From NCBI GenBank assembly GCA_001314715.1, contig LJSV01000027.1:1-33566 (forward strand): a stretch of DNA of 33,566 nucleotides, read 5' to 3'. Positions within the stretch are counted from its first letter, which is position 1. The number at the start of each line of letters is the position of its first letter. Under the pieces are notes generated by a model, which was not told the origin of the DNA, ran no database searches, and was given only the letters and a program-made list of their open reading frames with translations. Positions 1-33,566 of this stretch are shown here, piece after piece. Source of the DNA: Rhodobacteraceae bacterium HLUCCA12. GTDB taxonomy: Bacteria > Pseudomonadota > Alphaproteobacteria > Rhodobacterales > Rhodobacteraceae. Both the position numbers and the translations under genes were made by a program.

Positions 1-536
1 CCTGCCCGAGATCATCCAAGGGGTTGAGTTCCGCGACGGGCTCCGCCAACGTCAAGCTGCCGCCTGATCAGGCGTCACCAACTTCTGCGCATATCTCGGT
101 TCCGTTGCAGTATGTGATCAATGATGGCGACTTCCTGTTTTCATGGTCAGGCAGCTTGCTCGCGAAGTTCTGGACCGGTGGCGAGGGCGCGCTGAACCAG
201 CACCTTTTCAAGGTCACCTCAGATGGCTACCCGGCGTGGTTCTTCAGCGAGTGGGTGCAGCATCACCTCGAAGAGTTCCAGATCATCGCGGCCTCGAAGG
301 CAACCACGATGGGCCACATCCAGCGGGGTCACCTGAAAGCCGCCATGACGATATGCCCCCCGGACAATACCATCACTAGGCTTGGCGAGGTCGTCGCACC
401 CCTGATCGACAGGATCGTCCGAAATGAACTTGAATCCCGCACACTCGCCCAGACCCGCGAACTCCTCCTGCCGCGCCTGATGTCGGGCGAGTTGCGCGTG
501 GCCGAGGCCAACCAACTGGCGGAGATGGCGCTGTGA
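1..536 (+). CDS. hsdS: Type I restriction-modification specificity subunit HsdS, C-terminal part (cut by window edge)
   Basis: HsdS recognises the DNA target of a type I restriction-modification complex and bridges HsdM and HsdR. The visible protein contains the end of a target-recognition domain with the typical block 'VINDGDFLFSWSGSL' followed by 'GALNQHLFKV', a conserved 'SKATTMGHI' stretch, and a closing helix with 'LLLPRLMSGELRV', the usual end of the conserved helical spacer. The stop is at 534-536. The gene begins upstream of the window. The first about 14 codons look more HsdS-like in frame 2 (protein LPEIIQGVEFRDG) than in frame 3, which carries the rest, so a one-base insertion near base 41-44 is possible. 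HsdM is not in the window. It is followed by a NYN gene and hsdR on the same strand. Confidence 0.85.
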   Translation, partial: CPRSSKGLSSATGSANVKLPPDQASPTSAHISVPLQYVINDGDFLFSWSGSLLAKFWTGGEGALNQHLFKVTSDGYPAWFFSEWVQHHLEEFQIIAASKATTMGHIQRGHLKAAMTICPPDNTITRLGEVVAPLIDRIVRNELESRTLAQTRELLLPRLMSGELRVAEANQLAEMAL

Positions 537-584
537 CCAAAGAGACTCACACAGCGATGTGTTGCGTTTTTCGAAATCGGACTC

Positions 585-615
585 TTGACGTGGAGGACGG
601 ATTGTCCACTTATAT
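585..615 (+). promoter_or_regulatory. Possible promoter for the NYN-hsdR pair
   Basis: The 157-base gap after hsdS holds TTGACG at 585-590 and an AT-rich TTATAT at 610-615, a 19-base spacing (18 if CTTATA is used). It lies about 80 bases before the NYN start codon. The spacing is slightly long, so this is a weak, sequence-only call. It would let the NYN protein and HsdR be expressed separately from hsdM/hsdS. Confidence 0.3.
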
Positions 616-693
616 GTTCATATCTCCCTCGGTGCTTCGGTGCCGGGGCGCGCGGCGGCCCCTGTGGCCGCTGCTGCTTTTTCGGGGGTTCGC

Positions 694-1320
694 ATGAGAA
701 CCCATGTCTACGTCGACGGCTACAACCTCTACTACGGTTGCCTCAAGCGGACACCGCACAAGTGGTTGAACCTGCACGCACTTTGCACCGCTCTTATGCC
801 GCGGAACGACATCCGGGCGATACGATATTTCACCGCTCAGGTCAGCGGCACCCCGCATGACCCCGATCAGCCCACCCGCCAGCAGACCTATTTCCGCGCC
901 CTCCGCACGCTGCCGCAGGTTAGTATCCACCTCGGCCATTTCCTGACGCACGAGGTGACGATGCCCGATGCCGCGGACTGGCAGGGCGGACGGTTCACCC
1001 CACGCCGCGTGATGAAGACCGAGGAGAAAGGGTCCGACGTCAACATCGCTACGCATCTGCTGGTCGATGCCTTCGATGACGCTTTCGATGTGGCCGTGAT
1101 CATCAGCAACGACAGCGACTTGAAAGAGCCGATCTCGGTCGTCCGACGCAGGTTTGGCAAGACCATCGGCATACTCAATCCTCAGGCCAGGGTCAGCAGA
1201 GCCCTGCAACCGCTGGCGCATTTCATCAAGCCTATCCGGCCCGGCGCCTTGGCAAACGCACAATTTCCCGCAGTGATGACGGATGGACAGGGTCGGTTTC
1301 ACAAGCCGCCTCGGTGGTGA
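694..1320 (+). CDS. NYN-domain (PIN-like) putative ribonuclease inside the type I R-M locus
   Basis: A 208-aa protein beginning '[15 protein letters not shown]', the signature start of NYN/LabA-type PIN-fold domains, which are known or predicted metal-dependent RNases. Candidate metal-binding acidic residues are D8 (VDGYN), D115 (KGSDVN) and D140/D142 (SNDSDL), in the expected order and spacing. The open frame continues 18 codons upstream, but the ATG at 694 is preferred because a G-rich Shine-Dalgarno-like run (684-689) precedes it and the NYN core begins at once. It lies between hsdS and hsdR, 16 bases before hsdR, so it probably belongs to that operon. The natural substrate is not deducible. 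An RNA-cleaving accessory to the R-M system is inference. Confidence 0.85.
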
Positions 1321-1336
1321 TCAGAAAGAGGTGGGC

Positions 1337-4468
<3,132 letters not shown>

Positions 4469-4648
4469 TGAAAGTCGCGAACCCAATGGGCGGATTTCGG
4501 AAGTTCGCTGCTGGCGCTTGCGAAAAGCGTGAGTTCAGACTTTGTTCGGGCTGATGAAGACACCAATCTACAGGCTTTAGCGTGCTTCGGTCCGCTTGTT
4601 GGCGCTAAAGTAGATCGTTTAGAATGAGGTATCGATTGGAGGTTGCGC

Positions 4649-7535
4649 ATGTTGGAAAGTGGCTCGCAGTGGCGGCGTTGGGACCTCCACATTCACACGC
4701 CGGACACGGCGCTGAACGACCAGTTCGGCGACTGGGATGAGTATCTGGCTGCCATAGAAGCGCAGACCGACGTCCGGGTAATCGGTATTACTGACTACTT
4801 CTCGATTGCCAACTACAGCAGGCTCAAGGCGTACCAAGAGGCCGGTCGCATCCCGGAGATCGACCTCCTGATACCCAATATCGAGTTCAGAATCTCTCCG
4901 CCAAACGACCGGGCGAGGGCTGTGAACATCCACCTGCTTGTCAGCCCCGATGATCCCAACCATGAAGCGGAGATCAACAACGCCTTGGGTCGGTTGACCT
5001 GGACCTACAATAACCGGAACTATTCTTGCCTGCCGGACCAGCTTCGCGCCTTTGGTCGTGCCTTTGATGACACCGCCGGAAACGACCGCGCGGCGATGCG
5101 TGTTGGCGCGACACAGTTCAAACCGGATTTCAGCGCACTGCGTGACTGGTTCCAAAGAGAACACTGGTTGCAGCAGAACGCCATAGTGGCCGTCTCCGCG
5201 GGCACCGATGGACTGTCGGGTTTCCTGAACGACGGCGGATGGGCCGGACATCGCGAAGAGATAGCGCGCTTTAGCCGGATGCTCTTCTCGGGCAGGCCCG
5301 GCGAGCGCGACTTCTGGCTAGGGAAGCGCAGTCCTGATGACCTGGAGGCAATAAAGCGTCTAGGAGGCTTCAAGCCTTGCATTCACGGGTCCGACGCGCA
5401 CGACATCGCTCATTTGTTTCGCCCCGATGAGGACCGGTTTTGCTGGATTAAAGCGGACACCACCTTTGAGGGACTTCGGCAGCTAATCTACGAGCCCGAG
5501 GACAGGGTCTACATCGGCCCGACCCCGCCGGTGTTGTATGATGAAGCCCGCGTTATCCGCGCGATCACGCTTTCCAATTCCGACGGGTGGTTCGATGACA
5601 TCGAAATCCCGCTGAATGCGGCACTTGTATCCATCATCGGACAGAAGGGCTCGGGTAAGTCAGCCCTGGCCGAACTGACCGCCTGCGCTGCCGGTAGCTG
5701 GGCGTCGAATGAATCAGGGAGTTTCATGCGGCGCGCGGGCGCGCACCTCCAGGGCATGAAAGTTGAACTCCTGTGGGGCGACGGTGAACGAAGCGCCGTG
5801 GGTATCGGTGATGACCCGCCGGATGACGGGCACGTCCGCTACCTCTCGCAGAAGTTCGTGGAGCGCCTCTGTTCCGATGATCATATTGGCGACGAACTGG
5901 TTCGCGAGATCGAGGCTGTCGTCTTTTCCTACCTCGATCCTTCGGACACGCTCAACGCATCCAGCTTTGACGAACTTCGCGCCCTCAGCACTGAGGGCAT
6001 ACGCGCAGAAGGCGACCGACTGCGCGAAGAAATCCAGCGCCTGACTGCCGAAGAGTGCGCCCTGCGCGACAACGCTGCCAAGCTTGGCGAGAAGAATGCG
6101 CGCATTAGGTCCCTGACTGAAGAGAAGGACGGACTTGCCAAACAGCTTCCCAAGCCTGCCACTGACGAGGAGGCAAAGCACCAGGCAGATTTGCAGGCCA
6201 AGCCGGCTGGCATTGGCTGCCGCCCAGCAAGCGGCTGGAGCGGATAAGCAAAAGCTTCAGAAGATCAATGACATCAGGACCAAGGTCACCGCGTTTAGAG
6301 CGCAGATGGGGAGGTTCGCCACAGAGATCGACACGCTTCTCGCCGAGGCAGCTATTCCCGAAGATGAGCGTGGGCCTTTCCATCCTGCTTTTCCTGCCGA
6401 TACAGCACCGCCCTTGGCTCGCCGCGAGACGGAACTGAATACCGCGATTTCACAGCGTCTTGGCGCTACAGACAACCCCGCCGGAAACACGATCCGGTGG
6501 TTGCAGCAGCAGATAGCCGCCCTGGAAAAGCAGGAAACCGCTGACAAGGCGCGTCAGGAGAGGATCAGGACGATTCAGGCCCGTTTGGCCGCTATCGATA
6601 CAGAACTGGAGCGCATCAATAGCGAGATCGCCCAGATCGAAGGACCTCAGAAGGAGCGCCGGAAGGTAATTCGCGACGAGCGTGTTGCTGCGTATGTCGG
6701 CTACTTTGACAATCTCAAGCTTGAGCAAGAGACGTTGGCAACGCTTTATGCACCCGTTTCCGCGCGACTTACAGGTGACGCAGCGACGGAGCAGGAACAG
6801 GACCTTGAGTTCTCGATACGGTGGGTAGCCGATATAAAGCAGTGGGTCGAGCGAGGTAGCGTCCTGTTTGACCAGAGAAAGGCCATCCCCTACGGCACTC
6901 TGGAAGGGATCGAGGAAGCGACAAGCCGCATCCTTGCCCCCGCCTGGACGTCAGGCGACTCCGATCAGATCGCGCCGGCAATGGAGGAGTTTCTCGCGGA
7001 GTTCCGAAAACTGCCGCCTGCAAAGTATATGCGGGCAGGCGTCACCGTTCAGGACATTTTCGACTGGCTCTACGAGGTCGAGCACGTACGACTCAGCTAT
7101 GGCATCAAATACAACGGCACCGACTTGGAAAAGCTATCACCCGGCACCAAGGGCATTGTCCTTCTGATCCTGTATCTCGGCATGGATGTGAAGGACACGC
7201 GTCCGTTGATTGTCGATCAGCCGGACGAGAACCTCGACAACGAGTCGATCTACGCCCTGCTCACCTCGTACTTTAGGTCAGCAAAGAAGCGGCGTCAGAT
7301 CATCCTTATTACGCACAATCCGAACCTCGTCGTGAACGCGGATTCAGAGCAGGTCATTGTCGCCACTGCGGAACGGCGCGAGAACGGCATGCCTCACATC
7401 AGCTACAGCGCGGGCTCGCTGGAGAACAATACTCCCGAGGGCCACGGCATCAAGCAGCGGGTATGCCGTATCCTTGAAGGCGGCTCTGACGCGTTCCGGA
7501 AAAGGGAGATACGCTATTCCCTAGTGAAAGCTTAG
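4649..7535 (+). pseudogene. PHP-domain plus SMC/ABC-like ATPase (TrlF-like), interrupted by a one-base frameshift
   Basis: The two halves together make one protein of about 960 aa. The N-terminal half has a PHP metal-hydrolase domain: H14/H16 (WDLHIHTP), D49 (GITDYF), E79, H95 and D249-A-H251 (HGSDAHD). It then has an ATPase Walker A GQKGSGKS (331-338) and a coiled coil. The frame leaves its partner near base 6195-6215 and stops at 6247. The +1 frame continues the coiled coil (LALAAAQQAAGADKQKLQK) and supplies Walker B/D-loop 'LIVDQPDENLDN' (about 7207-7240) and the H-loop 'ILITHNPNL' (about 7300-7330), as in split SMC/Rad50-type ATPases. Start 4649 has GGAGG at 4638-4642. It sits 180 bases after hsdR, which suggests a defence role. 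The break could be real decay, sequencing error or, less likely, programmed. Confidence 0.85.
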
Positions 7536-7826
7536 CAATCTCCCCAACCGCGAACTGAGCGTAATTGCCATGATCGCGCAAACAGGACTACTACATCTCT
7601 TGAACTTCGCTGTGTTTCGTTAGCGCGATGTCCACCTGCAGCGGGCGGAGGCATCCTGCCCCCTTCGATGGATCGCGGTTGAGCGCTTTCACTTCGGCGA
7701 TGAATGGCCGTTTCGGACCGGATGCGTCATCCCCCTCCCATGGTTCCTCCCGGGCGCGATCCGTATACGGGGGGGCTGAGCGCGCAAGTCTTCTAGCATC
7801 TGGCCTTTTCACCGGGGAAGCCACCT

Positions 7827-7933
7827 GGAATCCACCCTTGCGGCCTTGTCGGAAATTCCGACTCAATATCAGAACCTTACGAGATCATCGCCTTGGCCGA
7901 GGTGGATTCCGCCTGGAATCCAGGGAATCCACC
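7827..7933. repeat. Repeated and inverted GGAATCCACC element
   Basis: GGAATCCACC occurs at 7827-7836 and 7924-7933, and its exact reverse complement GGTGGATTCC at 7901-7910. The last two form a 10-bp inverted repeat around 7911-7923, which itself holds the near-palindrome CTGGAATCCAG (7912-7922). A diverged TGATTCCAC lies near 8002-8010. This clustering suggests a protein-binding site or recombination site at the edge of the phage region. Function is unknown. Confidence 0.55.
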
Positions 7934-8072
7934 CAGCGACCGCCACTGGCCACGGAAGCCAACTCGGGAAGCCGCCGTCGGACCATATCTGCAGAACATG
8001 TTGATTCCACGCATAAAAATGGATTGACATTTCTAGCCCCCTTGACGTACCACTTGATCATCGAAGAATTGC

Positions 8073-8104
8073 GCCCGCGGGAAACCCCGCGCGGGGGCTT
8101 TCGT
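8073..8104 (+). terminator. GC-rich hairpin followed by T-rich tract
   Basis: CGCGGG (8076-8081) pairs with CCCGCG (8086-8091) around a short A-rich loop. An alternative 12-base palindrome CCCCGCGCGGGG spans 8085-8096. A CTTTCGTTTT tract follows from 8098. This looks like an intrinsic terminator upstream of the methyltransferase. The alternative folds could also act as an attenuator or antitermination site. Confidence 0.5.
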
Positions 8105-8195
8105 TTTCCCGACATCGTGAATCCTGTTCAGCTGCCAGCCATCCTGGCCGCGCGGACGCGTCGGTCCGTCCTGCTCCATCTCCGAAAGACACCCC

Positions 8196-9455
8196 ATGGA
8201 CCTCGTCTTCGCGCCGAGCCAGATCGAAACCTGGCCGATCGACCGGCTGCGCCCCTACGCCCGCAATGCCAAGATGCATGGCGACGACCAGGTGGCGAAG
8301 ATCGCCGCGAGTATGGCCAAGTTCGGCTGGACCGTGCCCTGCATGGTCGCTGATGATGGCGAGCTGATCGCAGGCCATGGCCGGGTGCTGGCGGCCACCA
8401 TGCTGGGACTGAAGGACGTGCCGGTCATTCGGTTGGCGCACCTGGACGAAGCGGAGCGCCGGGCCTATCGCATCGCCGACAACAAGCTCACCGAGCTCGG
8501 CGAATGGGACGAGGCGCTGCTGCGCGACGAGATCGCGGGGCTGTTGGCCGAGGACTTCGACCTGTCGCTGCTCGGGATCAGCGATGATGATCTGGATGCG
8601 CTTCTGCAGGATCCCGGGTCGCTGGGCGAGGATGGCCCTGTCGAGGGCGAGGACGATGTTCCGGACCCGCCGGTCACGCCGGTGTCGGTGCCGGGCGACC
8701 TTTGGCAGCTGGGCGCGCACCGGTTGATCTGCGGCGATAGCACCGCAGCCGACGTGGTCGGGCGGCTGCTGGGCGATGTACGCCCACTGCTGATGGTGAC
8801 CGACCCGCCCTATGGCGTGGAGTACGACCCAAGCTGGCGCAACCAGGCTGGGGCTGCGAAGACAAAACGCACCGGCAAGGTGCTGAATGATGACCGCGCC
8901 GACTGGCGCGAGGCCTGGGCGCTGTTTCCGGGCGACGTCGCTTATGTCTGGCATGGGGCGCTGCATGCAGCCACTGTGGCCGACAGTCTCGTGGCTGCGG
9001 GTTTTGCCATCCGGTCGCAGATCATCTGGGCGAAGGACCGGCTGGTCCTCAGCCGCGGCGATTACCACTGGCAGCACGAACCCTGCTGGTATGCGGTGCG
9101 CGCCAAGGGCAAGGGCCATTGGGCCGGGGATCGGAAACAGACCACGCTCTGGCAGATCGCCAACCGCGCTCAGGACGCCGACACGGTCCATGGCACGCAG
9201 AAGCCGGTGGAATGCATGCGGCGGCCGATCCTGAACAATTCCAGCCCCGGGCAAGCGATCTATGAACCCTTCATGGGATCCGGCACCACGCTGATAGCGG
9301 CCGAAACCACTGGCAGGGTTTGCTTCGGCGTCGAGCTGAACCCCGCCTATGTCGACGTCGCCATCGAGCGGTGGCAGGCATTTACGGGGACGGAGTCGGT
9401 GCTGTTGGAAACCGGTGAAAGTTTCGCGAACCTGAAAGCGAAGCGGTGCGGATGA
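8196..9455 (+). CDS. ParB-like nuclease domain fused to DNA adenine/cytosine-N4 methyltransferase
   Basis: A 419-aa phage-type modification methylase. Residues about 10-115 form a ParB/Srx-like domain with the GHGR motif (60-63). After an acidic linker (about 130-160), the methyltransferase domain has the catalytic DPPY (203-206) and the SAM-binding FMGSGTT (359-365). The catalytic motif before the SAM motif is the beta-class order of N6-adenine/N4-cytosine enzymes. No restriction partner is adjacent, so self-protection of phage DNA or regulation is likely. The ribosome site is weak (GAAAG). The next gene starts inside its stop codon (ATGA), so the two are co-translated. Target sequence cannot be read from the protein. 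Confidence 0.93.
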   Translation: MDLVFAPSQIETWPIDRLRPYARNAKMHGDDQVAKIAASMAKFGWTVPCMVADDGELIAGHGRVLAATMLGLKDVPVIRLAHLDEAERRAYRIADNKLTELGEWDEALLRDEIAGLLAEDFDLSLLGISDDDLDALLQDPGSLGEDGPVEGEDDVPDPPVTPVSVPGDLWQLGAHRLICGDSTAADVVGRLLGDVRPLLMVTDPPYGVEYDPSWRNQAGAAKTKRTGKVLNDDRADWREAWALFPGDVAYVWHGALHAATVADSLVAAGFAIRSQIIWAKDRLVLSRGDYHWQHEPCWYAVRAKGKGHWAGDRKQTTLWQIANRAQDADTVHGTQKPVECMRRPILNNSSPGQAIYEPFMGSGTTLIAAETTGRVCFGVELNPAYVDVAIERWQAFTGTESVLLETGESFANLKAKRCG

Positions 9456-9724
9456 CCCAGTCCCGATGCATGTCGCTGGTCGAGGCCTTCACCAATGTCA
9501 TCGTGGGCTACGCACTGGCCGTCGCGACACAGATTGCGGTGTTTCCGTGGTTTGGCCTGCACGCGAACCTCAGCCTGAACCTCGCCCTTGGCGCAGTCTT
9601 CACCGGAACATCACTCGTCCGAAGCTATGCCCTGCGCCGACTGTTCGAGATGATCAAGGCACAATATGGAATGGGTCGGCTTTGCGGACATTGCGGAAAC
9701 GCACGGGACAGGCGCCGAGAATGA
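9452..9724 (+). CDS. DUF7220-like small membrane protein
   Basis: A 90-aa protein with two hydrophobic segments, about residues 10-33 (FTNVIVGYALAVATQIAVF) and 38-60 (LSLNLALGAVFTGTSL), then a basic 'RSYALRRLFE' motif. Similar small proteins follow ParB-methyltransferases in Rhodobacteraceae prophages and are catalogued, from memory, as DUF7220. The ATG overlaps the methyltransferase stop by two bases. It is probably in the inner membrane; its role is unknown. Confidence 0.8.
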   Translation: MTQSRCMSLVEAFTNVIVGYALAVATQIAVFPWFGLHANLSLNLALGAVFTGTSLVRSYALRRLFEMIKAQYGMGRLCGHCGNARDRRRE

Positions 9725-9729
9725 GCACG

Positions 9730-9755
9730 ACCGGGCATGAACGTTCCTGCCCGGT
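9730..9755. terminator. Hairpin between convergent genes
   Basis: ACCGGGCA (9730-9737) pairs perfectly with TGCCCGGT (9748-9755), an 8-bp stem with a 10-base loop. It lies in the 38 bases between the stop of the DUF7220 gene and the stop of the convergent acetyltransferase gene, where a bidirectional terminator is expected. There is no long T run, so the call is structural. Confidence 0.55.
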
Positions 9756-9762
9756 TCGCTGC

Positions 9763-10215
9763 TCAGGCTTTGAAGTGCAACGCTGCATTCTCGAACGGAT
9801 AGCCGAAATCGTCCACATCGCGCCGTGACACCTCCTTGAAACCAAGGGAGGCATAGAAACGGACGGCCTGTTTGTTTTGAGTGTAAACTTCCAGCGAAAG
9901 CTCACCCTTCCGTTTCAGGGCATGCGCTATCAACTTGCGCCCCGCCCCTATTCCCTGCCGGTTCGGAACGATGAAAATTCCGCCAATATGTGTGTCCAGC
10001 AGGCTTATGAAGCCGATAGCTTCGCCCATATGGCAGGCGACCCACGTCTCAGCTTTCGGAAGGTACTCTTCCTCGATCAGTCGGCGCTGCTCTAAAAGCC
10101 TCGGCTCACCAATGAATGGATGCGCTTTCAAGGACGCGTCAAGCCAGATGCCCGATAGTTTCCTGGTGTCCGTTGCCGCGTCAAACGGCCGGATTTCAAC
10201 AACCTGGTTTTTCAT
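9763..10215 (-). CDS. GNAT-family N-acetyltransferase (YjaB-like), cargo gene
   Basis: A 150-aa single GNAT domain: beta1 'VEIRPFDAATD', a helix pair with 'LDASLKAHPFIG', then the acetyl-CoA loop NRQGIGAGRKLIAHAL and the C-terminal 'LEVYTQNKQAVRFYASLGF'. These features fit the YjaB-type acetyltransferases. The start at 10215 is chosen over upstream in-frame codons because GGAG lies 7 bases before it and the fold begins right there. It faces the phage genes tail-to-tail, so it is likely cargo with its own promoter. The acetyl acceptor is unknown. Confidence 0.88.
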   Translation of the reverse strand: MKNQVVEIRPFDAATDTRKLSGIWLDASLKAHPFIGEPRLLEQRRLIEEEYLPKAETWVACHMGEAIGFISLLDTHIGGIFIVPNRQGIGAGRKLIAHALKRKGELSLEVYTQNKQAVRFYASLGFKEVSRRDVDDFGYPFENAALHFKA

Positions 10216-10624
10216 GAGAACTCCACAGAAATCATGCAAAAAGGATCGGCACGCCAAGTGCCAGACGATGCCGCTGAATGCGGGTCAATCAAAGCCTCTG
10301 TGCATAAATCTCCTTCTGTGGTTCCTTCGCAGATAGGTCACAAGCCCGAGATCGTCAATCTTCGATATAGACTCCACGCACAGGGCGTCGATGCAAACCT
10401 CAGGCGTTTTGCCTCGTGCGATATGCATCGTATTTGTCGCATTCGACTGGCGAAGAAGCGGAACCATGCAGACGTTGATGCACAGGCGAGCGTCCGGTAA
10501 CGTGGTCGGCGTTGCCTCCGACGTGTCAGTTCGATCGCCGTGGAATGCCTTTGGCTCCAGTGCGGGAAGTGGAAGACACCGACCTGCTTTGGCGCTTTCT
10601 TGATCGGGCGGAGTATATGAAGCT
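10216..10624. other. 409-base stretch without a convincing gene
   Basis: It lies between the divergently placed acetyltransferase and DUF6653 genes. Short open frames exist on both strands, but none has a ribosome site or recognisable protein. It presumably holds the two promoters. It may contain remnants of genes lost when this cargo was acquired. Confidence 0.5.
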
Positions 10625-11128
10625 ATGAACTCTCTGAGCAAGGCCGCCCAGCGAATCATGGCCATGGATGATGAGGTCTGGGCTCGCCACGCAAACCCCT
10701 TGAGCGGCTGGTCCCGCGTGTCGATCCTGCCCTTGCTTGCCGTCGCCATCTGGAGTCGGGTCTGGATCGGTTGGTGGGCCCTGGTTCCCGTGAGCGCGGT
10801 TCTGATGTGGACCTGGTTGAATCCGCGCCTGTTTCCGTCCCCGCCGTCGATCGACAACTGGATGTCGAAAGGTGTCCTGGGCGAGCGTATCTGGCTGTCG
10901 CGCGGCAAGGATGGCGAACTCGCGCACCATGCCCCGATAATCCGTGCCCTGACGATCTCGACCTCTGCGGGCACTGTGTTGCTGTTCACCGGGCTGGCGC
11001 TGTTGAACCTTTTCCTGACAACGACTGGCCTCGCCGTCGCCATGCTGTCAAAGCTGTGGATCCTGGACAGGATGGTCTGGATCTACTCGGAGGTCGGTGA
11101 CCAACCGGCGCCTGAAGTCCCGATTTGA
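10625..11128 (+). CDS. DUF6653-like membrane protein, cargo gene
   Basis: A 167-aa protein with about four hydrophobic segments in two pairs: residues about 33-64 (tryptophan-rich, IWSRVWIGWWALVPV) and about 108-148. Between them lies 'DNWMSKGVLGERIWL'. The pattern (MAMDDEVWARHANP near the start, then the tryptophan-rich core) matches what I recall as DUF6653, an uncharacterised family of bacterial inner-membrane proteins. GGAG lies about 10 bases before the ATG. It is not a known phage structural gene and probably came with the neighbouring acetyltransferase. It ends 22 bases from the convergent DUF3489 gene. Confidence 0.8.
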   Translation: MNSLSKAAQRIMAMDDEVWARHANPLSGWSRVSILPLLAVAIWSRVWIGWWALVPVSAVLMWTWLNPRLFPSPPSIDNWMSKGVLGERIWLSRGKDGELAHHAPIIRALTISTSAGTVLLFTGLALLNLFLTTTGLAVAMLSKLWILDRMVWIYSEVGDQPAPEVPI

Positions 11129-11150
11129 CCCCGAAGGGCTTCTTGCGTCG

Positions 11151-11714
11151 TCACCCGATCCGATACACCGATCCCCGACCCTCTTCCTTCGCCGAGGTAA
11201 CAGGCAAGCCCAGCTTCTTCTTCAGCGCACCCGAGATCATGCCCCTCGCGGTATGCGCCTGCCACGACGTCGCCTCGACAATTTCGGCAATGGACGCCCC
11301 CTCGGGCCGCTGAAGGAGCGCGATGATCTGCGCCTGCTTGGTGCCGGCGCGGAGGGCCACGCGCTTCGGGGCTTCGGGCGCATCGGTCGCGGCCGTTTGC
11401 GCGCCCGGCTTCGCCCTCGCCCTGCGCGCGCAGGTGACCGCGCTGGCCACCATCGGCTCGATCCCGATGGCTTCCAGCCCGGCTTCGGTGGCGATCAGCG
11501 TGGTCCCAAATCCGTCTCCGGTCTCGCGCCACAGCGGCTCGCCCTTGCGGATGTCGGCCTCGACCTCTTCGAGCCACCCCCGGTCAATCATCTTGCTCAC
11601 GGTCATCTTCGCAGCAGCGCCATGCAGCCCGTCGGGCAGCGGCATGGCCAGATTGCCGGGGCGGGTGGCCGCGCGGTTGAGGATGATGGTCTGGGTGTCG
11701 GTGAGTTTGGGCAT
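11151..11714 (-). CDS. DUF3489 domain protein (winged-helix-like)
   Basis: A 187-aa protein with two helix-turn-helix-like parts. The N-terminal part is residues 1-75 (LTDTQTIILNRAATRP, KMIDRGWLEE). The C-terminal DUF3489 part is residues about 122-187 (TKQAQIIALLQRPEGASIAEI, TSWQAHTARGMISGALKKKLG). An Ala/Arg/Pro-rich linker joins them. The C-terminal block resembles resolvase-associated DNA-binding modules, so DNA binding is likely but the target is unknown. GGAGA lies 7 bases before the ATG. In related prophages this gene is often followed by a DUF2924 gene and a serine recombinase (recalled, not checked). Here DUF6653 follows instead. Confidence 0.9.
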   Translation of the reverse strand: MPKLTDTQTIILNRAATRPGNLAMPLPDGLHGAAAKMTVSKMIDRGWLEEVEADIRKGEPLWRETGDGFGTTLIATEAGLEAIGIEPMVASAVTCARRARAKPGAQTAATDAPEAPKRVALRAGTKQAQIIALLQRPEGASIAEIVEATSWQAHTARGMISGALKKKLGLPVTSAKEEGRGSVYRIG

Positions 11715-11768
11715 CTGAGCGTCTCCTGTTTTGGACCGCGAGCATCGCTAGTCCCCTACGACCCCAGG

Positions 11769-11784
11769 CCCGCCCTGCGGCGGG
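11769..11784. other. Short GC-rich hairpin between minus-strand genes
   Basis: CCCGCC (11769-11774) pairs with GGCGGG (11779-11784) around a 4-base loop. It lies in the untranslated gap upstream of the DUF3489 gene and downstream of the small minus-strand genes. It could act as a partial terminator or mRNA-stability element. There is no T run on the minus strand. Confidence 0.3.
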
Positions 11785-11804
11785 TTGGGCGGCGCGGCTT
11801 GATG

Positions 11805-11888
11805 TCATTCGGCGCATTCGCCTTCTCTGAAGGCGACGCACGAGACCTTGCGGTGCCGGCCGCGGTCGAGGTTGCTCGTTTTGGACAT
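11805..11888 (-). CDS. Possible 27-aa mini-protein
   Basis: ATG at 11888, two bases after the stop of the 52-aa gene, reads 27 codons of a basic, cysteine-containing peptide (MSKTSNLDRGRHRKVSCVAF...). It has no recognisable family and no separate ribosome site, so any expression would depend on translational coupling. It may simply be untranslated spacer. Confidence 0.2.
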   Translation of the reverse strand: MSKTSNLDRGRHRKVSCVAFREGECAE

Positions 11889-11890
11889 CC

Positions 11891-12049
11891 TCAGATCAGC
11901 TGCAGGCGCGCCAGTGCGGCACTGGCAGCGGCGAGCTGGGTGGTCGGCAGCTCGATCTTGATGTGCGAGATGACGTCCGAGGCCTCGACCGTGATCCCCT
12001 CGTCGCGCAGCGCGGCGTGATCGATGCGGATGGTGGTGATGGCAGTCAT
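11891..12049 (-). CDS. Small hypothetical phage protein (52 aa)
   Basis: Reads MTAITTIRIDHAALRDEGI and continues to 'ALARLQLI'. AAAGGA lies just before the ATG at 12049. It has a beta-rich start and two predicted helices, is acidic, and has no cysteine and no membrane segment. It sits 12 bases downstream of the DUF6900 gene on the same strand, so it is very likely a real operon member. I do not recognise a family. Confidence 0.6.
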   Translation of the reverse strand: MTAITTIRIDHAALRDEGITVEASDVISHIKIELPTTQLAAASAALARLQLI

Positions 12050-12061
12050 GGTGGGATCCTT

Positions 12062-12268
12062 TCAAGGTTGGGTTTCTGCAGGGCCTGCGCGGCGCCCGGC
12101 CTCGAAGGCTTCCTCGAGCGCGGCGCGGATGGCCCAGACGGCGACATCGCGGAAATCCAGCCGGTCCCAGTTCCGGGTCTCGAGCGTCTCGATGCGGAAC
12201 TGGCGCCGGGCGATCTCCAGCAGCTGAGCGTCGCGGGCGGCTTCAGGGTTCGGTTTGCGCCTGGGCAT
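12062..12268 (-). CDS. DUF6900-like small protein
   Basis: A 68-aa protein with a charged start (MPRRKPNPEAARDAQLLEIA) followed by 'IETLETRNWDRLDFRDVAVW', the hallmark of the small family I recall as DUF6900. These proteins are common in Rhodobacteraceae prophages next to DUF3489 genes. AAGGA lies 8 bases before the ATG. It is the first gene of the minus-strand operon that continues to DUF3489 and is divergent from the terminase genes across a 136-base promoter region. Function is unknown. Confidence 0.75.
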   Translation of the reverse strand: MPRRKPNPEAARDAQLLEIARRQFRIETLETRNWDRLDFRDVAVWAIRAALEEAFEAGRRAGPAETQP

Positions 12269-12404
12269 GGCTTCGATCCTTGTCTGGCGGGACGCGATGC
12301 ACCCGCTTGCGTAGGATCAGACTCGCTCGATCAGGGAGTGTAATCAACTGAATAAGCGGACCGTTTCCGTTTAATTCCAATCTCTTGAGGGTCATTACAG
12401 CACC
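12269..12404. promoter_or_regulatory. Divergent promoter region between DUF6900 and terminase operons
   Basis: A 136-base gap between head-to-head genes, distinctly more AT-rich from about 12340 to 12400 (TAATCAACTGAATAAG, TTTAATTCC) than its surroundings. It is expected to contain the promoter of the morphogenesis operon and that of the minus-strand accessory operon. I cannot assign reliable -35/-10 pairs. The terminase binding/packaging site might also lie here or in the small terminase gene. Confidence 0.4.
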
Positions 12405-12944
12405 ATGGAAGGCATATCCGAGCGCGCCTATGCCGCCCATTCCGGCCTCTCGCGCGGGGCGGTGCAGAAGGCGCGCAAGAGCGGGCGGCTCGTGCTCTTT
12501 GCCGATGGCTCAATCAACGCTGCTGCCTCGGATGCGCGGCGCGGGGCGATGACGGATCCGGACCAGCAGATGCGCTCGCGCGGCGCTGGCGACGGGATGA
12601 TCAGCGGGCCGGGCGACACCTCGTCCTACATCAAGGCCCGCACCGCGCTGACCGTCTACATGGCGCAGGACAAGCAGATCGCCATCCAGAAGAAGAAGGG
12701 CGTGCTGGTCGACCGCGCACGCGCCGAGACGCTGGTGTTTCGCCTCGCGCGCCAGGAACGCGATACATGGGTCACTTGGCCCACCCGCGTGGCCGCGCTG
12801 ATGGCCGCGCAATTGTCCGCAGAGATGGAGAAGGCCTCGGGGGTGCCCGTGACGATCGAGACTGCGATCCTGCAGAGGGTGCTGGAAACCCATGTCCGAG
12901 AGCAACTCGACGCCCTCGCCGACCTCCGGGTCAGCATTGCATGA
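12405..12944 (+). CDS. Phage terminase small subunit (Nu1-type)
   Basis: A 179-aa protein starting with a DNA-binding helix-turn-helix, 'ISERAYAAHSGLSRGAVQKA' (residues 4-23), as in Nu1-type small terminases. A polar linker follows, then a helical oligomerisation part (KARTALTVYMAQDKQIAIQKK, residues about 76-96) and a C-terminal helical region. It would recognise the packaging site and recruit the large subunit. CTTGAGGG lies about 13 bases upstream of the ATG, a loose but usable ribosome site. The 3' end overlaps the large-subunit gene by 53 bases, and the two are surely co-translated. Confidence 0.85.
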   Translation: MEGISERAYAAHSGLSRGAVQKARKSGRLVLFADGSINAAASDARRGAMTDPDQQMRSRGAGDGMISGPGDTSSYIKARTALTVYMAQDKQIAIQKKKGVLVDRARAETLVFRLARQERDTWVTWPTRVAALMAAQLSAEMEKASGVPVTIETAILQRVLETHVREQLDALADLRVSIA

Positions 12945-14922
12945 AGGAGAAGACGATCACGACCTGACCGAGGGGCTCGACCTCGGCTTTGACGGCGCCG
13001 AGGACGTCCTGCGCGCCTGGCGGCGGGGCATGCGGCCCGATGCCGACCTGACCGTTTCGGAATGGGCGGATGCGCATCGCTGGCTCTCGTCGCGCGCCTC
13101 GGCAGAACCGGGACGGTATCGCACCGCCCGCACGCCCTATCTGCGCGCGATCATGGATGCGCTGTCCCCGAGCCACCCGGCGCAGCGCATCAGCTTCATG
13201 AAGGCCGCGCAGGTCGGAGCCACGGAAGCTGGCAACAACTGGATCGGCTTCGTGATCCACCACGCGCCGGGACCCATGCTGGCCGTCCTGCCGACGGTCG
13301 AGATGGCCAAGCGGACCTCGCGGGGCCGGATCGACCCGCTGATCGAGGACAGCCCCGCCCTGAAGGAACGCGTCAGCCCCGCTCGCTCGCGCGATGCCGG
13401 CAACTCGATGCTGTCCAAGGAATTCCCCGGCGGCATCCTCGTGCTGACCGGGGCGAACAGCGCGACCGGCCTGCGCTCGATGCCCGCGCGCTATGTCTTC
13501 CTCGACGAGGTCGATGCCTACCCGGCCTCGGCCGACGAGGAGGGCGATCCCGTCACGCTGGCCGAGGCCCGCACCACCACCTTCGCGCATCGGCGCAAGG
13601 TGTTCATGGTCTCGACGCCGACCATCCGGGGGCTGAGCCGGATCGAGCGCGAGTTCGAGGCCAGCGACCAGCGGCGCTACTTTGTCCCCTGCCCGCATTG
13701 CGGCACGATGCAGTGGTTGCAGTTCGAGCGGCTTCGCTGGGCGAAGGGGCAACCGGAAACGGCCGCGTACCATTGCGAGGGGTGTCAGCGCCCCATCGCC
13801 GAGCACCACAAGACGGAAATGCTGGCGCGGGGCGAGTGGCGGGCGACGGCGATCAGCGCCGATCCGAGTGCCATCGGCTTCCACCTCTCGGCGCTCTATT
13901 CGCCGATTGGCTGGAAGAGCTGGGAGCAGATCGCGCGGGACTGGCTGGCGGCGCAGGGCTCGGACGAAATGCTGCGCGCCGCGCGCAACACGCTGCTGGG
14001 CGAGACCTGGATCGAGAGCGGCGAGGCGCCGGAATGGCAGCGGCTGGCAGATCGGCGCGTGGCCTTTCCAGCGCAGATCCCGGCAGGCGGACTGTTCCTG
14101 ACGGCCGGGGCCGATGTGCAGAAGGACCGGATCGAGATCGATGTCTGGGCCTGGGGGCGTGGTCTGGAAAGCTGGCTGGTCGATCACATCGTCATTCCGG
14201 GCGGACCGGATTATCCGGCGTGCTGGGAGAAGCTGACCGCGCTGCTGGGGCAGACATGGGCGCATGAGAACGGCGCGTTCATGACGCTGGCGAAGCTGGC
14301 GATCGACACGGGCTACGAGTCGGCCGCCGTCTATGCCTGGGCGCGCAAGCAGGGCATCGCGCAGGTGGCGCCCGTGAAAGGGCTCGAGGGCTTCAACCGG
14401 GCCACGCCCGTGTCGGGGCCGACCTTCGTCGATGCCACCGTGAATGGCCGCAAGCTAAAACGCGGAGCCCGGCTCTGGACCGTGGCCACGGCCACCTTCA
14501 AGGCCGAAACATACAGGTATCTGCGCATCGATCGACCATCGGAACAGGACGCGCCCGTCCCTGCGGGCACGATCCACCTGCCCGACTGGGCCGACAGCGA
14601 ATGGCTCAAACAGCTGGTCGCCGAGCAGCTGGTCACGATCCGCGACAAGCGCGGCTATGCCCGGCAGGAATGGCAGAAGCTGCGCGAGCGCAATGAGGCG
14701 CTGGACGCCCGCATCTATGCCCGGGCGGCCGCATGGATCCTTGGCGCCGACCGCTTCGACGAGAGGATGTGGCGGCAGCTGGAGACGCAGGCGGGCGTGG
14801 AACCCGCGGCCGGGGTCGCTGCCAGGAGCGAGCCGGAGAAACCGACCGTGCCCGAAGCCGGGCGCATTACCGCCCCGCGGCGGCGCGGCTGGAAGATCAG
14901 CACGCCCCGATACATGGAGTGA
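12892..14922 (+). CDS. Phage terminase large subunit, GpA family
   Basis: A 676-aa lambda GpA-type packaging ATPase/nuclease. The ATPase domain shows a deviant Walker A region (KAAQVGATEAGNN, 104-116) and Walker B YVFLDEVD (201-208). A zinc-ribbon-like CPHC...CEGC set (C267, C270, C295, C298) is typical of this family. The nuclease domain begins near D408 (TAGADVQKDRIEIDVWAWG). A basic tail follows. The start at 12892 is inside the small-subunit gene; later starts would cut the conserved N-terminus. The stop (14920-14922) directly abuts the stop of the convergent ccdB. Confidence 0.97.
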   Translation: MSESNSTPSPTSGSALHEGEDDHDLTEGLDLGFDGAEDVLRAWRRGMRPDADLTVSEWADAHRWLSSRASAEPGRYRTARTPYLRAIMDALSPSHPAQRISFMKAAQVGATEAGNNWIGFVIHHAPGPMLAVLPTVEMAKRTSRGRIDPLIEDSPALKERVSPARSRDAGNSMLSKEFPGGILVLTGANSATGLRSMPARYVFLDEVDAYPASADEEGDPVTLAEARTTTFAHRRKVFMVSTPTIRGLSRIEREFEASDQRRYFVPCPHCGTMQWLQFERLRWAKGQPETAAYHCEGCQRPIAEHHKTEMLARGEWRATAISADPSAIGFHLSALYSPIGWKSWEQIARDWLAAQGSDEMLRAARNTLLGETWIESGEAPEWQRLADRRVAFPAQIPAGGLFLTAGADVQKDRIEIDVWAWGRGLESWLVDHIVIPGGPDYPACWEKLTALLGQTWAHENGAFMTLAKLAIDTGYESAAVYAWARKQGIAQVAPVKGLEGFNRATPVSGPTFVDATVNGRKLKRGARLWTVATATFKAETYRYLRIDRPSEQDAPVPAGTIHLPDWADSEWLKQLVAEQLVTIRDKRGYARQEWQKLRERNEALDARIYARAAAWILGADRFDERMWRQLETQAGVEPAAGVAARSEPEKPTVPEAGRITAPRRRGWKISTPRYME

Positions 14923-15219
14923 TCAGAACCCCGAGAAAACCATGTCGAGGGCGCCCCGGATCTCGTAATCGAACCGCGAGAGGTCCGCGACGGACGGCGC
15001 CTTGAGCAGGGCCGAGGGGATTGCGGCCATCTCGGCCGTGTGCAGCACGTGGTCCCGCCCGTCGATCTCGAACACCGGCTCGAGCCGCCCGATGGCCTTC
15101 GGCCCCGCGGCCACGGGCACCAGCGGCGCGACCACGCGCGTACCGGTCTCGACAAGGTCCGTCTGGAGGTCGAGCACCAACCGTCCGCCCGGCACATGAT
15201 AGACATGGAACTGCGCCAT
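14923..15219 (-). CDS. ccdB: CcdB-family toxin
   Basis: A 98-aa protein, close to the 101 aa of plasmid F CcdB, which poisons DNA gyrase. Family features are the 'MAQFHVYHVP' start, 'LVLDLQTDLVETGTRVV', 'LEPVFEIDG', 'AAIPSALL' and an ending of 'GALDMVFSGF', where CcdB carries its gyrase-contacting C-terminal helix. The start codon overlaps the ccdA stop by one base (TGATG). It stands on the strand opposite to the phage late genes, between the large terminase and gpW. Confidence 0.92.
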   Translation of the reverse strand: MAQFHVYHVPGGRLVLDLQTDLVETGTRVVAPLVPVAAGPKAIGRLEPVFEIDGRDHVLHTAEMAAIPSALLKAPSVADLSRFDYEIRGALDMVFSGF

Positions 15220-15464
15220 CAGTCGGTCTTCAGAACCTGGAGATCAGCAAGCGGGGTGCCGTTGGCCTCGATCCAGGCGCGGCGCTCGGAGATGGCCTCG
15301 GCATTCTCGCGCGCCCAGGACTCGGCTTTCGCCGCCCGCACGGCCTCGTCCAGCGCGGCATCGCTGATGGCCGAGACATTCAGGCCCAACTCGCGCGCGG
15401 CGGCGAGGTTGGATGCTGTGAGCGAAACATTCGTCCGCTGCTTCCCGGTGGTGCTCTGCGGCAT
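15219..15464 (-). CDS. ccdA: CcdA-family antitoxin
   Basis: An 81-aa protein. The N-terminal part (QRTNVSLTASNLAAARELGLNVS) is the ribbon-helix-helix DNA-binding domain of CcdA. The C-terminal part has 'ESWARENAEAISERRAWIEANG', the toxin-wrapping segment with the conserved W..EN...I motif. The ATG at 15464 is chosen because GGAGGG lies 5 bases before it. A longer start at 15497 would extend across the proposed promoter. As in other ccd operons, CcdA with CcdB should repress the operon. Confidence 0.92.
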   Translation of the reverse strand: MPQSTTGKQRTNVSLTASNLAAARELGLNVSAISDAALDEAVRAAKAESWARENAEAISERRAWIEANGTPLADLQVLKTD

Positions 15465-15486
15465 CGGGCCCTCCATCGACACAAGC

Positions 15487-15515
15487 AATATACACACGAT
15501 GCGTGTTCACAACAA
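15487..15515 (-). promoter_or_regulatory. ccdAB promoter with embedded operator
   Basis: Read on the minus strand, TTGTTG (15515-15510), a 17-base spacer and TATATT (15492-15487) form a good sigma70-type promoter about 23 bases before the ccdA ATG. Inside the spacer lies an ACACG-ATG-CGTGT inverted repeat (15494-15506), well placed for CcdA ribbon-helix-helix autorepression. Binding is inference. Confidence 0.65.
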
Positions 15516-15547
15516 GCGCATCGCGCGACAGGCAACCCGAGACGCCC

Positions 15548-15757
15548 ATGACCCTCGCTGATCTCAAATCCCGCCACAGCGCGCTGCTGGCCGCGCGCTA
15601 CAGCGGCACGCGCTCGGTCAGCTACGACGGCAAGACCGTGACCTATGGCTCGGACGCTGAACTCGCCGCCGCCATCGCCGATATCGAGCGCCGGATTGCC
15701 GCGCTGGAACGGACCGATCGCAGGGTGCTGCGCCCCCATGCCGTGAAGGATCTGTGA
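15548..15757 (+). CDS. gpW-like head-tail joining protein
   Basis: A 69-aa protein, the length of lambda gpW (68 aa). It has a start helix MTLADLKSRHSALLAARYSG, a beta hairpin 'RSVSYDGKTVTYGSD' and a second helix with ADIERRIAALER. This alpha-beta-beta-alpha pattern is that of the gpW fold, which plugs the portal and prepares the head for tail joining. The ATG at 15548 is chosen because the pattern begins there. The stop overlaps the portal start by one base. Confidence 0.88.
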   Translation: MTLADLKSRHSALLAARYSGTRSVSYDGKTVTYGSDAELAAAIADIERRIAALERTDRRVLRPHAVKDL

Positions 15758-17253
15758 TGAACTGGCGGCAGCGCATTGGCGCCTTCATCGGCGGGTTCGA
15801 CGCCGGCCAGCATCATCGCCGGTTGCGCGGCTTCCGCGCGACCCGGGCCCATGTCAACGCGCTGATCGCCGCCGCCGGGCCGGACATCACCGCCCGTGCC
15901 CGCTGGCTCGTGCGCAACAACGGCTATGCGGTGAACGCGGTGGAAAGCTGGGCTGCCAACACCGTGGGCGACGGGATCAAGCCGATCTCGAAAATCGGGG
16001 ATGCCGCGCGCAAGGAGGAGCTGCAACGGCTCTGGCTCGCCTGGACCGACGAGGCCGATGCCGAAGGGCTGACCGATTTCTACGGTCTGCAGCGCCGCGC
16101 CGCGCGCGAGGTGTTCATCGCGGGCGAGGTGTTCTTCCGGATCCGCATGCGCCGTGCGGGCGATGGCCTGAGCGTTCCGATGCAGCTGCAGATGCTGCCG
16201 TCCGAGGTGCTGCCACTGGAGAGAAGCGGCGCAGCCACCAATGGCAATGTCATCCGACAGGGCATCGAGTTCGACCGCATCGGGCGGCGCGTCGCCTATC
16301 ACTTCCTGCGCCGCCATCCGGGCGACAGCACCGATCCGGGGTTGGCAGGAGAGGTGGTGCGTGTCCCCGCCGCCGAGGTGATCCATGTGATCGACCCGGT
16401 CGAGGGCGGCCAGCTGCGCGGCGTCTCGAAACTGGCCCCGGCTATCGTGAAACTGTTCCTTCTCGATCAGTATGACGATGCCGAGCTCGACCGCAAAAAG
16501 GTCGCGGCGATGTATGCGATGTTCGTGACCTCGCCTGCCCCAGAGAACCCGCTGGCGCCGGCGGACGAGGAGGACATGTCTTCGGGCGTCGAAATCAGCC
16601 CCGGCCAGATCGTGCGGCTGGATCCCGGCGAGGATGTCACCGTGGGCCAGCCCGCCGACAGCGGCGCGACTTACGAGCCGTTCCAGTACCGCACATTGCT
16701 GCAGATTTCTGCCGCGCTGGGCATCCCCTATCCCTATCTCGCCAATGACATGGTGAAGGGGAACTTCTCGAATTCACGTCTGGCGCTCATCGAGTTCCGC
16801 CGCCGCGTCTCGGCCTGGCAGCATTCGGTCATGGTGTATCAGCTGTGCCGACCCATCTATGCGCGCTGGATGGATGCGGCAGTGCTATCGGGCGCGCTCT
16901 CCCTGCCCGGTTACGAGGCCAACCGGTCCCGGCTTCTTGCGGCGGACTGGCTGCCCACCAAATGGGACTGGGTCGATCCGCTCAAGGACGCCAATGCCGA
17001 GATTGCCCAGATCGAGGCGGGGCTCAAATCCCGCACGCAGACCATCGCGGAGCGCGGCTACGACGCCGAGCAGGTCGACCGCGAAATCGCCGCAGAACGG
17101 GCACGCGAACGCGCGCTGGGCCTCGATTTCCGCCGTCCCGGCTCGCCTGCGCAAGGGGTGCAGGCGATGCCTGTCGAGGGTGATGAAGCTGACCAAAGTG
17201 ACGAAACCGATGCCGCGGAGGACCGCCCGCGCCCTGACGAGGACCAGCCCTGA
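15757..17253 (+). CDS. Phage portal protein, lambda family
   Basis: A 498-aa portal, near the 533 aa of lambda gpB. Recognisable blocks are 'RARWLVRNNGYAVNAVESW' and 'VGDGIKPISK' near the N-terminus, 'EVIHVIDPVEGGQLRGVSKL' in the middle, and 'GIPYPYLANDMVKGNFSN' followed by 'LIEFRRRVSAWQ' further on. The C-terminus is acidic and low in complexity. It would form the dodecameric DNA channel of the head. ATG 15757 overlaps the gpW stop (TGATG); a GTG one codon earlier is possible. The stop overlaps the S49 protease start. Confidence 0.95.
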   Translation: MNWRQRIGAFIGGFDAGQHHRRLRGFRATRAHVNALIAAAGPDITARARWLVRNNGYAVNAVESWAANTVGDGIKPISKIGDAARKEELQRLWLAWTDEADAEGLTDFYGLQRRAAREVFIAGEVFFRIRMRRAGDGLSVPMQLQMLPSEVLPLERSGAATNGNVIRQGIEFDRIGRRVAYHFLRRHPGDSTDPGLAGEVVRVPAAEVIHVIDPVEGGQLRGVSKLAPAIVKLFLLDQYDDAELDRKKVAAMYAMFVTSPAPENPLAPADEEDMSSGVEISPGQIVRLDPGEDVTVGQPADSGATYEPFQYRTLLQISAALGIPYPYLANDMVKGNFSNSRLALIEFRRRVSAWQHSVMVYQLCRPIYARWMDAAVLSGALSLPGYEANRSRLLAADWLPTKWDWVDPLKDANAEIAQIEAGLKSRTQTIAERGYDAEQVDREIAAERARERALGLDFRRPGSPAQGVQAMPVEGDEADQSDETDAAEDRPRPDEDQP

Positions 17254-18689
17254 TGCTCCATCCCCGGATTGCCGCGCGCGCCTTCAACACGCCGCTGCTG
17301 GTCGAGCCCTCCAAGGCCATGGCCTTCCTCTCCGGCCTCGGGCCACGCATCCTTGGACGGCGCGTCGAGGTGCTGGATGATGAGGTAGTAGAGGGAACCT
17401 GGGATGCCGCCTTGCCCGCCCGCGCCAGCATTCTGGCCGGTGGCCTGGCTGACAGTCTGCGACAGCGTGGCGATCCGCCCTATCCGGTCGTCGACGGCAT
17501 CGCCGTGATCGAGATCGCGGGCGTGTTGATCCACCGGGGCGGCTGGATCGGGCAATCCTCGGGCCAGACCAGCTATGAGGGGATCGCAGCACAGATCGAT
17601 GCGGCGGTCAGCGATCCGACCGTGCGCGGTCTCGCATTGGAAATCGACAGTTTCGGCGGCGAGGTGGCCGGGGTCTTCGACCTTGCAGATCGCATTCGTG
17701 CCATCCGGGGCAGCAAACCCGTCTGGGCCTTTGTCGCCGAACATGCCTTCTCGGCCGGGTATGCGCTGGCAAGCCAGGCCGATCGCATCCTCCTGCCTCG
17801 CAGCGGGGCGCTGGGCAGCATCGGGGTTGTGGTGCTGCATGCCGACTATAGCCAACAGCTCGACCAGGACGGTGTGCGCGTGACGCTGATCCATTCCGGT
17901 CGCCACAAGGTCGACGGCAATCCCTACCAGCCCCTGCCCGAAGCCGTGCGCGGTGACATCCAGCGCGAGATCGACGTGCTGCGGTTTCTCTTCGCGGAAA
18001 CCGTCGCCGCTGGGCGCGCCGATCGGCTGAGCCAGGAGGCTGCGCTGGCGACGGAGGCTGCAAGCTTTCGTGGGGCAGATGCCGTCGGTGCAGGTCTCGC
18101 CGACGAGGTCACCGATCTGGCGCGGGGCTTTGCCGCCTTCCGGCAGCTGGTTGCGCGCATCCCGATCCTTTCCGCCGCGCGTACCCGACGTGCGTCTCTT
18201 CCCAACCCCAGACAGGAGGCACTGATGGCCACCGAGAACGACCCCGACGACAGCCCGCAGGACATTGAAATCGGCATGACGGACATCGACGATGCTGAAT
18301 CTGATGACGCCGATGCGCCGCCTGCCGATGCCGAGCCATCTCCCGCTGAGTCTCAACCGCCCGCTGCGGCCGCCGCTGCCCCCGCGCCGACTGCCCCACC
18401 GGCTGGCAATCTGGCCGAGCTCTCGGCGCAGCTGCGCGAGGCCGCGGCGGAGATCGCCGAGATCACGGCGCAGGCGGGTCGCCTCGGCATCGCCATCGAT
18501 GCGGCGAAGGCGCTCCGCGAGGGCGCCACCCCCGAGGCCTTGCGCAAGCTGGTCCTGCAACGCGCGGCGGATGCGTCCGATGCCCGTGATGTCGTTGCCG
18601 CGGTCCCCTCGCCCATCCTGCCAAAACCTGCGGAAAGCCCCATCGTGGCCGCCGCGAAGAAAGCGGCCTCAGCCGGTGCGCGGGGCTGA
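17253..18689 (+). CDS. S49-family capsid maturation protease with C-terminal scaffold extension (lambda C-like)
   Basis: A 478-aa protein. Residues about 75-300 form an S49/SppA-like serine protease: strand 'GIAVIEIAGVLIHRGG', the 'LEIDSFGGEV' oxyanion region, a candidate nucleophile S167 in AFSAGYALAS and a general-base lysine K219 in GRHKVDGN. After about residue 320 it becomes acidic (ATENDPDDSPQDIEIG), then Ala/Pro-rich, then helical (ELSAQLREAAAEIAEITAQ), as in the scaffold part of lambda C. It cleaves capsid or portal proteins during head assembly. An internal ribosome site and in-frame ATG at 18225 probably yield a separate scaffold. It overlaps the portal stop by 3 bases. Confidence 0.93.
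   Translation: MLHPRIAARAFNTPLLVEPSKAMAFLSGLGPRILGRRVEVLDDEVVEGTWDAALPARASILAGGLADSLRQRGDPPYPVVDGIAVIEIAGVLIHRGGWIGQSSGQTSYEGIAAQIDAAVSDPTVRGLALEIDSFGGEVAGVFDLADRIRAIRGSKPVWAFVAEHAFSAGYALASQADRILLPRSGALGSIGVVVLHADYSQQLDQDGVRVTLIHSGRHKVDGNPYQPLPEAVRGDIQREIDVLRFLFAETVAAGRADRLSQEAALATEAASFRGADAVGAGLADEVTDLARGFAAFRQLVARIPILSAARTRRASLPNPRQEALMATENDPDDSPQDIEIGMTDIDDAESDDADAPPADAEPSPAESQPPAAAAAAPAPTAPPAGNLAELSAQLREAAAEIAEITAQAGRLGIAIDAAKALREGATPEALRKLVLQRAADASDARDVVAAVPSPILPKPAESPIVAAAKKAASAGARG
18225..18689 (+). CDS. Nested in-frame scaffold protein (Nu3-like)
   Basis: ATG 18225 is codon 325 of the protease frame and is preceded by a perfect AGGAGG at 18214-18219 with a 5-base gap, far better than the protease gene's own ribosome site. 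The 154-aa product is acidic at first, then Ala/Pro-rich, then a predicted coiled helix (GNLAELSAQLREAAAEIAE) with a basic end. That composition is typical of capsid scaffolds. Lambda uses the same plan: Nu3 starts in frame within gene C. Expression as a separate protein is inferred. Confidence 0.75.
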   Translation: MATENDPDDSPQDIEIGMTDIDDAESDDADAPPADAEPSPAESQPPAAAAAAPAPTAPPAGNLAELSAQLREAAAEIAEITAQAGRLGIAIDAAKALREGATPEALRKLVLQRAADASDARDVVAAVPSPILPKPAESPIVAAAKKAASAGARG

Positions 18690-18784
18690 CGATCCGCCCT
18701 GGTCACCAATGCCCCCGCCTCCGATCCCCCGCCGGGTCCGCCGGTGGGGAATTTCCATGTCCCTCCTGACCCCGGAGACTGCGC

Positions 18785-19165
18785 ATGCCCGTGCTCACCC
18801 AACCGCCCACCCCGGGCGATGTCCTCAAGTTCGAACTGAACCCCAACTTCAATCGCGAGACCGTCACGCTTCTGGCCGGCGCCACCTATCCCGTGGGCGC
18901 CGTCCTCGGGCGCATCACCGCGAGCGGTCTTTACAAGCTCGCGACCTCGGGCGGCTCGGATGGCGCGCAGACCGCCGCCGCCGTGCTGCTCGATGCAGTG
19001 GACGCAAGTGCCGCCGACACGCCCGGGTTGGTGATCCTTCGCGGCCCCGCCATCGTCTCGAAGGCCGCGCTCGTCCTTGACCCGACCGTCGATGATGCCG
19101 CCAAGACCGCCACCAAGCATGGCCAGCTCGCAGCACTCGGCATCGTGCCCCGCGACACCGCCTGA
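18785..19165 (+). CDS. Head decoration protein, lambda gpD family
   Basis: A 126-aa protein, slightly longer than lambda gpD (110 aa). It shows the family's N-terminal 'FNRETVTLLAGATYPVGAVL' beta block, a poly-Ala 'AQTAAAVLLDAVDA' segment and 'LVILRGPAIVSKAALV'. It would bind as trimers on the expanded capsid and stiffen it. GGAG (18774-18777) lies 7 bases before the ATG. It sits in the standard place between the protease and the major capsid protein. Confidence 0.93.
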   Translation: MPVLTQPPTPGDVLKFELNPNFNRETVTLLAGATYPVGAVLGRITASGLYKLATSGGSDGAQTAAAVLLDAVDASAADTPGLVILRGPAIVSKAALVLDPTVDDAAKTATKHGQLAALGIVPRDTA

Positions 19166-19213
19166 TCCGGCGGCGCGCATCTCCCCCCTGCCCCTCTTTC
19201 CCGGGAGTTCCCC

Positions 19214-20236
19214 ATGACCATCACCCGCAACCCGTTCGACGCGGGCGGCTATTCGCTCGCCGATATGACGCAGGCCATCAACATCCTGCCCAACCTCTAC
19301 ACCCGCCTCGGCCAGATCGGCCTCTTCCGCTTCGAGGGCGTCACGCAACGCTCCATCGTGATCGAACAGCGCGAAGGCGTCCTCAGCCTCCTGCCCTCGG
19401 TCCCGCTGGGCGCCCCCGCCACCGTCGGCAACCGCGAGGCCCGCTCGATGCGCAGCTTTGCGCTGCCGTGGATCCCGCATGACGACGTGATCCTGCCCGC
19501 CGACATCCAGGGCATGCCCGCGCTGGGCGTCTCGGACGCGGCCGACCCGCTGGTCGAGGTGATGAACCGCAAGCTCACGCTCATGCGCCGCAAGCACGCC
19601 CAGACCCGCGAATACATGGAGATGAACGCGCTCAGGGGCATCGTGAAGGATGGCGCGGGCACCACACTCTACAACTACTTCACCGAATTCGGCCTCGATC
19701 AGATCTCGGTCGATTTCGTCTTCGGGACCGCGGGCACCAACATCCAGGGCAAGGTTCGCACGACCTTGCGCGCGATCGAGGATAACCTCCTGGGCGAGAC
19801 CATGACCACAGCCCATGCGCTGGTCAGCGCGGAGTTCTTTGACAAACTCATCAGCCACCCCAAGACCGAGGACGCCTACAAGTTCTTCTCGGCCACCGGC
19901 GGCCAGCCGCTGCGCGAGGACATGCGCCGCGCCTTCCCCTTCGCCGGGATCCTTTTTGAGGAATACAACGGCTCGGTCACGCTCTCGAACGGGACGGCCG
20001 AGCGGCTGATCCCCACCGGCGAGGGGATCGCCTTCCCGATGGGCACGTTCGACACCTTCACCACCTACGGCGGGCCCGCGAACCTGCTGGAAACCGCCAA
20101 CACCGTGGGTCTGCCGCTCTATGCGCGCCAGATGATGGATGCCAAGGGCCGCTGGATCGACCTCATGACCGAGGCCTCGATCCTGCCGGTGAACAAGCGC
20201 CCGCGCCTTGCCATCCGGCTGCACAGCTCGAACTGA
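19214..20236 (+). CDS. Major capsid protein, lambda gpE family
   Basis: A 340-aa protein, the length of lambda gpE (341 aa). Recognisable blocks are 'NPFDAGGYSLADMTQAINI' near the start, 'RSFALPWIPHDDVILPADIQ', 'MRRKHAQTREYMEMNALRG' (E-loop/helix region), and 'YARQMMDAKGRWIDLMTEAS' near the end, as usual for phage capsid E. It forms the icosahedral shell. GGGAG precedes the ATG. Strong codon bias fits a highly expressed gene. Confidence 0.97.
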   Translation: MTITRNPFDAGGYSLADMTQAINILPNLYTRLGQIGLFRFEGVTQRSIVIEQREGVLSLLPSVPLGAPATVGNREARSMRSFALPWIPHDDVILPADIQGMPALGVSDAADPLVEVMNRKLTLMRRKHAQTREYMEMNALRGIVKDGAGTTLYNYFTEFGLDQISVDFVFGTAGTNIQGKVRTTLRAIEDNLLGETMTTAHALVSAEFFDKLISHPKTEDAYKFFSATGGQPLREDMRRAFPFAGILFEEYNGSVTLSNGTAERLIPTGEGIAFPMGTFDTFTTYGGPANLLETANTVGLPLYARQMMDAKGRWIDLMTEASILPVNKRPRLAIRLHSSN

Positions 20237-20247
20237 GGCCAACATCG

Positions 20248-20553
20248 ATGTTTGCAGCCGCCATCGACAATCTCTTTGCCGATCCCACCATCGCCCGGGA
20301 TGCAACATATATCGCGGACGGTGGCACCCCGGTGCTTGTTCGCGTGGTCATGCGCCGCGCGGACGCGATCACGGGCTTTGGTGACGCACGCCTCTGGTCG
20401 GAAACCAGCCGCATCGATCTGCGCGTGGCCGAGGTGGCGAACCCACGCCCGGGCGACCGGGTCGAGATCGACGGCGAGGCGTTCCTTGTTCAAGGCGAGC
20501 CGGTCCGCGACCGCGAACGGCTGGTCTGGACCGTTGATCTGAGGCCGGCGTGA
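20248..20553 (+). CDS. Head-tail connector, FII-like
   Basis: A 101-aa protein placed directly after the capsid gene, where lambda-like phages carry the FII head-tail attachment protein (117 aa). It reads as a helix followed by a beta barrel: 'MFAAAIDNLFADPTIARDA', 'VLVRVVMRRAD', 'RIDLRVAEVANPRPGDRVEI', 'ERLVWTVDLRP'. The ribosome site is weak (GAGG, about 8 bases upstream). The next phage gene is displaced by a minus-strand cargo gene. Confidence 0.82.
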   Translation: MFAAAIDNLFADPTIARDATYIADGGTPVLVRVVMRRADAITGFGDARLWSETSRIDLRVAEVANPRPGDRVEIDGEAFLVQGEPVRDRERLVWTVDLRPA

Positions 20554-20559
20554 TCCGGC

Positions 20560-20844
20560 CTACCTGAAGCGTCCCATGGCGTCTTGGAAGGATTTCGCGA
20601 TGGAATCCCAGGCTGCCATGTAACCCTTTTGCATATCCTGCCAGGCCTTGTCGCTGGCGTCCTGCGCCTCCTTCATTCTGGCCTGCGCCTCATCGCGCTG
20701 CTTTCTGAGCGTCTCGAGCTGCTTGTTGTATTCGGCGCGGGCGTCGGACTGTGCCTTCTCCGCCCGAGCCTGCAGCCCGGCAATCTGGGCATTCCAGTCG
20801 TCGATGCTGGCCTTCATCTTCTCGACAAACGTGTTCCGGTCCAT
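20560..20844 (-). CDS. Sll1863-like coiled-coil stress protein, cargo gene
   Basis: A 94-aa, highly charged, almost entirely helical protein with no glycine or proline through its core: 'KMKASIDDWNAQIAGLQARA' followed by 'YNKQLETLRKQRDEAQARMK' heptad-like repeats. It ends with an amphipathic tail (WDSIAKSFQDAMGRF). This matches the small coiled-coil family I recall as Sll1863-type stress-response proteins; the molecular role is unclear. GGGAGG lies about 6 bases before the ATG. The stop lies 6 bases from the stop of the preceding phage gene on the opposite strand. Confidence 0.8.
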   Translation of the reverse strand: MDRNTFVEKMKASIDDWNAQIAGLQARAEKAQSDARAEYNKQLETLRKQRDEAQARMKEAQDASDKAWQDMQKGYMAAWDSIAKSFQDAMGRFR

Positions 20845-20872
20845 CTGTTTCCTCCCATCCGGCCCTTTCCAG

Positions 20873-20901
20873 ATCCTACTGGACCGCCTATCACCCGTCC
20901 A
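20873..20901 (-). promoter_or_regulatory. Probable promoter of the Sll1863-like gene
   Basis: On the minus strand, TGGACG (20901-20896), a 17-base spacer and TAGGAT (20878-20873) lie 29 bases before the start codon. The match is moderate. The same arrangement recurs at three other cargo genes in the window. Confidence 0.45.
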
Positions 20902-20918
20902 GCGCGAGGATCCTGCCC

Positions 20919-21554
20919 ATGAAGCTCAAGCTCGACATCGCCCCGGACCTGGTTGCCATGATGACGGCCGAGATCAGGGCGGGCGAGAAGGCTGTCACGA
21001 GGGCCGTCAATGAGGCCGGGACGGGCCTGAAATCCGCCTGGCGCGCGCAGATCACCGGTGCAGGACTGGGCCAGCGACTGGCCAATACCATCCGCTCCGC
21101 GCAGTTCCCGAAAGGCCGACCCAGTCTCGGCGCCGCCGCTCTGGTCTGGTCCAAGGCCCCGGTCATCGTCGGTGCGCATGACACCGGCCCGCTGATCCGC
21201 TCGAAAGACGGGTTCTGGCTGGCGATCCCGCTGCCAGCCGCAGGCAAGTCCCTGCGGGGGGGCAGGATCACGCCCGGCGAATGGGAGCGCCGCCGTGGCC
21301 TGCGCCTGCGCTTCGTCTATCGCCGGACGGGTCCGAGCCTGCTGGTGGCGGAAGGACGGCTGAACACGAAGGGCCAGGCGGTGGTGTCGCGCTCGAAGAC
21401 CGGGCGCGGCAAGGTCACCGCGCCGATCTTCCTGCTGGTGCCGCAGGTCAAGCTGCCGAAGCGGCTGGACCTTGCCCGGGACGCGGACCGAGCACTGGAC
21501 GGACTGCCGGGATTGATCGTGGCGAACTGGGTCGAGGGAAGGATTGGCAAATAA
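20919..21554 (+). CDS. DUF6441-like phage tail-completion protein
   Basis: A 211-aa protein with a basic middle and end: MKLKLDIAPDLVAMMTAEIR, 'NEAGTGLKSAWRAQITGAGL', 'GFWLAIPLPAAGKSLRGG', 'WERRRGLRLRFVYRRTG' and 'PQVKLPKRLDLARDAD'. I recall this family as DUF6441, found between connector and tail genes. The position corresponds to lambda gpZ or HK97 gp10-type tail-completion proteins, which is an inference from order. The ATG at 20919 has GAGGA 8 bases upstream. The frame stays open farther upstream, antisense to the cargo gene, but that part is not convincing protein. Confidence 0.82.
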   Translation: MKLKLDIAPDLVAMMTAEIRAGEKAVTRAVNEAGTGLKSAWRAQITGAGLGQRLANTIRSAQFPKGRPSLGAAALVWSKAPVIVGAHDTGPLIRSKDGFWLAIPLPAAGKSLRGGRITPGEWERRRGLRLRFVYRRTGPSLLVAEGRLNTKGQAVVSRSKTGRGKVTAPIFLLVPQVKLPKRLDLARDADRALDGLPGLIVANWVEGRIGK

Positions 21555-21621
21555 ACAGGTGGCAGCTGCGCACTTGCCTCACGCAAAGTCATGCACGAAG
21601 ATGATGCTCGGGAGGCCGAAG

Positions 21622-22698
21622 ATGAATTTTTTCAAGTGGTTGTTCGGAAGGGAGAGATCGAGTTCGGCTCAGTCGCCGAGCTCTGCCAATCGGTGGACGG
21701 TCTCAGAGAACGGCAATCCGACATTGGTGGAGGGTTCGACGCGCATAACGATCTTTCAGCAGGATCGCGGTTGGAAATACTGCATTGCGGACGCCGGCGA
21801 TCGGGAAGACCCACACTTCTCCGACGCGTACGCTACCGAAAGAGAGGCGCGGGAAGAAGCGCTGGCCCACTTTCGAGGCGAGCCATCTCGCCACCAGTCC
21901 CTTTCCGCCTCCTCCACTGAGGATCGTCGGCAGCGCTGGGAAGCGCACATCCAGGAACGCTCGCTTACGATCGAGGAGCTGCAGCGATTTCTCGCGGAGC
22001 ACGACGATCTCGGCATCACGGCCCTCCGAAAGCCCGAGGCCAAGATCGCGAGTCATCTGAAGCAGCTGGATTGGCAGATCGCAGAATACCGGAACGCCGG
22101 TGTTTCAGCGAACCTCATTTCTCTGGCTGAGCGACAGAAACCCGCGCTCGCAAGGCTCGCCGAAGAAGTCGCAGCGAGGATCGAAATCAAACAGGCGAAG
22201 CGACCGCCAAAAAGAACGCCTGTGTCGGACAGTCAGCTATCGACCGAGCTATCTCGGAAAGTCGATGATCTGATCCGACTGTTCGCCGACAACCCCGTAG
22301 TGGATCCGAGTGAGGTGGAAAGACGATACAGTCGCGCGATGCGTGACGCCACCACGAAGATGCTCGAAGGCGGAACCACCTACGGTCAGGCATCCGGAGC
22401 GCCGGAGTTCCTGAGCCAGGATGAGGAAACCTTTCGAGCTTTCATGAAGGAGGCTGATCAGGATCTCGCATGGCAATGCAGTACGGTTTCGGACGCGTTC
22501 AAGCGCTATCTCGAAATCGGCGAGACGCCGGCACCTCACTATCCGATGCGTGTGGCCGTGCTTCTCAGCAAGGCCAAGGACCTCGACCGAGAGAAGCAGT
22601 TTTTGGCGGCGTGGTGCATGCATTTTCCATCCGGGAACGGCGTGAAATATGCTGCTCTCGTTGAAAGAGCGAAGAAGGTAGGCGCAATTCCCGCCTGA
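21622..22698 (+). CDS. Unknown 358-aa protein inserted among the tail genes
   Basis: Start 21622 has GGGAGG at 21610-21615. The product begins with a short aromatic helix (MNFFKWLFGR), then a small beta domain (RWTVSENGNPTLVEGSTRI, GWKYCIADAGD). Charged helices follow ('EELQRFLAEHDDLGITALRK', 'LKQLDWQIAEYRNAG', 'VDDLIRLFADN'), then a C-terminal part with 'YPMRVAVLLSKAKDLDREKQ' and 'AWCMHFPSGNGVKYAALVER'. There is no signal peptide, membrane segment or known catalytic motif. It appears less GC-rich than its neighbours and separates two tail genes normally adjacent, so it is probably acquired cargo. I do not recognise a family. Confidence 0.75.
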   Translation: MNFFKWLFGRERSSSAQSPSSANRWTVSENGNPTLVEGSTRITIFQQDRGWKYCIADAGDREDPHFSDAYATEREAREEALAHFRGEPSRHQSLSASSTEDRRQRWEAHIQERSLTIEELQRFLAEHDDLGITALRKPEAKIASHLKQLDWQIAEYRNAGVSANLISLAERQKPALARLAEEVAARIEIKQAKRPPKRTPVSDSQLSTELSRKVDDLIRLFADNPVVDPSEVERRYSRAMRDATTKMLEGGTTYGQASGAPEFLSQDEETFRAFMKEADQDLAWQCSTVSDAFKRYLEIGETPAPHYPMRVAVLLSKAKDLDREKQFLAAWCMHFPSGNGVKYAALVERAKKVGAIPA

Positions 22699-22704
22699 CG
22701 GTGG

Positions 22705-22722
22705 AACCGGAAGGCTTCGGTT
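22705..22722. other. Small imperfect hairpin after the unknown gene
   Basis: AACCGGAAGGCTTCGGTT can fold into a stem of about 7 bp with one wobble pair, 7 bases after the stop of the 358-aa gene. There is no T run, so termination is doubtful. It lies in the 76-base gap before the tail-terminator-like gene. Confidence 0.25.
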
Positions 22723-22774
22723 CAGACCGGAACAAAGATCGGTATTCCGATCCAACCTCAGTTTTGTGGTCGCC

Positions 22775-23193
22775 ATGCCCACCCCACGCGAAACCATCCT
22801 CACCGCGCTGACGCGCGGCTGTCGGCGCTGCCCGCCACCGCCCTCCGCGGCGAGGTGCTGCCAGAGCGCGTGCCGGCCGAGGGCCTGCTGATCCTGCGCG
22901 ATGGGGAACCCGGTGAGCCGGAGGTGACGCTGTCGCCGCTGGCCTACCACTACCAGCACCGCGCCGAGATCGAGGCGGTCGTGCAGGGCCCCGACCGTGA
23001 CGTCGCCTTCGACACGTTGACCGCCAGCATCGGTTCGGCGCTCGCCGCCGACCGCACGCTGGGCGGGCTCTGCGACTGGGTCGAGGCCGAAGCGCCACGC
23101 CCGGTGGATCTGCCTGTAGAGGGCGCGGCCAGCCTGAAGGCGGCCGTGATCCCGGTGGTTCTGCACTATTCCACGGCCGACCCGCTGGCCTGA
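22775..23193 (+). pseudogene. Tail-terminator-like phage gene, interrupted by a one-base deletion
   Basis: The frame starts MPTPRETILTAL at 22775 and loses sense after the 'GCGCTG' at 22805-22810. Shifting to the next frame continues smoothly as 'ARLSALPATALRGEVLPERV' and then a full protein ending 'IPVVLHYSTADPLA'. One missing base near 22811 therefore splits a protein of about 139 aa. The remaining frame has only a GTG at 22855 as an internal start. Such proteins lie just before the tail tube gene in related prophages (sometimes labelled acyl-CoA transferase in databases, from memory). Size and position suggest a gpU-like tail terminator. A sequencing error is as likely as true decay. Confidence 0.75.
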
Positions 23194-23217
23194 CCCAACC
23201 GACCACAGGAGACGAAC

Positions 23218-24159
23218 ATGGCACGAGCCCAAGGGGCGCGGGCGCTGATGGCGCTTGCGTTCGAGACGACCTATGGAACGCCGCCCGCCAGCGGCTTCAC
23301 CCGCATGCCCTTCGCCAGCACGTCGCTGGGGGCCGAGCAGCCGCTGCTGAACTCGGAGCTTCTCGGCTACGGCCGCGATCCGCTGGCGCCGATCAAGGAC
23401 GCGGTGACGGCCGATGGCGATGTCGTGGTGCCGCTCGACGCTTCAGGCTTCGGCTTCTGGCTGAAGGCGGCCTTCGGCGCGCCGACGACCACGGGCGTGG
23501 AGGCGCCCTATAGCCACGAGTTCCAGTCGGGGTTCTGGACGCTGCCCTCGATGTCGATCGAGACCGGCATGCCCGAGGTGCCGCGATACGCAATGTATTC
23601 CGGCTGCGTGCTCGACCAGATCACCTGGCAGATGCAGCGCTCGGGCCTGCTGACCGCCACGGCGCGGCTGGTCGCGCAGGGCGAGACGGTCGGGACCACA
23701 ACGAGCGCGGGGACACCGGAAGCACTGGAGCTGAAGCGCTTCGGCCATTTCAACGGGTCGATCACCCGCAACGGTACCGCCCTCGGCAATGTGGTCTCGG
23801 CCGAGATCACCTATGCCAACAACCTCGACCGGATCGAGACCATCCGCTCGGACGGCCGCATCGACGGGGCGGACCCGTCCATCGCCGCGCTGACCGGCCG
23901 GATCGAGGTGCGCTTCGCCGACCAGACGCTGGTGACGCAGGCCATCAACGGCGAGCCCTGCGAGATGGAATTCGCCTACGTGCTGCCCTCCGGCGAGAGC
24001 TTCACCTTCACCGTGCACGCCGTTTACCTGCCGCGCCCGCGCATCGAGATTTCCGGGCCGCAGGGCGTGCAGGCCACCTTCGACTGGCAGGCAGCGCGCG
24101 ACAGCGTTGTCGGCCGGATGTGCACCGCCACCCTGATCAACGACATCGAGGAATACTGA
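23218..24159 (+). CDS. Phage tail tube protein
   Basis: A 313-aa protein of two similar-looking beta-rich parts. The first has 'ARALMALAFETTYGTPPASG' and 'VTADGDVVVPLDASGFGFWL'. The second has 'HFNGSITRNGTALGNVVSAE', 'DGADPSIAALTGRIEVRFAD' and 'VQATFDWQAARDS', typical of phage tail tube subunits with a beta-sandwich. It would stack into hexameric rings to make the non-contractile tube. AGGAGA lies 7 bases before the ATG. The stop overlaps the tail chaperone start (TGATG). Confidence 0.92.
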   Translation: MARAQGARALMALAFETTYGTPPASGFTRMPFASTSLGAEQPLLNSELLGYGRDPLAPIKDAVTADGDVVVPLDASGFGFWLKAAFGAPTTTGVEAPYSHEFQSGFWTLPSMSIETGMPEVPRYAMYSGCVLDQITWQMQRSGLLTATARLVAQGETVGTTTSAGTPEALELKRFGHFNGSITRNGTALGNVVSAEITYANNLDRIETIRSDGRIDGADPSIAALTGRIEVRFADQTLVTQAINGEPCEMEFAYVLPSGESFTFTVHAVYLPRPRIEISGPQGVQATFDWQAARDSVVGRMCTATLINDIEEY

Positions 24160-24614
24160 TGCTGACGCTCGACCTGACCAACGCGCCCCGCTGGCATGAC
24201 CTCGCCCCTGGGGTGCGGGTGCAGATGCGCCCGCTCACCACCGCCCTGATGGTGGCGACGCGCAGCGATCCCGCCGTCGAGGCAGTTCCGGAGGAGGCCT
24301 CGGACGAGGAACGCGCCGTCGCTTTCGCCAAGGCGCTTGCGCGGCGGGCGGTGCTCGGCTGGGAGGGCGTCGGCGATGCGGACGGCAAGCCGATCGATCC
24401 CAGCCCCGAGGCCATCGACGCGCTGCTCGACGTCTGGCCGATCTTCGAGTCCTTCCAGCTGACCTACGTCTCGAAGGGCCTGCTGCTGGAACAGGAAAAA
24501 AACGTCTCCGCGCTCTCGCCGAATGGTCCTTCGGCGGGGGCGAGCGATACTGCCAAGCCTGCGCACCCTACGAGGGCCACGAACAAGCCTGCGCGGACTG
24601 CCCGGCGCGGCTGA
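24159..24614 (+). CDS. Tail assembly chaperone, short form (gpG-like)
   Basis: A 151-aa product of the zero frame. Residues 1-112 look like folded tail chaperone (MLTLDLTNAPRWHDLAPGV, 'ALARRAVLGWEGVGDADG', 'AIDALLDVWPIFESFQLTYV'). After codon 115 the sequence turns into low-complexity Ser/Ala/Thr/Pro, as expected for read-through beyond a frameshift site. Position (after tail tube, before tape measure) is that of lambda G. A -1 slip at 24497-24503 yields the longer form. Confidence 0.9.
   Translation: MLTLDLTNAPRWHDLAPGVRVQMRPLTTALMVATRSDPAVEAVPEEASDEERAVAFAKALARRAVLGWEGVGDADGKPIDPSPEAIDALLDVWPIFESFQLTYVSKGLLLEQEKNVSALSPNGPSAGASDTAKPAHPTRATNKPARTARRG
24497..24546 (+). promoter_or_regulatory. 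-1 programmed ribosomal frameshift signal
   Basis: The slippery heptamer A-AAA-AAC (24497-24503) is exactly in phase with the chaperone frame (GAA AAA AAC, codons 113-115). Seven bases later a hairpin starts: CGCCGAA (24517-24523) pairs with TTCGGCG (24530-24536) around a 6-base loop. It is extended by CGCTC (24511-24515) with GAGCG (24542-24546). Slippery site, spacer and hairpin match known -1 signals in tail chaperone genes. Confidence 0.88.
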
Positions 24615-24856
24615 ACCAGCCGCGCACGTATGAGGGCTGGCAGGTCTGGGACCTGGTAGGCCGTCTCGGTGGACAGCTTCGCGTGCTGCCGGCCGCCGTC
24701 GTCGGCTGGGACATGTCGGCGGCGCTGGCGCTCGGTGACGCGCTCGGGATCTCGCCCCTCGCCATGGCCGAACTGCTACCCATCATCGAGGCAGCGATGG
24801 TGCGGAAACTAAACGAAGAACTGGCGGCGAATGGCGGCCCGGGTTTCAGGCCTTGA
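24503..24856 (+). CDS. Tail assembly chaperone, -1 frame extension (gpT-like part of GT fusion)
   Basis: After a -1 slip the ribosome reads 117 more residues, giving a 232-aa fusion. The extension starts RLRALAEWSFGGGERYCQAC, carries a possible zinc site C-x2-C-x9-C-x2-C, then 'YEGWQVWDLVGRLGGQLRVL' and 'ALALGDALGISPLAMAELLP'. It is clearly protein-like, unlike the zero-frame tail. It has no credible start codon and ribosome site of its own, which supports access by frameshifting. The extended form would recruit tube subunits onto the tape measure, as known for lambda gpGT. Its last 11 bases overlap the end of the convergent vapC. Confidence 0.85.
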   Translation, partial: RLRALAEWSFGGGERYCQACAPYEGHEQACADCPARLNQPRTYEGWQVWDLVGRLGGQLRVLPAAVVGWDMSAALALGDALGISPLAMAELLPIIEAAMVRKLNEELAANGGPGFRP

Positions 24857-25226
24857 TCTTCTCGATCAGGGTGACGCCGGCCAGGCCCTCGAAATGCGCG
24901 TCGCAGGTCAGGAGCGTCGCACCCCGCGCGCGGGCGGTTGCGAGGATGATGGCGTCGGCGGTGGCGAGCTTGTGCTCCCGGTAGGCCTCGGCCGCCGCCA
25001 GTGCGATCTCAGTGTCGAGCGGGACGACGTGGCAGACCTGCGTAAAGGCGATGACCTGATCCGCCTTGTCCTCGCCGACCTCGCGGGTCAGCCATTTCGC
25101 CAGTTCGAGCTGCACCATGGTCGGCACCAGCCACTCGCTCTGTTCGGGCAACTGCTCGGCCAGCTTCTCGCCGGTCGGCGAGGCGATGAGCCACTCGATC
25201 CACGCCGACGTGTCGACGAGGATCAT
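24846..25226 (-). CDS. vapC: VapC-family PIN-domain toxin
   Basis: A 126-aa single PIN domain beginning MILVDTSAWIEWL. Metal-binding acidic residues are in place: D5, E41 (QLELAKW), D91 (ATADAIILAT) and D109 (LTCDAHF). VapC toxins are ribonucleases that cut tRNA or rRNA. The ATG at 25226 overlaps the antitoxin stop by one base; longer upstream readings run through the antitoxin gene. It lies opposite the tail genes, between the chaperone extension and the tape measure. Confidence 0.93.
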   Translation of the reverse strand: MILVDTSAWIEWLIASPTGEKLAEQLPEQSEWLVPTMVQLELAKWLTREVGEDKADQVIAFTQVCHVVPLDTEIALAAAEAYREHKLATADAIILATARARGATLLTCDAHFEGLAGVTLIEKIKA

Positions 25227-25438
25227 CAGACCCGGTCCGAGCGGTCGCGATAGTCGGTGGCGGAGGCCCCTCGTGCGAGGCCCTTCAGCGCCTCGCGCTT
25301 CGGCACCGGCACCAAAAGGACGCCCGTGCCCTTCGGGATGAAGGCAAAGGTGAGCCCCGCCTCCCAATGCTGCGCGGTGCGGATCGCCTTGGGAATCGAG
25401 ATCTGGAATTTCGAGGACAGGGTCGCGGTCTCCGCCAT
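25226..25438 (-). CDS. vapB: VapB-like AbrB/SpoVT-type antitoxin
   Basis: A 70-aa protein with the AbrB swapped-hairpin signature near its start (AETATLSSKFQISIPKAIR) and a C-terminal region rich in basic residues (VPVPKREALKGLARGA) that would wrap VapC. There are two possible ATGs, 25444 and 25438. The second is preferred because the AGGG upstream stands 7 bases from it but only one base from the first. The operon order antitoxin then toxin with a one-base overlap is standard. Confidence 0.88.
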   Translation of the reverse strand: MAETATLSSKFQISIPKAIRTAQHWEAGLTFAFIPKGTGVLLVPVPKREALKGLARGASATDYRDRSDRV

Positions 25439-25467
25439 GGTCATACCCTAATTTGATCGATGGCTAA

Positions 25468-25496
25468 AACGTAAGACGCCAATGCAGCGAAAGCAA
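25468..25496 (-). promoter_or_regulatory. Probable vapBC promoter
   Basis: On the minus strand, TTGCTT (25496-25491), a 17-base spacer and TACGTT (25473-25468) lie 30 bases before the preferred vapB start. The gap between vapB and the tape measure gene is only 70 bases, so this is where the promoter must be. Hexamer matches are moderate. Confidence 0.45.
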
Positions 25497-25508
25497 GGAC
25501 TCTGACCG

Positions 25509-27695
25509 ATGGCAGAAAAGCGAGTGTCCGTCCGCCTCGCCGCGGTCGGCGGGCGGCAAGTGCGCGCCGAGTTGGAAGGCGTCGGCGAGGCCGGGTCGCG
25601 CGGCTTCGGACGGCTGAGCCGGGAGATGGAGGCGGCGAACGCCCGGCTCGCGGCCTTCTCGCGGCGGGCCCGGATCGCTCTCAGCGCGGCGGCGGCTGGC
25701 GTCACCACGGCGCTTGCGGCCATGACCCGCGCCACCATTCAGGTGGCGACGCAGACACAGCAGTTCGCGCAGGTGGCCAACACCGCTCCGGAGGCGTTCC
25801 AGCGGTGGGCCGGCGCCTCGCGCACCGTGGGCATCGAACAGGAGAAACTCGCCGACATCCTGAAGGACGTGAACGATCGCGTTGGCGACGTCCTGAGTAC
25901 GGGCGGCGGCCCGATGGCCGACTTCTTCGAGCGGGTGGCGCCCCGGGTCGGCGTCACCGCCGATCAGTTCGCCCGCCTGTCCGGGCCCGAGGCGCTGCAG
26001 CTCTACGTGGACACGTTGGAGCGCGCGGGCCTCAGCCAGCAGGAGATGACCTTCTATCTTGAGACCATGGCCTCGGACGCCACCCGGCTTCTGCCGCTCC
26101 TCAGAAATGGCGGGGCCGAGATGGAACGGCTCGGCGCCCAGGCCGACGACCTCGGCGCAGTGCTGGATGCCAGCGCCATCCAGACGCTGCAGCGCACCCA
26201 GATCGCGCTCGTCGGTGTCTTTCAGGTGTTCGAGGGGATCCGCAACCGGATCGGCGTGGCGCTGGCCCCGGCGGTGGAGTGGCTGGCAAACGCCTTCGTC
26301 AGCCTTGCGTCCGAAGGCGGGGTGCTCAGGGGCGCGCTCGACGCCCTGATCGGCAACATCGGGAGGCTGAGCACCTATGCCGCGACGTTCGCAGGCGTCA
26401 TGGCGGCGCGTTGGGTGGCAGGGTTCGTTGCCGCCGCCATCTCCGTGCGGGGTCTCGCCACGGCGCTGGTCGTCCTGCGCGGTGCGCTGATCCGAACCGG
26501 CATTGGCGCGCTGATCGTCGGCGCGGGCGAAGTCGCCTACCAGTTTACCCGCCTCATCTCCGGTGCAGGCGGGTTCGGCAGTGCGCTGGAATTGATGGGC
26601 AACGTCGCCCGTGCGGTCTGGGGCGGGATCAGGACGACGATGGGTTCGTTCGTGGACGAGTTCCGCGCGCTGCGGGCCGATATCGAGGGTATCTGGACGC
26701 GGCTCATGTCCTTTCTTGCCGGCAAATGGGTCGACTTCCTCGCCATGATCGGGCCTGCCTTCAACGCGGTGGCCGAGCGCATCGGTGCGGATTTCCAGAT
26801 CGACTGGTTCGGGGCGCAGGCTCAAGCCTCGATGCTCGACCACGCCGCCAGCAACGCCGACATCATGGCCGGACTGCTCCGCCAGAGGGCGGCGGACACA
26901 CGCGGAGGCGCCTTCGACGGGGTTCGCGAGGCCGTCACCGCACTAATCGCAGCGGCAAGGGGCTCGGGAGAGGAAACCGAGGACGCGCTCGATTCCGCTG
27001 CCGCCGGAGCCCGGCGTGTGACCGAGGCGCTGGACGCGGCGGAAACCTCGGCGGGCCGGGCCGGCGCCTCTGGGCGCCAGGCCGGGGCCGACATCGCCAC
27101 CGGCGCTGAGGAAGCCCTGACCGGCTGGCGCGCGGTCACCGCCGCTCTTTCGGACTACGCAAGCCGCGCCCGCGAGATCGGTGGCGATATCGGTCAGAGC
27201 CTTGTCGGCGCCTTCCAGTCGGCGGAGAACGCCGTCGGCCAGTTCGTGAAGACCGGTAAGTTGAACTTCCGCGATCTCGTCACCTCGCTGCTGGCCGATC
27301 TCGCCCAGCTCGCGGCGCGACGTTTCATCCTTGGGCCGATCGCAAACGCGCTCTCCGGCGTGTTCTCCGGCGCGGGCGGTATTTTCGCCAACATCCTGCA
27401 CGCGGGCGGCATGGTCGGCTCGGCTGGGCCCTCGAGGATGGTCCCGGCCATGGCCTTCGCCGCTGCGCCCCGGATGCATGGCGGCGGCATGGCTGGCCTC
27501 CGCCATGACGAGGTGCCCGCGATCCTGCAACGCGGCGAGCGCGTTCTGTCGCGACGCGAGGCGCAGAGCTACGGCGCAGGCGGCGGCGTCAACGTCACCA
27601 TCATGGCGCGCGACGCCGAGAGCTTCCGGCAGTCCCGCACGCAGGTCGCCGCGGACATCGCGCGCGCCGTGTCGCTCGGGCGGAGAGGCATGTGA
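25509..27695 (+). CDS. Phage tail tape measure protein, lambda type
   Basis: A 728-aa protein that sets tail length and is ejected with the DNA. It starts with an amphipathic Ala/Arg-rich helical region ('SREMEAANARLAAFSRRARI') and the typical 'FAQVANTAPEAFQRWAGASR'. Hydrophobic helices follow at about residues 290-345 (AATFAGVMAARWVAGFVAAA). The C-terminal lambda-type block has 'FVKTGKLNFRDLVTSLLADL', 'RRFILGPIANALSGVF' and a Gly-rich end 'RHDEVPAILQRGERVLSRRE'. The tape is short, predicting a tail of roughly 100 nm at the usual 1.5 angstrom per residue. The start has only a weak AAGGA. The stop overlaps the next gene. Confidence 0.95.
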   Translation: MAEKRVSVRLAAVGGRQVRAELEGVGEAGSRGFGRLSREMEAANARLAAFSRRARIALSAAAAGVTTALAAMTRATIQVATQTQQFAQVANTAPEAFQRWAGASRTVGIEQEKLADILKDVNDRVGDVLSTGGGPMADFFERVAPRVGVTADQFARLSGPEALQLYVDTLERAGLSQQEMTFYLETMASDATRLLPLLRNGGAEMERLGAQADDLGAVLDASAIQTLQRTQIALVGVFQVFEGIRNRIGVALAPAVEWLANAFVSLASEGGVLRGALDALIGNIGRLSTYAATFAGVMAARWVAGFVAAAISVRGLATALVVLRGALIRTGIGALIVGAGEVAYQFTRLISGAGGFGSALELMGNVARAVWGGIRTTMGSFVDEFRALRADIEGIWTRLMSFLAGKWVDFLAMIGPAFNAVAERIGADFQIDWFGAQAQASMLDHAASNADIMAGLLRQRAADTRGGAFDGVREAVTALIAAARGSGEETEDALDSAAAGARRVTEALDAAETSAGRAGASGRQAGADIATGAEEALTGWRAVTAALSDYASRAREIGGDIGQSLVGAFQSAENAVGQFVKTGKLNFRDLVTSLLADLAQLAARRFILGPIANALSGVFSGAGGIFANILHAGGMVGSAGPSRMVPAMAFAAAPRMHGGGMAGLRHDEVPAILQRGERVLSRREAQSYGAGGGVNVTIMARDAESFRQSRTQVAADIARAVSLGRRGM

Positions 27696-28321
27696 TGGCG
27701 TTTCACGAGGTCCGGTTTCCCGACAACATCAGTCGCGGCGCGCGCGGCGGGCCCGAGCGGCGCACGCAGATCGTCGAGCTTGCCTCGGGCGACGAGGAGA
27801 GGAACGCCAGCTGGGCGAACTCGCGCCGCCGCTACGATGTCGCCTACGGCATCCGCCGCGCGGACGATCTGGCGGCGGTCGTCGCTTTCTTCGAGGCGCG
27901 GAACGGGCGGCTCCACGGCTTTCGCTTCAAGGACTGGGGCGACCACAAGTCCTGTCTGCCCTCTGGCACGCCATCACCGACCGACCAGGCGATCGGCACC
28001 GGCGACGGCGCGATGACCGCCTTCCAGCTGGTGAAACGCTACGCCTCCGGGGCTCAGTCCTGGACGCGCGCCATCGCCAAGCCGGTGGCGGGCACCGTGC
28101 GCATCGCGCTGGGGGGCGTCGAGCAGCTGTCCGGCTGGTCGGTCGACACCACGACCGGCGTCGTCACCTTCAGCGCGGCGCCGGGCTCCGGCGTCGCGAT
28201 CACCGCGGGCTTCGAGTTCGACGTGCCGGTCCGCTTCGACACCGACGTGCTCGACGTGAAGCTCGACCTTGAGCGGCTCGGCTCGATCACCTCCATTCCG
28301 CTTCTGGAGCTGCGCCGATGA
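27695..28321 (+). CDS. DUF2460 distal tail protein (RcGTA gp12-like)
   Basis: A 208-aa protein beginning 'MAFHEVRFPDNISRGARGGP', with 'RRRYDVAYGIRRADDLAAVV', 'FEARNGRLHGFRFKDW' and an ending of 'LDLERLGSITSIPLLELRR', all hallmarks of DUF2460. In the Rhodobacter capsulatus gene transfer agent the homologue is the distal tail protein that joins tube and baseplate (from memory of the published structure). GGAGAGG precedes the ATG; a GTG one codon earlier is the alternative. The stop lies 5 bases from that of the convergent acetyltransferase. Confidence 0.93.
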   Translation: MAFHEVRFPDNISRGARGGPERRTQIVELASGDEERNASWANSRRRYDVAYGIRRADDLAAVVAFFEARNGRLHGFRFKDWGDHKSCLPSGTPSPTDQAIGTGDGAMTAFQLVKRYASGAQSWTRAIAKPVAGTVRIALGGVEQLSGWSVDTTTGVVTFSAAPGSGVAITAGFEFDVPVRFDTDVLDVKLDLERLGSITSIPLLELRR

Positions 28322-28326
28322 TTCCC

Positions 28327-28827
28327 TCAGCCCTCAAGACCGAAAGCCCGATGATGAGATATCACGCCTGGCACGCGTGGCCCCGCGAGAGACAGTGCAA
28401 GGACATATTCGCCCGGCACCTTGTCGACGCACAAGGCGGGGTCCGCGGCGAAGCCGAAGCGGCCGTAATAGCCCGGATCGCCCACAAGCACGCAGCCCGC
28501 TGCGCCTTGCGCCTCGAGCCGCGCAAGCGCCGCGCGAACAAGCTCGCCACCGATGCCCTCGCCCTGGCGTTCGGGAATTACCGAAACAGGCCCGAGCGCA
28601 AACCAGCCGCAGGACTTTCCGTCGATCAAAACCTCGGAACAGGCGATGTGACCAACGATCGCGCGACCCTCGACTGCAACGAGGTTATGCGTGAGGGCCC
28701 CTGCCGCGCGCAGCCCCGCAACGATCTGCGCTTCGGTCCCGCTCGAATGCGCGGCGGTAAGGAACGCTTCGGTAATGAGCGCACCGATTTCGGTTTCCTC
28801 GCCCGGTCGTTCCTCGCGAACGTCCAT
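28327..28827 (-). CDS. GNAT-family N-acetyltransferase (YhbS-like), cargo gene
   Basis: A 166-aa single-domain GNAT: 'MDVREERPGEETEIGALITE', 'TEAQIVAGLRAAG', 'LVAVEGRAIVGHIACSEVLI', the acetyl-CoA loop PERQGEGIGGELVRAAL and 'GDPGYYGRFGFAADPAL'. The last block is typical of YhbS-type acetyltransferases. GAGG lies about 6 bases before the ATG. It sits between the distal tail gene and the hub gene on the opposite strand, where related phages have no gene. The substrate is unknown. Confidence 0.9.
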   Translation of the reverse strand: MDVREERPGEETEIGALITEAFLTAAHSSGTEAQIVAGLRAAGALTHNLVAVEGRAIVGHIACSEVLIDGKSCGWFALGPVSVIPERQGEGIGGELVRAALARLEAQGAAGCVLVGDPGYYGRFGFAADPALCVDKVPGEYVLALSLAGPRVPGVISHHRAFGLEG

Positions 28828-28854
28828 GCCATCCTCGCTTTTTACGGTGCACCT

Positions 28855-28883
28855 ACCCTAGACGCGCGGGAGAAAGGCGACAA
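28855..28883 (-). promoter_or_regulatory. Probable promoter of the YhbS-like acetyltransferase
   Basis: On the minus strand, TTGTCG (28883-28878), a 17-base spacer and TAGGGT (28860-28855) lie 28 bases before the start codon, within the 59-base gap to the hub gene. The -35 match is good; the -10 match is moderate. Confidence 0.5.
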
Positions 28884-28886
28884 CGC

Positions 28887-29771
28887 ATGAAGAGGCTGCC
28901 GCCCGCACTGCAGGCCCATCTCGACGAGGGCACGACCACGCTCGCCTGGTGCTGGCGGATCACGCGCGCCGATGGCGTCACGTTCGGCTTCACCGACCAT
29001 GACCGGACGCTGAGCTTCGATGGAACCGACTTCGAGCCCGAGAGCGGGCTGAAAGCCTCGGAGGTGCGCTCCGGCTCGGACCTGTCGGTCGATGCGCAGG
29101 ATGCCGAGGGCGTGCTGACCTCGGACCGGATCACCGAGACCGACATCCTTGACGGCCGCTGGGACAATGCCGAGGTGGAGGTCTGGCGGGTGAACTGGGC
29201 CGATACGAGCCAGCGCGTGCTGATGCGCCGCGGGGCCATTGGCCAGATCCGGCGCGGGCGGCTTGCCTTCGTCGCCGAGGTCCGCTCGCTTACCCATGTG
29301 CTGGGCCAGACGGTCGGGCGGACCTTCCAGGCGACCTGCGATGCCGCGCTCGGCGATGCACGCTGCGGCGTCGATCTGGAGAACCCGGCGTTCAAGGGCA
29401 CCGGCGCCGTGATCGATCTCCTGCGGGACCGTGCCTTCACCACCTCGGGGCTGGGCGCATTCACTTCCGGCTGGTTCACCTTCGGCACGCTGGACTGGAC
29501 CAGCGGCGCGAACACGGGACGGCGCACCGAGGTGCTCGGCCATGACGTGACGGACGGCATCGCTGTGCTGACCCTGCTCGAAGCGCCGGTGCGCGCGATC
29601 GCCGAGGGCGACGCCTTCACCATCCGCGCGGGCTGCGACAAGCGGATGGAGACCTGCGGGGCGAAGTTCGCCAATACCGTCAACTTCCGCGGCTTCCCAC
29701 ACATCCCCGGCCAGGATGCGGTGCTGCGCTACGCCACCAAGGACGGCGGCCACGAAGGGTCGGTGCTGTGA
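28887..29771 (+). CDS. DUF2163 tail hub protein (RcGTA gp13-like)
   Basis: A 294-aa protein with the DUF2163 landmarks: 'LAWCWRITRADGVTFGFTDH' near the start, 'RRGAIGQIRRGRLAFVAEVR', 'DAALGDARCGVD' and a C-terminal 'CDKRMETCGAKFANTVNFRG' ending in 'FPHIPGQD'. Four cysteines, C151, C160, C250 and C257, are paired in the way expected of the RcGTA hub, which I recall as carrying an iron-sulfur cluster. It forms the baseplate hub under the distal tail ring. The start follows GGGAGAAAGG. The stop overlaps the GTG start of the peptidase gene. Confidence 0.93.
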   Translation: MKRLPPALQAHLDEGTTTLAWCWRITRADGVTFGFTDHDRTLSFDGTDFEPESGLKASEVRSGSDLSVDAQDAEGVLTSDRITETDILDGRWDNAEVEVWRVNWADTSQRVLMRRGAIGQIRRGRLAFVAEVRSLTHVLGQTVGRTFQATCDAALGDARCGVDLENPAFKGTGAVIDLLRDRAFTTSGLGAFTSGWFTFGTLDWTSGANTGRRTEVLGHDVTDGIAVLTLLEAPVRAIAEGDAFTIRAGCDKRMETCGAKFANTVNFRGFPHIPGQDAVLRYATKDGGHEGSVL

Positions 29772-30229
29772 TCGCGCCAATCCCGCCGGCCGATCCCACC
29801 CGCGTCATCGCCATTGCGCGCTCCTGGCTCGGCACGCCGTACCACGACCAGGCCAGCCTGCGGGGCGTTGGCTGCGACTGTCTTGGCCTCGCGCGAGGCG
29901 TCTGGCGCGAGATCGTCGGCCCTGAGCCGTTCCCCATCCCGCCCTACAGCCGGGACTGGGGCGAGACGGGCCCGCGCGAGGTTCTGGCCGAGGGCGCGCG
30001 GCGCATGATGATCGAGGTAGAACCGGTGGCGGCCGGTCCCGGTGCGCTGGTCCTGTTCCGAATGAAGCCCCGCGCCATCGCCAAGCATGTCGGGATCCTG
30101 ACGGGTGCCGGCTCCTTCCTCCATGCCTACGAGTGGCTCGGCGTGATCGAGGAACCGCTCACCCCAACCTGGCGGCGGCGCATCGCCTTCGCATTCCTGT
30201 TTCCGCGGAACCAGGAAACCGAAGGGTGA
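29768..30229 (+). CDS. NlpC/P60-family tail peptidase (RcGTA gp14-like)
   Basis: A 153-aa cysteine peptidase that opens peptidoglycan during DNA entry. The catalytic cysteine is in GVGCDCLGLARG (C38, with C36 nearby). The histidine is H107 (AIAKHVGIL), and H119 (FLHAYE) is a candidate third residue. The start is GTG at 29768, sharing bases with the hub stop (GTGA), and the N-terminal 'VIAIARSWLGTPYHDQAS' is the usual first helix. In GTA-like clusters the giant tail-tip gene follows at once. Here 2.4 kb of cargo intervenes. Confidence 0.93.
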   Translation: MIAPIPPADPTRVIAIARSWLGTPYHDQASLRGVGCDCLGLARGVWREIVGPEPFPIPPYSRDWGETGPREVLAEGARRMMIEVEPVAAGPGALVLFRMKPRAIAKHVGILTGAGSFLHAYEWLGVIEEPLTPTWRRRIAFAFLFPRNQETEG

Positions 30230-30558
30230 ACGCGGAGGCCGGAAGCCCCGCTCCAAAACCGACCTTGGAGCATCGCGCCGCAAATGACGGTTCCGAGCCG
30301 AAACCGACCGCAGAGGACCGCGCGTTCCCCTCTGTGTGTGGCATTTCGGGAACAGCGACTGAAGTGCGATCGGTGCCTTTTATTGCCTTACAGGCATCTC
30401 CCTTGTATCGGATGGGCAAGGTGCCGGGCACCTGCCGCCTGCCGACGCGAGTCACGGTGAAGCCCGGAGCAAGACGACACCTCACCCTCGAAGCATTTCG
30501 CAGGTGGGTAATGCAGGCCCCCCTCCCGATCCGAAATGCCTCTTTGGAGGAGTGAGCG
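30230..30558. other. 329-base gap before the MATE gene
   Basis: No convincing gene; an open frame through it has a poor protein. It carries CCGACCTTGG at 30259-30268, also found on the other side of the cargo block (32446-32455). From about 30255 to 30310 it resembles the degenerate intergenic sequence common in roseobacter-type chromosomes (recalled, not checked). It presumably contains the promoter of the MATE gene. Confidence 0.4.
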
Positions 30559-31953
30559 ATGTCTGTTAGGCGCGCTGCCAATACAATTGAAAACCCCTTT
30601 CTGACCCTGCCGGTCAGACGGCTGTTTCTGTCCAACGCCCTTCCCATGGCGGTGGTCATGTCGACAAGCGGCCTGCTGAACGTGGTCGACGGGATCTTTG
30701 TGGGACGTTTCATCGGTGTCCAAGCCCTTGCCGCCGTCAGCCTGGCCTTTCCGGTGGTCATGCTTTTGACGGCATTGACCACATTGGCAGGTGGAGGCAT
30801 GTCGAGCCTTCTGGCTCGTCATCTGGGCAAGGGATCGCGAAGCGCGGCAGGAGCCGTTTTTGCTGGTGCGCACGGGCTGGTCCTGGCCTTGAGTGCGGTC
30901 GTGATCCTCGGTGCGCTGACGCTGGGCGCTGGCACCGTTTCGTTCCTCGCCGCGGGAAATGAAGCAGTCGCGGAGCCTGCCGGGGATTACCTGCTAATCC
31001 TGATATTGGGTGCACCTGTCCAATTTGGTCTGGGCCTGCACGCTGATGCCCTGCGGAACGAAGGGCGATCAGGGTTCATCGCGCTGCTCTCGGTGCTCGT
31101 AAACCTGCTGAACGTGGCAGCAAACTACATTGCGATCGTGATCCTCGATCTCGGAGTCTCAGGATCAGCGATCGGGACGGTGGCGGCGCAGATAATCGGT
31201 CTGGCGCTGCTTCTAGTGGTGCGGACACGCAACCCCGCTCTCTTGCCACTCAGTGCGATCTGGCACGCTAGTTGGCTGACCGAATGGCGGCAGATCCTCT
31301 CATTGGGCCTGCCATTGTGCCTGAGTTTCGTCGGAATGGCGCTCGTGGCCAGCACCGTCCTTCTTGCCATCGGTAACACCGCAGCGCATCACGACACCTA
31401 TGTCGCAGCCTACGGGGTTGTGACGCGCATCCTTGGTCTGGCTTTTCTGCCGCAAATGGCCCTCGCGTTGACCACCCAGAGTATCACCGGGAACAATGTC
31501 GGCGCAGGCAGAATGGATCGGGCACACGCGGCTCTGCGGCTCGCCATAGGGTGCGCGTTCCTGTGGTGCCTCGGCGTTGCGCTGGCAGGTATGCTCGCAG
31601 GTGAAACGCTGGGCGCGCTGTTTTCCGAAGATCAGGAAGTCGTCACTGCGGTTGGCGCAATCATACGTCCCATGACAGCGCTTTATGCCGTCAGCGGGCC
31701 GATCCTCGTCATTGCCATGCATTTTCAGGCGATGGGGCATCCGTTGCGAACGGCAGTGCTGACCTTGGTGAAACCCTGGCTTCTGACGCCTGTGCTCGTC
31801 ATCGCTCTGAACGCGCACTCCGGGCTTCAAGGCCTTTGGTTTGCGTTTCCAGGCGCAGATGCCGCCCTGCTTCTTGTGGCTCTGACGATCGTTTTTCGGG
31901 GCCGCGTATTCGACGCAACCCCCACGACACTGCGCCCCAAGGAGGGATCATGA
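30559..31953 (+). CDS. MATE-family efflux transporter, cargo gene
   Basis: A 464-aa inner-membrane protein with about 12 hydrophobic segments. MATE features include 'NVVDGIFVGRFIGVQALAAV' in the first helices, 'HADALRNEGRSGFIALLSVL' in the middle and 'ALTTQSITGNNVGAGRMDRA' at the start of the second half, the internal repeat of the family. These proteins expel cationic drugs or metabolites using Na+ or H+ gradients; the substrate is unknown. TTTGGAGGAG precedes the ATG. Phage tail genes stand on both sides, so this is acquired cargo. Its stop overlaps the glyoxalase-like start. Confidence 0.93.
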   Translation: MSVRRAANTIENPFLTLPVRRLFLSNALPMAVVMSTSGLLNVVDGIFVGRFIGVQALAAVSLAFPVVMLLTALTTLAGGGMSSLLARHLGKGSRSAAGAVFAGAHGLVLALSAVVILGALTLGAGTVSFLAAGNEAVAEPAGDYLLILILGAPVQFGLGLHADALRNEGRSGFIALLSVLVNLLNVAANYIAIVILDLGVSGSAIGTVAAQIIGLALLLVVRTRNPALLPLSAIWHASWLTEWRQILSLGLPLCLSFVGMALVASTVLLAIGNTAAHHDTYVAAYGVVTRILGLAFLPQMALALTTQSITGNNVGAGRMDRAHAALRLAIGCAFLWCLGVALAGMLAGETLGALFSEDQEVVTAVGAIIRPMTALYAVSGPILVIAMHFQAMGHPLRTAVLTLVKPWLLTPVLVIALNAHSGLQGLWFAFPGADAALLLVALTIVFRGRVFDATPTTLRPKEGS

Positions 31954-32381
31954 CTCAGCCATCGCTCGATACCGTCAAGGCGCACGCCAAGGCCCTCCGG
32001 CGGGCACTGCAAGCCGGGGGTTCTGTCGTCAGTCATGCGCAGGCCCTTGAGCTGATAGCCGGGCAACACGGGGCAAGAGACTGGAACACGCTGCATGCCC
32101 GGCTCACCCAACGGAACGCGCCACCCGAACTTGCCCTCGGCGATCGGGTGGCCGGGTCTTACCTTGGCCAGGCCTACACCGGCGAAATCACTGCCCTGTC
32201 AGGACCGGCAGAGCATCGTCATGTGGAGATAAAGCTTGACCAGCCGATTGATACCGTCCGGTTTGAAAGCTTCTCGAACTGGCGCCACCGCATCCGAGGA
32301 ACCCTTGATGTGGACGGTCGCAGCCATCGCAAGACGTCGGATGGCGTGCCGCATCTGATAGTGGAAAAGGCACCTCTCTGA
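31950..32381 (+). CDS. Glyoxalase-superfamily-like protein with short helical domain
   Basis: A 143-aa protein. The N-terminal 55 residues (DTVKAHAKALRRALQAGGSV, then 'SHAQALELIAGQHGARDWNT') are the small helical module I recall in proteins labelled 'glyoxalase superfamily'. The remainder is beta-rich (LGDRVAGSYLGQAYTGEITA, 'HRHVEIKLDQPIDTVRFESF'), and no glyoxalase metal site is evident. The ATG at 31950 has AAGGAGGG upstream and overlaps the MATE stop, so the pair is co-translated. No catalytic role can be read. Confidence 0.75.
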   Translation: MTQPSLDTVKAHAKALRRALQAGGSVVSHAQALELIAGQHGARDWNTLHARLTQRNAPPELALGDRVAGSYLGQAYTGEITALSGPAEHRHVEIKLDQPIDTVRFESFSNWRHRIRGTLDVDGRSHRKTSDGVPHLIVEKAPL

Positions 32382-32689
32382 TTTGAGAAGAGAGCGGAGG
32401 CGCAATCACTGGCCAGCGCAGCGAGCGGCAGCTTTGTCCGCACAGCCGACCTTGGCGCGGATCTTGGCGAATAACCGCTCACCCGCTGAACACGACCACC
32501 GTCAGCGAATGCTGATCGAACGCCTATGTCGTAGCCGATCAGTTTCTGCCCACAGCCATCGCATCACACGCGTGGCGGGGACTGCCGGTAAGTCCGGCGC
32601 GGCCCGAACGTAAACGCTCAAGACAGTCGCGCGACCGCTCTGGCCGATCCTTTCTTCCGTTTTTCTTCATTCTTCGTCCTCGAGGTTCC
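32382..32689. other. 308-base gap before the tail-tip gene
   Basis: No convincing gene. It carries the second CCGACCTTGG copy (32446-32455) and degenerate intergenic-looking sequence up to about 32600. The last 60 bases are T-rich and probably belong to the original phage leader of the tail-tip gene. Confidence 0.4.
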
Positions 32690-33566
32690 ATGGCCACTCT
32701 CGTTCTCGGTGCCGCTGGCGCCGCCATTGGCGGTTCGATCGGCGGCGCGATCCTCGGCGTCAGTGCAGCCACCATCGGCGGCTTCATCGGCTCCAGCATC
32801 GGCTCCGTCGTGGACAGCTGGATCATCTCGTCGCTGGCGCCCACCCAGCGCATCGAGGGCGCGCGGCTCGACACGCTGCGCATCACCTCGGCCACGGAGG
32901 GCGCGGTCATCCCGCGGCTCTACGGCCGCATGCGCATGGGCGGCAACATCATCTGGGCTACGGACTTCCGCGAGGAGACGAAGACCACCACGCAGGGCGG
33001 CGGCAAGGGCGGCGGGGGCGGCAAGGTCAAGACCACCGAGTATCTGTACTATGCGAGCTTCGCCGTCGCCTTGTGCGAGGGCCCGATCACCGGCATCGGC
33101 CGCATCTGGGCCGACGGCAAGCCGATGGACCTCTCCGGCGTCACCTGGCGCTGGTATCCCGGCGACGAAACGCAGAGCCCTGATCCGTTCATCGCGGCGA
33201 AGACGGGCGCGGCCGGCACGCCTGCCTATCGGGGCACCGCCTATGTGGTCTTCGAGGAGCTCCCGCTCGGCGACTACGGCAACCGCCTGCCGCAGCTCTC
33301 CTTTGAGATGTTCCGCCCGCTCGCCGATCCCGACACGGCCGAGGGGCTGACCCGCGCCGTCACGATGATCCCGGCCTCGGGCGAGTTCACCTACGCGACG
33401 CAGGGCATCCGCAAGGGCAGCGGCGGGGCGCAGATCCCCGCGAACCTGAACGCGCTCTCTGATGCTGCCGACATGGTGGTGGCGCTCGACCGGCTGCAGG
33501 CCATGGCGCCGAAGGTGGAAAGCGTCAGCCTCGTCGTCGCCTGGTTCGGGAACGACCTGCGCGTGG
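32690..33566 (+). CDS. Giant phage tail-tip/host-specificity protein (RcGTA gp15 or lambda J-like), N-terminal 292 residues
   Basis: The gene runs off the window. ATG 32690 has GAGG at 32682-32685. The N-terminus is a Gly/Ala/Ile-rich hydrophobic stretch (LGAAGAAIGGSIGGAILGVS, then 'GGFIGSSIGSVVDS'), typical of tail-tip proteins. It continues with 'LRITSATEGAVIPRLYGRMR', a Gly/Lys loop, 'YLYYASFAVALCEGPITGIG', 'RIWADGKPMDLSGVTWRWY' and 'YVVFEELPLGDYGNRLPQLS'. This is the start seen in GTA-type multidomain baseplate proteins, which later carry TIM-barrel and carbohydrate-binding parts. Those would lie beyond the window. It would form the fibre/penetration device under the hub. Confidence 0.92.
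   Translation, partial: MATLVLGAAGAAIGGSIGGAILGVSAATIGGFIGSSIGSVVDSWIISSLAPTQRIEGARLDTLRITSATEGAVIPRLYGRMRMGGNIIWATDFREETKTTTQGGGKGGGGGKVKTTEYLYYASFAVALCEGPITGIGRIWADGKPMDLSGVTWRWYPGDETQSPDPFIAAKTGAAGTPAYRGTAYVVFEELPLGDYGNRLPQLSFEMFRPLADPDTAEGLTRAVTMIPASGEFTYATQGIRKGSGGAQIPANLNALSDAADMVVALDRLQAMAPKVESVSLVVAWFGNDLRV

Follow-up and report, generated by a model that had tools for sequence, protein, structure and literature searches.

The window, which is the whole stretch of 33,566 nucleotides that was analysed, contains a tail gene cluster in the order tail tube, G, T and tape measure (Table 1). The chaperone reading frames G and T are thus flanked by the tail tube (major tail) gene on one side and by the tape measure gene on the other, and portal, terminase, capsid and further tail genes are found elsewhere in the window. 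The G open reading frame starts at an ATG at position 24159, which overlaps the stop codon of the tail tube gene, and ends with a stop codon at 24612-24614. By PHROG profile search it was matched to phrog_313, "Tail assembly chaperone" (E 2.8e-25), and its product gave no match in Pfam and NCBIfam, both searched up to E 1. The -1 frame stays open between 24200 and a TGA at 24854-24856, and a shift into it at the heptamer listed in Table 1 would yield a GT product of 232 amino acids, of which 117 residues are new with respect to the short form of 151 amino acids. This arrangement agrees with the original prediction, which had been made from the sequence of the window and had announced an A-AAA-AAC heptamer in phase with G, a 7-base spacer, a -1 frame open to 24856 and products of 151 and 232 residues, the longer one carrying the 117-residue extension; each of these elements was recovered by reading the open frames.

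Table 1. Positions of the features of the G/T locus and of the two flanking tail genes
Feature	Positions	Strand	Evidence
Tail tube protein gene (context)	23218-24159	+	PF18906, E 7.7e-60
G-like tail assembly chaperone ORF (0 frame, 151 aa)	24159-24614	+	phrog_313 match
Slippery heptamer A_AAA_AAC	24497-24503	+	In phase with G; same place in relatives
7-nt spacer	24504-24510	+	Between heptamer and stem
T-like extension (-1 frame, 117 codons and stop)	24503-24856	+	ORF reading, homologue conservation
Probable stimulatory hairpin (13-bp stem 24511-24523/24530-24542, 6-nt loop 24524-24529)	24511-24542	+	Folding, homologue pairing
CxxC...CxxC motif (Cys 17, 20, 30 and 33 of T)	24551-24601	+	Four Cys in 187/187 distinct loci
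Pfam DUF7697 (PF24752) / phrog_11212 stretch of T	24683-24838	+	E 7.8e-24; E 9.5e-21
Tape measure protein gene, lambda-type (context)	25509-27695	+	PF09718, E 7.4e-20; phrog_8462, E 1.8e-103

Several other genes can be observed around this cluster. A pair encoding a VapC-like PIN toxin and an AbrB-like antitoxin occupies positions 24846-25444 of the minus strand, in the interval from the GT stop to the tape measure gene, and its last codons overlap the end of T. In the 237 loci compared below, VapC and AbrB matches were obtained in 76 and 75, respectively. T abuts or overlaps the tape measure gene in 135 of the 212 loci with a tape measure match, and a gap of 634-887 bases separates them in 74, the window included. 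Apparent insertions in the tail cluster encode a GNAT acetyltransferase (28327-28827, minus), a MATE transporter (30559-31953, plus), a glyoxalase-superfamily protein (31950-32381, plus) and a 357-residue ORF without Pfam match (21625-22698, plus). A type I restriction HsdR gene is located at the left side of the window (1283-4468).

Conservation of the slip site and of the downstream stem

Homologues were collected by similarity to T or to its DUF7697 domain. By profile search, DUF7697 was present in 90 of the 394 genomes sampled from the host family and in 14 of 398 genomes of the host phylum (13 above the cut-off, the one below being a false hit), the latter matches coming also from other families of the same class and from another class. 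In the host order, 32 of 196 genomes encode the T protein, which was also found in 14 phage records and 3 plasmid records, and a relative was encoded in 402 of 407 candidate stretches from viral contigs and in 191 of 259 from named genomes. These tallies count the window's own genome wherever that genome was searched. Loci were then taken from the best 80 of the 402 viral-contig relatives, the best 80 of the 191 named-genome relatives and, among the family-sample DUF7697 matches listed, 30 loci plus 40 more that come mostly from the weaker half. These loci share ancestry, and some occur in more than one collection; because they were chosen through T or DUF7697, the frequency of G without T cannot be read from them. 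Selection and cysteine counts are given for 187 distinct loci, window included, after removal of the locus L218, of loci without a T stop, of those in which T starts before position 130 and of duplicates.

The heptamer taken alone is no rarity, since AAAAAAC occurs once in the window for 0.78 occurrences expected, and the case therefore rests on the homologues. The first set comprised 205 sequences, of which 8 without T match (L001-L008) came from a pattern search; the 197 places with a T match carry AAAAAAC (192), GGGAAAC (2), AAAAAAA (2) or AAAAAAT (1), and at two of the AAAAAAC places, L109 and L172, the heptamer is not in phase with G. A second set of 40 loci, mostly weaker DUF7697 matches, gave 36 AAAAAAC, 2 GGGAAAC, 1 AAAAAAA and a single miss, L218, a remnant in which the end of T is fused to tail tube sequence and G is absent. 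In the third set, made of 27 loci from the phylum search, 22 AAAAAAC, 1 GGGAAAC and 1 AAAAAAA were counted; the three misses are L248 (the same place as L218), L256 (a false hit) and L270 (a fragment). This set overlaps the others, L247 being the window itself and L248, L259 and L260 places already present in the second set. The G_GGA_AAC lineages are two Rhodobacter phages, L212, L213 and L252. A second G/T pair is also present in the genome of the window (L205, G000:C50:92200-93600); its T is 60% identical over 105 residues and A_AAA_AAC lies at the same codon.

A slippery heptamer lying in phase towards the 3' end of G is thus conserved. Among the 187 distinct loci, the first slip codon is AAA in 184 and GGA in 3, the second is AAC in 184, AAA in 2 and AAT in 1, and AAG was found at neither position. 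Synonymous difference drops from 0.37 over the 38 codons ending there to 0.00 at AAA and to 0.028 at AAC; in the T frame it amounts to 0.18 over the hairpin codons versus 0.41-0.48 beyond. Heptamer conservation and suppression of synonymous change, the check proposed with the original prediction, are therefore both observed. In Escherichia coli, A_AAA_AAC is less shifty than A_AAA_AAG, according to the available text of PMC5009743, which counts somewhat against the frameshift reading; the absence of AAG among the 187 loci would fit with a need for modest shifting. The idea of two lysine tRNAs, in which a tRNA with anticodon CUU renders AAG non-shifty, was also considered and found no support: a scan of the host genome gave 41 tRNA matches with one Lys gene, whose anticodon is UUU. 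Since a Tyr tRNA and a GAU-anticodon Ile tRNA are missing from this list, it is incomplete and a CUU Lys gene may still exist. The available text of PMC10885494, PMC11409702, PMC10783043 and PMC5537653 holds nothing bearing on this slip site.

The existence of a hairpin 3' of the heptamer was borne out and its shape was revised. The original prediction had drawn a two-part hairpin over 24511-24546, in which 82.6% of the cells are paired in the homologues (71.1% in the outer helix); the most stable fold is instead a continuous 13-bp stem closing a UGGUCC loop, which is paired in 95.7% of the cells in 99 unique sequences and was retained in its place. When one arm was slid by up to 3 bases as a control, the paired fraction fell to 44-59%. 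The pair 24521-24532 is formed in the predicted folds of 94 of the 99 sequences. Natural sequences also fold more stably than sequences randomised synonymously in the T frame, with a mean z of -2.6 and negative values in 99/99 (60 randomisations each). When 12 loci were randomised 400 times, 10 of them lay at z -2.26 to -4.03, with the window at -2.33, and L240 (z 0.05) and L126 (z -0.49) displayed no extra stability. The window hairpin reaches z -1.76 against dinucleotide shuffles, and 10 of 12 further loci were more stable than random (z -1.3 to -3.0), L254 and L264 among them with a differently placed hairpin. Six of these 12 come from the other class and comprise four with strong values (z -1.7 to -2.9) and the two without a clear excess of stability, L255 (-0.06) and L268 (-0.69). 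The stem shows little covariation: G-C to G-U changes predominate and 2 pairs are doubly changed, a count reached by 86 of 500 shuffles. The pairing and covariation scores were beaten or matched by just 0 and 2 of 500 shuffles, respectively. A search of Rfam with positions 23900-25600, up to E 1, gave no match.

These data bear on whether the slip belongs to the ribosome or to the polymerase. A run of seven A is present at 24496-24502, and RNA polymerase might slip on it to produce mRNAs with an inserted or deleted A, from which G and T would be joined by ordinary translation, a process that operates in Thermus dnaX according to the part of PMC5009743 available. This explanation is nevertheless very improbable here, as some lineages carry G_GGA_AAC, where A runs do not exceed three and which yet is a tandem-slip heptamer, as the stem is conserved 7 nt downstream, and as the rule maintained is X_XXY_YYZ in phase. 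Slippage by the ribosome is preferred over slippage during transcription precisely because the site varies only within this rule, G_GGA_AAC included, and is followed by a stem.

Reading frame, start codons and selection in the extension

T lies in the -1 phase of G at 234 of the 237 places. The three exceptions are L218, which has no G, and L109 and L172, where six A instead of seven, around position 3001, place T in the +1 phase of G; this case represents either a natural loss or a sequencing error. L109 and L172 are identical sequences, from one genome (Thalassorhabdomicrobium marinisediminis) present in two collections.

Selection was estimated as dN/dS from 4000 random pairs of the 187 distinct loci. 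In the T frame, values of 0.30 (codons 1-13), 0.32 (14-36), 0.15 (37-60) and 0.24 (61-107) were obtained, so that the whole extension falls within 0.15-0.32, in agreement with the conserved -1 frame protein anticipated by the original prediction. Past the slip site, the 0 frame of G gave 1.81 and 1.67, as expected if constraint acts on the other frame alone. The extension frame is thus under purifying selection from its first codon and the competing 0 frame is not. The distance from the slip to the G stop is 30 codons in 132 of the 237 loci, 36 codons in 84 and a single codon in 5, and these five loci still retain T. Such a variable and sometimes early G stop, combined with the persistence of T, indicates that the 0-frame tail looks dispensable and that T does not.

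The second ORF overlaps G in the -1 frame and has no start of its own in the window: between the last upstream stop and the GTG at 24683, no ATG, GTG or TTG is present in that frame, and this GTG, the first potential start, is deep within the extension. The same holds for many homologues, as the T frame is free of start codons between the last stop and T codon 58 in 112 of the 237 loci. The remaining loci have scattered ones; an ATG, GTG or TTG upstream of the slip site or within about 20 codons after it was detected in 35 of the 237 loci, at differing places. These 35 loci count to some extent against the frameshift reading; given the overall pattern, a separate start codon for T, which the original prediction had denied, is nevertheless unlikely.

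The corresponding alternative is that T is a separate small protein started within the -1 frame, for instance at the GTG at 24683 where the DUF7697 match begins, and that the 0-frame run into T is due to chance. Both DUF7697 and phrog_11212 do begin near T residues 59-61, and a second ORF beginning inside T is annotated in two phage records. Against this, purifying selection in the T frame extends to residues 1-36 of T, which contain four invariant cysteines, the GTG is kept in just 84 of the 187 distinct loci, and a potential start within the first 36 codons exists in 21 of the 187, the place of the first one varying from locus to locus. An internal start is on these grounds even more improbable than a slip of the polymerase. 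The least credible reading of all, in which the -1 frame is open by chance in GC-rich DNA or belongs to a decayed gene, can point to a frame that is also open upstream of the site, from 24200, and to the 0.78 expected heptamers, but it is contradicted by a frame, protein and site conserved in more than 200 places (some being the same genome in two collections), by relatives outside the host family, both within the class and in another one, and by the purifying selection acting on the -1 frame. An independent start for the extension and an unconserved slippery site were thus both looked for among the homologues, and programmed frameshifting was not refuted by either.

The probable frameshift-encoded protein

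In the window the cysteines of the extension are arranged as CxxC-x9-CxxC, and the length of the loop between the two pairs varies among loci. The original prediction had described this part as a cysteine or zinc knuckle. The cysteines stand, being present in all distinct loci, and a CCHC knuckle is ruled out, since the four cysteines are invariant and His 26, within the loop of the motif, is not conserved among the 187 loci. The module is hence of the Cys4 type and may bind zinc.

The C-terminal half, about residues 59-112 of T, is covered by DUF7697 and phrog_11212, neither of which carries a function label, and the cysteine part remains outside both models. With 83.8 bits against a curated cut-off of 27, the match to DUF7697 is well within the family. 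These models begin around T residue 60 probably because annotated ORFs start inside T, and they miss the N-terminal cysteine part, which is apparently reached only by frameshifting. The original claim that gene callers would miss the extension holds for these two families, which cover the C-terminal half alone, and for two phage records in which the C-terminal part is called as a separate ORF; it fails for two Rhodobacter phage records, in which the joined product is annotated. Weak matches to phrog_680 (tape measure protein) were also noticed in 34 of 71 T proteins, with a best E of 6.8e-5.

Structural comparison gave little. AlphaFold models are of low confidence, with a mean pLDDT of 59.9 for T and 52.0 for G, and fold searches of the PDB with these models returned nothing at E <= 0.001. 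A sequence search of solved structures yielded three matches for T, the best at E 0.086, and none for G. DUF7697 was not found in the literature searched.

A probable G/GT-type chaperone pair and its relation to known systems

Taken together, the locus almost certainly contains a -1 programmed frameshift in a tail assembly chaperone pair of the lambda G/GT type, belonging to a long-tailed prophage, as judged from sequence comparison. The G/T reading made originally is indeed supported by the phrog_313 match, by the tail tube and tape measure neighbours and by conservation. The majority of ribosomes would read G through to its stop at 24612-24614 and release the 151-residue form. A minority, held by the 13-bp hairpin located 7 nt downstream, would slip one base back on A_AAA_AAC, with tRNA-Lys on AAA and tRNA-Asn on AAC as slip partners, and would go on in the -1 frame to produce GT (232 residues), presumably with low efficiency. 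If the pair works as in lambda, both forms may bind the tape measure protein through their shared G part, and T, present only in the minor form and made of the invariant and putatively zinc-binding Cys4 module followed by the DUF7697 domain, may recruit tail tube subunits.

Phage lambda shares with the present locus the G/T gene order and a T without its own start, and its slip site is G_GGA_AAG. The lambda pair arises from a low-level -1 shift close to the end of G, which yields chaperones of two lengths; the tape measure protein is bound through G and the tail tube through T (available text of PMC5009743), much as proposed here. Unlike in lambda, the heptamer is A_AAA_AAC, a strong downstream hairpin is present and T consists of Cys4 and DUF7697 parts, the proteins having been set beside those of lambda by description only. 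The G-T heptamers G_GGA_AAC and A_AAA_AAC are the same two as those listed in the same source for the haloarchaeal siphoviruses HCTV-1 and HCTV-2 (PMC5009743), which have archaeal hosts, and this likeness is drawn from the heptamers alone. A_AAA_AAC is also among the consensus heptamers of a large survey which, in its available part, gives 6% and 7% frameshifting for two genes whose chaperone cluster resembles a phage HK97 protein (PMC3711429).

The closest annotated relatives are the phages of Rhodobacter capsulatus, 11 records of which encode a homologous T (46.5% identity). In the RcKai and RcBaka records, G and a joined GT coding sequence are annotated at the same place; a join of this type covers 722 nt with one base read twice, that is 241 codons, and fits a -1 join. 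The other nine records list two tail assembly chaperones there. RcKai and RcBaka differ from the window by their slip site, G_GGA_AAC, and by a GT-tape measure interval that lacks the toxin-antitoxin pair. The available text of the paper on these phages describes a programmed frameshift as usual in tail assembly chaperone genes and states that clear evidence for it is lacking in phage RcZahn (PMC8601537).

The G/GT pair with a joined coding sequence in R. capsulatus phages and the use of A_AAA_AAC for G-T frameshifting are thus already on record. The additions made here are a function for DUF7697, a Cys4 module apparently confined to the frameshift product, and a conserved stem. DUF7697 and phrog_11212, a family without assigned function, would accordingly receive a likely one, the end of a frameshifted chaperone. 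A wider proposal is put forward tentatively, as somewhat less probable than its opposite: DUF7697 might generally be a tail chaperone end made only by frameshifting. In this view a Cys4 module that binds zinc would be found in the minor product alone, and recruiting the tail tube would thereby require the slip together with a metal-stabilised adaptor. The bacterial A_AAA_AAC site, well conserved and followed by a clear stem, is moreover useful for asking why AAC has been kept over AAG, and a G/T family of this size can be of use to annotation tools. Among the phage homologues, Nostoc phage Nsp-JY21 (L041) and Synechococcus phage Sc-Yong805-1 (L042) show equal match figures and an equal gene layout; their tail genes resemble those of alphaproteobacterial prophages, and their host labels deserve a check.
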